From a bacterium BMS3Abin06 (GTDB lineage Bacteria; Nitrospirota; Thermodesulfovibrionia; UBA6902): a DNA stretch of 64,000 nucleotides. A program made the position numbers and the translations under genes. The notes beneath the pieces were generated by a model, which saw only the letters and a program-made list of their open reading frames with translations, did not search any database and was not told where the DNA came from. Location: contig BDSY01000032.1 in the NCBI GenBank assembly GCA_002897895.1, positions 1 to 64,000 of the forward strand. The letters are read 5' to 3'. This document shows, piece by piece, positions 1 to 64,000 of this stretch. Every line of letters starts with the position of its first letter. Positions within the stretch are counted from its first letter, which is position 1.

Positions 1-1
1 A

Positions 2-145
2 TACAAAATCCATGAACTGTTGAAACCTTCCGCAACAAAACTATACCGGTATATAAAGATAAAAGGGAAAGCAAATCCTTTTAATCCGGAATACCGTGAA
101 TATTTTCAGATGAGAAGGCTCTTGTCATACACAGTAGCGATATAA
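2..145 (+). CDS. Group II intron reverse transcriptase/maturase, C-terminal end (partial)
   Basis: Frame 2 is open from the window edge and ends at a TAA at 143-145. It gives about 47 residues containing KIKGKANPFNPEYREYF. A K(V/I)(K/R)G-A-(N/S)PF-P-(W/Y)-Y(F/W) ending is typical of group II intron-encoded maturases without an endonuclease domain. The RT and most of the X domain lie outside the window. A domain V/VI-like RNA follows at once, as expected for an intron ORF sitting in domain IV. Only the tail is visible, so the assignment leans on the downstream RNA. Confidence 0.6.
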   Translation, partial: YKIHELLKPSATKLYRYIKIKGKANPFNPEYREYFQMRRLLSYTVAI

Positions 146-203
146 CAGTGAAAGTTAACAAACAACTGCCGGGTTTAAGTAAAATAGAACCTTACAGAGG
201 CTT

Positions 204-280
204 GAGCTGTGTGCCGGGAAACTTGCTTGCACAGTTCTTAGGCGGCATCGGAGCCGTGAGGCTCCCGACCTACCCGGGAT
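204..280 (+). ncRNA. Group II intron domains V-VI and 3' end
   Basis: From 204 the sequence GAGCTGTGTGCC...GGAAAC...GCACAGTTC forms the hairpin of intron domain V, the catalytic triad-bearing element. A GC-rich hairpin at about 243-266 follows, leading into CCTACCCG with a bulged-A candidate, as in domain VI. The intron probably ends near 278-280 (…GGGAT). The order maturase tail, then DV, then DVI is the canonical arrangement. The exact 3' splice boundary is inferred. Confidence 0.65.
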
Positions 281-321
281 GAAAAAAATAACAATAAAAT
301 ACAGTAAGTTCTATACTTAAG

Positions 322-459
322 AGTACCGAGTTCTCTTTTAACATGTTGATTCTAAAGAAAACGTCATGACCACGCAGTTGTCATTCCCGCTTGTCGGGAA
401 TCCGGGAAAATCAAAGGGTTATAGATTCCGGACAAGCCGGAATGACAGAACTCGGTACT
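322..459. mobile_element. MITE-A copy 1 (138 bp, 13-bp perfect terminal inverted repeats)
   Basis: The element begins AGTACCGAGTTCT and ends with its exact reverse complement AGAACTCGGTACT. It is practically identical over its full 138 bp to 53720-53857. Identity extends a few bases outward (CTTAAG on the left, GTCGAGTT on the right). Inside is a second nested palindrome of the GTCATTCCCG...CGGAATGAC type. It has no coding capacity; an open frame through it is incidental. It lies directly between the group II intron end and a broken carbonic anhydrase gene. Confidence 0.75.
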
Positions 460-473
460 GTCGAGTTCTATAT

Positions 474-713
474 ATGCGAGTCTTAAAAAATCTTTTTGAC
501 AAAAATAAGAAATGGTCAAACAAAATAAAAGAAGCTGACCCTGATTTCTTCACAAAGCTTTCTTTGCAGCAAAGCCCTGAATATTTATGGATTGGATGTT
601 CTGATAGCCGTGTGCCAGCAAATGAAATTGTGGATATGCTGCCAGGTGGAATATTTGTTCACCGGAATATTGCTAACCTTGTAATCCATACGGACCTGAT
701 CTGCCGGGCGTAA
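474..713 (+). pseudogene. Truncated beta-class carbonic anhydrase
   Basis: About 75 residues match the N-terminus of the Can/CynT type: [25 protein letters not shown] and [15 protein letters not shown]. The CxDSR zinc/catalytic-dyad segment is present. A full enzyme of about 210-220 residues also needs the HxxC zinc ligands, and these are missing: the frame stops at 711-713, just after the first third. A MITE abuts the 5' side, so neither promoter nor 3' part is intact. It is probably non-functional, left by rearrangement around the intron/MITE cluster. 714-874 holds no gene. Confidence 0.75.
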
Positions 714-874
714 GAGTTTAGAATAACAACCTTGACAATGAAAATTGAATTATATTAAATTGAAACAATTGATTAAATAGTTATGGAGATCAGGAATTGA
801 GTCTTCCGGTTATTTTAAATACAATAAATGCAATGCGATTAATGAAGGTAAAGGCGGAATAGATTATTATACCG

Positions 875-1597
875 TTGAACACCGATATCTCCTATCCGCT
901 TGCCTTTCTTGCAGGTATCCTCTCTTTTCTTTCCCCCTGTGTATTGCCGCTGCTGCCTTCATATGTTTCATACATAACAGGCGTATCGTTCGAGGACCTT
1001 ACCGGCAATGTGGACAGAAGCAGGGTAAGATTTCTCACTATAACAAATTCTCTTGCGTATATACTCGGATTTTCTTCTGTTTTTACATTGCTCGGCGCCT
1101 CATCTTCTGCTGTCGGGGGATTTTTTTTCCAGTACCAGGACCGGATAAGGATCACAGGCGGCATTCTGATTATTATCTTCGGCCTTTTTGTCGCCGGTTT
1201 TCTGAAGCTCGACTTTCTCATGAGGGAGAAGAAGCTTCATCTGAATTTCAAACCCGCGGGATATGCAGGCACATTTTTCGTGGGCATGGCCTTTGCAGTG
1301 GGATGGACTCCCTGTATCGGGCCCATACTCGGCTCCATATTAATGTATGCAGGCGCAAAGGGATCGCTTATCTACGGCGTTAAACTGCTCTCAATATATT
1401 CTCTCGGCCTGGGCATACCCTTTCTTCTCTCATCACTTGCTTTAAATACATTCCTGAGTTATTCAAGAAAACTTCAGAGGCACATGAAGTCCGTAATGAT
1501 CGTAAGCGGAATACTACTTGTTCTGTTCGGTATTATGCTGCTTACGGACATGGTGGCAGGGATGGTGGCATTGCTTCCTAACTTTACTATTATGTAG
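875..1597 (+). CDS. ccdA: CcdA-type cytochrome c biogenesis transmembrane protein
   Basis: 240 residues with about six membrane spans. The two conserved membrane cysteines are present: SFLSPCVLPLLPSY (C22, first span) and VGWTPCIGPILGS (C147, fourth span). CcdA passes electrons from cytoplasmic thioredoxin across the membrane to periplasmic thioredoxin-like proteins, which keep apocytochrome CxxCH cysteines reduced. It opens the ccm cluster, whose thioredoxin (2306) and CcmH (1790) are the likely recipients. The start is a TTG with AAGGCGG about 20 nt upstream, so the start site is not certain. Confidence 0.9.
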   Translation: MNTDISYPLAFLAGILSFLSPCVLPLLPSYVSYITGVSFEDLTGNVDRSRVRFLTITNSLAYILGFSSVFTLLGASSSAVGGFFFQYQDRIRITGGILIIIFGLFVAGFLKLDFLMREKKLHLNFKPAGYAGTFFVGMAFAVGWTPCIGPILGSILMYAGAKGSLIYGVKLLSIYSLGLGIPFLLSSLALNTFLSYSRKLQRHMKSVMIVSGILLVLFGIMLLTDMVAGMVALLPNFTIM

Positions 1598-1609
1598 AAT
1601 GAATAGTTT

Positions 1610-1709
1610 AGCTATCAGCTTTTAGAATAAATAATCAGCACTCAAAAATGGCTATGAAAATAGATAACATCCGAAATATGTCTTTGCTGAGGGCTGATTG
1701 CTGATAGCT
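1610..1709. repeat. Inverted-repeat element with AGCTATCAGC ends
   Basis: AGCTATCAGC at 1610 is matched by its exact complement GCTGATAGCT at 1700-1709, bounding about 100 bp of non-coding DNA between ccdA and ccmH. The right end (…GCTGATAGCTGAACGCTTAC) recurs at 9958-9989 with few changes. It behaves like another small palindromic dispersed family. Whether it terminates or insulates transcription inside the ccm cluster cannot be told. Confidence 0.5.
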
Positions 1710-1789
1710 GAACGCTTACGAACGGAGTTCATAATTCCTTCACATTGAACTTTTAAAATTATATGTCTTTTCTTAAAACAGATTCTGCA

Positions 1790-2278
1790 ATGAATAAAAA
1801 TAAAATTTATAAAAAGGGCATGTACCTTTTCATGATTTTGTCTCTTTTTTTAATTCCGAATTTCTCCTATGGCAGAGAGATTTCACGGATGGAGCTTGAA
1901 GAGGTCACGAATCTCATCATGAGCCCTGGATGCAATTATATATATACACTTACCAACTGTCCCTCTGCACAGGCGGCACAGATGAAGGAGCTTATCAAGG
2001 ACAGGCTTAAAAAGGGCGAGAGCAGGGAATCCATTCTTGCATATTTTGAGGATGTTTACGGGCCGAAGATACTGGCGCAGCCTTCAAAAAAGGGATTTTA
2101 TCTCATTGCCTGGTGGTTTCCTTATTTTCTCCTGCTTGATGTATTTATACTGGCCGGGGTTTTCCTCTTTCTGTGGCGTAAAAGATCGCGCACAAAGGAT
2201 ATGCACTCTGAAGATATAAATCCGGAGATGGAAACGCTTCTGGAAGATGAGGTGCGGAGGGAGAGGGAGGATGAATAA
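1790..2278 (+). CDS. ccmH: CcmH/CycL-like cytochrome c maturation protein, non-classical Cys spacing
   Basis: From the internal ATG at 1790 the protein begins with a signal peptide (MNKNKIYKKGMYLF..., hydrophobic core, SYG). A CcmH-type domain follows: GCNYIYTLTNCPS, then AAQMKELIKDRLKKGES, YFEDVYGPKILAQP, and a C-terminal membrane anchor with a basic/acidic tail. Classical CcmH has LRCxxC to reduce apocytochrome. Here the two cysteines (C48, C57) are eight residues apart. An in-frame ATG at 1763 would add nine residues; neither start has a clear ribosome site. Position in the ccm cluster supports the call. Confidence 0.75.
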   Translation: MNKNKIYKKGMYLFMILSLFLIPNFSYGREISRMELEEVTNLIMSPGCNYIYTLTNCPSAQAAQMKELIKDRLKKGESRESILAYFEDVYGPKILAQPSKKGFYLIAWWFPYFLLLDVFILAGVFLFLWRKRSRTKDMHSEDINPEMETLLEDEVRREREDE

Positions 2279-2305
2279 TTACGAATTAGGAATGGGATAT
2301 CCGGT

Positions 2306-2872
2306 ATGAAACCCCTGTTAAAGATTTTGTTATGGCTGCCGGTTGTGATTTTGATTGTTGCGGCTGTTACAGGGAAATTCGGCGGCACTGACAAGGGGGG
2401 AAAACGTAACCTCCGTCCGCTGATCGGTGAGCAGGCACGGGATTTTACTTTTGCCGATCTTGAAGGGAGGGAGGTCTCCCTGTCGGATTTTTACGGGAAG
2501 AAGGTTGTATTCCTGAATGTCTGGGCTACGTGGTGTCCCTCGTGTAAAGATGAACTGCCGTCACTCCAGAGGTTGTATGAGAAATTCCAGGGAGATGATT
2601 TTGAGATACTGGCTGTAAGCATAGACGCTGCGGGAAAGAAGGCAGTTGCGCCCTACATGAAAAAATACGGCTACACGTTTAAGGCCCTCCTTGATCCGGC
2701 CGGCTCTGTTCAACTGCTTTACGGCACAACAGGCGTGCCCGAGTCTTTTGTTATTGATAAAAAGGGCCTTGTTGCCTTTGTCGAGATCGGGCCGGGCGAC
2801 TGGACCGATTCCAGAAGACAGGCATTAATCAGGGGGCTGATAAACGAACGGGACACGGAGGCAGGCGGATGA
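2306..2872 (+). CDS. TlpA/ResA/CcmG-family membrane-anchored thioredoxin
   Basis: 188 residues: an N-terminal membrane anchor (about 5-25), then a thioredoxin fold with WATWCPSCKDELPSLQ (C77/C80) and the cis-Pro segment GVPESFVID. The protein should sit on the periplasmic face and reduce apocytochrome c or CcmH, taking electrons from CcdA. Its TGA overlaps the ATG of ccmE (ATGA), so the genes are translationally coupled. Length and anchor fit the CcmG/ResA group; which paralogue is not resolvable by eye. Confidence 0.86.
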   Translation: MKPLLKILLWLPVVILIVAAVTGKFGGTDKGGKRNLRPLIGEQARDFTFADLEGREVSLSDFYGKKVVFLNVWATWCPSCKDELPSLQRLYEKFQGDDFEILAVSIDAAGKKAVAPYMKKYGYTFKALLDPAGSVQLLYGTTGVPESFVIDKKGLVAFVEIGPGDWTDSRRQALIRGLINERDTEAGG

Positions 2873-3282
2873 GAGCCAGGCAGAAGACAGTTCTTTTTGC
2901 GGTTATTTTGATAGCGGCTTCTTTTATTTATCTGATGTTTCTCGGGATGGAAGAAGGCAGTATGTATTATCTTGAGGTGTCGGAGTTCTTTGGCAGGCTT
3001 GACGAGCTGGGACAGACGAAGGTCAGGATCAACGGAGAAATTGTCCCCGGCAGTCTGAATTACGACACCAATAAAATGAAACTTGAATTTTCTCTTAAGG
3101 ATATCAATGGTTCTCAGGAGCTTAAAGTCGTGTACAATGGAACCCCGCCCGACCTCCTTGAAGAGGAAGGAGTTACACTTGTAGCAGAAGGCTCTTATAA
3201 TAAAAAAAGAGGCATATTCGAGGCAAAAAAACTGCTTGTTAAATGCCCTTCAAAATATGAAAAGAAAGAGGAGGATGCATGA
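2869..3282 (+). CDS. ccmE: CcmE haem chaperone, cysteine (CxxxY) type
   Basis: 137 residues: one N-terminal membrane span, then an OB-fold-like domain (VRINGEIVPGSLNYD, LKVVYNGTPPDLLEEE, LVAEGSYN, IFEAKKLLVKCPSKYE). E. coli CcmE binds haem through His in HxxxY. Here the position is cysteine: C126-P-S-K-Y130. This CxxxY form is known from archaea and Desulfovibrio (so-called System I*). CcmE takes haem exported by CcmABCD and hands it to CcmF/H. It overlaps ccmF by 4 bp. Confidence 0.87.
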   Translation: MRARQKTVLFAVILIAASFIYLMFLGMEEGSMYYLEVSEFFGRLDELGQTKVRINGEIVPGSLNYDTNKMKLEFSLKDINGSQELKVVYNGTPPDLLEEEGVTLVAEGSYNKKRGIFEAKKLLVKCPSKYEKKEEDA

Positions 3283-5285
3283 CGGATTTTGGAAAGTATT
3301 CACTCCTTTTTTCACTCATCCTCTCCCTTGTCGTTAATATCGGCTTAATGATCGGTATCAGGAAGAGGGACGGAAGATTCATTGAGATGTCTTACAGGGG
3401 ATCCACCGGGGTCTTTGTCTTTTTGACGTTAGCTACTGCCGTCCTTATATATTCATTTATAACGGATAATTTCAGGATTGAATACGTGGCATCATATTCC
3501 GAGAAGAGTCTCCCCCTCTTTTATAAAATAACCGGGTTATGGGCAGGGCAAAAGGGCTCCCTCCTTTTCTGGGCATGGCTTCTTTCCCTCTTTACATTTA
3601 TAACCGTTAAGCGGGATGAAAATAATCTCAATGCTGCATTTCTCCCCTATGTTCTTCTGTTTTTAAACCTGACGACAATGTTTTTTCTCGTTCTTGTTAA
3701 TTTCGTTACCCCCCCGTTTGAGATGCTGGCCACACTTCCGGCAGACGGCAACGGCCTTAATCCAATGCTGCAAAACCCCGGTATGGTTTTTCATCCGCCT
3801 ACACTCTATCTCGGTTACGTCGGATTTACCGTGCCCTTTGCCTTTGCCATGGCTGCCCTGGTAACGGGCGATCTCGGTGACTGGTGGATAAGGAAGACAA
3901 GGGCATGGACCCTGTTTTCATGGGTATTCCTGACCCTCGGCATAGTGTTCGGGGGCTGGTGGGCATATAAAGAACTCGGATGGGGAGGCGTCTGGGCATG
4001 GGACCCGGTTGAAAACTCATCCTTTATGCCCTGGCTTACGGCAACAGCCTTTCTTCATTCCGTAATAATCCAGGAAAAGAGGGGAATGCTCAAGATATGG
4101 AATCTTTCCCTGATCCTGCTGACCTTTTCTTTAAGTATCTTCGGCACATTTATCACAAGGAGCGGCATTATTTCCTCAGTTCATGCCTTCGGGCAGTCAC
4201 CTGTAGGTTTTGTCTTTCTGGGATTTTTGCTGCTGGCCCTGGCCGCAGGCATCTGGCTTATCCTGACAAGATATGAAAAACTGAAAGAAAAAAATCCGAG
4301 GATCGAGGCATTCCTCTCAAGGGAAAGCTCTTTTTTATACAATAATATAGTTCTTGTCGGCATATGTTTTGCGACTTTCTGGGGCACTATATTCCCCCTG
4401 ATATCCGAGGCTGTCAAGGGGGTGAAGATCTCGGTGGGGCCGCCTTTTTTTAATACTATCAATGCGCCTCTGTTCCTGCTCCTGCTCATTCTGATGGCCG
4501 CAGGTCCCCTTCTTGCCTGGCGCAGGACATCGTTAAAGGGGATATACAGGAACTTTTTGATCCCCTTTGTATTTATGGGGATATCTACGTCTTTCCTGTA
4601 TGCCGCAGGGGTCAGGGAGTTTATGCCACTCGCTTTTTATTCCTTTTCAGTCTTTGTCGTGGTTTCAATTGCAAGGGAATTTTATCTCGGCACAAGGGCC
4701 GGTGTGAAGAACAGGGGGCAAGGATGGTTCTCATCATTTCGGGGCCTCATTACAAGGAACCGCAGGAGATACGGGGGATTTGTGGTTCATATAGGGATGG
4801 TCTGTATTTTTATCGGCCTTGCAGGTTACGGCTACTATCAATATAAAGAAGATTTTCTCCTTTTCAAAGGCCAGGAGGTTGATGTGAAAAATTATCGCCT
4901 GAAATATGCAGACCTGAAAAGTTTCAAGAAATGGAATTATGAAGGCGTGGGCGCCCTGATAGAAGTTCAGAGGTCCGGAAAGTTCAAAGGGACTGTAAGG
5001 CCGGAAAAGAGGTTTTATAAAAAACAGGAGCCGACTACCGAGGTTGCCGTTATGAGCGGCATATTCGAGGATCTTTATTTAATCCTCGGCGGCTGGAACA
5101 GGGATGGCTCCATCTCATTGACTGTAGTGATAAACCCCCTCATTTCATGGATATGGTACGGCACGGGGGTGGTCATTCTGGGCATACTATGGGCGGTTAT
5201 GCCTGCGAGGCGCAGGGATGAGGCAATTGATGTCCTTGAAAAAGATATGGTTCTGCTTCTGAAAGGGGTTGAGAGAGTTCCATGA
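3279..5285 (+). CDS. ccmF: CcmF haem lyase
   Basis: 668 residues, about 14-15 membrane spans. The WWD haem-handling loop is clear: GWWAYKELGWGGVWAWDPVE with NSSFMPWL following. The segment near 165-180 (NPGMVFHPPTLYLGY) holds one of the conserved histidines. A periplasmic domain before the last span (about 545-625) is also typical. CcmF with CcmH ligates haem to apocytochrome. The length matches the family. Start and stop overlap both neighbours (ATGA). Confidence 0.95.
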   Translation: MTDFGKYSLLFSLILSLVVNIGLMIGIRKRDGRFIEMSYRGSTGVFVFLTLATAVLIYSFITDNFRIEYVASYSEKSLPLFYKITGLWAGQKGSLLFWAWLLSLFTFITVKRDENNLNAAFLPYVLLFLNLTTMFFLVLVNFVTPPFEMLATLPADGNGLNPMLQNPGMVFHPPTLYLGYVGFTVPFAFAMAALVTGDLGDWWIRKTRAWTLFSWVFLTLGIVFGGWWAYKELGWGGVWAWDPVENSSFMPWLTATAFLHSVIIQEKRGMLKIWNLSLILLTFSLSIFGTFITRSGIISSVHAFGQSPVGFVFLGFLLLALAAGIWLILTRYEKLKEKNPRIEAFLSRESSFLYNNIVLVGICFATFWGTIFPLISEAVKGVKISVGPPFFNTINAPLFLLLLILMAAGPLLAWRRTSLKGIYRNFLIPFVFMGISTSFLYAAGVREFMPLAFYSFSVFVVVSIAREFYLGTRAGVKNRGQGWFSSFRGLITRNRRRYGGFVVHIGMVCIFIGLAGYGYYQYKEDFLLFKGQEVDVKNYRLKYADLKSFKKWNYEGVGALIEVQRSGKFKGTVRPEKRFYKKQEPTTEVAVMSGIFEDLYLILGGWNRDGSISLTVVINPLISWIWYGTGVVILGILWAVMPARRRDEAIDVLEKDMVLLLKGVERVP

Positions 5286-5644
5286 TAATACTGTTTTTCA
5301 TCTTAATGTTAATCTTTCTTGTATACATTTTTCTTCCCCTTATGAAGGAGATTTACTGGCCTTTTACAAAAAAGGGTGAGCTTGCAGAGATACAGAGGAA
5401 CAAGAAAGAGGGTATCCGGGCAATATCCGATATAGATTTTGAGTTTGAGGTAGGGAAGCTGACAGGAGAGGACTATGCATCTACAAGGGACTTCCTGAAA
5501 AGGCAGGCCGTGCCTGCGCTCGAAAAAGAGAGGGATTTCTCAAAAAGGCTTTTTTCAAGACCGAAAAAAGAGATTACAAAAGGCCTTAAAAAAGCGATTA
5601 CAGGAGAGGTGTTACGAATTTGCGGAAAAAAATTGTCTTTATAA
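5282..5644 (+). CDS. Small CcmI-like membrane protein
   Basis: 120 residues with one N-terminal span (ILFFILMLIFLVYIFLPL), then a charged cytoplasmic stretch with AISDIDFEFEVGKLTGEDYASTRDFL. That segment resembles the N-terminal part of CcmI, where a membrane helix precedes a short leucine-zipper-like region with D(L/I)-(Y/F)EFEVGKL-E-DY. The TPR part of true CcmI is absent. It overlaps the next gene by 25 bp. The function (apocytochrome chaperone) is inferred from location and this motif only. Confidence 0.55.
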   Translation: MIILFFILMLIFLVYIFLPLMKEIYWPFTKKGELAEIQRNKKEGIRAISDIDFEFEVGKLTGEDYASTRDFLKRQAVPALEKERDFSKRLFSRPKKEITKGLKKAITGEVLRICGKKLSL

Positions 5645-6747
5645 CATTTTCCCTTTTATTAATTGCAGCCAGTGCCTTTGCATTGTCTCTGAATGTAATT
5701 GTAACCAACGCAACAAAAGGTGAGAAACTGCCCGGCTATCCCTTTAAAATAGTTGTTGTTAATCCAAAGAAATCCGGCGGACTTGAGTTTTTAAAAGAAG
5801 ATGAATTCATGACCGGTCCGGCAGGGACATTTCAGGGCGATGTAGATGTCTCTTCAGGCAAGGCCATCTTAGGCGAAATAAATTACAAGGGGGTTTCTTA
5901 CTATTCACCTCTGATTAAGATAGAGGAGGGACAGGAAGATTATATAATAGACTTCAATGTATATGAAATAACGGACGATGTCAAAAATATAGAGATATCA
6001 CAAAGGACCATGAAGATTATGCCCTATGACGCTAAAACCCTCCTCGTATACGATACATTGACAATAGAAAACAACAGCAGGCTTACATATGTGGGGAAGT
6101 ACAATGAAGAATCAAAGGTTACCCAGACCCTGTTTATTCCTCTTCCACCGGGGTATTCATTGATGAGTATCCGGGGTGTTGACCAGGAGGGGGTATATAC
6201 TTTTTCAAACGGGATAGCGTCCCGGAGCGAAATTCTCCCTGGGAAAAGCTCTGTTTTTCTTAACTACTTCGTAAAAAGCGATATAGGTATTTTTGACATG
6301 TCCATGCAAGGTAAAGACGACAGCCCTTCCATTAAAAAAACGTCCGTTTTTTTTCAGAACAAGGAAAAATGGAAGGTTCAATCCTCAAACCTTCAGGTGG
6401 CCGGTGAGAGACAGTTTGAAGGCGGGGTTTACGGAACATTCCAGGTGTGGGAGGGCACCGACCTGAAAAGGATTAAATTTAAAGTGCTCTCCCCTTCTTA
6501 CCGGGGTGGTTTCAATTTATGGTATGTCTCGATTTTATCGGCCATGATTATCTCTCTGTGCGGGCTTCTGATTATGAAAGGAAGGATTTACAGATGGTAT
6601 ATGGCGAAGGAGAAAAAGAGGCTGGAAGGAATACTTGAAAGACTCGGAAGCGAGGCTGACAAAGAGGATTTAAGCGGGTATTACAAGCCCTTCCGGAATG
6701 TCCTGGAAAACAGGAGAAGGGATATAGAAGAGAGGCTCGGCCGTTGA
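5620..6747 (+). CDS. Exported membrane-anchored protein of the ccm cluster, unknown function
   Basis: 375 residues: signal peptide (RKKIVFITFSLLLIAASAFA), a large predicted periplasmic beta-rich region (about 20-300), one membrane span near 305-325 (LWYVSILSAMIISLCGLLI), and a basic cytoplasmic coiled tail (AKEKKRLEGILERLG). I recognise no catalytic motif. The start is a TTG inside the end of the previous gene, and its stop overlaps ccmA (TTGA). It is therefore part of the ccm operon, and a scaffold or apocytochrome-handling role is plausible. Confidence 0.7.
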   Translation: MRKKIVFITFSLLLIAASAFALSLNVIVTNATKGEKLPGYPFKIVVVNPKKSGGLEFLKEDEFMTGPAGTFQGDVDVSSGKAILGEINYKGVSYYSPLIKIEEGQEDYIIDFNVYEITDDVKNIEISQRTMKIMPYDAKTLLVYDTLTIENNSRLTYVGKYNEESKVTQTLFIPLPPGYSLMSIRGVDQEGVYTFSNGIASRSEILPGKSSVFLNYFVKSDIGIFDMSMQGKDDSPSIKKTSVFFQNKEKWKVQSSNLQVAGERQFEGGVYGTFQVWEGTDLKRIKFKVLSPSYRGGFNLWYVSILSAMIISLCGLLIMKGRIYRWYMAKEKKRLEGILERLGSEADKEDLSGYYKPFRNVLENRRRDIEERLGR

Positions 6748-7448
6748 ATATTATAGAGTTAAGGGGTGTGGGGAAACAGTATCATTCAAAGACCGCACTG
6801 AGTGGAATAGATATGAGTATCGGAGAGGGAGACTCCGTGACTGTCTTCGGCCCCAATGGAGCGGGCAAGACAACACTGCTTAAGATTATCTCAGGTCTTA
6901 TGCAGGCAACAAGAGGCAAAACATTCTATAACAATAAAGTATATTCCGAAAGCGATATAAAGAAAGAAGTCTTTTATCTCGGACACAAGACAGCCCTTTA
7001 CAATGCACTTACAGTACAGGAGAATATGAATTTTATCTGCAGGCTCTTTTCGCTTGACCACCGGGGGAAATCCATAGAGAATGCTTTAAGGGATCATGGC
7101 CTGTGGGAAAGGCGGATGGATCCGGTGAATGAGCTTTCGCAGGGAATGAAAAAAAGGCTTGCCCTTGCAAAGGGTTTTATTACGAATCCTGAGGTCTTTA
7201 TCCTTGACGAGCCTTTTACAGGCCTTGACCTTGGATGGAGGTCGTCCGTGCTTTCAAAAATAAAGAATATCAGGAAACGGGGAAAATCCGTTGTGATTTC
7301 GACCCACCTGGTGGAAGAGGGTTATGCGCTTGCAGATCGCGTGGCGTTTCTGCACAAGGGGAAACTTTTGTTCATTAAAAAAAAAGAAGAAGCCGAAATA
7401 GGAGAGATATACAGTCTGTTTGATTCACTCGGAGAAAATATAAGATGA
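6744..7448 (+). CDS. ccmA: CcmA haem exporter ATP-binding subunit
   Basis: 234 residues of an ABC ATPase: Walker A GPNGAGKTT, Q-loop region, signature LSQGMKKRLALA, Walker B VFILDEPFTGLD, and the H-loop STHLVEEG. It works with CcmB and CcmC to release holo-CcmE. The TTG start overlaps the upstream stop, and its stop overlaps ccmB (ATGA). Length is normal for CcmA, shorter than most ABC ATPases. Confidence 0.92.
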   Translation: MNIIELRGVGKQYHSKTALSGIDMSIGEGDSVTVFGPNGAGKTTLLKIISGLMQATRGKTFYNNKVYSESDIKKEVFYLGHKTALYNALTVQENMNFICRLFSLDHRGKSIENALRDHGLWERRMDPVNELSQGMKKRLALAKGFITNPEVFILDEPFTGLDLGWRSSVLSKIKNIRKRGKSVVISTHLVEEGYALADRVAFLHKGKLLFIKKKEEAEIGEIYSLFDSLGENIR

Positions 7449-8122
7449 AGTTCATGCACGATGCTGTTTCGATCCTGAGAAAAGATATCCTTTTAGAGAT
7501 AAGGGGCAAGGAGTCCCTCAGTCTCATGCTTTTTCTTTCATTGCTCTTCCTCGTTATATTCAACTTTGCCCTTGACATAGACAAAGAGAATGTTTCTTTG
7601 CTGGCATCGGGGATACTCTGGGTAATATTTTCGTTCACGGGAATTCTGGGCATGGGCAGGACATCAATGTCTGAAAGGGATGAAGAGGCCTACTTAAGTA
7701 TAGTTTTTTCGCCCGTATCCGCAGAAAGCTTTTATGCCGGCAAGGTACTGAGCAATCTTCTCTTCCTTTTATTAATGGAAGCCTTTACACTGGTTTTTTT
7801 TGCAGTCCTGTTTGATTTTGAGAAGATCATAGGCATGCTCCCGCAATTGCTGCCTGTACTTTTATTAGGGACACTCGGATTTGCCCTGGTGGGCACACTC
7901 TTTTCGTTTCTTGCAACCGCCTCAAGGTACGGCGAGGTTCTGCTGCCTTTCCTCTATCTGCCCGTGGTAGTGCCGGTCATACTCGGGGGCGTATCATCCA
8001 TGGATATAATTTTAAATGGAAAACCGGGGGGGCCGGGCAGGTGGCTTCAGATAATGGCTGTTTTTGATATGCTATATCTTTCAATTTCCCTGCTGCTGTT
8101 CAGGTATATTATAGAGGACTGA
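7445..8122 (+). CDS. ccmB: CcmB haem exporter membrane subunit
   Basis: 225 residues with six predicted spans. It contains the CcmB-like LRKDILLEIRGKESL start and the segment ERDEEAYLSIVFSPVSAESFYAGK after the second span, followed by hydrophobic helices with PVVVPVILG. It is the permease partner of CcmA. The gene is directly between ccmA and ccmC with a 4-bp overlap upstream and 6 bp downstream. Confidence 0.9.
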   Translation: MKFMHDAVSILRKDILLEIRGKESLSLMLFLSLLFLVIFNFALDIDKENVSLLASGILWVIFSFTGILGMGRTSMSERDEEAYLSIVFSPVSAESFYAGKVLSNLLFLLLMEAFTLVFFAVLFDFEKIIGMLPQLLPVLLLGTLGFALVGTLFSFLATASRYGEVLLPFLYLPVVVPVILGGVSSMDIILNGKPGGPGRWLQIMAVFDMLYLSISLLLFRYIIED

Positions 8123-8128
8123 ATTAAG

Positions 8129-8803
8129 ATGAAAACAAACAGGATTATAATTTTTTTATTTCTTTCGCTTTTGATTTTAATGCCCCTGGATTTCTTTTTA
8201 ATATTCAGGGTGGCTCCGACCGAAAGGGTAATGGGCGATGTCCAGAGGATATTTTATCTGCATATCTCACTTGCCATGGCTGCATTTCTGTCATTAACAG
8301 TCGTTTTCATATCAAGCATAATTTTCCTCTGGAAAAAAGATCTCAAATGGGATACTGCGGCCAGTGTTTCCGCGGAGATAGGAGTGCTTTTCGCCACCCT
8401 TGTTCTTATAACAGGCTCCCTGTGGGCAAGACCCATATGGAATGTCTGGTGGACATGGGACCCGAGGCTTTTGACCGTGCTTATTCTCTGGTTTATCTAC
8501 ATCGGGTATTTTCTTCTGAGAGGAGGGATCGCCGACAGATTCAGGAAGGCTCAGTATTCGGCAGTGATAGGAATAATCGGCTACGTTGATATTCCTGTGG
8601 TCAGGTATGCTACGAAGTGGTGGAAGTCCATACATCCGCTTCTCACTAAACAGGGCGGGGGGCTTGACCCTGTTATGAAAAAAGTCATGTTTTTCAGCAT
8701 GGCGACTTTTTTTGTACTTACCGTATTTCTTTTCCTTTTCAGGTTCAGGCTGGCAAGGATGGAAGAAAGATTACTGATATTAAAGAAAAGGATGGAGGAT
8801 TAA
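8129..8803 (+). CDS. ccmC: CcmC haem-handling protein
   Basis: 224 residues, six spans, with the WWD signature WNVWWTWDPRLLTVLILWF, flanked by HISLAMAAF upstream and KWWKSIHPLL downstream that carry the conserved haem-ligand histidines. CcmC loads haem onto CcmE. It resembles the cytochrome c assembly part of CcsA/CcmF, but the length and the CcmAB context identify CcmC. Confidence 0.92.
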   Translation: MKTNRIIIFLFLSLLILMPLDFFLIFRVAPTERVMGDVQRIFYLHISLAMAAFLSLTVVFISSIIFLWKKDLKWDTAASVSAEIGVLFATLVLITGSLWARPIWNVWWTWDPRLLTVLILWFIYIGYFLLRGGIADRFRKAQYSAVIGIIGYVDIPVVRYATKWWKSIHPLLTKQGGGLDPVMKKVMFFSMATFFVLTVFLFLFRFRLARMEERLLILKKRMED

Positions 8804-8805
8804 AA

Positions 8806-8949
8806 ATGGAAAACTGGCCTTATCTTTTCGGGGCATACACAATCGCATGGCTGGGGGTTTCCTTCTACCTCTATATCAACACAAAAAAGCAGAAGGGGAT
8901 TGAAGAGAGGCTCGCTGATATCGAGGCCTTGCTGAAGGATACGGAATAA
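8806..8949 (+). CDS. ccmD: CcmD-like small membrane protein
   Basis: A 47-residue ORF with a good ribosome site (GGAGG at 8794-8798, 7 nt before the ATG). It begins MENWPYLFGAYTIAWLG, one membrane helix, then a charged tail (KKQKGIEERLADIEALLKDTE). Size, single span, the YLFGAYxIAW pattern and the position right after ccmC match CcmD, which helps release holo-CcmE. It is the last gene of the ccm operon. Confidence 0.78.
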   Translation: MENWPYLFGAYTIAWLGVSFYLYINTKKQKGIEERLADIEALLKDTE

Positions 8950-9051
8950 CTTAACGTATTGATATTTGACAGCAGGAACACAATCGACGTACAGAAATGA
9001 TTCTTATGTTTTCTCCCCTGTACGTAATAATCCCTGACCGGCACATAAATC

Positions 9052-9354
9052 TTATAATTGTATATTGATCCTCATGATGGAATCATTAATTTCAATGTCT
9101 TCCTCTTTGATTATTTCATCCCCTTTTTGTATCTCAAGTCTTTGCAACCCGAAAGGTACATTCCTGATCCTGAACCTTCCGTTACTGTCCGTATATTGGT
9201 ACTTACCCCCCAATATAACGATAACTCCTACTGCCGGCTTTCTGTTAGCATCGGTTATTCTGCCTAATACTGTTGATGTATTTGCATAAAGATCGTAGGC
9301 AGTTACTAAGACTATAACGGCTATCAAAATTGAAGTTAATTTTACCTTGTTCAT
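9052..9354 (-). CDS. Exported carboxypeptidase-regulatory-like domain protein
   Basis: 100 residues from the ATG at 9354, chosen because GGGGGTG lies 6 nt upstream; an ATG at 9372 would add six residues. It has a signal peptide (KLTSILIAVIVLVTAYDLYA), then a single Ig-like fold of the carboxypeptidase-regulatory type: VLGRITDANRKPAVGVIV, YQYTDSNGRFRIRNVPFG, LEIQKGD. Such domains bind carbohydrate or surface partners; no catalytic part is present. It is 27 bp downstream of the next minus-strand gene, so the two are probably co-transcribed. Confidence 0.72.
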   Translation of the reverse strand: MNKVKLTSILIAVIVLVTAYDLYANTSTVLGRITDANRKPAVGVIVILGGKYQYTDSNGRFRIRNVPFGLQRLEIQKGDEIIKEEDIEINDSIMRINIQL

Positions 9355-9381
9355 ACCTGTCACCCCCTGCATCTTCTAAAG

Positions 9382-9846
9382 TTAATTTCCCAGATCAATC
9401 TCAAAATTATCCATCTCTTCTTTTGACAGGATATAATAAGCATCCTGTCTATCCTTTGTAATTACATATATTCGTATATCGTCTTCCTCCGGATTTATGC
9501 CTGGAGCTTTCAGCCTGTATTTACCATTTATGTCAGGTTCGGTTTCACGCACAGCAAGAACTATTTTTGCATATTTTTTATTATAATTTTTCAGGTTGCC
9601 GGTGATTGTCTGTATTTGATATTTTTCTTTAAGCTCATTATTCTCATTTTTAATCCCTTGAAAATCGTCAATTTTAGCATAGGAATGATACAGCAATACA
9701 TAAAGAATTATAAAACCTGCTATTGCTCCTCCTGCTTGATAGGTTTTTCCCTGAATTAAAGCTGATGACTTAAAGAATTTAAAAAGAATAACGGCACCAA
9801 GTAAACTTAAAATAAAAAAGATAGCAACAACTATTAATGGATACAT
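9382..9846 (-). CDS. Membrane protein of unknown function
   Basis: 154 residues: two N-terminal spans (PLIVVAIFFILSLLGAVILF; AGGAIAGFIILYVLLY), a short coiled region (GIKNENNELKEKYQIQ), and a soluble C-terminal domain with a beta pattern (ITGNLKNYNKKYAKIVLAV, YRLKAPGINPEEDDIRIYV). I do not recognise a family. A ribosome site GGAGG sits just before the ATG. It forms a two-gene unit with the exported protein at 9052-9354. Confidence 0.7.
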   Translation of the reverse strand: MYPLIVVAIFFILSLLGAVILFKFFKSSALIQGKTYQAGGAIAGFIILYVLLYHSYAKIDDFQGIKNENNELKEKYQIQTITGNLKNYNKKYAKIVLAVRETEPDINGKYRLKAPGINPEEDDIRIYVITKDRQDAYYILSKEEMDNFEIDLGN

Positions 9847-9957
9847 ATTAACCTCCTTTATTTAATTTGGTCATGCCGTTAATTTTATACATATTGAGGC
9901 TATAAGCATAGATGATTCTGAAACTTCAGTGTTTTTTCGTCGATAATATTATTTTAC

Positions 9958-9989
9958 TGAGAGCTGGTGGCTGATAGCTGAATGCTTAC
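9958..9989. repeat. Solo right end of the AGCTATCAGC repeat family
   Basis: GAGAGCTGGTGGCTGATAGC followed by TGAATGCTTAC closely matches the right end of the element at 1610-1725 (GAGGGCTGATTGCTGATAGC, then TGAACGCTTAC). The rest of the element is not evident. 9847-10018 otherwise holds nothing I can identify. Confidence 0.4.
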
Positions 9990-10018
9990 ATATATTTCTT
10001 TTATATTCTCTTCATGAT

Positions 10019-10270
10019 CATTCACGGAATTTTGAGCCTCGGTTTCTCTATATTACACATCCTGGAAACGTTTGTATACATTTTACCGACAGGTATGCTG
10101 CTTATAACGGTACTAACCCCACAGCACGACAGACTTGCCCGGCTCATATTATTCGCCGCGCCAAGGATATTGCTCAGGAACTATCGCTTCTTAAGAAGAA
10201 CTCTCGTGATGAACACCGAATGATGTTTACTGTAACTACCTCAGAGGCAGGTAGCGGTATGAACAGACAG
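10019..10270 (+). pseudogene. Remnant of an IS66-like transposase
   Basis: One frame gives FLYITHPGNVCIHFTDRYAAYNGT then ARQTCPAHIIRRAKDIAQELSLLKKNSRDEHR. The D-x-YAAYN ... RQTC-AH-(I/L)-R(R/K)AK pattern is the central catalytic stretch of IS66/DDE-type transposases, including the aspartate of TDRYAAYN. There is no start, no N-terminal zinc finger and no C-terminal glutamate segment, and a stop precedes it. It is a decayed insertion-sequence fragment. Confidence 0.5.
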
Positions 10271-10440
10271 CTTATCACTTATAAATCGATTCTGCCTGTT
10301 CAAACAAACCCGACCACCTCTTTTCTGAGAGTTACATTCAAGGAAGAATCAAGCCATGTGCACAGAACCGCAGTGTATGGTATTTTATACTTTCGTCCCT
10401 TAATTTTGACTTTTTATCTTTTATCTTTTATTTTTACATT

Positions 10441-10932
10441 ATGGCTAATATCCTCATTGACGGATACAACCTCATCGGCATTGCCCATGATAATCTTGAA
10501 AAGGCCCGCAATGACCTTATTCAGAAACTCCGGAGCTATTCAAAATTAAAAAAACATGAGATAATTCTTGTTTTTGACGGATGGAAAAACGGTCGAAAGG
10601 ATGAGACAAAAATCAAAACAGCCGACTTGACGGTTATTTATTCCAGACTCGGTGAAAAAGCGGATTTAACGATCAAGAAAAAACTATCCTCATCAAATAA
10701 ACACTGGATCGTTGTAAGCTCCGACAGGGAAATATCCGATTATGCATCAAAGAAAGACCATGCCGCTCTGTCATCCGTTGAGTTTGAAGAGAAACTTTAT
10801 TCAGCGCTTGATAATTTAAATAAAGACTCTATCGATGGTTATATTACCCGTCCCTCCGCCCGTCCGGGAGGCAACCCGAGAAAACTTTCAAAAAAGCAAA
10901 AGAAAAAACTTCAGGCGCTCAGGAAGCTCTAA
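10441..10932 (+). CDS. YacP-like NYN-domain ribonuclease
   Basis: 163 residues. NILIDGYNLIG opens the PIN-like NYN fold; EIILVFDGWKNG and IVVSSDREISDYA supply further conserved aspartates of the acidic site. The tail (GGNPRKLSKKQKKKLQAL) is basic and probably binds RNA. YacP/Rae1 proteins cleave mRNA on ribosomes in Firmicutes; the substrate here is unknown. It is a stand-alone gene convergent with nrdJ. Confidence 0.8.
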   Translation: MANILIDGYNLIGIAHDNLEKARNDLIQKLRSYSKLKKHEIILVFDGWKNGRKDETKIKTADLTVIYSRLGEKADLTIKKKLSSSNKHWIVVSSDREISDYASKKDHAALSSVEFEEKLYSALDNLNKDSIDGYITRPSARPGGNPRKLSKKQKKKLQALRKL

Positions 10933-10956
10933 AATATATCCCTCTTATTATCGATG

Positions 10957-11000
10957 TATGGGCAATTCATGAATTGCCCATAGTGCCCGGTTTTTGTTTT
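10957..11000. terminator. Perfect 26-bp palindrome plus T-rich tract between convergent genes
   Basis: TATGGGCAATTCA at 10957-10969 is followed immediately by its exact reverse complement (10970-10982), and then GTGCCCGGTTTTTGTTTT. It can act as terminator for the NYN gene, and on the other strand for nrdJ. A degenerate relative of the GGGCAATTCATGAATTGCCC core occurs at 14680-14704, so it may also be a dispersed repeat. Confidence 0.55.
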
Positions 11001-11012
11001 ATTGAACTTATC

Positions 11013-12752
11013 TCAGTCTACTTCATCAAGCTTAAGCAGCGTTCCCGGTTTAGAGCCGTACCTGAAGATGGTTGTCCCTTTACATCCCTTTTCATAGGCG
11101 AGCAAAAATGCCCGTGCAACATCATCTCTTGTTGACCTGTGTTTAAGATTGATTGTTTTTGATACGGCATTGTCTGTAAATTCCTGGAATGCGGCCTGTG
11201 CTTCTATATGGTCTTCAGGTGGTATGTCATGTGCAGTTACAAAAAGTCTTTTCAGATCACGGGGGATTTCCTTTAATCCCCTTAGATTGCCTTTTAGACT
11301 GATTTTCTTAATCAGTTCAGGACTGTAAAATCCTCTTTGCTTTGCTGTCTCAATAAAATAGGGATGTACTTCATGAAGTTCTGTGTCAAGGACGAGTCTT
11401 TTATATGCTATGGCAAAAAGAGGTTCAATACCGCCTGAACATCCTGCAATTAAAGACAGCGTTCCGGTAGGAGCAATAGTCGTGGTGGTAGCGTTTCTTA
11501 AGCCGCCCTTTGAAATAAATTCGGGTGTATCATAGACAGAGCCTTTAAAGTTCGGAAAAACTCCCCGCTCTTTTGCAAGTTCTGAAGATGCATCTCTTGC
11601 CCTGTTTCTAATAAAACTCATAACTTCCCTTGCAAGCCTGAATGCCCTGGGGGAATTATATCTGATTCCAAGTTTTATGAGCATCTCGGCCCAGCCCATA
11701 ACTCCGAGTCCAATTTTTCTGTTTCCTTTATGCATTTTTTCGATTTCAGGAACCGGGTATTTATTTGCGTCAATAGCGTCATCAAGGAAACGGACGCCCA
11801 GTTGAACAAGTTCGGCTAAAAGTTCCCGGTCGATTTCCATTGTCTGTGTTCTGTGCTCTGTGTTCTGTGTTCTGCCCCTGACTATCTTCGACAGATCAAC
11901 AGATCCGAGTATGCATGCCTCAAAAGGCAGAAGGGGCTGCTCCCCACAGGGATTGGTGCTTTCGATTTTTCCGATATGAGGTGTCGGGTTGTCCCTGTTT
12001 ATCCTGTCTATAAAGATCAGACCTGGGTCGCCTGTTTCCCATGCGCTTTCCACAATTTCATTAAAGACGTCTCTTGCTTTCAGATGTCCTGTTATTTGTT
12101 TGCTTCGCGGATTGAGCAGATCATAATCAGAGTTCTTTTTCAATGCCTGCATGAATGCATCTGTTACTGCTATTGAGATATTAAAATTCAGGAGCTCTTC
12201 TTCATGACGTTTTATCTTTATGAATTCAAGGATATCCGGATGATCAATCCTCAATATGCCCATGTTGGCACCCCTCCTGGCGCCGCCCTGTTTTATAACT
12301 TCAGTTGCAGTGTTATAAATTCTCATGAACGATACAGGGCCGCTGGCTATGCCGCCGGTTGATTTTACAATGTCGGACCTTGGTCTCAGTTTTGAAAAGG
12401 AAAAACCTGTGCCCCCGCCGGACTGTAATATTAAAGCAGCGTTTTTCAGCGAATCAAAAATGCTCTTCATTGAATCATTAACCGGGAGGACAAAACATGC
12501 GGCAAGCTGTCCTGATTCCTTGCCTGCATTTATGAGGGTAGGGGTATTAGGGAGGAACAGAAGATTGCTCATCGCATTATAAAATTTCAGTTCCCATTTC
12601 TCTGCATTCCCTCCATATATTTTCTCGGCTGATGCAACGGTGCGTGCAACCCGATGAAACATTTCCTCCGGTGTTTCAATGATATTGCCGTGTTCGTCGC
12701 GAAGAAGGTAGCGTGTCCTTAATACAGTGAGGGCGTTTTCGGTAAGCTTCAT
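11013..12752 (-). CDS. nrdJ: Adenosylcobalamin-dependent (class II) ribonucleotide reductase
   Basis: 579 residues. Motifs: FLPNTPTLINAGKE, AACFVLPVNDSM, ILQSGGGTGFSFS, GGARRGANMGIL, NPCGEQPLLPFEACILGS (catalytic C and E) and IAPTGTLSLIAGCSGGIEPLFA. The set and short length match the NrdJ-like class II enzymes, which need B12 and no oxygen and so suit an anaerobe. Around residue 295-305 an extra stretch GRTQNTEHRTQTME is encoded by a TGTTCTGTG-type tandem repeat (11838-11878), not found in the family. The C-terminal CxxC thioredoxin-interaction tail seen in longer enzymes is absent. Confidence 0.92.
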   Translation of the reverse strand: MKLTENALTVLRTRYLLRDEHGNIIETPEEMFHRVARTVASAEKIYGGNAEKWELKFYNAMSNLLFLPNTPTLINAGKESGQLAACFVLPVNDSMKSIFDSLKNAALILQSGGGTGFSFSKLRPRSDIVKSTGGIASGPVSFMRIYNTATEVIKQGGARRGANMGILRIDHPDILEFIKIKRHEEELLNFNISIAVTDAFMQALKKNSDYDLLNPRSKQITGHLKARDVFNEIVESAWETGDPGLIFIDRINRDNPTPHIGKIESTNPCGEQPLLPFEACILGSVDLSKIVRGRTQNTEHRTQTMEIDRELLAELVQLGVRFLDDAIDANKYPVPEIEKMHKGNRKIGLGVMGWAEMLIKLGIRYNSPRAFRLAREVMSFIRNRARDASSELAKERGVFPNFKGSVYDTPEFISKGGLRNATTTTIAPTGTLSLIAGCSGGIEPLFAIAYKRLVLDTELHEVHPYFIETAKQRGFYSPELIKKISLKGNLRGLKEIPRDLKRLFVTAHDIPPEDHIEAQAAFQEFTDNAVSKTINLKHRSTRDDVARAFLLAYEKGCKGTTIFRYGSKPGTLLKLDEVD

Positions 12753-12842
12753 AAAAAGATTATATCAAAAAAACTGATGATTGTTTGTAATTTTTTAATC
12801 AAAGAATCTCTCGATACTCTGCTTTGGGGTGTAATCCTTTTT

Positions 12843-12920
12843 GTCATTCCTGTGAATGCGAGAAATCCGGAAATACGAACTATACTTCACTCTCCGGATT
12901 CCGCATCAAGTGCGGAATGA
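12843..12920. repeat. Dispersed palindromic repeat (GTCATTCC...GGAATGA type)
   Basis: GTCATTCCTGTGAATGCGAG...AATCCGG at the left is mirrored by CCGGATTCCGCATCAAGTGC...GGAATGA at the right. It is the same general family as the nested palindrome inside MITE-A and the element at 29096-29176. It is the only recognisable content of the 300-bp gap between nrdJ and the phosphatase gene. Confidence 0.6.
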
Positions 12921-13053
12921 GCATTGAGAATGTAAAATATATATTTGTATTCGCCCATAAATTTTTCTGACGAGGGCAAGGAGCAAAGGAGCATGCAGTG
13001 GTATTTTTTTAACATTTAGGTTAAGGTAAATATCCCCTTGACATTGAGAACAG

Positions 13054-13878
13054 ATGAGAAGGAACTTGATAATATTCACAGACCTCGATGGAACACTTCT
13101 TGATTCCGCTTACTCATTCAGGAAGGCCTTACCCGCGCTTAAGATAGTTAAAGAAAAAAATATTCCCTTGATACTATGCTCCAGCAAGACAGGAGCGGAA
13201 ATAGAGCAGTGCAGAAAAAAACTTGGAAATAAAGATCCTTTTATCTCTGAAAACGGCGGAGGGATATTTGTTCCGAAAAAATATTCAAAATTCAGGATTC
13301 AAAATTCAGGATTCAAAATTCAGGAGGAAGAAAACTATTTTATAATAAAACTTGGAGCGGCATATGTTGATTTAAGAAAGGCCGTTGAAGAATTACGTTC
13401 CGAAGGATTTGATATCAGAGGCTTCGGGGATATGACGGTAAAAGAAGTTGCCGGACTAACGGGACTGAAAATGTCTGATGCTAAAAGGGCTAAACAACGT
13501 GACTTTGATGAGCCGTTTATTTTTGGCGGAAAAGAAAGATCATTAAAAAGACTCAAACAGCGTATCAGGTCCAAAGGATATAATTATACGCAGGGAGAAT
13601 TTTTTCATATTACGGGTGACAGCGACAAGGGCAGGGCGGTTGAGATACTGAAAAAGCTATACTCTGAACAGTATGGAAAAATAACGACTGTTGCACTCGG
13701 TGACAGCCCTAATGATATTGAGATGCTGAGAAACGTTGATTATCCGGTTATTATAAAGAAACATGACGGTTCTTATGACAGGAGAGTAAGAGTCAAAAAT
13801 GCTGTTAAAGCTCCCGGCATCGGGCCGGAGGGATGGAACAGGGCGGTTCTGGAGCTACTTGAAACTTTGCTCGTCTGA
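13054..13878 (+). CDS. Mannosyl-3-phosphoglycerate phosphatase-family HAD hydrolase
   Basis: 274 residues of HAD-IIB type: motif [11 protein letters not shown], motif [20 protein letters not shown], and motif [12 protein letters not shown]. The pattern FTDLDGTLL...K(N/E)(I/L)PLILCSSKT...ENGG is that of MPGP/YedP proteins, which make the compatible solute mannosylglycerate. No synthase is visible in the window, so the substrate is inferred. At residues about 77-91 ([12 protein letters not shown]) an AATTCAGGATTCAA tandem repeat has expanded in frame. It overlaps panB tail to tail by 24 bp. Confidence 0.85.
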
Positions 13879-14655
13879 AGGGAATATCCCTTTTTCGATT
13901 TCTTCCTTATATGATTTAACCGCCTTTGAAGCTTCTTCCTTCAGGTTTGCATATTGTTTGACGAACTTTGGGACAAATCTTTCAAATAACCCGATCACAT
14001 CATGAAGAACCAGAATCTGGCCGTCGCAATGCGGACCCGCCCCGATACCAATAGTAGGGATTGAGAGCTCTTCCCTGATTTTTTTTGCAAGATTCATGGG
14101 TATTGCTTCCAGTAATAATGAAAAAGCGCCGGCGTCTTCAATAATATGCGCTTCTTCTATTAATCTTTTTGCAGCCTCTTCTGTTTTACCCTGGACTTTG
14201 TACCCCCCCATTCTATGGATCGACTGCGGTGTAAGCCCGATGTGTGCCATAACAGGGATGTCTGATTTTGTCATTGCCTTTATGTGTTCCGCAATTTCAG
14301 CTCCGCCTTCCATTTTAACAGCGGAAGCGCCTGCTTCCTTCAGAAATCTGCCGGAATTTTTTACTGACTCATAAATGCCGGTCTGATAGGACATAAAAGG
14401 CATATCGCCGATAACCATTGCTTTTTTTACCGCCCTTGTAACAAGTTTTGTATGGTAAATCATTTCATCCATTGTTACGGGCAGTGTGTTTTCCAGCCCC
14501 TGAACAACCATACCGAGTGAGTCACCGACAAGAATAGCGTCTATACCGGCCTCATCCACGATCCTGGCAAAGGGATAATCATAGGCAGTAAGCATTGTAA
14601 TCTTTTTGCCTTCTTTTTTCCTTTTCAAAAAATCCTGAACAGTAAATACCGTCAT
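13855..14655 (-). CDS. panB: 3-methyl-2-oxobutanoate hydroxymethyltransferase
   Basis: 266 residues with the complete PanB fold: [30 protein letters not shown] (metal-binding D), [23 protein letters not shown] and [15 protein letters not shown]. It transfers a hydroxymethyl group from methylene-THF to ketoisovalerate, the first step of pantothenate synthesis. panC/panD are not next to it. Length is typical. Confidence 0.95.
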
Positions 14656-14679
14656 CTGCTTATATATCCTTTTCCCGGT

Positions 14680-14704
14680 AAGGGCAATTCATAAATTGTC
14701 CCTA
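14680..14704. repeat. Imperfect inverted repeat (GGGCAATTCATAAATTGTCCC)
   Basis: A 10-bp arm GGGCAATT(C) / AATTGTCCC lies between the SlyD-like gene and panB. It shares its core with the perfect palindrome at 10957. It may act as a weak stem-loop between these co-directional genes. Confidence 0.4.
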
Positions 14705-15130
14705 CTCGACGATTTCCACTAACTCTAAATCAAAGACAAGCTCTTTTCCGGCTAAAGGATGATTGGCATCCATCATAAAACCCTTTTCAGAGCGGCCTGC
14801 TACGGTTACAACAAATGCTTTCCCGTCAGGCCTGTGCATTTGTATTGACTGACCGATCTGAGGGCTAAAATCTTCGGGTGCGTTTTTTTTGTCAAATTCA
14901 AAAACTTTTTTTTCATCGTGAGGGCCGTAAGCATCTTCGGGCGGTATCTTAATACTTCTGGTATCTTCAGGCTCCATTCCAATGATATTTTTTTCAAATC
15001 CCGGTATTACCTTTCCCTCTCCTATGGTGAATTCTATCGGGCCTGTATTAATCGATGATTCGACCACTTCACCGTTTGCGTCTTTCAGGGTATAATGCAC
15101 CTTTACCTTGTCTCCGTTTTTTGCCGGCAT
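14702..15130 (-). CDS. FKBP-type peptidyl-prolyl isomerase (SlyD-like)
   Basis: 142 residues: GDKVKVHYTLKDANGEVVESS, PIEFTIGEGKVIPGFEKNIIGME, PEDAYGPHDEKKVFEFDK (the IF/chaperone-insert region) and NHPLAGKELVFDLELVEI. This is the SlyD/FKBP fold with the insert-in-flap domain, a cytoplasmic proline isomerase and chaperone. The long histidine-rich metal-binding tail of E. coli SlyD is missing. A clear ribosome site (GGAGAC) precedes the ATG. Confidence 0.88.
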   Translation of the reverse strand: MPAKNGDKVKVHYTLKDANGEVVESSINTGPIEFTIGEGKVIPGFEKNIIGMEPEDTRSIKIPPEDAYGPHDEKKVFEFDKKNAPEDFSPQIGQSIQMHRPDGKAFVVTVAGRSEKGFMMDANHPLAGKELVFDLELVEIVE

Positions 15131-15154
15131 AACAGTCTCCTTTAATTGCTTTTC

Positions 15155-15291
15155 AGGTAACTACTCAGGTGCAAAGTGGCAAAGGCACACAGGCACAAAG
15201 GGTTACAGAAATACAAGAAAAGTTTTTCATCCTTTTTTTCACTTTGTGCCTTTGCCACTATGTGCCTTTGTGCCTGCCTGAATAGTTACCT
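15155..15291. mobile_element. MITE-B copy 1 (GTAACTACTCAGG ends)
   Basis: The ends AGGTAACTACTCAGG and CCTGAATAGTTACCT are inverted repeats with one mismatch. Inner arms (CAAAGTGGCAAAGGCACA / TGTGCCTTTGCCAC) pair as well, giving a long hairpin. Closely related copies are at 26301-26421 and 27236-27368, and a collapsed copy at 37015-37053. It is non-coding and lies between the SlyD-like gene and lgt, both on the minus strand. Confidence 0.7.
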
Positions 15292-15359
15292 TTTCAGTTT
15301 TCAATTTTTGCACAATTATAACACATAAAAGGTCATCGTCCATACCTTTCCGAAAGCCG

Positions 15360-16208
15360 CTAACCCGGATGTATTGAGGTTTTGCGTCTGAAATAGTAAA
15401 TCCCCAATCCAGCGAATATCATAAACAGGCAGAGTATCTGCCCCATGGACATAAAGCCGGAAATCAACCCTATTTGCTGATCTGGTTCACGCACATATTC
15501 AATAAAGAAGCGGACGGTTCCATAGCCTATAATATATAAAGAAAGAAAAAAGCCGTCAAAAGGTCTCATTTTACGAATGCTCCAGAGGATAATAAAAAGA
15601 AAAATTCCCTCAAAAAAGGCCTCGTAAAGCTGGGATGGATGCCTGAGCTGATTAGTCGGGTCAGCCGGGAAATACATGCCCCAGGGTACTGTAGTAACCC
15701 TGCCGTAAAGCTCCCCGTTGATAAAGTTGCCTATTCTGCCGAATGTATATCCCAGGGGTATCGAAGGAACAAGGAAATCCCCGAATTTCCAGAAATTTAT
15801 TTTATACCTGTAACAGAATATGCCGCTGGACAACAAGACCCCGATAAGCCCGCCGTGGTAGGACATGCCTGCAAGACCTGTAAAATGAAATCCTCCTGTA
15901 AAGCTGAACGGAAGTATTATTTCGAGGGGATGGGATATATAATAGCTGAAATTATAAAAGAGCACATAACCTGTTCTTGCGCCGATCATAAGACCCAGGA
16001 TGGCCCATGCAAAGTAATTTTCAACTGCAGTTTTTGAGAAATCGAATTTTTCATTTTTTAATCTGTAAAGAGAGAGAAAATAAAGGGTCGCAAAAGCAAC
16101 AATATACATCATTCCGTAATAACGGATCTGAAATTGTCCTATTTTAAAAATATAAGGACTGATATGCTCCGGTATATGCTGCCAGAAATAAATAAATTGA
16201 TTTGTCAT
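15360..16208 (-). CDS. lgt: Prolipoprotein diacylglyceryl transferase
   Basis: About 283 residues with seven spans: FQIRYYGMMYIVAF, GARTGYVLFYN, GGFHFTGLAGMSYHGGLIG, and the Lgt signature GRIGNFINGELYGRVT. LRHPSQLYEAFFEG and VRFFIEYVREPD follow. The enzyme attaches diacylglycerol to the lipobox cysteine; a client is the lipoprotein DsbA at 62626. The ATG at 16208 is preferred; a TTG at 16229 would add seven residues. Neither has a Shine-Dalgarno sequence. Confidence 0.93.
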   Translation of the reverse strand: MTNQFIYFWQHIPEHISPYIFKIGQFQIRYYGMMYIVAFATLYFLSLYRLKNEKFDFSKTAVENYFAWAILGLMIGARTGYVLFYNFSYYISHPLEIILPFSFTGGFHFTGLAGMSYHGGLIGVLLSSGIFCYRYKINFWKFGDFLVPSIPLGYTFGRIGNFINGELYGRVTTVPWGMYFPADPTNQLRHPSQLYEAFFEGIFLFIILWSIRKMRPFDGFFLSLYIIGYGTVRFFIEYVREPDQQIGLISGFMSMGQILCLFMIFAGLGIYYFRRKTSIHPG

Positions 16209-16311
16209 TTTTGTTTTTTGTTTGATCAAAGAAAGACTTTTTAGTAAATACGGACTAACCTGAGAAATCGTATTAGTATAACACAGCAGTGGATGGATTC
16301 AGGCAAACTGT

Positions 16312-16581
16312 TCAGGGGCGAATATCTCTGAAAAAGGTATTTTTTATAAACCGTGATATTTTACCGAGATATCTGTAAAAAATAACTCCGGAAATGATAA
16401 AGATGGCGGCAGCGGATGTTATCTCGATATAATACAGCTTCTCAATATGCAGTACATTACTGTTAACAATATTTAGCGTGCTTAGTACGAGTAAAATGAC
16501 AACCAGAGTTACCAGTAATTGAGCTGCTGCGGATAAAAGAAAAATAGCATAAAAACAGATCGTTTTCAGGATACGGCTCAA
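16312..16581 (-). CDS. Small two-span membrane protein, unknown
   Basis: 89 residues: two long hydrophobic helices (ICFYAIFLLSAAAQLLVTLVVILLVL; AAAIFIISGVIFYRYLG) and a basic C-terminus. No family is recognised. The start overlaps the stop of metF by 4 bp, so it is translated as part of the folE/metV/metF group or is a rider on it. It could anchor the soluble MetF/MetV complex, but nothing in the sequence proves that. Confidence 0.65.
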   Translation of the reverse strand: MSRILKTICFYAIFLLSAAAQLLVTLVVILLVLSTLNIVNSNVLHIEKLYYIEITSAAAIFIISGVIFYRYLGKISRFIKNTFFRDIRP

Positions 16582-17459
16582 AGCAGCCCGGCCCTTTCCA
16601 TGATGAGAGGTACTTTGTCCTCAGCGCCGATAGCCATTATGTGAACGCCGTCACATATCTCTTCCTCTTTTAACTGTCTGATATGTCTTGCTGCTATGTT
16701 TATTCCCGTATCAAGGGCGTTTCCCTTGCCCGCGGCTTTAAGCTCGTCGATCAAATCCCCGGGAACCTTAATGCCCGGAACAAACTTGTTCATATAATTT
16801 GCCATGCCGGCGCTTTTCAGGAGAACAAGTCCGGCGAGTATTTTAACCGGGAATTTTTTCGCATAAGTCATAAATTCTTTGAATTTCCCTATGTCGTAGA
16901 TTGCCTGTGTCTGAAAAAAGTTTGCTCCGGCCGCAACCTTTTTTTCAAACTTCATAAGCTGGGGTTCCACCGGATCAGCCTCCGGCGTAACAACAGCGCC
17001 CTGGAAAAAATCGGTGGCGCCTTTCATATCATTACCCATCATGTCTTTGCCGTTATTAAGGGAATCAACAACCCTGAGAAGCTGGACGGATTCGATATCA
17101 TAAACGGATTTTGCCTCTTTGTGATCTCCTGCGTTAGGGTGGTCGCCTGTCATGCATAAAACATTCCTGATGCCGAGTACGCTTGCGCCAAGCAGGTCTG
17201 ACTGAAGACCGATGCGGTTGCGGTCCCTGCATGTCATCTGGAGAATGGGCTCATGTCCCATATCAAGCAGTATTTTACAGATTGACAATGAGTTTATCCT
17301 CATGACAGCAGACTGGTTGTCTGTTACATTAACGGCGTCTAATTTGCCTTTCAGCGCTTCAGCGTCGTGAAGCATTTCTTTTATATCAGTGCCCTTTGGC
17401 GGGCCTACTTCAGCGGTAACTGCAAATTTTCCGGAATTAAGGGCTTCTTTAAAATTCAC
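16578..17459 (-). CDS. metF: Methylenetetrahydrofolate reductase (MetF-type)
   Basis: 293 residues forming a TIM barrel: FAVTAEVGPPKGTD, LDAVNVTDNQSAVMR, EPILQMTCRDRNRIGLQSDLLG, LCMTGDHPNAGD and AGANFFQTQAIYD. It reduces methylene-THF to methyl-THF. The reading frame is 3 nt from metV, the pairing seen in acetogens and other Wood-Ljungdahl organisms where MetVF lacks NADH specificity. This suggests a role in the methyl branch, or simply methionine synthesis. Confidence 0.9.
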   Translation of the reverse strand: MNFKEALNSGKFAVTAEVGPPKGTDIKEMLHDAEALKGKLDAVNVTDNQSAVMRINSLSICKILLDMGHEPILQMTCRDRNRIGLQSDLLGASVLGIRNVLCMTGDHPNAGDHKEAKSVYDIESVQLLRVVDSLNNGKDMMGNDMKGATDFFQGAVVTPEADPVEPQLMKFEKKVAAGANFFQTQAIYDIGKFKEFMTYAKKFPVKILAGLVLLKSAGMANYMNKFVPGIKVPGDLIDELKAAGKGNALDTGINIAARHIRQLKEEEICDGVHIMAIGAEDKVPLIMERAGLL

Positions 17460-17462
17460 TTT

Positions 17463-18128
17463 TTAACCTCCTCCTTTTTTTTCACGGGCATTCAGGTTCA
17501 TGGGTGTGTTGCCGGCAGACCAGTCCTTGGGCTCTGCGATTTTCTTCATTTCCTCAAGTTGATCGATCCGTTTCATCCGGTTGTATATTCTTACCCATGC
17601 ACATTCCATATCAGGGCTTACTTCGCACTTCCCTTCATTGGTGCCGCCGCAGGGTCCGTTTAAAAGTCCTTTCGGACAGGCAGTTACAGGGCATATTCCA
17701 CCTGTTTTATCAAGCACGCACTTGCCGCACAGAGAACATCTTTGATCAAACATCTGCATTCTTGTCATATTTCCAAGAAATAAAGAATCATTGGTTGGAT
17801 AAACAGCTGTGTCCTGGAACAGCTCAACAGCAGTCTGTGTTCCCGCACCGCAGGACATCACAAGTATACAGTCGGTCCCGGCAAGTGCATCTTTGAAAGG
17901 CTTTAATTCGACCTTTGTGCCCAGAACCTGGCAGCCGGTCTTTGCAACAAAGCTCCCTGTAACCTTTTTACCTTCAGCTTCAAGGGTCTCTTTCATTGCC
18001 TGAAGCTCGGGCTCTCCGCCGGTTCCGCAGAGTGTTGCGCATTCGGAACAGCCGATCAGAAAGAAGCTGTTGTAGTTTTTGATATTCTCCTTTAACTCTT
18101 CGAGGTCGCGTTTTTTAGTGATAATCAT
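17463..18128 (-). CDS. metV: MetV-like zinc/iron-sulfur partner of MetF
   Basis: 221 residues. An N-terminal Cys cluster (FLIGCSECATLCGTGGEPE), a central ILVMSCGAGTQTAVE, and a C-terminal methylene-THF-reductase-C domain (RCSLCGKCVLDKTGGICPV, CPKGLLNGPCGGTNEGKCEV). Such proteins accompany MetF and probably deliver electrons through Fe-S centres. Adjacent metF, convergent domain order and cysteine number all match. Confidence 0.87.
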   Translation of the reverse strand: MIITKKRDLEELKENIKNYNSFFLIGCSECATLCGTGGEPELQAMKETLEAEGKKVTGSFVAKTGCQVLGTKVELKPFKDALAGTDCILVMSCGAGTQTAVELFQDTAVYPTNDSLFLGNMTRMQMFDQRCSLCGKCVLDKTGGICPVTACPKGLLNGPCGGTNEGKCEVSPDMECAWVRIYNRMKRIDQLEEMKKIAEPKDWSAGNTPMNLNAREKKGGG

Positions 18129-18176
18129 TATTTATTCTCCTTTTATAAATAATAATTTATTAAAAAGCAGATATTA

Positions 18177-18740
18177 TCAATCGCTCTTTTTTATTAGAGC
18201 AAGTAATTCCATTCTCGTTGATTCCTTTGTACGAAACAGGCCCCTGACAGCTGATGTGACAGTCTTTGTATGGAGTTTTTTTACCCCCCTCATGGACATA
18301 CAGAGATGTTCAGCATCTACTATTACCATAGCTCCCTTTGGCTTTAATTTTTCCATAATCATATCTGCAAGCTGGGCGGTCAGGCGTTCCTGAACCTGCG
18401 GCCGTTTAGCAAAAATTTCAACAGCCCTTGCGAGCTTGCTGATACCGACAATTTTCCCTCCTGACGGGATATACGCAACATGTGCCTTCCCTATAAAAGG
18501 CAGCAGATGGTGTTCACAGATCGAGTAAAAGGGTATATCTTTCAGAAGAACCATTTCATCGTGGCTCTCCCCTTCGATAGGTTTAAGTATTTCTTTAGTA
18601 GGAGTTTTGAGGCCCGAGAATATCTCCTCGTACAGATTTGCTATCCGTTTCGGGGTATCTTTTAAACCCGGCCTGTCCGGGTCTTCTCCAATACCCTCAA
18701 GAATCATTCTCACGCCTTTTTTAATTTTACTCTTATTCAT
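18177..18740 (-). CDS. folE: GTP cyclohydrolase I
   Basis: 187 residues: [19 protein letters not shown], the zinc ligands in [43 protein letters not shown], and [11 protein letters not shown] with the third zinc cysteine. It makes dihydroneopterin triphosphate for folate, in line with the neighbouring folate-dependent metF/metV and with panB. Family length. Confidence 0.95.
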
Positions 18741-18947
18741 GGTGACTTCCGCTTATTATTTGTTATTAAGGCACGGGATTTCATTTGGCATTTGAGCTTT
18801 GACATTATTGAAAATGGTTAAAAAGTTTAACATTTGGGGATAATCGGTGTCAAAATGTGATTGACGAGCAGTATAATGCAGATATGCCTGACGCGTCGTT
18901 AGAGGTTTTATTAAAGAACATTTTGTGGAATTTTCAGAAATATTATG

Positions 18948-21900
18948 CTATCCGGGCCCGGTCTTGTGATATTCCTGAAGTGACTTGATACTGCTCTCTT
19001 TTTTCAAGATCGCTTCGATTGCATTTATTGCCGCCCTTGCCCCTGCAACGGTTGTTGTATAAGTTACGTTGTACTGAAGAGAGGTTTCTCTTATTGAAAA
19101 TGAATCCTTTTGTGCCTTTGCTCCGGTAACGGTGTTTATTACAAAATCAATCTCCCTGTTTTTTATCAGATCTACACAGTGCGGTCTTCCCTCTGTAACT
19201 TTATTGACCGTCTCTACATCGATTCCATGCTGTTGTAAATAGAAGGCGGTTCCTCTTGTGGCTGCTATTGAAAAACCAAGGGATATAAGCTTGCCTGCAA
19301 TTGAAGGAATGGGCGGTTTGTCTTTATCCTTGACACTGATGAAAACTTTGCCTTTCAGCGGCATGGTGTTGTTTGCCGATGCCTGGGACTTTGCGTATGC
19401 CCTGCCGAAATCCTTGTCAATACCCATAACCTCTCCGGTGGACTTCATTTCAGGCCCCAGGAGTGTGTCAACTCCTGCAAAGCGGTCAAAAGGGAATACG
19501 GCTTCTTTAACGGTAAAGTGGGACATCTCTACTTCCGCTGCAAGGCCGAGTTCATCAAGTGGCTTCCCTGCCATGACTTTTGCCGCTATTTTAGCTAATG
19601 GAATACCTGTGGATTTACTGACATACGGTATTGTACGGGATGCCCTCGGGTTCACTTCGAGGATATAGATTTCATTGTCTTTTACGGCAAACTGTATATT
19701 CATGAGGCCGATGACATTAAGCTCTTTTGCAAGCGCTTCTGTCTGGGACCTGATTCCGTCTATTATTTCCGGGGATAATGAATATGGGGGCATGGAACAT
19801 GCGGAATCTCCTGAATGAATGCCGGCCTCTTCTATATGCTCCATAATGCCGCCGATAATTGCCCTGTTTCCGTCGGAAATAGCATCGACATCAATTTCAA
19901 TTGCATCCTCAAGATATTTGTCTATCAATACAGGATGTTCGGGAGATGCCTTGACAGCCCTTTTCATATAGTTTTTAAGGCTTCCTTCATCATATACGAT
20001 CTCCATTGCCCTACCTCCAAGAACATATGAAGGTCTTACCATCACGGGGTAGCCGATTTTCTTTGCTTCTTCAAGGGCCTCATCAACCGACAATGCCGTC
20101 CCGCTTTGGGGCTGTCGCAGATTCAATTTGTGAACAATTTTTTTGAATCTCCTTCTGTCCTCTGCCCTGTCTATGGAATCGGGGGAGGTGCCGAGTATTT
20201 TAACTCCTTCTTTTTCAAGCGGAACCGCGAGTTTCAGAGGGGTCTGTCCGCCAAACTGTACTATGACCCCTTCGGGTTTTTCCGTATTGATAATGTTCAA
20301 AACGTCCTCAAGGGTAAGCGGTTCAAAATACAATCTGTCGGCAGTATCATAATCAGTGCTGACAGTCTCGGGATTACAATTTACCATAATTGTCTCATAT
20401 CCGAGTTCTTTCAAAGCAAACACTGCATGTACACAACAATAGTCAAATTCAATTCCCTGTCCTATCCTGTTCGGTCCGCTTCCAAGTATCACGATTTTTT
20501 TCCTGTCCGTGGGAGCGGCCTCGCATTCTACGGAATTGATGAGTTGATGAGTTGATGAGTCAAGGGGGTCAGTATTCTGAATTCTGAATTCTGGATTCTG
20601 AATTCTGAAAAACGGTTTTTCATATGTTGAATACAGGTATGGTGTATGGGCTTTAAACTCTGCGGCGCAGGTGTCGACCATTTTATAAACAGCTCTTAAG
20701 CCAATGCTGTTTCTGAAGTCCCTTACGGTTTTTTCATCTACGTTAACCAGTTCTGCGATTCTTCTGTCGGAGAAGCCGTATTCTTTAGCTTTTCTCAGGG
20801 TTTCTTCCGGGATCAGGCCGGGTGTTTTGTCTTTTATTTCATCGGCTATATTTGTGATTTTTGTTTCAAAGTCTATAATCTCCTTAATATTAAAAAGAAA
20901 CCATGGATCAATCCGGGTTAACTTGTGGATTTCATCCAAGGCCATGCCCTGCCGCAGTGCCTGGGCAATATACCATATGCGGTCCCAGCAAGGTATCTTT
21001 AGTTTAGTCTCGATCTCATCCATATCCGATTGCGGGGATTCAAATCCGTAACTGTCAATTTCAAGGCTGCGGATGGCCTTATGCAGTGATTCTTTAAAAG
21101 TCCTGCCGATTGACATGGCCTCTCCCACAGATTTCATCTGGGTCATAAGGGTAGAGTCGGCCTCTGGAAATTTCTCAAAGGCAAACCTTGGGAATTTTAC
21201 TACAACATAATCAATTGCAGGCTCAAAGGATGCAGGGGTTTCCTTAGTAATGTCGTTCGGTATCTCATCGAGCGTTAAACCCACGGCCAGCTTTGCGGCG
21301 ATTTTAGCTATGGGGAAACCTGTTGCCTTGGAAGCAAGCGCGGAACTTCTTGAAACCCTCGGATTCATTTCTATTACAATCAGGCTTCCGTCATCCGGAT
21401 TAACCGCAAACTGTATATTTGAACCGCCTGTGTCAACCCCTATTTCCCGGATTACAGCGATTGAGGCATCTCTCATTATCTGATATTCCTTATCGGTCAG
21501 AGTCTGGGCAGGCGCTACAGTTATTGAATCTCCTGTATGGATGCCCATGGGGTCGAAATTTTCTATGGAGCATATAATAACAACATTATCTTTATTATCA
21601 CGCATTACTTCGAGCTCGAACTCTTTCCATCCGAGGACGGATTCTTCAACAAGAACTTCACTTACAGGACTGAGTTTGAGCGCTTTCCTGAGGTTGTCGG
21701 TGTATTCAGCCATATTGTAGGCAATGCTTCCCCCTATGCCGCCCAGGGTAAAAGAAGGCCTCAGAATTAACGGGAAACGCAGAACATCAACTGCTGCCTT
21801 CATTCCCCCATCAAAGGAATTAATATACCTGCTTTTTGGTGTCTCTAATCCTATTTTTGACATTGCCTCTTTGAATAATTCCCTGTCTTCGGCTTTTTTT

Positions 21901-22268
21901 ATTGCAGGAAGCTTTGCGCCTATCAGTTCTACATTGAATTTGCCAAGGGCTCCTCTTTCGGAAAGTTCGACCGCAAGGTTCAGGGCAGTCTGTCCCCCCA
22001 TTGTCGGAAGCAATGCATCCGGACGCTCTTTTTCAATTATCATCTCCAGGACTTCGTAAGTCAGGGGTTCAATGTATGTGACATCCGCCATTTCAGGGTC
22101 GGTCATAATAGTGGCAGGATTGGAGTTAACGAGTATCACCCTGTAACCCTCTTCGCGGAGCGCCTTGCATGCCTGCGCCCCCGAGTAATCAAACTCACAG
22201 GCCTGGCCGATAACTATGGGGCCGGAGCCTATCAGCAGAATGCTTTTAATGTCTGTTCTTTTGGGCAT
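18948..22268 (-). CDS. carB: Carbamoyl-phosphate synthase large subunit
   Basis: 1106 residues, two ATP-grasp halves ([21 protein letters not shown] at the start; [18 protein letters not shown] in the second half) and a C-terminal MGS-like allosteric domain. It makes carbamoyl phosphate from bicarbonate, ammonia (from CarA) and ATP. At the junction of the halves (residues about 553-582) it has an extra stretch, [20 protein letters not shown] then HQLINS, encoded by ATTCTGAATTCTG and GTTGATGAG tandem repeats (20535-20610). The insertion explains the length above the usual about 1070. Confidence 0.96.
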
Positions 22269-22359
22269 TTAATATATTTCCTTCAGCTGTTAATTGTTAA
22301 CCGGCAACCGTGAAGGTTAGTTTTTAACTTTGTGCCTTTGCCCCTTTGCGCCTCGGCCG

Positions 22360-22965
22360 TTAAACATTTAAAAAACTCCTTATCTCATTTACCGGGATTT
22401 CCGGCTCTTCATCGACTTTTCCGGCATAGATAATTTTTTCGGAGCCGTCTTTCAACTTTAGTGATAGAGTGATAAATTCTTCTGTGTCACCTAATCCCGG
22501 CATGGCGCTTCCATGCTGTGCAGAAATCTTCTGGACAAATTTAATTCCGTCAATATTTTCAGGGACAAATTTTTTGTTCCCCAGGTCAACCGACTTTATG
22601 TCATCAAAATGTATTTTCTCAATCTTTTTTCCAATAATTCCGGGGCGGACTATATTCACTGATTTATCCGACCTGTCAAAATCTACCTCAAGATATCTTT
22701 CTTTAAAAATATATTTAATGGCTGCGAGTAAGGCAATGACGAATATAAAGATGAGAATGATATAGCGGACAATTGCCGGTTTGATGCCCGGCAGACCGGT
22801 AGACATATACGCAAGAATACATACTGCCGATGCAAATAATGTCGAGGAAAATTCCCTGGTGTAAACACCTGGGTGAAGCACACTGGACTTCTCTGCTTTA
22901 AATGAAGAAGTTCTGAAAATGAGTCTGTTGTTTTCAGTTTTAAGCTGATAATCCTTAGCTGTCAT
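22360..22965 (-). CDS. Membrane protein with PH-like domain, unknown
   Basis: 201 residues: a beta-rich N-terminus, two spans (about 48-90; LFASAVCILAYMSTG, AIVRYIILIFIFVIALLAAI), then a predicted PH-like domain (YLEVDFDRSDKSVNIVR, EKIHFDDIKSVDLGNKKF, ITLSLKLKDGSEKIIYAG). It overlaps the stop of carA by 4 bp, so it is made with the pyrimidine operon, though no link to pyrimidines is evident. Confidence 0.7.
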   Translation of the reverse strand: MTAKDYQLKTENNRLIFRTSSFKAEKSSVLHPGVYTREFSSTLFASAVCILAYMSTGLPGIKPAIVRYIILIFIFVIALLAAIKYIFKERYLEVDFDRSDKSVNIVRPGIIGKKIEKIHFDDIKSVDLGNKKFVPENIDGIKFVQKISAQHGSAMPGLGDTEEFITLSLKLKDGSEKIIYAGKVDEEPEIPVNEIRSFLNV

Positions 22966-24110
22966 TTTTCTATCATTTCCCTGAATCTATTAAAAATATA
23001 ACCGGAATCATTTGGTCCGGGACCGGCTTCCGGATGGTACTGAAATGATATCACCGGCATATCCTTATGTCTCATTCCCTCCTCGGTTCCATCGTACAGA
23101 TTTTTGTGGGTTAATTCTACCTGTCCGGCAAGGCCTTTTATGTCAACACAATAATTATGGTTTTGTGAGGTGATTTCAACTTTCCCGGTTGCCAGATCCA
23201 TCACAGGATGGTTCCCTCCATGATGCCCGAATTTGAGTTTATACGTCTTGCCGCCTAAAGCGAGCCCTATAATCTGGTGGCCGAGGCAGATTCCCATAAC
23301 GGGTTTCCTGCCTAATAGTTTTTTTGCGGTTTCCACGGCATATGTAACAGTCCGGGGGTCCCCCGGCCCATTGCTTAATACTATTGCATCGGCTTTTTCA
23401 ATTACCTCCTCCGGTGGTGTCTGAGCCGGAACTACTGTAACGTCAAATCCTGTTTCAGCAAGATGGCGGAGTATATTCATCTTTACCCCGAAGTCGTATA
23501 CAACAACCTTGATCCTGTTATCCCCCCCCTTGGTAAGGGGGGGTAAAGGGGGGGTGGTTTTTTCTTCTGCTTTTAATTTCCAGAGTGTCTCAGTCCATTT
23601 GTACGGCTCTTTTGTCGTAACTTCTTTGACCAGGTCAAGAGAAGATATCCCGGGATGGCTCCTGACTTTATCAAGCAGGCTTTCAGGGTTCAAGTCAATC
23701 GTGGAAATTATACCTGTCTGAACACCGTTGTCTCTCAGGTGCCTGGTGAGCGCCCTTGTATCAATACCGTGAATGCCGACTTTATTGTTCTCTTCCAGAT
23801 ACTCTCCGAGACTCTTTTGAGAACGCCAGTTGCTTGGGAAATCAAAAAATTCCTTAGCTATAAACCCTTCGACATTCGGGATGTCTGATTCAATGTCCTC
23901 AGGATTTATTCCATAGTTTCCTATCTGCGAGTATGTCATAGCCACTATCTGGCCTTTGTAAGAAGGGTCCGTGAGTATTTCCTGGTAACCTGTCATTGAG
24001 GTGTTAAAGACAACCTCACCGGTTGTCTCTCCTTTGGCGCCGAAGTTCCATCCCTCGAATACCAGACCATCCGCAAGTACCAGTAATGCCTTTGTTTTAT
24101 TTATGCCCAT
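22962..24110 (-). CDS. carA: Carbamoyl-phosphate synthase small subunit
   Basis: 382 residues: N-terminal CarA domain (LVLADGLVFEGWNFGA, VFNTSMTGYQEILTDPSY), then a class I glutamine amidotransferase with PVMGICLGHQIIGLA (nucleophile C) and SFQYHPEAGPGPND (His/Glu). It supplies ammonia to CarB. Before the amidotransferase domain (residues about 190-200) is an extra TTPPLPPLTKGGDN, encoded by CCCCCCTTGGTAAGGGGGG at about 23520-23556, a known kind of dispersed repeat inserted in frame. It overlaps pyrC by 10 bp. Confidence 0.95.
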   Translation of the reverse strand: MGINKTKALLVLADGLVFEGWNFGAKGETTGEVVFNTSMTGYQEILTDPSYKGQIVAMTYSQIGNYGINPEDIESDIPNVEGFIAKEFFDFPSNWRSQKSLGEYLEENNKVGIHGIDTRALTRHLRDNGVQTGIISTIDLNPESLLDKVRSHPGISSLDLVKEVTTKEPYKWTETLWKLKAEEKTTPPLPPLTKGGDNRIKVVVYDFGVKMNILRHLAETGFDVTVVPAQTPPEEVIEKADAIVLSNGPGDPRTVTYAVETAKKLLGRKPVMGICLGHQIIGLALGGKTYKLKFGHHGGNHPVMDLATGKVEITSQNHNYCVDIKGLAGQVELTHKNLYDGTEEGMRHKDMPVISFQYHPEAGPGPNDSGYIFNRFREMIEK

Positions 24111-25375
24111 TCGTACACTTTCCCCATTGCGATAGTTTTTTCAACGGTTCCTTTCAGTTGCCATTTGTTAAACGGGGAGTTTTTCCCTTTTGACAAAAAC
24201 CCGGAAGAATCAACTTTAAAAGTTTTTTCCGTATTTATTATTGCTATGTCGGCATCAGAGTCAACGGTTAATGTTCCTTTTGAAATTCCCATTATTTTTG
24301 AAGGGGTTATGGTCATTTTGGTGATAAGCTGCTTTAAGTCCAGGATTCCTGATTCAACAAGATGAAGGCTTAGTGCAAAAGCTGTTTCAAGCCCTGATAT
24401 CCCGAATGCTGCTGCATCAAATTCCTTCCCTTTGTCATCAATATGGTGCGGGGCATGGTCAGTGGCAATCACATCAATCGTGCAATCTTTTAACCCCTGT
24501 TTAATGGCTTCAACATCCTGAGGGGTTCTGATAGGCGGATTGACTTTCAGATTTGTGTCATAACTTATAAGCGATTCATCAGTTAAAGAGAAATAATGCG
24601 GGCATGTCTCGGCAGTTACATTTATTCCGCGGGCCTTTGCATCCCGTATTAATTTAACGGAGCCTTCTGTTGAAACATGCGCAATGTGCAGCTTTCCGCC
24701 CGTAAGCTCACAGAGCGAAAGGTCTCTTGCCACCATTACTTCCTCGGCAGCTTTCGGAATTCCACTCAGGCCTGTGATAGTTGAGACAAAACCTTCATTC
24801 ATTACCCCGTCTTCCGACAATTTCAGGTCTTCACAGTGGGATATGACCGGGACGTCGAATATCTTTGAGTATTCAAGCGCCCGCCTCATTATAAGACTGT
24901 TTGTCACCGGTTTTCCATCATCCGAGAATGCAATGCAGCCTGTCTTCAAGAGCGCTTCCAGCTCAGTGAGCTCTTCGCTTTTCTGGGCAGTTGTTATTGC
25001 ACCGACAGGATAGACTGTGCATGCCCCCTCTCTCAAAGATTTTTCGAGAATGAATTCCGTTACGGTGATTGTATCGTTAACCGGCTTTGTATTGGGCATG
25101 CAGCAGACAGTCGTAAATCCACCCCTGACAGCAGCCATAGTGCCTGATTTTATTGTTTCCTTGTATTCGAATCCCGGCTCCCTGAGATGCGTGTGCATGT
25201 CAACGAGCCCCGGTATAACTATACAACCTGAGGCATCAATGATTTTGTTTGCATCCGGACCCTTGCCCTCTGGATATAATCCTTTGATCCTGTTTTTTTC
25301 TATCAGGATTTCATGAAAACCGTCCAGATTTTGAGAAGGATCGATTACCCTGCCGTTTTTTATCAGGATTCTCAT
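24101..25375 (-). CDS. pyrC: Dihydroorotase (class I)
   Basis: 424 residues of the amidohydrolase fold: [13 protein letters not shown] (metal HxH), [33 protein letters not shown], and VIATDHAPH with the catalytic aspartate. It cyclises carbamoyl aspartate. Length and motifs are those of the class I PyrC often found beside pyrB. Its start overlaps the pyrB stop (ATGA). Confidence 0.94.
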
Positions 25376-26292
25376 TTTTTAACTCCTGAAAGAAGATATA
25401 AGACAGCCATCCTTACAGCGAGGCCGTTGGTTACCTGCTCAAGGATTACCGACTGAGGTCCGTCTGCAACAGCGGATTCAATTTCAACCCCCCTGTTCAT
25501 TGGTCCGGGGTGCATGACAATGGCATCTTCTTTTGCCAGTTTAAGCCGTTCATCCGTGAGACCGTAAAGATTAAAATATTCCTCAAGCGAAGGGAGAAAC
25601 CCCTTGCTCTGGCGTTCAAGCTGCAGTCTCAGCGCCATTATAACATCAGCCTTTCTGATACCCTCGTCTATTGAATGAAAGACATCTATTCCCAGTTTCT
25701 CTATCCCCGCAGGCATCAGGGTAGGGGGGCAGATTACCCTTACCTTTGCGCCGAGTTTTGTCAATGCGTAAATATTTGATTTTGCTACCCTGCTGTGTGC
25801 AATGTCACCTATTATTGCTACTGTAAGCCCTTTAATTTTCTTTTTGCGGGATTGTATTGTAAACAAATCAAGAAGGGCCTGGGTCGGATGTTCATTGGCC
25901 CCGTCACCGGCATTTATAACAGATATATTTAAGAGATTACCGAGCAGATGCGGGACCCCTGATGAGCCGTGCCTTATTACCACAAAATCAGCGCCTAATG
26001 ACTGGATTGTAAGGGCGGTATCTTTTAATGTCTCGCCTTTTACTACGCTGCTTGTAGTGACCGAGAAATTCACGACATCGGCGCTCAATCTTTTGGATGC
26101 AAGAGCAAAAGAAGTCCTGGTCCTTGTCGATGGTTCAAAAAACAGGCTTACAACGGTTTTCCCCCTGAGCGGAGGAACCTTTTTAATATCCCTTAGAAGC
26201 ACGTCTTTGAAGCCCGCGGCAGTATCAAGAATGTGATATATCTCTTCAGGTGCAAGTTCTTTGATGCCTAAAAGGTCTTTTGAATTAATCAT
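25372..26292 (-). CDS. pyrB: Aspartate carbamoyltransferase catalytic subunit
   Basis: 306 residues from the ATG at 26292. Carbamoyl-phosphate site [12 protein letters not shown], then [38 protein letters not shown] longer frame (to 26340) would start inside the MITE-B copy, which is unlikely. No pyrI is present. pyrB and pyrR are separated by that MITE, so expression of pyrB from the pyrR leader must pass through a long hairpin. Confidence 0.94.
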
Positions 26293-26300
26293 GATATATC

Positions 26301-26421
26301 GTAACTGCTCAGGCGCAAAGTGGCAAAGGCACAAAGGCACAAAGGGTTACAGAAATACAGGAAAAGTTTTTCATCCTTTTTTTCACTTTGTGCCTTTGCC
26401 ACTATGTGCCTTTGTGCCTTT
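26301..26421. mobile_element. MITE-B copy 2, right terminal repeat missing
   Basis: It starts GTAACTGCTCAGG and runs with high similarity to 15157-15289 through the inner arms (GGCAAAGGCACAAAGG; TTTGCCACTATGTGCC). It loses the CCTGAGTAGTTAC end just before the pyrR stop codon (26425-26427). It splits the pyrR and pyrB genes, which are normally adjacent, and could attenuate or process the operon mRNA. Confidence 0.65.
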
Positions 26422-26424
26422 CAT

Positions 26425-26958
26425 TTACTGTCCACTTATCAAAACCGCCTTATCTTTCCTGCTGTCTTCTCCGAGAGTGACTTCCACAAGGTCGTTAAAA
26501 GATGTCGGAATATTTTTGCCTGCATAATCAGCCCTTATGGGCAGCTCTCTGTGCCCCCTGTCTATGAGCACGGCAAGCTGTATATGGGCAGGCCTGCCGA
26601 AATCTACAAGGGCATCCATTGCAGCCCTTATGCTCCGGCCTGTAAAGAGCACATCATCTACAAGGACGACTGTTTTATTATCAATTGTGAATGGAATCTC
26701 GGTTCTTTTTACTACCGGCTGCTCTGCTTTTGTATGGATGTCATCCCTGTAAAACGTAATATCGAGAGCGCCGACATCAATTGTTCCGCCTTCGATAGAT
26801 TGAATTTGTGATGCGAGCCTCCCGGCAAGAATAACGCCGCCTTTTTGTATGCCGACAAGGCAGAGGTTTTGCATGCCCCTGTTTTTTTCAATAATTTCAT
26901 GAGCTATTCTTCTGATAGCCCTGTTAATGTCGTCACTGTCAAGAATTTCTTTAGACAT
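26425..26958 (-). CDS. pyrR: PyrR bifunctional pyrimidine regulator/uracil phosphoribosyltransferase
   Basis: 177 residues: IRRIAHEIIEKN, CLVGIQKGG, and the PRPP loop VVLVDDVLFTGRSIRAAMDAL. PyrR senses UMP/UTP and binds a leader RNA loop to reduce pyrimidine gene expression. A matching binding sequence lies just upstream (27052-27070). It is the first gene of the pyr operon. Confidence 0.95.
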   Translation of the reverse strand: MSKEILDSDDINRAIRRIAHEIIEKNRGMQNLCLVGIQKGGVILAGRLASQIQSIEGGTIDVGALDITFYRDDIHTKAEQPVVKRTEIPFTIDNKTVVLVDDVLFTGRSIRAAMDALVDFGRPAHIQLAVLIDRGHRELPIRADYAGKNIPTSFNDLVEVTLGEDSRKDKAVLISGQ

Positions 26959-27070
26959 AAAAAAAACCTTCTCCTTCTGAGAGAGAAAAGGCGTTTAAGC
27001 GGGTAGAAAATCGGAGCTTTTCAGAGAAAGTGAGAATCAATCAGTAATTCCTTTCCAGCCTCTCAGGACC
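26959..27070 (-). promoter_or_regulatory. PyrR-binding leader with hairpin that covers the pyrR ribosome site
   Basis: On the minus strand GGTCCTGAGAGGCTGGAAAG (27052-27070) matches the PyrR-binding consensus (UCCNGNGAGGCU). About 60 nt later CCTTTTCT...GGAGAAGG (26991-26967) forms an 8-bp stem, followed by eight T residues and the ATG of pyrR. The AGGAG of the hairpin is also the only possible Shine-Dalgarno. The stem can thus be a terminator with its U tract against the start codon, or a translational sequestrator. The switch is inferred from sequence only. Confidence 0.7.
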
Positions 27071-27235
27071 AGTTTAAAGGTTAATGCTGAAAAAATATTA
27101 ATATAAACACAACGGTATTGTCAATAGAGCATATGAATTTATAGAATATGAATATGCAGTTGATTTTTATAATCACAGGGATTAATTTAATTAATATCGG
27201 ACTTAATGAATATATCTGATATAGTATAGAGAGGA

Positions 27236-27368
27236 GTAACTACTCATGTAGGCACAGAGGCACAAAGTATCAAAGGGACAAAGTAAAGGAAAAGGATAAA
27301 AACTTTCCTTGTATTTTTTTTAAACTTTGTGCCTGTGTGCCTTTGTCACTTTGAACCTGAGTAGTTAC
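27236..27368. mobile_element. MITE-B copy 3 with flanking direct repeat
   Basis: Ends GTAACTACTCA and CCTGAGTAGTTAC, inner GGCACAGAGGCACAAAG / CTTTGTGCCTGTGTGCC arms. The sequence GAGAGGAGTAACTA occurs at 27229-27242 and again at 27369-27382, directly bracketing the element, as a target duplication would. It lies upstream of the HDOD gene and 160 bp from the pyr leader. Confidence 0.7.
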
Positions 27369-27402
27369 GAGAGGAGTAACTATTAATGTATGGAGGGTTG
27401 AA

Positions 27403-28260
27403 TTGAATATTCCTGCAAAAGACCAGATAATTAATAAAGTCGGCGACCTCAAGGTTCTTCCGTTTGTAGCGAGAAAACTGCTTGAGACAATAAGTAATGA
27501 TAAGGTTTCCATCTCTGATCTGAATGACATTATCGAAAAGGACCAGACAATCACGGCAAGGATTCTAAAGATATCCAATAGCGCCTTATACGGGCTGCGG
27601 CAGGAAGTTACCAGCCTTCAGCAGGCGATCATGATACTCGGTTTTAAAACAATCAGAAGCCTTGTATTATCCATATCAACAAAATCGCTTTATAAAAAGT
27701 TTGGTATAACAGAGCAGATGATGTGGGACCATTCTATCGGGGCTGCTGTTGCAGCCAAACTGATTTCAGCAGATCTTGGAAGGGAAGCGGGAGACATTGC
27801 ATTCACCGGCGGCCTTATGCATGATCTTGGAAAATTGATTATGAATAACGAAACACCGGAAGCGTTTACCGAGGTAATGATGAATATGTACAATGAAGGC
27901 ATTGACTCGATAACTGCCGAGGAAGAGATTTACGGGTATAATCATGCGGAGATCGGCTCTAAAGTCATTTCAAAGTGGGGGCTTTCGGGTGCGCTTGTGG
28001 AAATTCTGGAAAAACATCATTTGAATAATTGCAGTCTTGATGATATAGGAGAAGCTGTAGTTGCCAAAGGGGTAGCGTGCGTTCATTTAGCTGATAATGT
28101 TTGCAGGGCGCTGGGCATAGGGTACAGAGAGCCTGATAAAGCGCTTTTATTGCATAAGCTGCCGTCTGCAGTTTTTCTTAATATGAACGAAGAGACGCTA
28201 TCAAAGCTGGTCGAAGAAATCAATGAAACTTATAACAGGGAAAAATCCATCTTTCAATAA
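27403..28260 (+). CDS. HDOD-domain protein
   Basis: 285 residues, a single HDOD domain: LKVLPFVARKLLETIS, ISDLNDIIEKDQTITARILKISNSALYGL, LQQAIMILGFKTIRSLVLS, GLMHDLGKLIM, EEEIYGYNHAEIGSKVISKWGL, LEKHH. It keeps HD-like residues (MHDLGK). HDOD proteins are signalling adaptors in motility or stress circuits. The TTG start has a good ribosome site (TGGAGGG, 27391-27397). Confidence 0.86.
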   Translation: MNIPAKDQIINKVGDLKVLPFVARKLLETISNDKVSISDLNDIIEKDQTITARILKISNSALYGLRQEVTSLQQAIMILGFKTIRSLVLSISTKSLYKKFGITEQMMWDHSIGAAVAAKLISADLGREAGDIAFTGGLMHDLGKLIMNNETPEAFTEVMMNMYNEGIDSITAEEEIYGYNHAEIGSKVISKWGLSGALVEILEKHHLNNCSLDDIGEAVVAKGVACVHLADNVCRALGIGYREPDKALLLHKLPSAVFLNMNEETLSKLVEEINETYNREKSIFQ

Positions 28261-28281
28261 AATTTTACAGCGATGATGCAA

Positions 28282-28620
28282 CTATTTTTTACTGTGCCTG
28301 TATTTAATAATCCTGGCTTTTTCCATGGTAATCAGTCCTTCTTTTACCGTATCATCAAGAAAAGGAAGTATCTTGTCAATATTCTCTTCGGTATCAACGA
28401 TTTCAATCATAATGGGCAGGTCCTCGGAGAGCCGAAGCAATTTAATAGAGTGAATGCGGCTGGCTGCGCCATAGCCCATTATTCCCCTGAAAACCGTGGC
28501 GCCTGCCAGATTCAACTCCCTTGCTTTCAGCACAATGGCCTCATAAAGCGACTTTCCCTGATATGTGTCTGATTCTCCAATGAAGACTTTTAATAATTTT
28601 CCCTCATCAGGCAGTTTCAT
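28282..28620 (-). CDS. DUF190-family protein
   Basis: 112 residues with the family pattern KLLKVFIGESDTYQGKSLYEAIVLKARE, GATVFRGIMGYGA, PIMIEIVDTEENID. The fold resembles PII-like trimeric proteins. DUF190 genes commonly sit with crcB, as here (5 bp apart), and may act in fluoride response; the function is unproven. Confidence 0.82.
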   Translation of the reverse strand: MKLPDEGKLLKVFIGESDTYQGKSLYEAIVLKARELNLAGATVFRGIMGYGAASRIHSIKLLRLSEDLPIMIEIVDTEENIDKILPFLDDTVKEGLITMEKARIIKYRHSKK

Positions 28621-28625
28621 GATTC

Positions 28626-29018
28626 TTATCCTATTTTAATAAGGTTAATAATATATTTTGAAAGTAAGAAACCGGTGAATACCAATACGACCCCGAGAAT
28701 ATTACTTGCCAGCAGATTTGAAATTGCCAGTTTGATTTCCCCGTCTCTGAACAGGTTGAAGTTTTCCAGTGCGAAAGTTGAGAAAGTAGTGAAACCTCCG
28801 AGAATGCCGATAAATATAAAATTTCTCATATTCGGAGATAAATTTTCAATCTCAAAAAACCCCCATAATAATCCAATGGCAAACGACCCCATTAGATTAA
28901 CGAACAAGGTCCCCCATGGGAAAATACCGTCCAACACCCTGTACGTTAAACCGGATAATGAGTAGCGAAGCAATGTGCCTGCCGCCCCTCCGGCTGCTAT
29001 CAGTATAAGTTTCGACAT
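28626..29018 (-). CDS. crcB: Fluoride channel CrcB/FluC
   Basis: 130 residues, four spans: GGAAGTLLRYSLSGL, WGTLFVNLMGSFAIGLLWG (conserved N), GFTTFSTFALE (the polar track T/S). Fluc channels are dual-topology dimers that export fluoride. No fluoride-riboswitch consensus is evident upstream on this strand. Confidence 0.92.
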   Translation of the reverse strand: MSKLILIAAGGAAGTLLRYSLSGLTYRVLDGIFPWGTLFVNLMGSFAIGLLWGFFEIENLSPNMRNFIFIGILGGFTTFSTFALENFNLFRDGEIKLAISNLLASNILGVVLVFTGFLLSKYIINLIKIG

Positions 29019-29095
29019 AATGATATTTTTTTTAAAAGCGGTTCTTTATTCGATTGAATTTTTATTGATTGAGGCTCTTGTAAAAGTCTTTGTTC

Positions 29096-29176
29096 GTCAT
29101 TCCCGAGGTTTTTATCGGGAATCCAGTATTTTTTTAAAATCAAAGACTTCTGGATACCCGCTTTCGCGGGTATGAC
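29096..29176. repeat. Dispersed palindromic repeat (GTCATTCCCG...CGGGTATGAC)
   Basis: Left arm GTCATTCCCGAGG...TCGGGAATCCAG, right arm CTGGATACCCGCTTTCGCGG then GTATGAC. This is the widespread bacterial element whose translation gives VIPAKAGIQ. It occupies the 344-bp gap between crcB and hisA. The open frame through it (29000-29263, minus) is not a gene. Confidence 0.7.
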
Positions 29177-29362
29177 AACAATAGCGATTCTCTCGATACT
29201 TTTGCAAGAAACTCGTTTTATAAAAAAATATATTATATCATCGAAAATCAATTTTAAGCACATTTTTCAAGAGACACCGGCGATGTGTACTTATAGCGGG
29301 AGTCTGCTTACTATTGCTTCTTGCAATTGAATGATGCCAGTCCTGTCTGATATACTCAATCC

Positions 29363-30088
29363 ATGATTGTAATACCCGCAATAGACCTTAAAGACGGTAA
29401 ATGCGTAAGGCTTCTTCAGGGAAAGAAAGAAGAAGTCACGGTTTATTCCGATGACCCCGCATCAATGGCAAAACAGTGGGCCGGTCTTGGAGCTGAGCTG
29501 CTTCATGTTGTTGACCTTGACGGGGCATTTACCGGGAAGCAGAAGAACTTTGACAAAATCAAGGCAATAAGAGAAGCAATTGATATTCCTATAGAACTCG
29601 GAGGAGGGATCAGGGATATTGAAAGGATAGAAAGGCTCATTAGTCTTGGAGTGGACAGGACAATAATCGGCACTTCAGCAGCGAAAGATCCGGGTATGGT
29701 TAAAGAAGCTTGTGAGAAATTCCCGGGGAAGGTCCTTGTAGGAATCGATGCAAAAAACGGCAGGGTTGCCGTTAAAGGATGGGTTGAAGTAACAGAGTGG
29801 AACGTCATTGACTTTGCAAAGAAGATGGAGTCTGTTGGTGCAGCAGGAATAATTTATACCGATATCTCAAGGGACGGCATGCTTACAGGTCCGAATATTG
29901 ATGCAATGGCTAAAATGGTAAAGGCGGTTGAAATTCCTGTGATTGCATCAGGCGGCGTATCAAAACTTGATGACATAAAAAACCTTATGCAGATTGATAA
30001 TCTATGGGGAGCGATTACAGGAAAGGCATTGTATTCGGGTGCAATGGATCTCACGGAAGCAATAAACATTACAAAGAAAGAAATTTAA
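29363..30088 (+). CDS. hisA: HisA, phosphoribosylformimino-AICAR-phosphate isomerase
   Basis: 241 residues of the (beta/alpha)8 fold: [14 protein letters not shown] (catalytic D8), [49 protein letters not shown] and IASGGVS. It isomerises ProFAR in histidine synthesis. hisF follows at 2 bp; the remaining his genes are outside the window. Confidence 0.95.
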
Positions 30089-30089
30089 T

Positions 30090-30932
30090 ATGTTAGCCAA
30101 AAGAATAATACCATGTCTTGATGTCAGGGACGGCAGAGTTGTAAAGGGGGTTAATTTTCAGAACCTTACTGATGCAGGCGACCCTGTCGAGAATGCCAAG
30201 TTTTACGATGAGCAGGGCGCTGATGAACTTGTGTTTCTTGATGTAACTGCTTCTCATGAAAAGAGGAAGATTATTTTAGATGTTGTTGCACGGACGGCAG
30301 ATGATGTTTTTATGCCGCTTACCGTCGGCGGAGGAATCAGGACACTTGATGATATAAGAGACCTCCTCAATGCCGGTTGTGACAAGGTTTCAATTAACAC
30401 AACTGCTGTCCGCGATCCGTATTTTATCAGACAGGCATCCGAACGCTTCGGCAGCCAGTGCATAGTTGTTGCAGTTGATGCAAAGAGGGTGGTAGAGGGC
30501 ATGAGATTTGAACCTGGTGAACCATGGTTAGGCGATCCGTACTTAAGTGAAGTTCGCCTCGGAATTCCTTCAAATGGCGATACAGTCTGGGCGCTTTCAA
30601 CACACGGCGGCAGAAAAATGAGGCGTCTTGATGCCGTGAAATGGGCAAAGAAAATGCAAGACCTCGGAGCAGGCGAAATATTGCTTACAAGCATGGACAG
30701 GGATGGAACAAAGGACGGTTATGATATTAAGCTGACAAGAAAGATATCAGAGACAGTAACGATCCCTGTTGTTGCATCAGGCGGGGTAGGGACGCTTGAA
30801 CATTTGCGCGAGGGGCTTGTTGAAGGAAAGGCCGATGCCGCGCTTGCCGCTTCGATTTTTCACTACAGGGAATACTCGGTACACGAGGCCAAAGAATATC
30901 TGAAGTCAAAAGGTGTTCCGGTCAGGCTTTAA
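30090..30932 (+). CDS. hisF: HisF, imidazole glycerol phosphate synthase cyclase subunit, with insertion
   Basis: 280 residues: [86 protein letters not shown]. Both catalytic aspartates are present. HisF is normally about 250-256 residues. The extra length lies after AVDAKRVV, where [20 protein letters not shown] and [14 protein letters not shown] replace a short turn at the active-site face. HisH is not adjacent. Confidence 0.93.
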
Positions 30933-30955
30933 TTGATATCTCAATTACGCTTTCA

Positions 30956-31195
30956 TCATTTAATCTTTTTCAGTAACCGGCGTTTTTTCCCGTAAAGGTA
31001 TTCATCATGTTTCCCGGCTGTATCTTTGAAGCTGCTTTTCCCTACCCCTATGATACTCATTGCTTTCTTTATTGCATTGTCTATTTCGGCTTTCTTTGAG
31101 ATAGTGAGTTCAACTTTTTCGCGTTCCTTGAGACGCACCTTTTTAGTTGGTTTAAAAACACCATCTTCATATATAGCTTCTATTGTTTGAGCCAT
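30956..31195 (-). CDS. DUF104/AF2212-type antitoxin-like protein
   Basis: 79 residues starting MAQTIEAIYEDGVFKPTKKV then LKEREKVELTI, the hallmark of the DUF104 family (small beta-rich antitoxins often paired with VapC-type PIN toxins). The C-terminal half is basic. A partner toxin would lie just downstream on this strand, but hisF is there instead, so the antitoxin is orphaned. Confidence 0.72.
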   Translation of the reverse strand: MAQTIEAIYEDGVFKPTKKVRLKEREKVELTISKKAEIDNAIKKAMSIIGVGKSSFKDTAGKHDEYLYGKKRRLLKKIK

Positions 31196-31448
31196 TGGAA
31201 CCTCTCAATTTTTTACACAATTTAAATATCCTCTTTTGAGGAGGAATTGTCTTATTTTACCATAAATATTAATTCATGCCCAAAATATTAAATCTTCGAC
31301 GTCCAGACCTAATAAAGAACATTAAAATATGAACTAACCATCGAGTATCGAATAAAAGAGTTTTTGTCTGACGCAAAATAAATTTATATACCGGACAATA
31401 GCCCTGATGATTTTCAAGATAATCTGCTGCTTGTCTTCGCCAGCCTCT

Positions 31449-31685
31449 TTAAGCGCGGATAGTAAAATAAAGCAACCCTTCTCTTTCTTTTAATTCGAGG
31501 AGATTATACCCTTCCTGAGCACAAAGTGACGGGATACTTTCTTTAGTTGTAATATCATTGGTTATAACCTGGAGCGCCTTGCCTTTTTTCATTTCTTTAA
31601 GCGCCTTACTTGTCATAACAGTCGGTACCGGACACAATAGTCCCTGCACATCGAGTATCTTATCAACTTTTTCCTTATGCTGCAT
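31449..31685 (-). CDS. TusA-family sulfurtransferase
   Basis: 78 residues: DVQGLLCPVPTVMTSKALKEMKKG holds the CPxP catalytic cysteine motif, and the fold continues VITNDITTKESIPSLCAQEGYNLLE. TusA proteins carry persulfide sulfur between partners. It is the first of two TusA proteins near the sulfur locus, divergent from the kinase. 31196-31448 shows no gene. Confidence 0.82.
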   Translation of the reverse strand: MQHKEKVDKILDVQGLLCPVPTVMTSKALKEMKKGKALQVITNDITTKESIPSLCAQEGYNLLELKEREGLLYFTIRA

Positions 31686-31872
31686 AATCCTCTGATCTAA
31701 ACCACCCTTTATACTATAACGCTATCAAAAAATCCTGCAAAAGTAAATTAAACAGATTGTTTTTGAATCCATATTGAAGTTCACATGCCTGTTTGCAGCA
31801 CGGCCCTGATATGCAGGTTCAGCAATCGGGAAAGTTGATGAATACTCTCTTTATTTAGTAAATTAAAAGAGG

Positions 31873-33558
31873 GTGTACACTATTTTGCTGTTTGCCCGCT
31901 TAATCATGGGATGGATATCCTATCATATCAGCGAAGAAAGCTTAATAGCGGTAATATGTGCCATCATTGCGTTCAGGGCTTTTAAATCCTCTAAATCGGA
32001 ACACCTTACACTGGAGATAAAGAGCAGGATTTATCTTATTGCTTCAGGTTTCATCTTATTGAGCATCAGCAGCGCTGCCCACGCCTTTATTCATGCCTTT
32101 CAAATGAACCTGAACCTGCTTTATCAAACCCTCCTCGGTTATTGCCTCGGCCTCCTTATGCTGATTTCAGCAGTTTCTTTAGAAAAACCGTGGAATAAAA
32201 AATTCTTACCCTTTTTTTATATCCCCCTGCTGGTTCTGCTTCATCCGAAGATATACACGATATTCCCGATTTTCGGGCAATTCCGCCCGTTGGGATGGGT
32301 TATAGTATCATATCTCTCCGGGGTTGTATGCATGCTGTATATAGCAGCTTATTACCGGACAGGGGCAGGAAAATATCTATACTCATCCTTCGGCCATGTC
32401 CTGATATGCATATCCGCCATCCTGTTATTCTTCCCTGCTCCGATCGGTTCCAGGCCATGGATATACGGCCATTTACTGAGACCACTGGGGTTTATAACAC
32501 TCTTCTTCAGCATGAAGCGCGGGGACCTTGCAAAATTAACAGGCAGCGTCCTTTATAAGGCCCTTACGGCATTCAGTCTGCTTGCGTCAATTCCCCTGTT
32601 CGTTTACGGCACGGTTATACTCTATGAAAATATCAGCCCTATTGATCTTATGGGAAGGAGTGTTATCGTATTTGTGATTCTTTTTATCACCCTTGCTTCT
32701 GCGCTGCTTTTCGGACTGGGGCTTATTATCAGTCTGCTGCGCCCTATTCTAAGGTTGAAGGATTCAGTGGACAGGCTTGTAGAAAAAGGATTGAATGAAA
32801 AAATAGAGGTTACAAGCAATGATGAAATAGGAGAACTTTCCAATGCATATAACGAGATGGTCGTTAAGCTGCGGCAGTCAATTTCGGAACAGGACAGGCT
32901 GAGCAGGCTTGCTGCGACAGGAGAGCTTTCCGCAACCCTTGCCCATGAAATAAAAAACCCGCTTAATGCAATAAGCGTTGCATCCGCATACATCAAGGAA
33001 AATTACAAGGGCAGGCTTATCAGGGAGTTTATTAATATAATCCAAAGTGAGGCATCAAGAATAAACAAGTTAACGACATCACTGCTGAACTTTGCCAAGC
33101 CGGTAAAACCCGAGCCCGGGCAAGCTGATATCAATAAACTTGTAAAAGAAGTGGCAACTCTTATGAAAGAGGAATTAAAAGAGCGGAATGTTGACATTGA
33201 ACTATTAACTGCAAATGACATTCCGCTTTTTAATTTTGATTATAATCAGATAAAGCAGGTAGTATTAAACCTTGTAATCAATTCCTTTGATGCAATAGAG
33301 GGAGAAGGACGAATTAAAATACAAATACGTTCATCAAACGGAAATGTGCTTCTTTCAGTGGAGGATAACGGAAAGGGAATATCTGCTGAAGACATGCAAG
33401 ATATATTTAATCCCTTTTTCACAACAAAGACCCGTGGCACCGGCCTGGGACTTGCCGTGTCAAAGAAGATTGCCAAAGAACATGGCGGGGATTTATTAAT
33501 AGAAAGTATTCCCTCTCAGGGGAGTAAATTTACTCTCTTATTACCTGTCAGAACATGA
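31873..33558 (+). CDS. Membrane sensor histidine kinase
   Basis: 561 residues: about eight N-terminal spans (MASE-like), a HAMP segment (LRLKDSVDRLVEKGLNEKIEV), HisKA (GELSATLAHEIKNPLNAISV), and HATPase boxes N (NLVINSFDAIEGEG), G1 (DNGKGIS), G2 (GTGLGLAVSKK). The next gene is its response regulator (ATGA overlap). The GTG start at 31873 has AGAGG too close; a slightly later start is possible. It probably controls the sulfur-relay genes downstream. Confidence 0.86.
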   Translation: MYTILLFARLIMGWISYHISEESLIAVICAIIAFRAFKSSKSEHLTLEIKSRIYLIASGFILLSISSAAHAFIHAFQMNLNLLYQTLLGYCLGLLMLISAVSLEKPWNKKFLPFFYIPLLVLLHPKIYTIFPIFGQFRPLGWVIVSYLSGVVCMLYIAAYYRTGAGKYLYSSFGHVLICISAILLFFPAPIGSRPWIYGHLLRPLGFITLFFSMKRGDLAKLTGSVLYKALTAFSLLASIPLFVYGTVILYENISPIDLMGRSVIVFVILFITLASALLFGLGLIISLLRPILRLKDSVDRLVEKGLNEKIEVTSNDEIGELSNAYNEMVVKLRQSISEQDRLSRLAATGELSATLAHEIKNPLNAISVASAYIKENYKGRLIREFINIIQSEASRINKLTTSLLNFAKPVKPEPGQADINKLVKEVATLMKEELKERNVDIELLTANDIPLFNFDYNQIKQVVLNLVINSFDAIEGEGRIKIQIRSSNGNVLLSVEDNGKGISAEDMQDIFNPFFTTKTRGTGLGLAVSKKIAKEHGGDLLIESIPSQGSKFTLLLPVRT

Positions 33559-34883
33559 AATACAACATCTTAATCATCGAAGATGAAATTAATACTTTAA
33601 AGGTGCTCTCAACCGCACTTAAAAAGGAGAAGTTTAATATAGAGACTTCCCTGACCGGTGAGGACGCACTTGAGATGCTGAGGGACAACCGGTATGATCT
33701 TGTTTTAACAGATTATAAACTCCCCGGTATTAACGGAGAGACCCTGCTGGAGCAAATAAAGTCAAAAGACTCTCAGATTCCGGTCATACTCCTCACTGCA
33801 TACGGAACCATTGACCTCGCAGTAAATGCCATGAAAAAGGGAGCCTATACATATCTCACCAAACCGGTAAATCTCAAGCTCCTGATTTCAACAGTAAAAG
33901 ATGCGTTACGGCTAAAAGAACAAAAGTTAAATAATGACATTCCCGGCAGTAACCAGTTCCTGAATATTTTCGGCAAATCAAAGGCCATACAGGAAGTGTT
34001 CTCCATGATACAAAGAATCAGCAAGACTGATGCAAGCGTGCTTATACTCGGAGAAAGCGGCACAGGAAAAGAACTGGTGGCAAGGGCCTTACACTATACT
34101 TCATTAAGGGCGGACAAGCCGTTTATTCCTATAGACTGCACTACCATTCCTTTAGAGCTTATGGAAAGCGAACTCTTTGGTTATGAGAAAGGCGCCTTCA
34201 CCTGCGCCTACAGCAACAAAATCGGTCTTATAGAAATGGCACAGGGGGGTACTGTCTTCTTTGACGAGATCGGCGACCTCGACTATGCGCTGCAAAAAAA
34301 ATTACTCAGATTTCTCCAGGAGAAAGAGTTTCAGAGGTTAGGCGGGAAAGGGAAGATAAAAATCGATGTCCGGGTACTTACTGCAACTAACAGGAATCTG
34401 GAAGAAGCGGTTGAAAAAGGTGAGTTCAGGGCAGACCTTTACTACAGGCTCAACGTGATATCAATATACGTGCCGTCTCTCAATGAGAGAAAAGAGGACA
34501 TTCCATTGCTGGCTTCTCACTTTCTTGAAGAATTCAGCAGGAAAAACAAGAAGGCGATTCGCGGATTTGACCAGAATGTCATGGATATCTTTATAAACTA
34601 TGAATGGCCGGGAAATGTACGCGAACTGGAAAATCTTATAGAGCGTTCTGTAATTCTCTGCCCTTATGACCAGATAAATGTGGAATGCCTTCCTCGTAAA
34701 TTAAAACTCATGGGGGATGAAGAGTTCCCGTCGCCTGAAAGTTTAAACCTCCCGGAGATGGAAAAGAAGATCATACTCAAAGCCCTGGAAAAATCATCCT
34801 GGAATCAATCAAAAGCTGCACATTTATTGGGTATAACCCGTAAACAGCTCAGAACGAAAATGAAAAACCTGGAATTATTATAG
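33555..34883 (+). CDS. NtrC-family sigma-54-dependent response regulator, GAFTCA variant
   Basis: 442 residues: receiver domain (IIEDEIN, LTDYKLPG phospho-acceptor, LLTAYG, LTKPV), AAA+ (Walker A LGESGTGKEL, Walker B GGTVFFDEIGDLD) and a Fis-type helix-turn-helix (LEKSSWNQSKAAHLLGITRK). The sigma-54 contact loop reads GAFTCA instead of GAFTGA. It pairs with the kinase upstream. Targets may be the rhodanese/DsrE/YeeE genes, but no convincing -24/-12 promoter was found. Confidence 0.92.
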   Translation: MKYNILIIEDEINTLKVLSTALKKEKFNIETSLTGEDALEMLRDNRYDLVLTDYKLPGINGETLLEQIKSKDSQIPVILLTAYGTIDLAVNAMKKGAYTYLTKPVNLKLLISTVKDALRLKEQKLNNDIPGSNQFLNIFGKSKAIQEVFSMIQRISKTDASVLILGESGTGKELVARALHYTSLRADKPFIPIDCTTIPLELMESELFGYEKGAFTCAYSNKIGLIEMAQGGTVFFDEIGDLDYALQKKLLRFLQEKEFQRLGGKGKIKIDVRVLTATNRNLEEAVEKGEFRADLYYRLNVISIYVPSLNERKEDIPLLASHFLEEFSRKNKKAIRGFDQNVMDIFINYEWPGNVRELENLIERSVILCPYDQINVECLPRKLKLMGDEEFPSPESLNLPEMEKKIILKALEKSSWNQSKAAHLLGITRKQLRTKMKNLELL

Positions 34884-35111
34884 CATTGACCTGTTTAAAA
34901 AATTTGCTGAAAATATTCAACCGGATTCAGATTTTTTAAATACTTGCATTATATTCTGAATTTATAGCGTTATAACCAAGTATTCATGTTTGAATTTTCC
35001 ATATTGACATAAGCCTGCATCATAGTATTTAATAATACCGTGGTTTTATTATCTCTATAAAATCAATACATTCACTGCCGCAAAAACATCATCTAAAAAG
35101 GAGGGTCTCAT

Positions 35112-36065
35112 ATGTTACTGCTGCACAAAAAAGTGAAAAACCTCAGGAAGACAATCATCACGCTTGTCTCCGCACTGTTTTTACTGATTTGTCTGTCCGC
35201 CGGTTATCAAAATGCCTATGCCGGTGCAGATGTTCCATCGCTTGTTGAAACCGAATGGCTCGCGGAAAATCTGCAAAAAGAGGAATTGCGCATTATTTAT
35301 ATAGCAGCAATGTCTCCCGGGGATAAACAAAACTTTGACGCCAAACATATTCCCGGCGCTCTGTATCTTGATATCGGCAGTTTTATGAATGTCCTGGGCA
35401 ATGGCAGCGCACCGCCTGACAAGGCAAAATTTGAGGCCCTTATGGGCAGGCTCGGCATCAGCAATGATACCAATGTAGTGGTATTAAGCAAAGGCGGAGG
35501 CAACCCTTTTATCGCCAGCGCACTCTGGTTGATGGAATATTTCGGCCATGAAAAAATATGCTACCTGAATGGTGGAATGGCAAAATGGAATAAGGAAGGG
35601 CGGCAGACAACAGGAGCGCCTGCAAAGATAAATCCGGCAGTATTCAAGGCTTCACCGAATCCCTCCATCCTGGCCACCGCGGATTACGTATTAAAGAATC
35701 TCAGGAACCCGAAGGTTGTAATAGTCGATGCGCGCGGTAAAGGCGAATATGACGGGACACAAAATGTCGGACAGAATAAAAGAACAGGACACATTCCCGG
35801 AGCGATAAACCTCAATTTTTATCCCACCAACCTCAACAATGACGGAACCTTTAAATCAGTCAAGGAACTGAAGGCTGTTTATGAGGCAAAAGGGGTTACA
35901 AAGGATAAAGAGATTATATCATACTGCCAGGGGGGTGTACGCGCTGCAAACACCTATTTTGTGCTTAAACATCTCCTGGGTTATCCAGAGGTCAGAAATT
36001 ATGTAGGTTCGTGGGGTGAATGGGGGAACAGGCTGGACCCGGCCAGATATCCCTTGGAAAAATAA
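35112..36065 (+). CDS. Exported two-domain thiosulfate/3-mercaptopyruvate sulfurtransferase
   Basis: 317 residues: signal peptide (TIITLVSALFLLICLSAGYQ then NAYA), an N-terminal rhodanese domain without catalytic cysteine, and a C-terminal domain with CQGGVRAANTYFVL (C272). It moves sulfane sulfur in the periplasm. A strong ribosome site (AAAGGAGGG) precedes the ATG. Its position ahead of DsrE and YeeE genes suggests that it supplies or accepts thiosulfate sulfur at the membrane. Confidence 0.89.
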   Translation: MLLLHKKVKNLRKTIITLVSALFLLICLSAGYQNAYAGADVPSLVETEWLAENLQKEELRIIYIAAMSPGDKQNFDAKHIPGALYLDIGSFMNVLGNGSAPPDKAKFEALMGRLGISNDTNVVVLSKGGGNPFIASALWLMEYFGHEKICYLNGGMAKWNKEGRQTTGAPAKINPAVFKASPNPSILATADYVLKNLRNPKVVIVDARGKGEYDGTQNVGQNKRTGHIPGAINLNFYPTNLNNDGTFKSVKELKAVYEAKGVTKDKEIISYCQGGVRAANTYFVLKHLLGYPEVRNYVGSWGEWGNRLDPARYPLEK

Positions 36066-36072
36066 AATAACT

Positions 36073-36107
36073 ATTCAGCCGCAGTCTCTGTGAGTCTGCG
36101 GCTGAAT
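36073..36107. terminator. 12-bp stem-loop after the sulfurtransferase
   Basis: ATTCAGCCGCAG (36073-36084) pairs perfectly with CTGCGGCTGAAT (36096-36107). The sequence after it on the plus strand is A-rich, not T-rich, so it may be an mRNA-stabilising or processing hairpin instead of a terminator. A ribosome site and dsrE start follow 30 nt later. Confidence 0.45.
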
Positions 36108-36140
36108 TGCAAAAAAAAACCGGAAAGGAGGTATGAAAAA

Positions 36141-36413
36141 ATGGCAAAGAAGATCGCAATCCTGGTCAGAGAAAGACAGGGCGAAGCCCTCAGAATGGGC
36201 GTGGGTATGATCCTCGCTGATGATGCTGTCGATGTATATGTGCTGGACAGGGCAGTGGAAAAAACAGATGACAATGACCTGAACCTTGAGACAATGGGTG
36301 ATATGGACGTCAAAGTTTTCACTAACTTCAAGGGAAATGAGAACATGGAATATCTTACCACAGAGGAGATAGCCCAAAAAATCCTTGAATATGACCACAT
36401 ATTGCCTTACTGA
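36141..36413 (+). CDS. DsrE/TusD-family sulfur-relay protein
   Basis: 90 residues from the ATG with AAAGGAGG upstream (a longer frame from 36090 has no ribosome site). KKIAILVRERQGEALRMGVGMIL and VDVYVLDRAVEKTDD follow the DsrE pattern; the catalytic cysteine of TusD/DsrE is absent. It is first of three small genes (DsrE, DsrH-like, DsrE) ahead of a YeeE transporter. Confidence 0.75.
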   Translation: MAKKIAILVRERQGEALRMGVGMILADDAVDVYVLDRAVEKTDDNDLNLETMGDMDVKVFTNFKGNENMEYLTTEEIAQKILEYDHILPY

Positions 36414-36484
36414 AACACCGGGAACAATTTTCATTTGAGAGGAGACGCACAGCTGACAATCTTGTTAAAGGAGGCAAAAGGAAA

Positions 36485-36652
36485 ATGAAGATTTTATATC
36501 TATTAAAACAGACGCCTGATGAGACACTGAATAAATTCATTGAAGAGCATAAAAAGTCAAACGAGGTTACAATCATAAACATCAACGAGAACAAAAACTA
36601 CGATGAGATCGTTGATTCTATTGTATCAACCGACAAGGTCATTTCCTGGTGA
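36485..36652 (+). CDS. Short DsrH/TusB-like protein
   Basis: A 55-residue ORF with AAAGGAGG 13 nt before the ATG. MKILYLLKQTPDETL opens like DsrH/TusB (M-L-(Y/H)-(I/L)-L-K), EVTIININENKNYDEIVDSI is the middle, and it ends VISW. A terminal SW/W is typical of DsrH/TusB. It is shorter than the family (about 95). It lies between two DsrE genes, like dsrE-H order in the dsr locus. Confidence 0.6.
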   Translation: MKILYLLKQTPDETLNKFIEEHKKSNEVTIININENKNYDEIVDSIVSTDKVISW

Positions 36653-36689
36653 CCCTGAACCAGCTTTATATTAAGGAGGAAGATAAACG

Positions 36690-36992
36690 ATGAAACTTGG
36701 AATTCTGGTCAATACCGATAAGCGCCCCGGGGATATCTCAGGAATTGCAAAATCGGCTGTATCAAAGGGCCACGAAGTTATTATATTCAATATGGATGAC
36801 GGCACAAAACTGTTAGGTAATACTTCTTTTACTGAATTATGCAATACAAAAGGGGTTACAATGAGTTATTGTGACCACAGCGCCAAGAGCAAGGGAGTGT
36901 CCGCAGAAGGAGTTCCTAAAGAAATTTCATGCGGAAGCCAGTATGACAATGCGTTGATGGCTCATGAGGCCGACAAGATAATTATTCTGTAA
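36690..36992 (+). CDS. DsrE-family protein (DsrF/DsrE-like)
   Basis: 100 residues: KLGILVNTDKRPGDISGIAK then SAVSKGHEVIIFNMDDGTKLL, and a Cys pair further on (FTELCNTKG; YCDHSAKSKG) at the position of the DsrE persulfide site. GSQYDNALMAHEADKIIIL ends the protein. AAGGAGGA precedes the ATG. It is the last of the small sulfur-relay genes before the terminator at 37015. Confidence 0.76.
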   Translation: MKLGILVNTDKRPGDISGIAKSAVSKGHEVIIFNMDDGTKLLGNTSFTELCNTKGVTMSYCDHSAKSKGVSAEGVPKEISCGSQYDNALMAHEADKIIIL

Positions 36993-37014
36993 CAGCCTTC
37001 CGGCGTCAGGAATT

Positions 37015-37060
37015 ACAGTAACTACTCAGGAAGTCACCCTGGGTAGTTACTGTTTCTTTA
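37015..37060 (+). terminator. Rho-independent terminator with MITE-B-like arms
   Basis: ACAGTAACTACTCAGG (37015-37030) pairs over 16 bp with CCTGGGTAGTTACTGT (37038-37053), followed by TTCTTTA. The arms are the same sequence as the ends of MITE-B, so this terminator looks like a collapsed copy of that element. It follows the last DsrE gene. Confidence 0.72.
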
Positions 37061-37160
37061 TTGAATCCGTTCGACTTTTCTCATACCGCTTCTGCTTTTT
37101 GTATTCCGGTGCATAGACGACAACAGAATCACAAGCCGGAATGTGTTAAATGAGAATAGG

Positions 37161-37322
37161 GTGCGTGTAGTGATTTCAAGTGAATCGGGACAGGGTATGA
37201 CAGAAGATATCAAGCAAAAAATTAAAGGTCTTTATCTCTCTGAAATGTTCGACACCTCTGCAGGAATTTTCAAATATACTACGCTTGTAAAAATATATCG
37301 GCACAGGCATAATATTCGTTGA
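37161..37322 (+). pseudogene. Possible remnant of a histidine-kinase ATPase domain
   Basis: The frame reads RVVISSESGQGMTEDIKQKIKG, which recalls the D-x-G-x-GM-(T/P)-E-(E/D)-(V/I)-KxxI G-box of HATPases. Then LYLSEMFDTSAGIFKYTT follows instead of the FEPFFTTK motif. It is too degenerate to be sure. The rest of the 37054-37575 gap shows no gene; a ribosome site (AAAAGGAGG) for the transporter closes it. Confidence 0.25.
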
Positions 37323-37575
37323 GAATCAGAAGAAAACAGATTAACGGGAGACTTCACAGTGGCTGTACGGCACTGATTAAACAATCCGGATTATGAATAA
37401 TAAAGAGAGGTAATCAAACAATAAATTTTTTTAATTGGACTATTACAGCAGCGTTTATTAATATGGGAATTCACTTACTGGAATTAAGCAGCAATATACA
37501 TATTGAGTCAGTAGTCTGAATTCTCTTTTTTCTCAAAAATTAATAAAAAATATTTAAAAGGAGGTTTCCAATTCT

Positions 37576-39000
37576 GTGGAAAACATCGAGAAAAGAAATC
37601 AGGTTTGGGCTTTTATCGTCACAGGCGTACTCGCGCTTATCAGTTTGATCTACTACAATGCGGATGTATACTATATCTATCTTGTGGTATATATCTGGTT
37701 CGGATTTGCGTACGGGATGATGCTTCAGTACGGCAGGTTCTGCATGGCCTCGGCCTCGCGTGACCTTTTTGCAGCAGGTGTGCCGCGAATGGCAGTGGGA
37801 ATTCTGATAGCTCTTGTTTTTTTCAGTCTTGTCAGCGTATTTCTGTCTGCAACAAACATGAGCACCTTCCATCCAGGGCCTATAGGTCCGCATGAAGTAG
37901 TCGGGGGAATTATTTTCGGTGTGGGGATGGTCCTCGCCGGAGGCTGTGCATCAGGCTCCCTATATAAAATCGGCGAAGGTAACGGCACATCTATCCTCTC
38001 TATTCTCGGGATTTCCTTCGGTCAGGCAATATTCGTGGACGTAGGCGGTGTCTTTAACAAACTTCTCCCTCAGTCATGGGTGGAAACTGCCGAGGCAACA
38101 AAATGGATACCCGCGGACAAGATGACATCATGGTTTGACCACTTCCTCGCAGGTTATGTTTTAATCAAACCCCAGATCGTGCTGGCTGATACAAAGGCCA
38201 TATCCTCTATGGCGGGCGGCACCATGAAATACTTTCTGGGCAATTCTCTTATCAATACAATTATCCCTTCTCTCCTGGTGCTTTTTCTTATTTATTACTT
38301 CTATACAAGAAAAGGCTTTATGAAGAAGAGAAAGAAAAAGAAAGCCAGCACCGGTTTCGGCGCTGAAATTGCCGGAATCTGGAATATCGTAACTGCCTCC
38401 CAGAGAACCACTTTTATGGGAATACTCATCGGTATAACGGCAGGAATCCACATTTTCACAATGAAGGGAATGCAGATCAGGTTTGCGGTTAACAATTTCG
38501 GACAGCTTTTGACGCGGATGGGACATACAGGAGATGTTTCCATTACAGGCAAAGTCTTTGATCCCGGTTACTGGTATATTACAACCCAGGAGTCCCAGTT
38601 TGCCGGATGGATCATGGAAAAACTCGGCTGGAATGTGCGTGACAATGTGTTTTTCGGCATTATGAACGGCCTTCCCGAGCTGTGGCGCAATCCGGCCCTC
38701 TGGATGTCACTCGGTATTATCTTCGGCGCCATGGTAATGGCCCTGCTCAAAAAAGAATTTAAATTTAAACTGCCGAAGGGTGAACTCATTGTCTGGGGAC
38801 TCGGGGGCGGGCTGCTCATGGGCATAGGCGCAAGAATTGCACTGGGATGCAACATAGGGGCATTCTTTATCAGGGTTGCAGGAGGCGATCCGGGCGGCTG
38901 GTTGTTCGGTATCGGAATGGTACTCGGCGGTTATGCGGGTGTCAGGTTCTTCAACTGGTGGACGGACAGAAAGATGGCTAAGGAAATGGAAGCATTCTGA
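37576..39000 (+). CDS. YeeE/YedE-family sulfur (thiosulfate) transporter, full length
   Basis: 474 residues in two homologous halves: MLQYGRFCMASASRDLFAAG (C56), GVGMVLAGGCASGSLYKIGEG (C115-like), and later IGARIALGCNIGAFFI. The cysteines are those shown to relay thiosulfate through YeeE by transient S-S contact. About ten spans with a lysine-rich loop mid-way. It is followed by a TusA gene, the usual YeeE-YeeD pair. The GTG start has GGAGG 12 nt upstream. Confidence 0.88.
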   Translation: MENIEKRNQVWAFIVTGVLALISLIYYNADVYYIYLVVYIWFGFAYGMMLQYGRFCMASASRDLFAAGVPRMAVGILIALVFFSLVSVFLSATNMSTFHPGPIGPHEVVGGIIFGVGMVLAGGCASGSLYKIGEGNGTSILSILGISFGQAIFVDVGGVFNKLLPQSWVETAEATKWIPADKMTSWFDHFLAGYVLIKPQIVLADTKAISSMAGGTMKYFLGNSLINTIIPSLLVLFLIYYFYTRKGFMKKRKKKKASTGFGAEIAGIWNIVTASQRTTFMGILIGITAGIHIFTMKGMQIRFAVNNFGQLLTRMGHTGDVSITGKVFDPGYWYITTQESQFAGWIMEKLGWNVRDNVFFGIMNGLPELWRNPALWMSLGIIFGAMVMALLKKEFKFKLPKGELIVWGLGGGLLMGIGARIALGCNIGAFFIRVAGGDPGGWLFGIGMVLGGYAGVRFFNWWTDRKMAKEMEAF

Positions 39001-39045
39001 GAAAATAAAATAAAACAAAAAACAATTTAAAGGAGGAAATTTGTT

Positions 39046-39297
39046 ATGGCTATGAAATTTGAAAAAAAAGGGGATGGGACGTATATGCTGGATGTATGTG
39101 GATATGTTTGTCCGCATCCGCAGATATATACCAAAAAATCTCTTGAGAAAATGGAGGAAGGTGATATACTGGAGTTGATATTTGACAACCCGTCATCCGG
39201 CGAGACCATAGTCCAGATGTGCGATCAGGCCGGACATGAGATACTGGAAAAGAAAGAGGAAGGCGGCAAATTAATATACAGGATCGAAAAAGGTTGA
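39046..39297 (+). CDS. TusA/YeeD-family sulfur carrier
   Basis: 83 residues: LDVCGYVCPHPQIYTKKSLE has the CPxP-type active cysteine in the CPHP variant. The rest (ILELIFDNPSSGETIVQMCDQAGHE) fits the TusA fold. AAAGGAGG precedes the ATG. It should take sulfur from the YeeE transporter just upstream. Confidence 0.83.
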   Translation: MAMKFEKKGDGTYMLDVCGYVCPHPQIYTKKSLEKMEEGDILELIFDNPSSGETIVQMCDQAGHEILEKKEEGGKLIYRIEKG

Positions 39298-39343
39298 GAA
39301 TTAAGAAGGCCGGAACTTTATAATACAGCGGGAGGAAATGTTT

Positions 39344-39541
39344 ATGAAAAATAGTTTATGGGTTATTATAATCATTGTGGTGGCGATCATTGCCTTTCTG
39401 GTCGGCTACAGCCAGCAACAGGGTGAAATGACCGGACAGACTGCTGCAGAACATGCCGGCACGACATCCGGTGGGTACGGGGGCGGCTATGGAGCGCCTT
39501 CCGGCGGGTACGGAGCTCCATCAGGCGGTTACGGACATTAA
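39344..39541 (+). CDS. Small membrane protein with Gly-Tyr-Gly repeats
   Basis: 65 residues: one membrane span (SLWVIIIIVVAIIAFLVGY), a linker, then three repeats of about GGYGAPSGGYG ending GH. The start at 39344 is chosen because GGAGG ends 8 nt upstream. No known family. It may be an anchor or interaction module for the YeeE/TusA complex. Confidence 0.6.
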   Translation: MKNSLWVIIIIVVAIIAFLVGYSQQQGEMTGQTAAEHAGTTSGGYGGGYGAPSGGYGAPSGGYGH

Positions 39542-39586
39542 TAAAACAATAAAGCCTATAAATTTGAGAGAGCAGGCGGGTGTTAA

Positions 39587-40063
39587 ATGAAAAAAATATT
39601 AATTGCAGTAGATGAAACAAAAGGCAGTAAAGATGCATTTGAAACAGGCAGTAATATATGTTCCTGTATGCGCCCCGATTCAATTGTACTGGTTTTTGTT
39701 GAAAAATTTGAAGGCAGGTCTTTAATGGATGAAATGCTGGGTGAAGCGGAAATGTCTACCTTAAGAGAGGAATTAGAGGGCACGGAATATAAAGAAGCAT
39801 TAGATAAGAAAGCAGATAGGATTCTGGAGTATTACAGGAAGGCCCTGAAAGAAAAAGGGATAACCGGAGTAAAATCTGTAATTAAGGCGGGCCATCCTGC
39901 TGATGAGATACTTAAGACAGCCGATGAAGAGGGTGTGGACATGATAATTATAGGTTCAAGGGGTAAAAGGACGTCGCATGTGTTCATGGGAAGCGTTAGT
40001 CGAGAGGTTGTCAACAGGTCTGAAGTCCCGGTTTTTGTTATAAAGGAACGAGGATCTCATTAA
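39587..40063 (+). CDS. Universal stress protein (UspA family)
   Basis: 158 residues: KKILIAVDETKGSKDAFE, a central helix, and the ATP site GSRGKRTSHVFMGSVSREVV (G-2x-G-9x-G-S). It is the last gene before a strong terminator, so it is co-transcribed with yeeE/tusA. Confidence 0.9.
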   Translation: MKKILIAVDETKGSKDAFETGSNICSCMRPDSIVLVFVEKFEGRSLMDEMLGEAEMSTLREELEGTEYKEALDKKADRILEYYRKALKEKGITGVKSVIKAGHPADEILKTADEEGVDMIIIGSRGKRTSHVFMGSVSREVVNRSEVPVFVIKERGSH

Positions 40064-40126
40064 GCCGGATACTGAATAGCCGGCTGAGAAAACTTAAAGG
40101 TTTATATCCCATAATCTGTTACCAGT

Positions 40127-40169
40127 CCGGAAGAATCATATATTTCAGTGTGATTCTTCCGGTTTTTTT
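40127..40169 (+). terminator. Strong rho-independent terminator
   Basis: CCGGAAGAATCA (40127-40138) pairs with TGATTCTTCCGG (40151-40162), followed by seven T residues. It ends the sulfur-relay unit. Confidence 0.92.
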
Positions 40170-40260
40170 ATTTATAGACCGCAGCAACAGCGCGATTTGA
40201 GAGAAATATTTTTTTATCAGTGGGGACACATGTAAACTAACATCTGTAAATTGTTATTAT

Positions 40261-41727
40261 ATGCATATGAAGTGCGCCCTTATCATACCTTCCTGGGTAC
40301 CGGAAGAAATATTTTCATCAAAGGTTGCAGTTTCCCAGATCAATTACTGGCAGCCCCTTGGAACTCTCTACGTTGCCTCTTCCATTTTAAAGGCCGGTCA
40401 CGATGTGAGGTTTCTGAACGGCGCATTTATGACACATGCAGAAATAATGGAAGGACTCTCAGAGTTCTCTCCTGATATAGTCGGCATTTACTCAACAACC
40501 TTTGGCTGGAAAAAAGCCGTCTTCACTGCAGCGGAAATCCAGAGGCACGGATTTCAACCCCGCCCCTATATCGTAGTTGGAGGTCCGTACCCCATAGCGG
40601 TGAAAGAAAAATGCCTTGGCGATTCCCCGGACATAGATGCAGTAGTTACCGGAGAGGGCGAAATAACCATGGTTGAGATGATGGACAGACTGTCTCAGGG
40701 AAAAAGTCTCGATGGAGTCGAAGGTCTCGTTTTCAGAAGAGACGGAAAAATCATAAAAAATCCCTCACGCCCTCTCATTACAGATGTAGACGCCTTGCCT
40801 TTCCCCGCGCGACAACTCCTCGGCGATGCCATAAACTATTTGCCTCCCCCGGCTACTTATAAGAAAAAGCCTGTTGCCGTAATGATAACTGCACGGGGAT
40901 GTAACAGAAGATGCATCTTCTGTTTTCAGATTGACAAAGAAAGAAAACACGGCATACGTTTCCGGAGTGTCGGGAATGTAATGGAGGAAATAGAGCTTTG
41001 TTTAAGGCAGGGGTACAGGGAAATAAAATTTCTGGACGACACCCTTGCTGCTGATTATGACAGGGCCATGCAGATAACAGAGGAGATAAAGATGCGTAAA
41101 CTCAATTTCAGCTGGTTTGCCTCAGCCTGTGTTCATCAGGTAGATAAACCCCTGCTGAAGGCATTTAAGGAAGCAGGCTGCTGGGCGATACTTTTCGGCG
41201 CTGAAAGCGGAGTGCAGAAAAATCTGAACGCTGTCAGAAAAGGGATTACCCTTGAACAGACACGCAAGGCAGTCAGGACAGCCAAAGAGGTTGGATTGTT
41301 TGTACATACGCCTTTTCTTGTAGGCCTTCCGGGCGAAACCTTTGAGGAGGGACTGAAGACCATTGAGTTTGCCTGTGAAATAAATCCTGATATTGTAAGC
41401 TTTCACGCCCTTACCCCTTTCCCGGGCACAGAGCTTTATGACAATATTGAAAAGTACGGCACCATGTCCGATGACCTGACGGATTTCACCTACCAGGGTG
41501 CAGCCTTCATACCATACACAATGACGAGAGAAGAGATCGCATTGCTGAGACAGACAGGTTTAAGGAAGTTTTATTCAAGACCCGGGTATGTTCTGAAAAA
41601 GATATTAGCGATGCGGAATATCAATGACCTGAAAGCTGTTTTAAAAGGGGCCAGGAGCATGCTCTGGCTCTGGTTAAAAGGCGGTATCTTCCGGCGGGGT
41701 GAGAACTCCGGCAATGCAAGTCATTAG
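40261..41727 (+). CDS. B12-binding-domain radical SAM protein
   Basis: 488 residues: N-terminal cobalamin-binding-like domain (WQPLGTLYVASSILKAGHDV, VVGGPYPIAV), then the radical SAM cluster motif ARGCNRRCIFCFQ, GFKFLD-like strands (EIKFLDDT), and GAESGVQKNLNAVRKG, VGLPGETFEEG. It is of the BchE/HpnP/HpnJ kind; the substrate cannot be told. It is monocistronic after the terminator. Confidence 0.9.
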   Translation: MHMKCALIIPSWVPEEIFSSKVAVSQINYWQPLGTLYVASSILKAGHDVRFLNGAFMTHAEIMEGLSEFSPDIVGIYSTTFGWKKAVFTAAEIQRHGFQPRPYIVVGGPYPIAVKEKCLGDSPDIDAVVTGEGEITMVEMMDRLSQGKSLDGVEGLVFRRDGKIIKNPSRPLITDVDALPFPARQLLGDAINYLPPPATYKKKPVAVMITARGCNRRCIFCFQIDKERKHGIRFRSVGNVMEEIELCLRQGYREIKFLDDTLAADYDRAMQITEEIKMRKLNFSWFASACVHQVDKPLLKAFKEAGCWAILFGAESGVQKNLNAVRKGITLEQTRKAVRTAKEVGLFVHTPFLVGLPGETFEEGLKTIEFACEINPDIVSFHALTPFPGTELYDNIEKYGTMSDDLTDFTYQGAAFIPYTMTREEIALLRQTGLRKFYSRPGYVLKKILAMRNINDLKAVLKGARSMLWLWLKGGIFRRGENSGNASH

Positions 41728-41834
41728 CATTGCGAGTTGATTAAGTGTCAACATTCCTGCCCTAATGTTTTATACGCAATATACCGATAATAAAGAGGCA
41801 AAAACTAATTGGCAAAGGTGGATTTTAATTAACA

Positions 41835-43142
41835 ATGCAGGGTCTTGAAGGCAGAGATTTTTTTGATAATGTTCGTCGTTCAATCAAAATATCACATTTT
41901 GTCGCCTCTATAATTCCCTTATCCCTGCTTGTTTATTTTTCTATTAAATATGTCTATCCCTATGTATCAGGGGGTGACATTTCTAATATGCCGCTGAATA
42001 TCGGAATCTTACTTGTACTTGCCGTTTTTATGTCAATACTGGGATTGATACTGACAACAAAGGCCACTAATTCATCCATTGAATCCGCACGGGACCTTAA
42101 TGCAAAATTAAAGAGTCTGTTTGAAATTACAAAACAGTTTCGTGAAACTCTGCATTTGGATGTCTTGTTAAAGAAAATTATGGAATCCGCTATGGGTCTC
42201 ACTTCCGCTGAATCAGGCTCTCTGCTTCTCTACGACGAACAGGGCAATCTTAAATTTCAGGTGAATACCGGAATGAGCTCCCCGACTATGAACAACCGGA
42301 TTCTGAAAGCAGGGGAAGGCATTGCATCATGGGTTGTTGAAACCGGGCAACCGGCCATAATTAATGATGTATCAAAAGATAAACGCTTTAATCAGGAGTT
42401 TGACAACGAGACCGGCTTTAAAACGAGGTCCGTTATGTGCGTCCCGCTTATTCATTCCAATGAAATAATCGGTGTCATTGAGCTGCGAAACAAGAAGCAG
42501 GGATTTTTTACAGCGCAGGATCAGGCTTTACTTCACAGTCTAGCGGACCAGGCAAGTATATCAATTGCACAGAACCGGTCAAATGAAAGACAACATAGTG
42601 ATTTTATCCATATAACCGAAATTCTCGTCGGCACGCAGGATTATATGGAGAACAAAAAAGGACATGGGCGCAGGGTGGCAAACTATGCCAACCTGATAGG
42701 GAAACAACTGAAATTATCAGATATTGCATTAAGGAAACTTTATTATGCCTGCCTGTTCCACGACCTCGGCATGCTGAAAATCGATATAACCGAACGGGGG
42801 GAAAAACAAAAAGTTTTGCATCACCCCAAACTGGGATATGACCTGATCAAACCGGTCTCCCTCTGGAGTGATTCAGCGGATATCATACTTTACCATCACG
42901 AAAGATATGACGGCACAGGTTATCCCGCTGCAAAGAAAGAAGATGAAATTCCCCTCGGCTCACGAATACTCTTTGTTGCGGATACATTTGACGTGCTTAC
43001 AGATAATAATTCATACAGAAAACCTCTCGGTTTCAAAGCTGCCGTTACAGAGATTGAGACAAATTCAGGCACACAGTTTGATCCGCTGGTTGTGGAGGCA
43101 TTCAAAGCAGCTATTGTCGAGACCGGTATTATCAATAAATGA
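41835..43142 (+). CDS. Membrane GAF/HD-GYP-type phosphodiesterase
   Basis: 435 residues: two spans (about 20-70), a coiled linker, a GAF domain (GSLLLYDEQGNLKFQVNTGM, EGIASWVVETGQPAIINDVS), and an HD-GYP domain: YACLFHDLGMLKID (HD), HHPKLGYDL and HHERYDGTGYP (GYP variant). It should hydrolyse c-di-GMP, or bind it. Confidence 0.88.
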   Translation: MQGLEGRDFFDNVRRSIKISHFVASIIPLSLLVYFSIKYVYPYVSGGDISNMPLNIGILLVLAVFMSILGLILTTKATNSSIESARDLNAKLKSLFEITKQFRETLHLDVLLKKIMESAMGLTSAESGSLLLYDEQGNLKFQVNTGMSSPTMNNRILKAGEGIASWVVETGQPAIINDVSKDKRFNQEFDNETGFKTRSVMCVPLIHSNEIIGVIELRNKKQGFFTAQDQALLHSLADQASISIAQNRSNERQHSDFIHITEILVGTQDYMENKKGHGRRVANYANLIGKQLKLSDIALRKLYYACLFHDLGMLKIDITERGEKQKVLHHPKLGYDLIKPVSLWSDSADIILYHHERYDGTGYPAAKKEDEIPLGSRILFVADTFDVLTDNNSYRKPLGFKAAVTEIETNSGTQFDPLVVEAFKAAIVETGIINK

Positions 43143-43215
43143 AATGCCTCATTTCATTGTGGTGTGTAAGGGATTCTGCTAAAACCCTGTATATTTCATG
43201 TTAAAATAATCCAAC

Positions 43216-44430
43216 ATGAAAATACCCGAGCTACTTGCCCCTGCAGGCAATTTCGAAAAGTTGAAGACTGCACTCCATTACGGCGCAGACGCTGTTTATA
43301 TGGGGTTGTCTGATTTTAGTCTCAGGGCTAAAGCCGATAATTTTTCGGAAGAAGAACTTAAGGACGCTGTCCGGCTTGTTCATCAAAAGGGGAAAAAACT
43401 ATATATCACACTAAACATATTTCCCCACAATAAAGACATCTTTTTAATTAAAGAACATCTGTCGTTTCTTAAAAAAATATCACCCGATGGGCTTATTATT
43501 TCAGATCCGGGAATACTTGAAATGGCTTCTGAATTGACACCTGATATTCCTGTCCATATCAGTACACAGGCAAATATTACCAACTGCAGATCCGCCGGAT
43601 TCTGGGAGAAGTCAGGGGCGAAACGGCTTGTGCTTTCAAGGGAACTTACCATTGAAGAGATAAAAGAAATACGTGATAATGTATCTCTTGAATTAGAGTG
43701 TTTTGTTCATGGAGCAATATGCATATCTTACTCCGGCAGATGTTACGTCAGCAGCTTTCTATCAAACAGGTCAGCAAACCGGGGGGAGTGCGCCAATTCA
43801 TGCAGGTGGAATTATGCACTGATGGAAGAGAAACGCCCCGGGGAGTATATGCCTGTATATGAAAATGATAAGGGAACATATGTGATGAGCTCACGGGATT
43901 TGTGCATGCTTGAGCACCTTGACAAGCTGGCGCATGCAGGGGTAAACAGTTTTAAGATTGAAGGAAGGATGAAGGGTATTAATTATGTAGCCGGTGTTGT
44001 AAAGACCTACAGGGAAGCGGTTGACGCCCTTAAAAGCAGACCCTACAGGATTAAAAAAGAGTGGCTTAGGGAAATAGCGATGTTTTCGAGCAGGGGATAT
44101 ACAACAGGAATGTTTTTTGGGAAACAGCCTGATGCAGGCTATAATCACGATGAGGAATATGTTTACAGAATGAGCCACGAGTTTGTCGGCATCGTGCAAT
44201 CCGTCAGTAACGGGAAAGCCGGGATCGCTTTAAGAAATACCCTTAAAACCGGAGACAGTATTGAATTCCTTTCAACCGGGCTTGAAAACAAGGCTTTTAA
44301 AGTAACGGAAATATCTGATGCCGCTGGAGTTCCCCTTGACTCGGGAAGAAACGAAGAAACGGTTTTCATTCCCGTGCAAAACGGTGTCAGGGAAAACGAC
44401 TTGGTCAGGCGTCCGCTGAAAATAAAGTAA
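43216..44430 (+). CDS. U32-family protein (TrhP/YegQ-like)
   Basis: 404 residues: ELLAPAGNFEKLKTALHYGA then DAVYMG, HISTQANITN, SYSGRCYVSSFLSNRSANRG then ECANSCRWNY, and FKIEGRMKGINYVAGVV. The cysteines in the RC...C...C region bind Fe-S in the tRNA-hydroxylating members. The family was first named peptidase U32; a tRNA 5-hydroxyuridine role is the likely one. Confidence 0.9.
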   Translation: MKIPELLAPAGNFEKLKTALHYGADAVYMGLSDFSLRAKADNFSEEELKDAVRLVHQKGKKLYITLNIFPHNKDIFLIKEHLSFLKKISPDGLIISDPGILEMASELTPDIPVHISTQANITNCRSAGFWEKSGAKRLVLSRELTIEEIKEIRDNVSLELECFVHGAICISYSGRCYVSSFLSNRSANRGECANSCRWNYALMEEKRPGEYMPVYENDKGTYVMSSRDLCMLEHLDKLAHAGVNSFKIEGRMKGINYVAGVVKTYREAVDALKSRPYRIKKEWLREIAMFSSRGYTTGMFFGKQPDAGYNHDEEYVYRMSHEFVGIVQSVSNGKAGIALRNTLKTGDSIEFLSTGLENKAFKVTEISDAAGVPLDSGRNEETVFIPVQNGVRENDLVRRPLKIK

Positions 44431-44468
44431 GAATCAGGTAACCATAAAATGAATATTCATATCCGGTC

Positions 44469-45146
44469 TCACTCCTCAAGAAATTTATTAAGGGAATTGA
44501 CCTTTATTGATATTCTGCCGTTTGAAGATTTTATCATCCCGCTTTTCTGGAACTTACTCATTGTCCTTATACATGTCTCAACGGTTGTCCCTACCATTTC
44601 GGAAATTTCCTGCCTTGTCAGAGGAAAATCTATTTTTCTGTAACCGCCGTCCTCAACACCCACCTTTTCGGACAGCTTAAGCAGCAGTGAAGCAACCCTC
44701 TTTTCAACCCTTTCGGTTGCTATATTTTTCAACATCTCATGGGCATCTCTCAGCTTGTCGCTGAAATATTTAACAATCTCAAGTTTCAGGATAGGGTACT
44801 CCTCCATAATTTTAATGAGATTCCGGCGGCTGATTCTTATAACGGTAGTGGATTCCATTGCCTGTGCGGATGCGGGAAAAGGCTTTTTATCCAAAACAGC
44901 TACACCGCCGAATATATCACCAGGGGACATAACCTCAAGTATAATGTCTTTACCCATCAATGTATGTTTAAGTATCTTTACGCTTCCCTCACCTACAAGG
45001 TAAAACTTATCCGAAGGGTCTCCTTCAATAAATATAGTCTCATTGTTTTTGTAACTTACATTTTCAAAAAGTTCGCTTATTTTCGATAATTCCTCATCCT
45101 TGAGAGAAGAAAATATTTCGCTTTTTTTAAGGGTTTCAATAATCAT
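44469..45146 (-). CDS. Crp/Fnr-family transcription regulator
   Basis: 225 residues: cyclic-nucleotide-binding fold (NETIFIEGDPSDKFYLVGEG, EVMSPGDIFGGVAVLDKKPFPASA) and a C-terminal winged helix (FPLTRQEISEMVGTTVETCIRTM). No N-terminal Fe-S cysteine set, so it is not a classical Fnr. It is coupled by a 4-bp overlap to the DUF2007 gene. Confidence 0.9.
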   Translation of the reverse strand: MIIETLKKSEIFSSLKDEELSKISELFENVSYKNNETIFIEGDPSDKFYLVGEGSVKILKHTLMGKDIILEVMSPGDIFGGVAVLDKKPFPASAQAMESTTVIRISRRNLIKIMEEYPILKLEIVKYFSDKLRDAHEMLKNIATERVEKRVASLLLKLSEKVGVEDGGYRKIDFPLTRQEISEMVGTTVETCIRTMSKFQKSGMIKSSNGRISIKVNSLNKFLEE

Positions 45147-45379
45147 TTTACTCCATTTTCAGATGAATCCTGCATAATTTTCAATACATCTTTTGCCTTT
45201 TCAAAATCTTCATTTCTGACCAGCAACCTTATCTCCCCTATTCTGCCTATGCTTACAGGATAAGGCGTTATCTTCAGTGATTTCAGAACAACCTGAATAT
45301 TTTCCGCCTCCAGAAGATCTTTTACTATCTCTGCCTCTACCTCATCATAGGTAAACAAAACTTCAGTCCATTCGCTCAT
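45143..45379 (-). CDS. DUF2007-family small protein
   Basis: 78 residues: VLFTYDEVEAEIVKDLLEAENIQVVL and a later RLLVRNEDFEKAKDVLK follow the DUF2007 pattern (a ferredoxin-like, PII-related small signalling fold). The function is unknown. It overlaps the Crp-like regulator and so shares its transcript. Confidence 0.76.
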   Translation of the reverse strand: MSEWTEVLFTYDEVEAEIVKDLLEAENIQVVLKSLKITPYPVSIGRIGEIRLLVRNEDFEKAKDVLKIMQDSSENGVK

Positions 45380-45509
45380 TTATTTTAGATGTATTCCCGG
45401 TGGTACTTTTATTTAATAAGAATTATAACACGATTTCACTCGATTGTAGATTTTTTAATTTTACTCCGCTGCCTCTGCATCCGTCCTGCGACCGGGTTTA
45501 ATTTTTTGC

Positions 45510-45539
45510 TTGACATTTATATGCATATATTCTTATATT
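45510..45539 (+). promoter_or_regulatory. Promoter with palindromic operator for the ArsR/DsrE operon
   Basis: TTGACA (45510-45515), 18-bp spacer, TATATT (45534-45539). TATATGCATATA (45518-45529) is a perfect 12-bp palindrome inside the spacer, where a repressor would block polymerase. The ATG of the ArsR gene is 7 bp after the -10 box, so the mRNA would be leaderless; no ribosome site is present. Confidence 0.62.
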
Positions 45540-45546
45540 TTAATAC

Positions 45547-45888
45547 ATGAACGATTTAATATCGAAAATGGAGATTTTGAAATTAGTTGCCCACCCTGCA
45601 AGGATTGCTATACTGGAAGAACTCTCAAAGGGTGTAAAGTGTGTCAGTGATTTTGAAGAATTCCTTGAACTGAGCCAGCCGAATATCTCACAGCACCTTG
45701 CAGCGCTCAGGCGTACAGGAATTATTGATTTCTTTATTGATGGAAGACTCAGGTGCTATTTTTTGAAAAATCCACTTATTATCGACCTGTTGGAAATACT
45801 TAAAAAAGATTATCCCGAAGACCTGCCCGGACCCGAGTGCTGTCCGGTTACTAAAAAAGGCACATATCCCGGAAAAAGGAGGAAATGA
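45547..45888 (+). CDS. ArsR-family regulator, possible thiol/persulfide sensor
   Basis: 113 residues: winged helix (HPARIAILEELSKG, LSQPNISQHLAALRRTGIIDF, GRLRCYFLK). Cysteines are C32, C70, C98 and C99. The C32 to C98 distance (66) is the same as that of the redox pair of the persulfide sensor SqrR (C41/C107); whether they are structurally equivalent is not tested. It heads an operon with a UGA-containing DsrE gene, overlapping it by 1 bp. Confidence 0.9.
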   Translation: MNDLISKMEILKLVAHPARIAILEELSKGVKCVSDFEEFLELSQPNISQHLAALRRTGIIDFFIDGRLRCYFLKNPLIIDLLEILKKDYPEDLPGPECCPVTKKGTYPGKRRK

Positions 45889-46319
45889 TGGCTAAAAGAA
45901 TTACGTTATTTTTAAACACCGCGCCGTACAGCCATGAAAACACTTACACAGCAATGAAGATAGCAGAGGCAGCTCTTGAGAAAGGAATGGAAACACATCT
46001 TGTCGCATCAACTGACGGTGTATATTGTTTTCTCAAGGGACAAGTCGGTAAAGGCATGCCTAATGCAGCCGGGGGCTTTAAGTCACTGATGGATAAAGGG
46101 TTGAAAGTAGTCCTCTGAAGCGGGTGTATAAACTTCCGCTGTAATGCGGAAGAAAATTATATTGAAGGCCCGGAAAGAGGCGGCTGCGCAGATGGCCGGT
46201 GCAGCATAGAAGAAGGCGATAAAGAGGATTCAGGAAAAGGGACAATAGAGCAAGGCACTTTAAAGGGGCTTTTCTCACTTATGAAACAAACGGATATCTT
46301 TATGAATCTTGGGGGTTGA
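45888..46319 (+). CDS. DsrE-family protein with in-frame UGA (probable selenoprotein)
   Basis: 143 residues if UGA at 46116-46118 (residue 77) is read as selenocysteine. Before it: RITLFLNTAPYSHENTYTAM then KIAEAALEKGMETHLVAST, the DsrE fold, ending GLKVVL-U-S-G-C-INFRC. DsrE proteins have a Cys at this position (…V-V-L-C-x-x-C…), so U gives a UxxC motif. The frame continues for 67 codons with a Cys-rich tail (RGGCADGRCSIEEG) to a TGA at 46317. A SECIS-like hairpin starts 14 nt after the UGA. The ATG at 45888 (AAGGAGG 5 nt upstream) is preferred over 45885. DsrE-like selenoproteins are known from genomic surveys. Confidence 0.85.
46116..46152 (+). promoter_or_regulatory. UGA codon and SECIS-like hairpin of the DsrE gene
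   Basis: After UGA (46116-46118) come 14 nt, then CTTCCGC (46133-46139), loop TGTAAT, GCGGAAG (46146-46152): a perfect 7-bp stem with G as the second loop base. The loop starts 21 nt after the UGA. Bacterial SECIS elements need a small stem with G among the first two loop bases and a UGA-to-loop distance of roughly 16-37 nt. Confidence 0.75.
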
Positions 46320-46320
46320 T

Positions 46321-46671
46321 ATGGATAAATTATTGGTAATTTTAAGGAAACCTCCGTACGGCGTGCCCAATGCAGCCGAAGCTGTAAGACATGCAGGCGG
46401 CGCGTCAGGGGCAGACTACGAGTCAATTCTTTATTTAATAGACAGCGGGGTTTATACGGCTAAAAAAAATCAGGATGCCGGGGATACCGGTTTTGCCGGC
46501 ATCGGGGAAGACCTCGAACTGCTTTCAGATGAAATGGAGATTTACGCAAACAAGGATTCTCTCAGAGAATGCGGACTGAAAGAGAACGACCTGATTGAAG
46601 GTGTAAAGATTGACGATGGAGAAGTCCTTAAGCGGGCTTTAAAAGACTCACAGACAGTAATGATATTTTAA
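46321..46671 (+). CDS. DsrE/DsrF-family protein
   Basis: 116 residues: KLLVILRKPPYGVPNAAEAV, RHAGGASGADYESILYLID, DLELLSDEMEIYANKDSL, RECGLKENDLIEGVKI. The R-E-C-G-L segment resembles the Cys of the DsrE/F/TusC site. The start at 46321 follows GGGGGT; it is 1 nt after the selenoprotein stop. A TTG-started longer frame (46309) is unlikely. Confidence 0.77.
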   Translation: MDKLLVILRKPPYGVPNAAEAVRHAGGASGADYESILYLIDSGVYTAKKNQDAGDTGFAGIGEDLELLSDEMEIYANKDSLRECGLKENDLIEGVKIDDGEVLKRALKDSQTVMIF

Positions 46672-46703
46672 TGATAATTACAGAGATTTACCGGAGGTGA
46701 ATT

Positions 46704-46967
46704 ATGTTATTCCTTATTTCAAGCTCACCGGATACAAAAGAATTTAACACCGCCTATAAACTGGCAAAAGATATGAATGCTGAAATATGTCTCCTCCAGA
46801 ATGCGGTTTATGCCTCCCGAAATTCAAATGATCCCGGTTTATATGTGCTCCGTGATGATATGCTGCTCAGGGGGATAAATGAAAATGAGATATCGGGCAG
46901 GCCGATTGATTACAGCGGGTTAGTTGATTTAATGACAGACCAGGAGAAGGTTGCCGGTCTTTTTTAG
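46704..46967 (+). CDS. DsrH/TusB-like sulfur-relay protein
   Basis: 87 residues: MLFLISSSPDTKEFNTAYKL then AKDMNAEICLLQNAVYASRN and LYVLRDDMLLRGI fit the DsrH/TusB fold (L-Q-x-A-V-Y...; cysteine before LLQNAV). It completes a DsrE-DsrE/F-DsrH set with ribosome site GGAGG, 6 nt before the ATG. Confidence 0.66.
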   Translation: MLFLISSSPDTKEFNTAYKLAKDMNAEICLLQNAVYASRNSNDPGLYVLRDDMLLRGINENEISGRPIDYSGLVDLMTDQEKVAGLF

Positions 46968-46991
46968 AAAGAAATAATAAAGGAGCGGAAA

Positions 46992-48179
46992 ATGGCGAAG
47001 ATAGTTATTTTAGGCGGTTCTTTTGGAGGACTGACAACTGCCTTTGAGTTGAAAAGGCGCCTCGGCGGCAAAGCTGAGATAACATTGCTTTGTGACGTGG
47101 ATGAGTTTGTTTTTGTCCCTTCCCTTCCCTGGGTTTCAATGGGCTGGCGAAGGCCTGAAGATATCACCCTTTCACTTGATAAAATTCTAAAACCAAAAGG
47201 CATAAAGTTTATTCATGAGGAAGCTGTCGGAGTTGATGCGGATGCATCAAAGGTTATAGCAAAGACAGAGGAAATTCCTTATGACTATCTTGTAATTGCA
47301 ACAGGGCCTGCGCTTGTTTTTTCAGCAGTGCCGGGCCTGGGTCCGGAGGACGGGCATACTGAATGTATCTTTACTCTTGAGCAGGCATTGAGGACCAGAA
47401 AGGCATGGGACAGGTTTCTTGAAAATCCAGGACCCATAGTAATCGGGTCCGTACAGGGTGTGAGCTGTTTTGGACCGACTTACGAATATGCCTTTGAAGT
47501 GGACGCAGAGCTGAGAAAGAGAAAGATAAGGCACAAGGTTCCAATTACATTTGTTACATCAGAGCCGTATATCGGGCATTTTGGAATGAGCGGGCTTAAA
47601 AATTCCAGAAGAATAATGGAAGATGAATTTGCTGACAGAGACATAAACTTTATAGCAAATCAGGCAGTGGATGAGTTCACTGCTGAGGAGGCAAGACTTA
47701 AGGACGGAACAAAACTGCCGTTCAGGCTTGCCATGTTTGCGCCTCCGATGTCAGGTGTTAAAGCAGTTTTTCATCTCGGCAATCCAAAAGGGTTTATTCC
47801 CGTGGACGGCAATTACCGGCACAGGGAGTATAAAAACATCTTTTCTGTTGGAGTTGCCATGGCAATAGCGCCTCCGGAACAGACTCCCGTACCGACAGGT
47901 GTCCCGAAGACAGGATATATGACTGAAGAGATGGCAAAGTATGCTGCCATGAGCATCGCTGACGAGATAGAGGGAAAACCGCTTTCCGGGACCGGGCCGA
48001 TAGGCGCTATATGTATTATGGATATGGGGAATAAAGCTGCAATAATGAAAGCAAAACCAATGCTTCCACCAAGGCAGGAAGCCGAGCTGAAGGCAGGCAT
48101 TATCTATAAATGGATGAAGCAGGGATTTGAAAAATACTATCTCTGGAAAATAAAAAGAGGACTGACTAACCTGCCGTAA
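46992..48179 (+). CDS. Sulfide:quinone oxidoreductase-like flavoprotein
   Basis: 395 residues: FAD motif IVILGGSFGGLTTAFEL, EFVFVPSLPWVSMGWR, YDYLVIATGPAL, GSVQGVSCFGPTYEYAFEV, and IGAICIMDMGNKA. Cysteines at about 158 and 339 match the redox pair of type III/IV SQR; ASCFGP-like context is typical. SQR oxidises sulfide to sulfane sulfur and reduces quinone. Position after DsrE/F/H suggests that its product enters this relay. Confidence 0.86.
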   Translation: MAKIVILGGSFGGLTTAFELKRRLGGKAEITLLCDVDEFVFVPSLPWVSMGWRRPEDITLSLDKILKPKGIKFIHEEAVGVDADASKVIAKTEEIPYDYLVIATGPALVFSAVPGLGPEDGHTECIFTLEQALRTRKAWDRFLENPGPIVIGSVQGVSCFGPTYEYAFEVDAELRKRKIRHKVPITFVTSEPYIGHFGMSGLKNSRRIMEDEFADRDINFIANQAVDEFTAEEARLKDGTKLPFRLAMFAPPMSGVKAVFHLGNPKGFIPVDGNYRHREYKNIFSVGVAMAIAPPEQTPVPTGVPKTGYMTEEMAKYAAMSIADEIEGKPLSGTGPIGAICIMDMGNKAAIMKAKPMLPPRQEAELKAGIIYKWMKQGFEKYYLWKIKRGLTNLP

Positions 48180-48209
48180 ATTATAGTTCTGATTATGATT
48201 GAAAAAAAA

Positions 48210-48238
48210 TTGACTTTGAATTAATATTCGAATATTCT
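48210..48238 (+). promoter_or_regulatory. Promoter with 14-bp palindrome upstream of a decayed ArsR leader
   Basis: TTGACT (48210-48215), 17-bp spacer, TATTCT (48233-48238). AATATTCGAATATT (48223-48236) is a perfect palindrome that overlaps the -10 box, an operator arrangement like that at 45518. The transcript would end at the hairpin of 48288-48318, giving an RNA of about 75 nt. Confidence 0.5.
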
Positions 48239-48251
48239 AAATTTAGAAACT

Positions 48252-48323
48252 ATGAATAAAGAGATTTTTGAAATCCACTGTGCAGAGCCCCGATCCTTCG
48301 GGGAAGTGATTTTTTTTAATTAA
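48252..48323 (+). pseudogene. Truncated ArsR-like leader peptide (23 aa)
   Basis: ATG at 48252 reads MNKEIFEIHCAEPRSFGEVI. The first nine residues match the start of the ArsR protein at 54038 (MNKKIHEIH), after which identity is lost and a stop follows. It seems to be the beginning of a deleted paralogous ArsR gene, retaining promoter and operator. The remainder of 48324-48467 contains no gene but leads to the RND ribosome site. Confidence 0.4.
48288..48318 (+). terminator. Terminator
   Basis: CCCCG (48288-48292), loop ATCCTT, CGGGG (48299-48303), then AAGTGATTTTTTTT. A short GC stem plus a T run fits a factor-independent terminator, for the SQR operon or for the short RNA from 48210. Confidence 0.55.
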
Positions 48324-48467
48324 TAATTGCAGACTTTAGCATATTTGAAAATGATGTCACAGATTAAAAAACCGTAGATTACACAGATATGAAAAAAGTA
48401 AAGAGTAGAAAGTAGAGAGAAAAAATCGGTGTAATCAGGTTTAATGAATATTAAACCTGGAGGTAAC

Positions 48468-50759
48468 ATGAAAAAAGCAATAATGAAGCTTGTTGAATTC
48501 TCGGTAACCAGGCCCTGGACAGTTATTTTTCTGACGCTTATCCTCACTCTCATATTTTCCGCTCAATTTCCCAACATAAAAATAGACACAGACCCTGAGA
48601 ATATGCTGAGAGAAACGGAACCGGTCAGGGTTTTTCATCAACAGGTGAAAAAAGATTTCGGGATTAATGAGCTCATCGTACTCGGCATTGTAAGAGACGA
48701 CGGGATATTTCAGCCGGACAGTCTTGAAAAAATCAAAAGGATCACTGATGAAATACTGAGAATCAAAGGCGTTATAAGTGACGACGTTCTAAGCCTGACA
48801 GTTACAAACAACGTTGTAGCAGGCGGAGGGACTTTAAATGTCAGGCCTCCCATGCCAAGTGTGCCGGAAACCGGGGAAGATATTGAAAACCTCAGGAGAG
48901 AGGTGCTTGACAACCCTCTTTTCAGGGACCGCCTTGTATCCTCTGATGGTAAAGGAGCGGCAATATACATACCGATTGAAAGCAAGGACATTGCCCATGA
49001 TGTTGGAGAAAAGATAAAGGCAATATATGAAAATGAGCAGGGCCCTGAAAAGTATTATATGGCGGGACTCCCTATAGCGGAAGATACATTCGGCAATGAA
49101 ATGTTTCTCCAGATGGCTGTAGTTGCGCCAATGGCAGGCGGCCTCATAATGATTGTGCTCTTTATCATTTTCAAAAGAATCTCCCTTATTATCCCGACCA
49201 TGATTATTTCAATGCTCTCAGTGACATGGACAATGGGTACAATGATCGGCCTTGGATTTACAGTTCACATCATGTCCTCCATGATTCCCGTTTTTCTGAT
49301 GCCGATTGCGGTTTGTGACGGTGTGCATATTTTGAGTGATTTCTATGAACAATATCCCCGGTTGAAGGACAGGCGCAAAACGATCCTCACTGTCTTTGAT
49401 GAACTTTATAAACCGATGTTTTTTACTTCTCTTACAACCGCTGTCGGCTTTGCAAACCTTGCATGGGCCGACATACCGCCGGTAAGGGTTTTCGGTCTCT
49501 TTATCAGTCTCGGCGTATTATTTGCGTGGTTTCTCACAATGACATTTATTCCGGCTGCGTTAATGCTTGTATCAGAGAAGCGGTTAATATCTATTGCAGA
49601 AAAAAAGGCAGTCGGCAGCCCGATGCTCGCAAGACTTGGAAAGGTTTCGCTTTCAAAAAGCAGGGTGTTTGTTGCAAGCGGCGCAATCCTTCTTGCCACA
49701 GCAATGTATGGCGTTACCACTCTTTCTGTTAATGACAACCCTGTAAAGTGGTTCAAAAAGGACCATACCATAAGGATTGCAGACAGGGAGCTCAATAAAC
49801 TGATCGGGGGCACATACATTTCTTATCTTACGCTTCAGGCCTCAACTGAAGATGACATAAAGAGACCGGAAGTCATGAATTATATTGAAGGCCTGCAGGA
49901 ATATCTTGATACTGTTCCGATTGTGGGAAAAACCACTTCAATTGCCGATGTGGTAAAAAGGGTAAATTATGTATTGCATGATGAAGATAAAAAATACAGT
50001 ATTCTCCCGTCCTCAAAAGAGGCCATCGGTCAGTACCTGTTCCTCTTTTTAATGTCTTCTGCGCCGGATGAGCTTGACAACTTTGTTGATTATGATTTCA
50101 AAAAGGCAAATATATGGGTGCAGCTCAGATCAGGCGATAACAGGGATATGACATACGTGGTAAATCGTGTTGAAGATTACGTAAATAATAACCCGGCGCC
50201 GGAAGGAATAAAGCTTGAGTGGTCAGGACTTCCTTATCTGAATATAACATGGCAGAGGCTCATGGTAGTGGGCATGCTGGAGGCAACGATCGGCTCATGG
50301 TGGGTGATATTAATACTTTTAATTATACTGTTCCGCTCATTCTGGTGGGGGTTGACGGCAATGCTTCCTCTCGGCTTTTCAGTGCTGTTCAGCTACGGGT
50401 TAATAGGATTCAGCGGTCAGGAATATAATATGCCTGTTGCTGTCTGCTCAACACTTGCCCTTGGTCTGGGAGTTGATTTTGCAATACATTTTGTTTACAG
50501 ATTCAGAGAAAAATATAGAGAGACTCAGGATTTAGAGGCATCAATGCAGTGGACAATGGGAGGGGAGCCTGCCCTTGCTATTTTCAGAAATGCAGTAGTG
50601 GTAGGGATTGGTTTCCTGCCTCTCGTATTCGCCACCCTAACACCTTATGTAACTGTGGGATTATTCTTCGGCTCCCTCGCATTCTTTTCAGGTGTAACAA
50701 CACTTGTCTTTCTCCCGGCGCTGACAGGCAGCTTTAAGGGGCTTCTTCTGCGGACATGA
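48468..50759 (+). CDS. MMPL/RND-family transporter
   Basis: 763 residues from the ATG at 48468 (GGAGG 6 nt upstream; 48444 has none). Twelve spans: a first TM, two large periplasmic loops, and two six-helix blocks (MAVVAPMAGGLIMIVLFIIF; LPLGFSVLFSYGLIGFSG). The GLGVDFAIHFVYRFRE segment is the RND proton-relay region. In this three-gene group (RND, LolA-like, beta-barrel) it probably exports a hydrophobic product. Confidence 0.88.
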   Translation: MKKAIMKLVEFSVTRPWTVIFLTLILTLIFSAQFPNIKIDTDPENMLRETEPVRVFHQQVKKDFGINELIVLGIVRDDGIFQPDSLEKIKRITDEILRIKGVISDDVLSLTVTNNVVAGGGTLNVRPPMPSVPETGEDIENLRREVLDNPLFRDRLVSSDGKGAAIYIPIESKDIAHDVGEKIKAIYENEQGPEKYYMAGLPIAEDTFGNEMFLQMAVVAPMAGGLIMIVLFIIFKRISLIIPTMIISMLSVTWTMGTMIGLGFTVHIMSSMIPVFLMPIAVCDGVHILSDFYEQYPRLKDRRKTILTVFDELYKPMFFTSLTTAVGFANLAWADIPPVRVFGLFISLGVLFAWFLTMTFIPAALMLVSEKRLISIAEKKAVGSPMLARLGKVSLSKSRVFVASGAILLATAMYGVTTLSVNDNPVKWFKKDHTIRIADRELNKLIGGTYISYLTLQASTEDDIKRPEVMNYIEGLQEYLDTVPIVGKTTSIADVVKRVNYVLHDEDKKYSILPSSKEAIGQYLFLFLMSSAPDELDNFVDYDFKKANIWVQLRSGDNRDMTYVVNRVEDYVNNNPAPEGIKLEWSGLPYLNITWQRLMVVGMLEATIGSWWVILILLIILFRSFWWGLTAMLPLGFSVLFSYGLIGFSGQEYNMPVAVCSTLALGLGVDFAIHFVYRFREKYRETQDLEASMQWTMGGEPALAIFRNAVVVGIGFLPLVFATLTPYVTVGLFFGSLAFFSGVTTLVFLPALTGSFKGLLLRT

Positions 50760-50796
50760 GAAGTAAAACAACGTTATCCTTGTAAAGGAGATTAAA

Positions 50797-51585
50797 ATGA
50801 TGAGATACTTAATTATACTTTTTGTATTATTTCTACCGATTCAGAGCCAGGCATTAACCGCGCAGGAAATTGTTAAAAAATCCCAGAAAGCATTTCTTTA
50901 CCAGGGCAAGGACTTCAAGGCAAGAGTCCTGATGAAACTCATCACAAAAAGCGGCAGGGAAAGGATAAGGGAAATGACCATGCTGAGGAAAAATTATGGT
51001 ACATCAGGAGGAGAGCAGAAGTATTTTATCTACTTTTTTAAACCGGCTGATGTAAGAGACATGACCTTCATGGTTTACAAATATCCCGGAAGAGATGACG
51101 ACAGATGGCTTTTTATTCCGGCAATAAACATGGTTAAACGGATTGCGGCAAGGGATAAGACATCAAGCTTTGTTGGTTCGGATTTTACGTACGAAGATAT
51201 TTCCGGAAGAGACCTGGAAGATGATATTCATACATTAATAAAAGAAGAAAAACTCGGGGGCAGAGAATGTCATGTAATCAAAAGCAGACCAAAGGCCGGA
51301 GATGTTAACTACAGTTATAAACTCTCATGGATAGACAAAGAAAACTTCCTGCCTCTTAAAGAAAAGTTTTATGATTTAAAAGGCGATCTCATGAAGGTTT
51401 TTACCGCTGACAGGTTCGGGGAAATTAAGGGCTATCCCACTGTTGTAGAGAGGACCATGAAAAATATCCGGAGCGGCCACAGAACAGAAGTCACATTTTT
51501 AAAGACAGATTATAACACCGGTATTCCGGACAGGCTTTTCAGCGAGCGATTCCTCAAGAGACCACCGAAAAAGTGGATAAAGTAA
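50797..51585 (+). CDS. LolA-like outer membrane lipoprotein-sorting protein
   Basis: 262 residues with a signal peptide (MMRYLIILFVLFLPIQSQA) and the LolA-like half-barrel: QEIVKKSQKAFLYQGKDFKA, YFIYFFKPADVRDMTFMV, DDRWLFIPAINMVKRIAARD, FVGSDFTYEDISGRD and PTVVERTMKNIRSGH. It is common next to MMPL transporters. It has no lipobox. Confidence 0.83.
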   Translation: MMRYLIILFVLFLPIQSQALTAQEIVKKSQKAFLYQGKDFKARVLMKLITKSGRERIREMTMLRKNYGTSGGEQKYFIYFFKPADVRDMTFMVYKYPGRDDDRWLFIPAINMVKRIAARDKTSSFVGSDFTYEDISGRDLEDDIHTLIKEEKLGGRECHVIKSRPKAGDVNYSYKLSWIDKENFLPLKEKFYDLKGDLMKVFTADRFGEIKGYPTVVERTMKNIRSGHRTEVTFLKTDYNTGIPDRLFSERFLKRPPKKWIK

Positions 51586-51607
51586 AAGACTAAGGTAATA
51601 CTCTTAA

Positions 51608-52849
51608 GTGCTTAAAATATCATCTTATTTATTTCTTGCCATATTGTCAGTTCATAATATTGTCAGTGCTGATGAAATTAGCGTCAATGGTTTTATTCAG
51701 GGCAACTACTCTGCCAACCTGAACAGGCCAAATCCCGACGGCAGTGATTTTAAATGGGCGGAAGAGAAGATGCAGCTCAAAATAAGCGCTGATAAAGAAC
51801 CTTTTTATCTTTTCATTAAAACAGACCTGTCTTACGAGCATATTGATGAAAAATCCGACTTAGAGTTAAGAGAAGGTTATATAGACTACCTCGCTGATAA
51901 CTGGGACCTGCGTCTTGGCCGTCAGGTAATTACATGGGGCACAGGAGATTTGGTATTTATAAATGATATCTTTCCAAAGGACTATGAGGCATTTTTTTCA
52001 GGCAGACCAATGGAATACCTGAAAAAAGGGAGTGACGCTGTGAAAATCGGCATGTATCCTGCTTTTGCTTCAGCAGAGCTGGTTATTATCCCGTTTTTTG
52101 AGCATGACAACTTTCCGTCTAAAAGGAGATTCCGGATGTTTGATCCAATGCGTGGAGTTACAGACCGTTACAAGGAAGAGCCTTCAACCAAATTCGAAAA
52201 TACCGGGATTGCTTTGAGGGTTTATCGAAATATTGCCGGATTTGACACTTCCTTATATTTCTACCGGGGTTTTTTCAGGCAAGAGTCCATGCAGCCCGAT
52301 AGCGTGTCAGCGCCAACGAGGCTGACTCTTTTTTATCCCCGGCTTTCGGTTTACGGAGCAAGCTTGCAGTCAAGGGCATTTGATGGAATTGTAAGCTTTG
52401 AAGCCGGGTTTTATGATTCAAGACAGGACAGACACGGCACTGACCCTATGATACCGAATCAGTCAACACGTTTTTTGACAGGGTACCAAAAACAGATATG
52501 GGAAGATTTTACTTTAGGTTTGCAGTATTATGCATTATACATGAATGATTACTATCAATATGAAAAAAACCTGCCGGCGGGATTTCCGAAAGAGAAGGAA
52601 TGGCAGGATATCTTCACAGTAAGGCTGACCCATTTATTTATGCATCAGACGCTGAAATTTTCCTTCTTTTCATTCTGGAGTTTCTCTGATGAAGATTATA
52701 TGCTCATTCCGGAAGTTAAATACAATTTCACAGACCATCTCTGGGCCGCCTCAGGAATAAATATATTCGGTGGCGGAGAGGAATGGACCCGGTTTGGAAG
52801 TCTTGATAGAAATGACAATCTCTACGTTCAGATGAGGTATGAATTTTAA
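51608..52849 (+). CDS. Outer membrane beta-barrel protein (DUF1302-like)
   Basis: 413 residues: signal peptide, then alternating amphipathic strands with aromatic girdles, WDLRLGRQVITWGTGDLVFI, FFSFWSFSDEDYMLIPE, ending in LYVQMRYEF with a C-terminal F as in outer membrane barrels. The GRQ-(V/I)-xWG pattern is that of DUF1302/alginate-export-like proteins. It forms a trans-envelope unit with the RND and LolA-like genes. Confidence 0.76.
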   Translation: MLKISSYLFLAILSVHNIVSADEISVNGFIQGNYSANLNRPNPDGSDFKWAEEKMQLKISADKEPFYLFIKTDLSYEHIDEKSDLELREGYIDYLADNWDLRLGRQVITWGTGDLVFINDIFPKDYEAFFSGRPMEYLKKGSDAVKIGMYPAFASAELVIIPFFEHDNFPSKRRFRMFDPMRGVTDRYKEEPSTKFENTGIALRVYRNIAGFDTSLYFYRGFFRQESMQPDSVSAPTRLTLFYPRLSVYGASLQSRAFDGIVSFEAGFYDSRQDRHGTDPMIPNQSTRFLTGYQKQIWEDFTLGLQYYALYMNDYYQYEKNLPAGFPKEKEWQDIFTVRLTHLFMHQTLKFSFFSFWSFSDEDYMLIPEVKYNFTDHLWAASGINIFGGGEEWTRFGSLDRNDNLYVQMRYEF

Positions 52850-52941
52850 ACAGGAAAATAAAATAAAATTTTATGAAAAAAGTCCGGTCAATTTCATCCC
52901 CTTTGTGTAGATGAATTGCTCCAGGAAAGAGAGGTTATATT

Positions 52942-53697
52942 ATGTCTGATCTTCTTAAAAAAACAAGGGATGTAATCAGGAAAAAGTATCCGTCTTTTGA
53001 GTACACGGTTTTTAATGAGACTCCTGTCACCCCCCTTGCCAAACCTTTGCACGAATGTAAACTTGCATTGCTGACTACCGGCGGTCTTCATTTAAAAACA
53101 GATACACCGTTTGATACCAAACACCTTGAAGGAGACTGCTCTTACCGTATGCTTCCCAATGATCTCAAACATGAAGATATAATGGTGACACACGAATCAT
53201 ATGATCATAAATTTATAAACAAGGATCTGAATTGTGTATTTCCGATCGACAGAATGAGAGAATATGTGCAGGAAGGGAAGATCAAATCGCTCTCAGAAGA
53301 GCATTACAGTTTTATGGGGCATATTTATGTCACAGGCCCCCTTCTTGAGAATTCAGGAAAAGTCGGTAAACGCCTTAAAGAGCTCGGCGTTGATATTGCC
53401 TTCCTGACTCCCACCTGAGTTATCTGCAATCAGTCGGTCGGACTGATATCAAGAGGAATAGAAGAATCGGGAATCAGCGCTGTTTGCGTCACGTTCAGAA
53501 GAGATATTATCGAGCTTGTCAGACCGCCAAGGATATTGTCCCTGAAGTTTCCACCTGGCAAACCCCTCGGGAATCCGGGTGATAAAAAGATGCAGCGGGA
53601 TATTATCAATGCCGGTTTTGATCTCCTTCAAAAAGATATAAAAGATATGACAATAGTTGATCTGCCGTTTAAATTAAAAAAATTCGGGATATTTTAA
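52942..53697 (+). CDS. GrdB-like glycine/sarcosine/betaine/proline reductase-family selenoprotein
   Basis: 251 residues if UGA at 53416-53418 (residue 159) is read as Sec. It reads LGVDIAFLTPT-U-V-I-C-NQSVGLISRGIEESG, then RPPRILSLKFPPGKPLGNPG. Homologues have LVP(T/V)-C/U-P-x-C-(N/H)QSVGL here, so the UxxC motif is exact. The 92 codons after the UGA continue the fold and end at a TAA. The N-terminal half (LALLTTGGLHLKTDTPFD) is also typical. A SECIS-like hairpin begins 10 nt after the UGA. The substrate is unknown; stand-alone members of this family are widespread in anaerobes. It lies between the RND trio and MITE-A copy 2. Confidence 0.87.
53416..53447 (+). promoter_or_regulatory. UGA codon and SECIS-like hairpin of the GrdB-like gene
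   Basis: After UGA come 10 nt, then ATCAGTC (53429-53435), loop GGTCG, GACTGAT (53441-53447). The stem is 7 bp and perfect; G is at loop positions 1 and 2, and the loop starts 17 nt from the UGA. A near-exact copy of this whole segment is found at 55531-55576. Confidence 0.78.
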
Positions 53698-53719
53698 CTG
53701 TAACAATTATGTCCTTAAG

Positions 53720-53857
53720 AGTACCGAGTTCTCTTTTAACATGTTGATTCTAAAGAAAACGTCATGACCACGCAGTTGTCATTCCCGCTTGTCGGGAATC
53801 CGGGAAAATCAAAGGGTTATAGATTCCGGACAAGCCGGAATGACAGAACTCGGTACT
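53720..53857. mobile_element. MITE-A copy 2
   Basis: 138 bp, AGTACCGAGTTCT...AGAACTCGGTACT, the same as 322-459 as far as I can read. It is inserted between the GrdB-like gene and the ArsR gene and may have separated a former operon. Near identity of two copies 53 kb apart means recent movement or gene conversion. Confidence 0.78.
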
Positions 53858-53873
53858 GTCGAGTTATGTCGAA

Positions 53874-53908
53874 TTCGTAAAAAATCAGAACATGCCGTTT
53901 TTTACGAA
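53874..53908. repeat. 11-bp inverted repeat
   Basis: TTCGTAAAAAA (53874-53884) and TTTTTTACGAA (53898-53908) are exact complements around a 13-nt loop. It could be a weak bidirectional terminator between the GrdB-like gene and the ArsR gene. 53909-54037 has no clear promoter consensus. Confidence 0.45.
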
Positions 53909-54037
53909 AACATCGACTATTGACAGCCTCGAATTCCATGTCTGCAACAAAAAGCTTGAATAAATCCATAAAAAGGTTTAATTTATATAAAAGATTCCAA
54001 CAGATACTTCAACGCAGGTTAATGAGAATTATCAGGC

Positions 54038-54367
54038 ATGAATAAAAAAATTCATGAGATACATGCCGATATATGTAAGACACTGGGTAATGCTAAAAGG
54101 ATTGAAATCCTCAATGCCCTTGATAACAGGGAATTATCCGTTAGTGAGCTTGTTGATATTCTTGATATATCCCCTTCCAACATCTCCCAGCACCTTGCTA
54201 TCATGAGACAAAAGGGAATACTTACAGCAAGAAGAGAGGGAGTTAATATCTATTATAAAATATCCAATCCCAAGGTGAGCAAGGCATGCGCCCTGATGAG
54301 GGAGGTTCTTTTAGAACAGCTTGAAGACGGCCGGAAGATTGCAATGAAATACCTGCATGTGAAGTAA
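54038..54367 (+). CDS. ArsR-family transcription regulator
   Basis: 109 residues: IHEIHADICKTLGNAKRIEI, DILDISPSNISQHLAIMRQK, EGVNIYYKISNPKVSKACAL. It has only C14-like and C-terminal single cysteines and no CxC metal motif, so the effector is not evident. It heads the split YeeE genes and probably represses them. The start of its protein matches the decayed leader at 48252. Confidence 0.9.
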   Translation: MNKKIHEIHADICKTLGNAKRIEILNALDNRELSVSELVDILDISPSNISQHLAIMRQKGILTARREGVNIYYKISNPKVSKACALMREVLLEQLEDGRKIAMKYLHVK

Positions 54368-54427
54368 TTTTTCAAAGAGGTTTTATTAGTTTCTACAAAA
54401 CGACATAAAAATCAGGGAGGTGATGTT

Positions 54428-54955
54428 ATGAAGTTTTTGCAGAAAAAGTCATGGAATCCATATATTACAGGAGGCTTGATAGGGCTTTTGGCCATGTTTA
54501 CATTTTATACTGTTGACAGGCCTATGGGTATTGCCGGGGCTTTCTCTCAGACTACAGTCATGATACAGAGTATATTTGTTCCTGAATATGTGAACAACAA
54601 TGAATATATTCGGAAGACGATGCCTGAAGGTCCCGGGGTTAACTGGAGCTGGATGGTCTTTTTGGGAATATTCATAGGCGCTTTTATTTCCTCCAGGATG
54701 TCAGGTGAGTTTAAAAAAGAGATTGTGCCCGGGCTCTGGAAAAGCCGTTTTGGTTCAGGCAAAGTCAAGCGCTTAATTACTGCCTTTTGGGGAGGAGTAA
54801 TACTTTTATTCGGTGCGTTGTTAGCAGGGGGCTGTACTATGTGGCACGGGATAAACGGCTCTCTTCAGCTTGCGCTTTCCGGCTGGATATTTTTCATGAT
54901 TGTCTTTATCACAGGCATAATAAACGCCGGGATTCTATACAGGGGTGTGAAATGA
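54428..54955 (+). CDS. YeeE/YedE-family transporter, first half (PmpA-like)
   Basis: 175 residues, about four to five spans, with the conserved GALLAGGCTMWHGINGSLQL (transport cysteine in GGC). YeeE proteins are encoded either as one chain (as at 37576) or as two halves; this is the split form. AGGGAGGTG precedes the ATG by 6 nt. Its stop overlaps the second-half gene (ATGA). Confidence 0.86.
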   Translation: MKFLQKKSWNPYITGGLIGLLAMFTFYTVDRPMGIAGAFSQTTVMIQSIFVPEYVNNNEYIRKTMPEGPGVNWSWMVFLGIFIGAFISSRMSGEFKKEIVPGLWKSRFGSGKVKRLITAFWGGVILLFGALLAGGCTMWHGINGSLQLALSGWIFFMIVFITGIINAGILYRGVK

Positions 54956-55521
54956 CGGGGCCATTGGAAATAACAGGTATTCCGAGACTGATTTTAGGTC
55001 TGGCAACAGGAATAACACTTGGTATCCTTTTAGATAAAGGGCGACTCACAAAATACGAAACAATCGTGGGGCAGTTTTTACTTAAGGATTTTACCATGCT
55101 TAAAGTCATGCTCTCTGCGGTGCTCGCCGGCTCAATCGGCGTTTATTTTTTAGTGTATATTAATGCCGCAGAGCTTCATATTACACCGGTTATACCGGCA
55201 AGGCTTTTGATAGGCAGTACCATATTCGGCATTGGATTCGCGCTGTTAGGTTATTGACCCGGAAGCGGCGCCGGTGCTGTATGCACCGGAAAAATCGACG
55301 CCTTGACAGGAATAGTAATCGGCGGGTTAACAGGAGCGGGTCTGTATGCATATGTATATCCTTTGTTAAAGAATACGATTTTGGAAGGTAAGACTCCCGG
55401 TTATCTTACAATTGATAAATTACTGGGTGTTAATCCCTGGATTGTAATAGTTGGCCTTTCAGTGATGGTTTTAGCTGTTTTTTATGCAGTGGAGAGATAT
55501 GAGATGAAGATGAAACCGTAA
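54952..55521 (+). CDS. YeeE/YedE transporter, second half, with in-frame UGA (probable selenoprotein)
   Basis: 189 residues if UGA at 55255-55257 (residue 102) is Sec. The frame reads GIGFALLGY-U-PGSGAGAVCTGKID, then ALTGIVIGGLTGAGLYAYVY. YeeE homologues have G-Y/L-C-PG(T/S)-(G/A) at this place, so Sec replaces a transport cysteine. The frame stays open for 87 more codons and carries two further spans, ending at a TAA. The SECIS-like hairpin starts 13 nt after the UGA. A truncated 101-residue protein would lack the substrate motif. The product would make a half-transporter with the gene upstream, perhaps with selenite/thiosulfate or polysulfide as substrate. Confidence 0.87.
55255..55289 (+). 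promoter_or_regulatory. UGA codon and SECIS-like hairpin of the YeeE gene
   Basis: After UGA come 13 nt, then CCGGTGC (55271-55277), loop TGTAT, GCACCGG (55283-55289), a perfect 7-bp GC-rich stem with G second in the loop. The loop starts 20 nt from the UGA, within the bacterial SECIS range. Confidence 0.8.
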
Positions 55522-55530
55522 AAAACAATG

Positions 55531-55576
55531 TATCTGCAATCAGCCGGTCGGACTGATATCAAGAGGAATAGAAGAA
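55531..55576 (+). repeat. Duplicated 46-bp segment of the GrdB-like selenoprotein gene, including its SECIS
   Basis: The sequence TATCTGCAATCAG...AAGAGGAATAGAAGAA matches 53421-53466 with one change (C for T in the hairpin arm). In frame it would read CNQPVGLISRGIEEPG, then breaks into unrelated sequence (HRGIKRK, stop). It has no UGA codon before it and no start. It may be a scar of a second, deleted copy of the GrdB-like gene, or of a recombination. Confidence 0.7.
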
Positions 55577-55655
55577 CCAGGCAGTCACAGAGGCATAAAA
55601 AGAAAATGAGAAACTCATGCTTTGCTGAGGATTGCCGTACATAAACAGGCAAATC

Positions 55656-56243
55656 TTAAAATACGTACCTGATTAAGATAAAGCCGCCGGCAAGGAGTAT
55701 CACAAAAATAATACTCAAAATATTGAAGTATTTCTCAATGAAATCTTTGATAGCGGGCCCGAATTTCCAGATAAGGCCGGCAACGATAAAAAAGCGGGTG
55801 CTCCTGCCCAGAATAGAAGCGAGCATGAATGACCAGAAATCAAATTCAAAGACACCGGAGGCAATTGTGAACACTTTGTAAGGGATGGGAGTTATTGCTG
55901 CAATAAGTATCCCCAGAAAACCATACTCGTCATACTTTAATTTGATCGCGTTCATGATATCCTGCCCATGATAAAAATCTACGATGGGTCTGCCGACTGT
56001 TTCATAACCATAAAAACCTATGCAGTAACCGAGGATACCGCCAAGGACTGAGGCAATCATGCATATCAGGGCGTATTTGAAAGCTTTCTTTGGAATGGAA
56101 ATAGCTAAAGTTATCAGAAGCACATCAGGAGGCACAGGGAAAAAAGATGATTCACTGAAAGAGAGTAAAAAGAGGGCAGGAATTGCATAAGGGGTCTCAG
56201 CCCAGTGCAAAACCCAGTCATATAGCTTTTTGACAAATTTCAT
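55656..56243 (-). CDS. YqaA/DedA-type membrane protein (VTT domain)
   Basis: 195 residues, about five spans: FLLSFSESSFFPVPPDVLLI (F/S-E-x-x-FFPVPPD motif), GGILGYCIGFYGYETVGR, ITPIPYKVFTIASGVFEF. This is the VTT/DedA fold of undecaprenyl-phosphate or other phospholipid flippases. Monocistronic, minus strand. Confidence 0.88.
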   Translation of the reverse strand: MKFVKKLYDWVLHWAETPYAIPALFLLSFSESSFFPVPPDVLLITLAISIPKKAFKYALICMIASVLGGILGYCIGFYGYETVGRPIVDFYHGQDIMNAIKLKYDEYGFLGILIAAITPIPYKVFTIASGVFEFDFWSFMLASILGRSTRFFIVAGLIWKFGPAIKDFIEKYFNILSIIFVILLAGGFILIRYVF

Positions 56244-56280
56244 CTTTAAATTAACCGTCCGTGGAAAAAGAAATTATCAC

Positions 56281-56313
56281 AAAAAAGGCGGGGTTAAATT
56301 CGCCGCCTTTTTT
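56281..56313. terminator. Bidirectional rho-independent terminator
   Basis: AAAAAAGGCGG ... CCGCCTTTTTT (56281-56313), a GC stem flanked by A and T tracts that works on either strand. On the minus strand it ends the RNase H/zinc-ribbon unit. 56314-56530 contains no gene I can see. Confidence 0.75.
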
Positions 56314-56530
56314 GTTAAGACTACTGCCTAACTTTCAGGGGTGGGTTTAACCGCCGCCGCTGCAAAGAAAGAAATTAAAACTCTTATTATTTTTCTCCTG
56401 ATTTATTATCTATTGACTTGATACATCTATATTTTAAAGGATTTTCTCATTAAGAACAATATTTAAATTATTTTCTTAAACCAGGTAGTTGAACCCTGAG
56501 AAAACCATTAATTAACAACCGGTTACCTCA

Positions 56531-57046
56531 TCACGCCGGGGCAGCTTTTTTGACGGCATCCGTTGCGAGCAAGTCCGCTTCTTTATTCATCTCCCTGCGG
56601 ACATGGATAATTTCATGATCATCAAACTCTTTTAAAATATTGCCTGCTTTGATCCAGAGCGGCATCAGATTTTTATTCTTTACCTTATAGATTCCGTTCA
56701 TCTGCCTTACCAGAAGTTCGGAATCCAGGAAAATTTTAATCTTCCTCAGTCCCAATGATCTCGCTTTTTCAAGTCCCTTTATCAGGGCTGTATATTCAGC
56801 AACATTATTTGTCGCAATTCCTATGTATTCGGATATCCTGTATTTTTTTCTCTTTCCATGCTCCCGGGCAATTTCATCTGCAAGATTAATTACGACACCA
56901 ATTCCGGACCTGCCCGGATTTCCGCTGGATGCGCCGTCACAATGCATCACCGCATGTCCCGTATCCTTGCTGTTCAAAGGCAAACGCCCTGTTTCAAACA
57001 AATCAGGCTGTGAGCTTTTCTTTTTTGTGTGAATATGGCCTGCCAT
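56531..57046 (-). CDS. Ribonuclease HI-family protein
   Basis: 171 residues: a basic N-terminal tail, then MHCDGASSGNPGRSGIGVVI, ATNNVAEYTALIKGLEKA, IKIFLDSELLVRQMNGIY and HVRREMNKEADLLA. Catalytic D, E and D are in place. It belongs to the RnhA/Ski2-free Bacillus type (YpdQ/RNase HI-like), which degrades RNA in DNA:RNA hybrids. Start overlaps the upstream stop by 1 bp. Confidence 0.9.
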   Translation of the reverse strand: MAGHIHTKKKSSQPDLFETGRLPLNSKDTGHAVMHCDGASSGNPGRSGIGVVINLADEIAREHGKRKKYRISEYIGIATNNVAEYTALIKGLEKARSLGLRKIKIFLDSELLVRQMNGIYKVKNKNLMPLWIKAGNILKEFDDHEIIHVRREMNKEADLLATDAVKKAAPA

Positions 57047-57792
57047 CAGGAGACTGGGGCGGTTTCCCCGGATTTACTCCCGTCTGGAGAGGGCTCCTTA
57101 TAATACAGAAATCTTTTGCAATAGAAACAGGTATAAATATCTTCATTCTTTTTTATGTCATTGTATAGCTGCGGCGGGATATTATAATTACAGCCGAGGC
57201 ATACTTCGTTTTTTGCAGGCACGACCGCCAGCCCTGATCTGTTCAAAAGGGTCATATACTGGGCGTAAATCTCTTTATCGATCCCTGCAATAAAATCTTT
57301 TCTTTTTGCCTTCTGCAGTTCCATCTCTATATTCAACTTCTTTTTCTCCTCTTCCAGCAGCTTTTCCCGCTCCTGAAAATCATCTTCAGCCTTCCTGATT
57401 TTCAACTCCTCTTCCTGCAGATTCTTTGTAAAATTCTCTATGTCTTCCATAAGGGTCAGGATTTCATCTTCAATTTTAGACTTGCTTTTTTCAAATCCCT
57501 CGATTTCCCTGAGATGGGCTTCATATTCCTTGTTTGTTTTAATTTCAGCGCTTCTGGATCGGAGTTTATTAATCTTATCCTGAATTTCTTCTAATTCCAG
57601 GTCCTTATTTTTTTTGCGCTTATTAAGCTCTTCGTGCTTTAATTTAAATTTCTGAAAAGAAGCGCTTGCCTCCTCAAGGGGAGTTTTAAACTGATCTAAT
57701 TTGTCCGGAAGTAATTCAATTTTATCGGCTAAAGAAATGATAACCGAATCTATTTCCTGAAGTTCAACTAAACGCCTTAGTTGTTCATTCAA
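57046..57792 (-). CDS. Coiled-coil C4-type zinc-ribbon protein
   Basis: 248 residues: long charged coiled coil (about 35-180, KLKHEELNKRKKNKDLELEE, KNLQEEELKIRKAEDDFQER), then VVPAKNEVCLGCNYNIPPQL with CLGC, and TCFYCKRFL with CFYC, the four zinc ligands. This is the CT398/HP0958-like family (RNA-binding, in flagellar or general roles). It is co-transcribed with the RNase H. Confidence 0.87.
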   Translation of the reverse strand: MNEQLRRLVELQEIDSVIISLADKIELLPDKLDQFKTPLEEASASFQKFKLKHEELNKRKKNKDLELEEIQDKINKLRSRSAEIKTNKEYEAHLREIEGFEKSKSKIEDEILTLMEDIENFTKNLQEEELKIRKAEDDFQEREKLLEEEKKKLNIEMELQKAKRKDFIAGIDKEIYAQYMTLLNRSGLAVVPAKNEVCLGCNYNIPPQLYNDIKKNEDIYTCFYCKRFLYYKEPSPDGSKSGETAPVS

Positions 57793-57890
57793 TTTTGCCT
57801 CCGGGGATTAGTAATCAGCAGCAATCCGGGATTCATATAATAATAATTTTTCACTTTAAATTTTTTATTCCGGGCTTAGAATCCTCAATC

Positions 57891-57966
57891 TGGTGGGCCC
57901 ACCAGGGCTCGAACCTGGGACCAACCGGTTATGAGCCGGTGGCTCTTCCAACTGAGCTATGGGCCC
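57891..57966 (-). tRNA. tRNA with CAU anticodon (tRNA-Met, or tRNA-Ile2)
   Basis: The minus strand gives a full cloverleaf: acceptor GGGCCCA/TGGGCCC, D arm AGCTCAGTTGGAAGAGC, anticodon stem ACCGG-CTCATAA-CCGGT with CAT, T arm CCAGG-TTCGAGC-CCTGG, and an encoded ACCA end. G1-C72 pairing rules out the initiator tRNA. With CAU it could be elongator Met or lysidine-modified Ile2; I favour Met. Confidence 0.95.
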
Positions 57967-58078
57967 TGAACAGATAAATATTAACATGACATTCTATGAT
58001 AAAACATCAAAAAAAGTAAACAGCGCCTTAAATTTTTCAGCAATTTCCGGTGAATTCCGACTTGCTGAAAAACTCACA

Positions 58079-59608
58079 TTAAAGGTCCCTGCGAATAGCA
58101 ACACGCTGATAAAATTCGCACTTTCTGCAATCCCCTAATTTCTGGGCAATAGCTCCGGTTACCCTCTTACCGCAAAATGTACCCGCTACGGACCAGCATA
58201 TGCGCCCATAATTAGGATAAGCGGGACATCTCAGCTCCATCGCCCCTTCAGCCTTTTCAACGCCGCACTTAGTGAATTCCCAGCATTTTATCTTATCACC
58301 GTTTTCTTTACTTTGATATGGAAAAAACAATTTAAAAGACGTGCCCTTGCCTAATTCACTTTCAACAAATATTAACCCGTTATGTTCATCTATAATCTTT
58401 TTACATATGGGAAGACCTAGTCCTGTGCCCGCTCCTATCTCTTTTGTAGTATAAAATGGTTCAAATATTATATCTAACGCTTCATCGGGTATGCCGGGGC
58501 CTGTGTCTGCAACCTCTGCCACAACGTAATCGGTTTTATTCAGATTCTTCATAAAAGTCTTTACTGTCAGCGTACCTCCCCCGGACATTACACCTACGGC
58601 ATTTGAAATAAGATTATTTACTGCCAGTCTCACCTGATCCCTGTCAATTAAAATTGGAGGAAGTGAAGTATCTAATTTTTCCTCTACCTGTATCTTCTGC
58701 TCATTACAAATGTCAACAAAAGTCTGGAGGGATTCTTTTATAATCCCGTTTATCTCCTGATATTCCATGATGTATTTTGATTCTCTTGAAAAAGTAAGGA
58801 CATCTTTGAGTATTCGTTCCAGCCTGTTGACTTCCGATATAACAATTTCAGCATATTCCTTTTCCTTTGAGTCAGGCGCCAATTTATTATTAAGACGTCT
58901 TGCAAAGCCCCCTATAGATGTCAATGGATTTCTTATTTCGTGTGCAACATCCGCAGTCATTCTTCCCAGTGCCGACAATTTCTCCACCCGTATAAGTTTT
59001 CTATGTACAGTCCGCAGATTTTCAATAGTTATTTCCAGCTCCTTATTGAGCTTTTCTATTTTATCCTTGTCGCTTCTCAGTTTCTGGGAAAGAATCCCGA
59101 TGGGCAGGGCCAGTAAAAATAAAAATGCAACCCTGACGGAAAAATTGGTCCAGTGAAGTTTATTGAAATCAAAGCTGCCGCTTGCAAGATAAAGCGCTGT
59201 GGATATCACAGCTATTGCAGTGCCGGGGACAGTACCGAACTTGAAAGAATAAAGGGCTGTTACTAAATAAAAACCGTTAAAAAAATGACTGTAAAATCCC
59301 CCCGTTATCCTGACAAGAATGGTTGTAAATGAAAGGTCAAAGAAAAGGGAAAAAATATAAATGATCTGTTTTTTCCGGGGAAAGAAAAAGAGCCATATAT
59401 ATAAAAAGAAACTGTAGGCAACAAAATAAATAAACAGATTGCCGACATTCGCAGATGTCTTCTGCGATATATCGGAAAATATAAGCCATCCGATCCCACC
59501 GCAAAGAATTATGAGCCGTATAACAATATAAGCGATATCGGTAACTTCTACGTCGGCTTTGATCTTATCCCAGTGAATCTTCAGTTTTTTATAGGGCTCC
59601 TGGAGCAT
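58079..59608 (-). CDS. Sensor histidine kinase with C-terminal two-CW cysteine domain
   Basis: 509 residues: six N-terminal spans (MASE-like), HisKA (SALGRMTADVAHEIRNPLTS), HATPase (NLISNAVGVM, DTGPGIPDEA, GTGLGLPICKK), then a Cys-rich tail from about 440: KCWEFTKCG, RCPAYPNYGRICW, GTFCG, CRKCEFYQRV. This two-CW module may bind a metal or sense redox. No response regulator is adjacent. Confidence 0.87.
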   Translation of the reverse strand: MLQEPYKKLKIHWDKIKADVEVTDIAYIVIRLIILCGGIGWLIFSDISQKTSANVGNLFIYFVAYSFFLYIWLFFFPRKKQIIYIFSLFFDLSFTTILVRITGGFYSHFFNGFYLVTALYSFKFGTVPGTAIAVISTALYLASGSFDFNKLHWTNFSVRVAFLFLLALPIGILSQKLRSDKDKIEKLNKELEITIENLRTVHRKLIRVEKLSALGRMTADVAHEIRNPLTSIGGFARRLNNKLAPDSKEKEYAEIVISEVNRLERILKDVLTFSRESKYIMEYQEINGIIKESLQTFVDICNEQKIQVEEKLDTSLPPILIDRDQVRLAVNNLISNAVGVMSGGGTLTVKTFMKNLNKTDYVVAEVADTGPGIPDEALDIIFEPFYTTKEIGAGTGLGLPICKKIIDEHNGLIFVESELGKGTSFKLFFPYQSKENGDKIKCWEFTKCGVEKAEGAMELRCPAYPNYGRICWSVAGTFCGKRVTGAIAQKLGDCRKCEFYQRVAIRRDL

Positions 59609-59787
59609 TATTTATTAATTATTATAACAAACCGGTAACACATTGAGACAGGATTATCGGTTAATACTTATATAAATAAATCTAAACGCCTGCTTAAGCG
59701 GCAGGCGGCCTTACCCTGTGGTATTAATTTATAACGTATTAATTTATAAAGTTGAACTTTTATATTATTTTCATACATAATAGTGTC

Positions 59788-60945
59788 ATGAATCCTACGT
59801 TTAAAAAGGTCTTTGCAGAAATTCAAAGAGGCATGCGGCTTTCAAAGTGCATAAAATGCGGTTGCATGAAGGGAACCCTGGAAAACCTGAAGGCATCTCT
59901 TCCTTTGCTGAAAATTAAAGATGCAAAAGAACTGCTTGAAAATGTAAATAAATGGCTTGAACAGCTTCAACCCCTCGAATACCCGTGTTTCGGCTGTAAA
60001 TTCTGCATACCACCCGAGGCAATGACCTTTCTGACTTCCAAATACCCCGAGCTGGCATCAGCAACATTGTCGACTTGTGAAATTCAGATAGACAATAGTT
60101 CCTGGCCCCCTGTTGAAGGCGAATATACGGTGCTGAACAAGTCTGCGCCTGTAGCGGTTTCTACACTTGCAAACGTTAAACTCGAAGAAAAATTAGTCAA
60201 ACTCAATCCTTCCGGCCTCTGCATGGTCGGCAAAACAGAGACTGAAAATATCGGCATTGACAAAATAATTAAAAATGTTATTTCCAATCCTTCCATCAGT
60301 TCTTTAATTTTAGCCGGCAAAGATACTGAGGGACATCAAAGCGGAAAGACATTATTAGCGCTCTGGGAAAACGGCGTTGACAAAAACATGCGGATTATAG
60401 GCTCAAAAGGGAGACGTCCCATACTGAAAAATGTCACGCATTCCGATGTTGAAAAATTTCGCAAACAGGTTCAGGTTGAAAATCAGATCGGCTGTGCAAA
60501 CACAAGAACATTAGCCGGAAAAATCGAGGAGCTTTCCCGGAACGCTGCCCCTGCAGCAAGCTCATCGAGCTGCGGATGCCATGGCGACTGCGGCGACCAG
60601 ACCGTTACTATGGCAATGCCGGCCGTATCTCTTCCAGAACCCTCTGCTGCTGTTCCTTCGGTTACCGCAAAAAAACAGAGTAAAACATCAATAAAATTAG
60701 ACAAGGCAGGATATTTCGTAATTCTTCCCTCAAAGAAAAACGCAAGCATTCTGGTTGAGCATTATTCTTATGACAACAAATTACTCAGGAAAATAAAAGG
60801 CAAAAACGGCCGGGATATTTATTTTACAATTATTAACAATAAATGGGTAACAGAGCTAAGCCACGCTGCATATCTCGGGAAAGAGCTGGCAAGGGCGGAG
60901 CTATCAATCAAGAAGGGGTTCAAGTTTGTTCAGGACGGAGCGTAG
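59788..60945 (+). CDS. MtrA-like (DUF4346) protein with N-terminal cysteine motifs
   Basis: 385 residues from the ATG at 59788 (a 59752 TTG/ATG start would add 12). N-terminus: KCIKCGCMKGT and YPCFGCKFCIPPEAMTFL, Fe-S-like. Middle: WPPVEGEYTVLNKSAPVAVS then NPSGLCMVGKTETENIGIDK, GKDTEGHQSGKTLLALWENG, VQVENQIGC, the pattern of tetrahydromethanopterin S-methyltransferase subunit A, whose own cobalamin His region is in the same fold. C-terminus about 280-385 unknown. It may carry a corrinoid in a bacterial methyl transfer route; metF/metV in the window fit. It overlaps parA by 1 bp. Confidence 0.72.
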   Translation: MNPTFKKVFAEIQRGMRLSKCIKCGCMKGTLENLKASLPLLKIKDAKELLENVNKWLEQLQPLEYPCFGCKFCIPPEAMTFLTSKYPELASATLSTCEIQIDNSSWPPVEGEYTVLNKSAPVAVSTLANVKLEEKLVKLNPSGLCMVGKTETENIGIDKIIKNVISNPSISSLILAGKDTEGHQSGKTLLALWENGVDKNMRIIGSKGRRPILKNVTHSDVEKFRKQVQVENQIGCANTRTLAGKIEELSRNAAPAASSSSCGCHGDCGDQTVTMAMPAVSLPEPSAAVPSVTAKKQSKTSIKLDKAGYFVILPSKKNASILVEHYSYDNKLLRKIKGKNGRDIYFTIINNKWVTELSHAAYLGKELARAELSIKKGFKFVQDGA

Positions 60946-61718
60946 TGGGGAAAATAACAGCAATAGCCAACCAGAAGGGGGGCGTTGGGAAAACAACAAC
61001 AGCTGTCAATATATCCGCTTCAATTGCTGCTGCCGGAAAGCATGTCCTGCTTATTGATTCAGACCCCCAGGGAAATTCAACAAGCGGCCTCGGTTTTGAC
61101 AAAAACAATCTCAACGGAAGCCTGTATGATTTATATACGGAAACAAAATCAGCAGCAGAAATTATCCAGGGGACGGGTATAGAAAATCTTGAAATTATCC
61201 TCTCAAACATCGACCTTATTGGCGCAGAGCTTGAGCTTTCTGCAAAAGATAAGAGAGAAACAATCCTCAGAGATGCCATTGAATCCATCAAACATCAATA
61301 CAGTTATATTTTTATTGACTGTCCCCCGTCCCTCAGCCTTTTAACGCTGAATGCCCTTGTTGCAGCCGACAGCCTGCTTATACCTATGCAATGTGAATAT
61401 TACGCACTGGAAGGAATCAGCATGTTACTAAGAACTTACAATCTGATAAAAAGCTCTTTCAATCCCTCTCTTGAAATAGAAGGCATTCTGCTTACAATGT
61501 TTGACGGGAGAAACACGCTTGCCAATCAGGTCACCGATGAATTAAAAAGACATTTTGGAGATAAAGTATACAGGACATTAATTCCGAGAAACATAACCCT
61601 TGCCGAGGCGCCGAGTCATGGGAAACCCGTTATGCTTTATGACATACGCTCAAAAGGCGCCCGGAGCTACCTGGAACTTGCAAAGGAGATGATAGGAAAT
61701 GAAACCTGCGCTTGGTAA
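60945..61718 (+). CDS. parA: ParA/Soj chromosome-partition ATPase
   Basis: 257 residues from the GTG at 60945, which overlaps the previous stop. KITAIANQKGGVGKTTTAVN (deviant Walker A), LLIDSDPQGNSTSGLG, YIFIDCPPSLSLLTLNAL, and RNITLAEAPSHGKPVMLYD. The longer frame from 60843 is not likely. parB follows with a 20-bp overlap. Confidence 0.95.
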   Translation: MGKITAIANQKGGVGKTTTAVNISASIAAAGKHVLLIDSDPQGNSTSGLGFDKNNLNGSLYDLYTETKSAAEIIQGTGIENLEIILSNIDLIGAELELSAKDKRETILRDAIESIKHQYSYIFIDCPPSLSLLTLNALVAADSLLIPMQCEYYALEGISMLLRTYNLIKSSFNPSLEIEGILLTMFDGRNTLANQVTDELKRHFGDKVYRTLIPRNITLAEAPSHGKPVMLYDIRSKGARSYLELAKEMIGNETCAW

Positions 61719-62544
61719 AGGCCTTTCCGCTCTGATACCTGAAAAGGCAAGAGGTAAGACAAAGGAAATTCTCGAACTCGACATAAAATCGATTACACCT
61801 AATGAATACCAGCCCCGCACGGTCTTTAATGATGCCGCACTGAATGATCTTGTTGCCTCAATAAAGGAAAAAGGAGTTATCCAGCCTGTAATAGCAAGAA
61901 AAATTGCCGGAGATTCATATCAGTTAATTGCCGGTGAAAGAAGATGGAGAGCCGCTAAAATAGCAGGGCTAAGGGCTATTCCCGCGATAGTTAAAGAGGC
62001 TGCCCCGGCAGAGGCGCTTGAACTTGCATTGATAGAGAATATTCAGCGGGAGGATCTGAACCCCATTGAAACAGCAGGGGCATTTCAGCGGCTGATAAAC
62101 GATTTTAAACTGACACATGACGACCTGTCCAAAAAAGTTGGAAAGGACAGGGCAACCGTAACCAATTACCTGAGAATATTAAAACTGCCTGCCGGGATCA
62201 GGAAGTGGATTGCAGAAGGTTCTTTAAGTATCGGTCATGCAAAAGCGCTGCTGCAGGTTGAAAACCAGAGGCTTCGCATCAGTATCGCAAAAAAAATAAT
62301 TCAGAATGGACTAAGCGTAAGAGAGGCCGAGACATTAAGCAAAAAGACCGCCTCTCCTGCGGCCTCACGTTCCAGACCTGAACCACCCAAAGACCCGCAA
62401 ATAGCATCACTCGAAGAGAAGTTGATGCACAGCCTCGGCACTAAGGTCCACCTGATTCACAAATCAAATAAGCAGGGGAAAATAGAAATAGAGTATTATT
62501 CCCTTGAAGAGCTGGACAGGCTGCTGGAAATTCTGATAATTTAA
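61699..62544 (+). CDS. parB: ParB chromosome-partition protein
   Basis: 281 residues: LGKGLSALIPEK, SITPNEYQPRTVFND, GERRWRAAKIAGLRAIPAIV (CTP-binding GERR box), LIENIQREDLNPIE, and a helix-turn-helix (LSKKVGKDRATVTNYLRILK). It loads on parS with CTP. I saw no parS sequence in the window. Confidence 0.95.
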   Translation: MKPALGKGLSALIPEKARGKTKEILELDIKSITPNEYQPRTVFNDAALNDLVASIKEKGVIQPVIARKIAGDSYQLIAGERRWRAAKIAGLRAIPAIVKEAAPAEALELALIENIQREDLNPIETAGAFQRLINDFKLTHDDLSKKVGKDRATVTNYLRILKLPAGIRKWIAEGSLSIGHAKALLQVENQRLRISIAKKIIQNGLSVREAETLSKKTASPAASRSRPEPPKDPQIASLEEKLMHSLGTKVHLIHKSNKQGKIEIEYYSLEELDRLLEILII

Positions 62545-62625
62545 CGCCTCTACAGCTCAATCCGCGCAGCCGGAATACGGCATGGCAGGCATATTTTTTT
62601 CCAGGTACTTTCGGGAGTTACCGAA

Positions 62626-63342
62626 TTACTTTTTCTTCAAATATCCTTCAATAACGCTTTTGAAGTCGTCAAAATTCCTTCTCTGCATTCTCTTGCCGTT
62701 GACAAAAAGTGTGGGCGTGCCTGTTACCCCGAGACTTCTTCCGAGATTAATATCCTGTTGTATCAGGTTATCGTATTTATTGCCCTTGTAATCAGCCATG
62801 AACCTGGTTAAATCCAGGTTCAGTTTTTCTGCAAATTCCTTGAATATATCAGTATTAAGCTTCTTGAAATTCTCAAATATCAAATCATGCATCTCCCAGT
62901 ACTTGCCCTGCTCGCCTGCTGCACGGGCGGCCCTGGCAGCATCCATGGCATATTTATGAAACGACAATGGAAAATCCTTGAAAACCAGCCTTACGTCATC
63001 CGGATATGCCTTTAAGACCTCCCGTAAAGTTGATTGCAGTCCTGCACAATACGGACACTGAAAATCGGAAAATTCTACAATAGTAACGGGGGCAGCCTTT
63101 TTACCTTTTACAACCGAATTCCCGAGAGGTATCCTGTAAACCTTGTTATAATCAACAGCCTGTCTCCTTGGCTTGAATAACTTCATTATCTCCTTTTGAT
63201 TTTCTTCGATAGTATTCAAGCGGGTAAGTATCTCTTTTTGTGACTCTTCAATTGTGTCAAGTTTCGTTTTGTTTGCACAGCCAGCAACCAGAAAGGGAAT
63301 CATCAACAATATTAATACAACAATTTTTCTTGCCTTCATCAT
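62626..63342 (-). CDS. DsbA-family thiol oxidoreductase, lipoprotein
   Basis: 238 residues from the ATG at 63342 (GGAGG 6 nt upstream). Signal II: KIVVLILLMIPFLVAGC gives a lipobox VAGC. A coiled linker (KEILTRLNTIEENQKEI) is followed by a thioredoxin fold, FSDFQCPYCAGLQ (CPYC), and the cis-Pro GVTGTPTLFVNG. It belongs to the DsbA/DSBA-like 'thioredoxin_4' group. It would be a client of Lgt. Confidence 0.89.
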   Translation of the reverse strand: MMKARKIVVLILLMIPFLVAGCANKTKLDTIEESQKEILTRLNTIEENQKEIMKLFKPRRQAVDYNKVYRIPLGNSVVKGKKAAPVTIVEFSDFQCPYCAGLQSTLREVLKAYPDDVRLVFKDFPLSFHKYAMDAARAARAAGEQGKYWEMHDLIFENFKKLNTDIFKEFAEKLNLDLTRFMADYKGNKYDNLIQQDINLGRSLGVTGTPTLFVNGKRMQRRNFDDFKSVIEGYLKKK

Positions 63343-63470
63343 TTCAATCCTCCATAACGATATGCATTTAATGTTTTTTGCATTTTTATCAGCAGATTTA
63401 ATTGCCGTGGATTTAAGGATATCATAAAACCATACTACGCAGCAATTCCCGGTAAATTTGTAACGCATTG

Positions 63471-63549
63471 AGATTGCTTCGCTCCGCTCGCAATGACAGA
63501 GAAGATTTTCGCGATGTCATTGCGAGGAGCTTCAGCGACGAAGCAATCT
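63471..63549. repeat. Dispersed inverted repeat (ATTGCTTCGCTCCGCTCGCAATG type)
   Basis: AGATTGCTTCGCTCCGCTCG...CAATGACA at the left is complemented by TGTCATTGCGAGGAGC...CGACGAAGCAATCT at the right. It is a common bacterial genomic repeat. It lies between the DsbA gene and the small gene at 63775; the 63343-63774 gap also holds the promoter at 63594. Confidence 0.6.
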
Positions 63550-63593
63550 TGCATCCGTTTTCACCGGGAATCGCTGTCGCAGACCCAGGTGCA

Positions 63594-63622
63594 TTGACAA
63601 TATTTCTGCTTTAATGTATATT
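63594..63622 (+). promoter_or_regulatory. Sigma-70-type promoter of the 52-residue protein
   Basis: TTGACA (63594-63599), 17-bp spacer, TATATT (63617-63622). It matches the consensus well. The untranslated leader would be about 145 nt, ending in a strong AAGGAGGG ribosome site. Confidence 0.65.
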
Positions 63623-63774
63623 ACGTCGCCTTCATTCATACCGCATTGATGGCCTCGTCTTACCAAATCCTTGAAGAGGATACACTTATGAGGGAGTTGT
63701 GTGCGTAGGAATATGAACGGAAAATTTGTAAGTTTTCTTAGTTGAATTTATAAACTGGAAAGGAGGGTGGTATT

Positions 63775-63933
63775 ATGTCAGGAAAATCAAAATCAAAGAC
63801 TGATGTGGCCGCAAGAGCAGGATCAAAGAATTCAGCACGGCTCTGCAGTTCCTGTGGAAACAAGATAGATGTTGTCATGTCCGTCTCGCCAACAGGCAAG
63901 AAAAGTATGAGACGCCTTTGCTGTGAAGTCTGA
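63775..63933 (+). CDS. Small cysteine-rich zinc-ribbon-like protein
   Basis: A 52-residue ORF with AGGAGGG 6-8 nt before the ATG: a basic start (MSGKSKSKTDVAARAGSKNS), then ARLCSSCGNKIDVVMSVSPT then GKKSMRRLCCEV. CxxC and CC are possible zinc ligands. I know no named family. Its own promoter (63594) and the 15-bp hairpin at its end (63939) show that it is an expressed gene. Confidence 0.6.
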   Translation: MSGKSKSKTDVAARAGSKNSARLCSSCGNKIDVVMSVSPTGKKSMRRLCCEV

Positions 63934-63938
63934 CCGGC

Positions 63939-63980
63939 TATCTCCTGCGGCAACGGGAAATTGTCTTGCCGCAGGAGATA
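63939..63980 (+). terminator. 15-bp stem-loop after the small Cys-rich gene
   Basis: TATCTCCTGCGGCAA (63939-63953) pairs perfectly with TTGCCGCAGGAGATA (63966-63980). The sequence after it (TAGTTCCCATT) has few T residues, so the stem may stabilise or only partly terminate the mRNA. Confidence 0.55.
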
Positions 63981-64000
63981 TAGTTCCCATTATACCTAAT

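What the first reader, a model, noticed from the sequence alone, without database searches (positions are those of the whole stretch)
27229..27382. MITE-B family with target duplication, and a terminator made from its ends
Copies at 15155, 26301 and 27236 share GTAACTACTCAGG ends and CAAAGGCACA arms. The 27236 copy is bracketed by GAGAGGAGTAACTA on each side. The hairpin at 37015-37053 has only the ends, as if the middle was lost, and serves as a terminator; a fragment is also at 22325-22350. One copy splits pyrR from pyrB.
Basis: partly seen in the sequence, partly recalled or inferred. Interest (0 to 1): 0.5.

Follow-up and report, generated by a model that had tools for sequence, protein, structure and literature searches.

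The report
IS66-type mini-transposons related to rRNA inserts
The repeat is a real miniature transposon, moved by a known kind of transposase (IS66 family, ISBst12 group) and shared by bacteria of several phyla; close relatives in other genomes still carry the small gene found in 23S rRNA 'intervening sequences', which suggests a way those long-puzzling inserts could move.

Summary
Confirmed and extended. The window (a Nitrospirota genome) holds three copies of a ~133-bp MITE at 15157-15289, 26301-26421 (right end decayed) and 27236-27368, an ends-only hairpin at 37018-37050 and an arm fragment near 22325. The genome has about 40 recognisable copies; 12 of 28 with both ends have exact 8-bp target duplications, and none has an exact 6-, 9- or 10-bp one.

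The ends (GTAACTA[C/T]TCAGG) and 8-bp duplication are those of the ISBst12 group of IS66. Full-length single-ORF IS66 transposons with these ends and exact duplications occur in other Nitrospirota, and IS66 fragments in the sister genome end in GTAACTATTCAGG.

Five sister genera have pyrR and pyrB 30-50 bp apart with no MITE. Blocked transcription is not shown. The 37015 hairpin is a plausible terminator.

Unexpected: in Firmicutes and Desulfobacterota genomes the same ends and GGCACAAAG arms enclose genes of the 23S rRNA intervening-sequence protein family (PF05635), whole or truncated; some ORF-less copies keep only its first 3-12 codons. So the MITE is probably an ORF-less relative of IVS-like hairpin elements mobilised by IS66. 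The Nitrospirota core itself keeps no recognisable gene remnant.

The parts
15149..15156 (.). left 8-bp target duplication CTTTTCAG
15157..15289 (+). MITE copy 1, 133 bp, ends GTAACTACTCAGG / CCTGAATAGTTAC, GGCACAAAG-word arms
15290..15297 (.). right 8-bp target duplication CTTTTCAG
22325..22350 (.). fragment carrying arm words only (CTTTGTGCCTTTGCCCCTTTGCGCC), no ends
26301..26421 (+). MITE copy 2 between pyrR and pyrB; right end decayed; starts 8 bp upstream of the pyrB ATG
26425..26958 (-). pyrR (phosphoribosyltransferase domain)
25372..26292 (-). pyrB (aspartate carbamoyltransferase), ATG at 26292
26959..27084 (-). PyrR-binding RNA element in the pyrR leader (RF00515, 47.4 bits, below the gathering score of 54; similar stretches upstream of pyrR in sister genera)
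27229..27235 (.). left duplication GAGAGGA (7 bp; 14-bp repeat GAGAGGAGTAACTA if the element's first 7 bases are counted)
27236..27368 (-). MITE copy 3, 133 bp, 85% identical to copy 1 (older subfamily)
27369..27382 (.). right duplication GAGAGGA(G) followed by TAACTA
37018..37050 (+). ends-only derivative forming a 16-bp hairpin (37015-37053) after a DsrE-like gene; plausible terminator

Best explanation
It is a non-autonomous IS66-family (ISBst12 group) miniature transposon. A single-ORF IS66 transposase supplied in trans recognises the GTAACTA[C/T]TCAGG ends and inserts the element with 8-bp target duplications. The interior is a hairpin of short degenerate words (GGCACAAAG). In other genomes the same ends and arms enclose a whole or truncated gene of the 23S rRNA intervening-sequence protein family (PF05635, a four-helix bundle), and internal deletions of that gene have produced ORF-less copies that carry target duplications. 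So the MITE is most likely an ORF-less relative of intervening-sequence-like hairpin elements that acquired IS66 ends. Shown: ends, duplications, copy number, empty pyrR-pyrB sites, matching IS66 elements, PF05635 genes inside the same ends and arms, and deletion derivatives in one Firmicutes genome. Inferred: that IS66 moves it today, and that the Nitrospirota copies descend from a gene-bearing form.
For: About 40 copies in the genome. Of 28 elements with both ends, 12 have exact 8-bp duplications, against 0 exact at 6, 9 or 10 bp. Full IS66 transposons with the same ends (up to 3 mismatches per end) and exact duplications: TAAAGGTC, GGAATAAA, GTCCATCC, AATTTTTG; the first two encode IS66 transposases by Pfam. 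Sister-genome IS66 fragments end in GTAACTATTCAGG. ISDge4, an actively transposing ISBst12-group IS66 element, has ends GTGACTACTCAGCA / GTAACTGCTCAGCA and an 8-bp repeat (PMC12898284). Empty pyrR-pyrB sites in five sister genera. PF05635 genes lie between both ends in 15 of 75 cases against 4 of 762 control ORFs, P about 1e-13; 6 of the 15 have duplications with at most 1 mismatch. In G071, 134-bp copies keep the first 12 codons of the gene and an 89-bp copy the first 3, with exact duplications. Inverted word-arms flank 49 of 69 PF05635 genes against 3 of 199 controls.
Against: No intact IS66 transposase with these ends was found in the window's own genome, and 5 of the 9 distinct other end-rich genomes searched (G001 and G067 being one genome) have no IS66 hit at all; the genomes are mostly fragmented, so this is weak. 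The core of the Nitrospirota copies shows no recognisable gene remnant. Only 15 of 75 PF05635 genes have these ends, and the longest ones (L232, L305, L237) lack clear duplications.
Confidence: 0.8

Rival explanations
1. Ordinary IS66 MITE only: a short element with IS66 ends that amplified in trans, with a palindromic core of no particular origin; the PF05635 genes in other genomes are chance passengers.
For: Ends and duplications suffice to explain mobility. The Nitrospirota core has no gene remnant, and no covariation is seen in the hairpin (0 of 25 pairs).
Against: The same arms, not only the same ends, surround PF05635 genes in several other genomes, and ORF-less copies with duplications retain the start of that gene.
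Confidence: 0.3
2. The intervening-sequence element is independently mobile and inserts into hairpin loops, both in 23S rRNA helices and in MITE loops, so the gene-bearing forms are nested insertions.
For: Known intervening sequences sit in rRNA hairpins (PMC4990558). MITE loops in G071 are visibly invaded by other word-hairpins. Most PF05635 genes lack IS66 ends.
Against: Gene and arms form one continuous conserved unit (GGCACAAAGGGAAATGAAAACATATAGAG) in several genomes, and I saw no duplication or clean empty loop between arm and gene. Other PF05635 elements (L239, L304) have 8-bp duplications at terminal repeats outside the arms.
Confidence: 0.2
3. RNA-level repeat: the copies are kept because the hairpin works as a terminator, processing or regulatory element.
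For: Very stable folds, z -5.3 to -7.9; 37015 scores as a terminator.
Against: No compensatory changes; no T-run after the pyr copy; patchy bursts between genomes and empty sites argue for transposition rather than selected function.
Confidence: 0.08

Closest known systems
IS66 family, ISBst12 group (e.g. ISDge4, PMC12898284)
   Same: Ends GTRACT[A/G]CTCAG, 8-bp direct repeats, single-ORF transposase partner
   Different: No transposase inside; 63-134 bp in this genome; hairpin core of short words
23S rRNA intervening sequences encoding S23/IVP proteins (PF05635; e.g. Coxiella IVS, PMC4990558)
   Same: Relatives with identical ends and arms carry the PF05635 gene in the loop of a long inverted-repeat stem
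   Different: Located between genes, has transposon ends and 8-bp duplications; the window copies lack the gene
Bacterial MITEs reviewed in PMC10969869
   Same: Small, non-autonomous, multi-copy, terminal inverted repeats, target duplication
   Different: Near-identical ends and arms in several phyla, and a derivation route from a gene-bearing hairpin; the review text does not mention IS66

Membership tests
MITE | Short, no transposase, multi-copy | tested here: met
   63-134 bp, about 40 copies
MITE | Terminal inverted repeats | tested here: met
   GTAACTACTCAGG / CCTGAATAGTTAC
MITE | Target-site duplication of fixed length | tested here: met
   8 bp; 12 of 28 exact
IS66 family (ISBst12 group) derivative | Ends match those of a full IS66 transposon | tested here: met
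   L357, L359, L360, L363, L368; sister-genome fragments L261, L265
IS66 family (ISBst12 group) derivative | 8-bp duplication | tested here: met
   ISDge4 in PMC12898284
IS66 family (ISBst12 group) derivative | Mobilised in trans by the transposase | not testable with these tools
   needs an experiment; no intact partner found in this genome
23S rRNA intervening sequence | PF05635 gene in the loop | tested here: not met
   absent in window copies; present in relatives with the same ends and arms
23S rRNA intervening sequence | Inserted in 23S rRNA | tested here: not met
   window copies are intergenic; a word-armed PF05635 insert in 23S rRNA exists in G071 (L235)

The most novel reading that the evidence does not exclude
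Intervening sequences of 23S rRNA and scattered PF05635 genes belong to one class of mobile hairpin elements, built as a gene in the loop of short-word inverted arms, which spread between phyla by borrowing terminal repeats recognised by ordinary DDE transposases (IS66 here; a second type with GGTTCWTCTCCCAA ends, also 8-bp duplications), and which shed abundant ORF-less MITEs such as this one.
Probability: 0.45. Interest if true: 0.8.

Novelty: new variant of a known kind. Interest (0 to 1): 0.6.

Why it matters
The origin and movement of 23S rRNA intervening sequences have been open since about 1990; PMC4990558 states that function and origin remain unclear and lists 'remnant of transposition' only as a hypothesis. 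Elements with definable ends, target duplications, a candidate transposase and deletion derivatives give a concrete, testable route. It could also explain many low-complexity intergenic hairpins in environmental genomes.

Tried and rejected
GxxExxY nuclease (PF13366) as mobiliser: absent from 6 of the 10 genomes searched. Resident IS66 of the other type (end GTAACATCTCAAAAAGTTGAG) as partner: different ends, and one copy is itself inserted in a MITE. Selection on an RNA hairpin: no covariation. Rfam: only a sub-threshold plant miRNA hit on the MITE, taken as chance. L173 1.5-kb pair as an autonomous element: it is two separate small elements flanking a cellular gene. Literature: no paper was found in the held open-access library that describes an IS66 MITE carrying PF05635, or word-arms around it; subscription journals are not held.

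Full report
Observation. All listed features are in the sequence. The 133-bp element at 15157-15289 has ends GTAACTACTCAGG and CCTGAATAGTTAC and an exact 8-bp duplication CTTTTCAG. The 27236 copy sits in a 14-bp direct repeat GAGAGGAGTAACTA; 7-8 bp of this is target duplication and the rest is GTAACTA, which on the left is the element's own end. Why GTAACTA also follows on the right is not explained (chance, target preference or a remnant end). The copy at 26301 has lost its right end.

Family in the genome. A blastn-type search finds about 40 places in the 2.98-Mb genome. The 13-mer end occurs 75 times with up to one mismatch, against 7 for the reversed control. Of 28 elements with both ends, 12 have exact 8-bp duplications, two exact 7-bp, and none exact 6, 9 or 10 bp. 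Short derivatives of 63, 67 and 79 bp exist, so the ends-only hairpin at 37018-37050 is not unique.

Taxon. A named record (DRDE, 'Nitrospirae bacterium HyVt-268') lies in G067, whose hits coincide with those of G001 place by place; G001 is of the same genus as the window genome. The window is therefore Nitrospirota.

Mobiliser. IS66 transposase fragments in G001 end in GTAACTATTCAGG followed by flank. Searching 396 Nitrospirota genomes with that fragment finds eight genomes, several with full-length transposons whose ends are GTAACTA[C/T]TCAGG or nearly so, with exact 8-bp duplications (L357, L360, L363, L368); L357 and L360 encode IS66 transposases by Pfam. Firmicutes genomes G061 and G071 have IS66 elements with related ends. 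ISDge4, an actively transposing ISBst12-group element, has ends GTGACTACTCAGCA and GTAACTGCTCAGCA and an 8-bp repeat (PMC12898284). No intact partner was found in the window's own genome, and IS66 is absent from five of the nine distinct other end-rich genomes searched (G001 and G067 counted once).

Spread. A pattern of ends plus arm occurs in more than 100 stretches of named genomes labelled Deltaproteobacteria/Desulfobacterales, Firmicutes, Nitrospirae and Nitrospinae, with up to 176 exact ends per genome and near-zero controls. Within Nitrospirota it is patchy: 63 of 396 genomes have a hit, a few have 20 to 82. This looks like bursts after horizontal transfer (inference).

Link to intervening sequences. 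In other genomes the same ends and GGCACAAAG arms enclose a PF05635 (23S rRNA intervening-sequence protein) gene, whole or truncated. Both ends with up to 2 mismatches bracket 15 of 75 PF05635 genes against 4 of 762 control ORFs. In G071, ORF-less copies of 134 bp (L419, L421) retain the first 12 codons (ATGAAAACATATAGAGATCTGCAAGTCTGGCAAAAA in L419; one base differs in L421), and an 89-bp copy (L420) the first three; all three have exact 8-bp duplications. Elements with the same ends but other word-arms (GGCTGTAGG, GGTTCACGG) also occur, and some are nested in each other. More widely, 49 of 69 PF05635 genes are flanked by inverted word-arms against 3 of 199 control ORFs and 6% of cross-paired flanks; one lies inside a 23S rRNA gene (L235). 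Two others carry different terminal repeats (GGTTCWTCTCCCAA-like) and exact 8-bp duplications (L239, L304). The control ORFs come from MITE-rich loci and are open reading frames, not annotated genes, and the related copies are not independent of each other, so the P values are rough.

What is not shown. The Nitrospirota copies have the same ends and arm words, but I found no gene remnant in their core; that they descend from a gene-bearing element is inference. Transposition in trans was not tested.

Window context. pyrR and pyrB are separated by about 135 bp here and by 30-50 bp, without the MITE, in five sister genera. The element starts 8 bp before the pyrB ATG, so the ribosome-binding region may be altered (inference). 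A PyrR-binding element probably lies in the pyrR leader (sub-threshold Rfam hit; similar sequence in sister genera). The hairpin RNA is very stable (z -5.3 to -7.9), but the copies show no compensatory changes, so there is no sign of selection on the RNA fold. At the 37015 site G001 has the left end followed by other words (CTGTCAGGGTGCAG) and then the contig ends: the site was occupied in the common ancestor and the interior differs.

Verdict. The finding itself is an IS66 MITE, a known kind. Its relation to intervening-sequence elements is the part worth following.

Noticed in passing
window 379-447 and 53777-53845: Identical TGTCATTCCCGC... inverted repeats, apparently another repeat family.
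   Followed up: no
G000 C100 near 54118 (L096) and C27 near 128065 (L037): An IS66 element of another type (end GTAACATCTCAAAAAGTTGAG) joins the interior of a MITE copy near a contig end.
   Followed up: partly
L239 1417-1905 and L304 917-1405: 489-bp PF05635-bearing elements with GGTTCWTCTCCCAA-type ends and exact 8-bp duplications AAATTAAT and ATATTTTT.
   Followed up: partly
L235 (G071 C16): PF05635 gene with word-arms inside a 23S rRNA gene, a true intervening sequence.
   Followed up: yes
L263 2513-3409: A G071 IS66 transposon with 8-bp duplication TATAGCTC carries a second ORF matching DruA of the Druantia defence system.
   Followed up: no
L228 / L230 (G001 C48, G000 C60): PF05635 gene with GGCACAAAG-like words near its start, downstream of an ftsK-like gene, conserved between the two sister genomes.
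   Followed up: no
L409, L411, L416, L422, L424: Word-hairpins of one class nested inside elements of another class in G071.
   Followed up: partly
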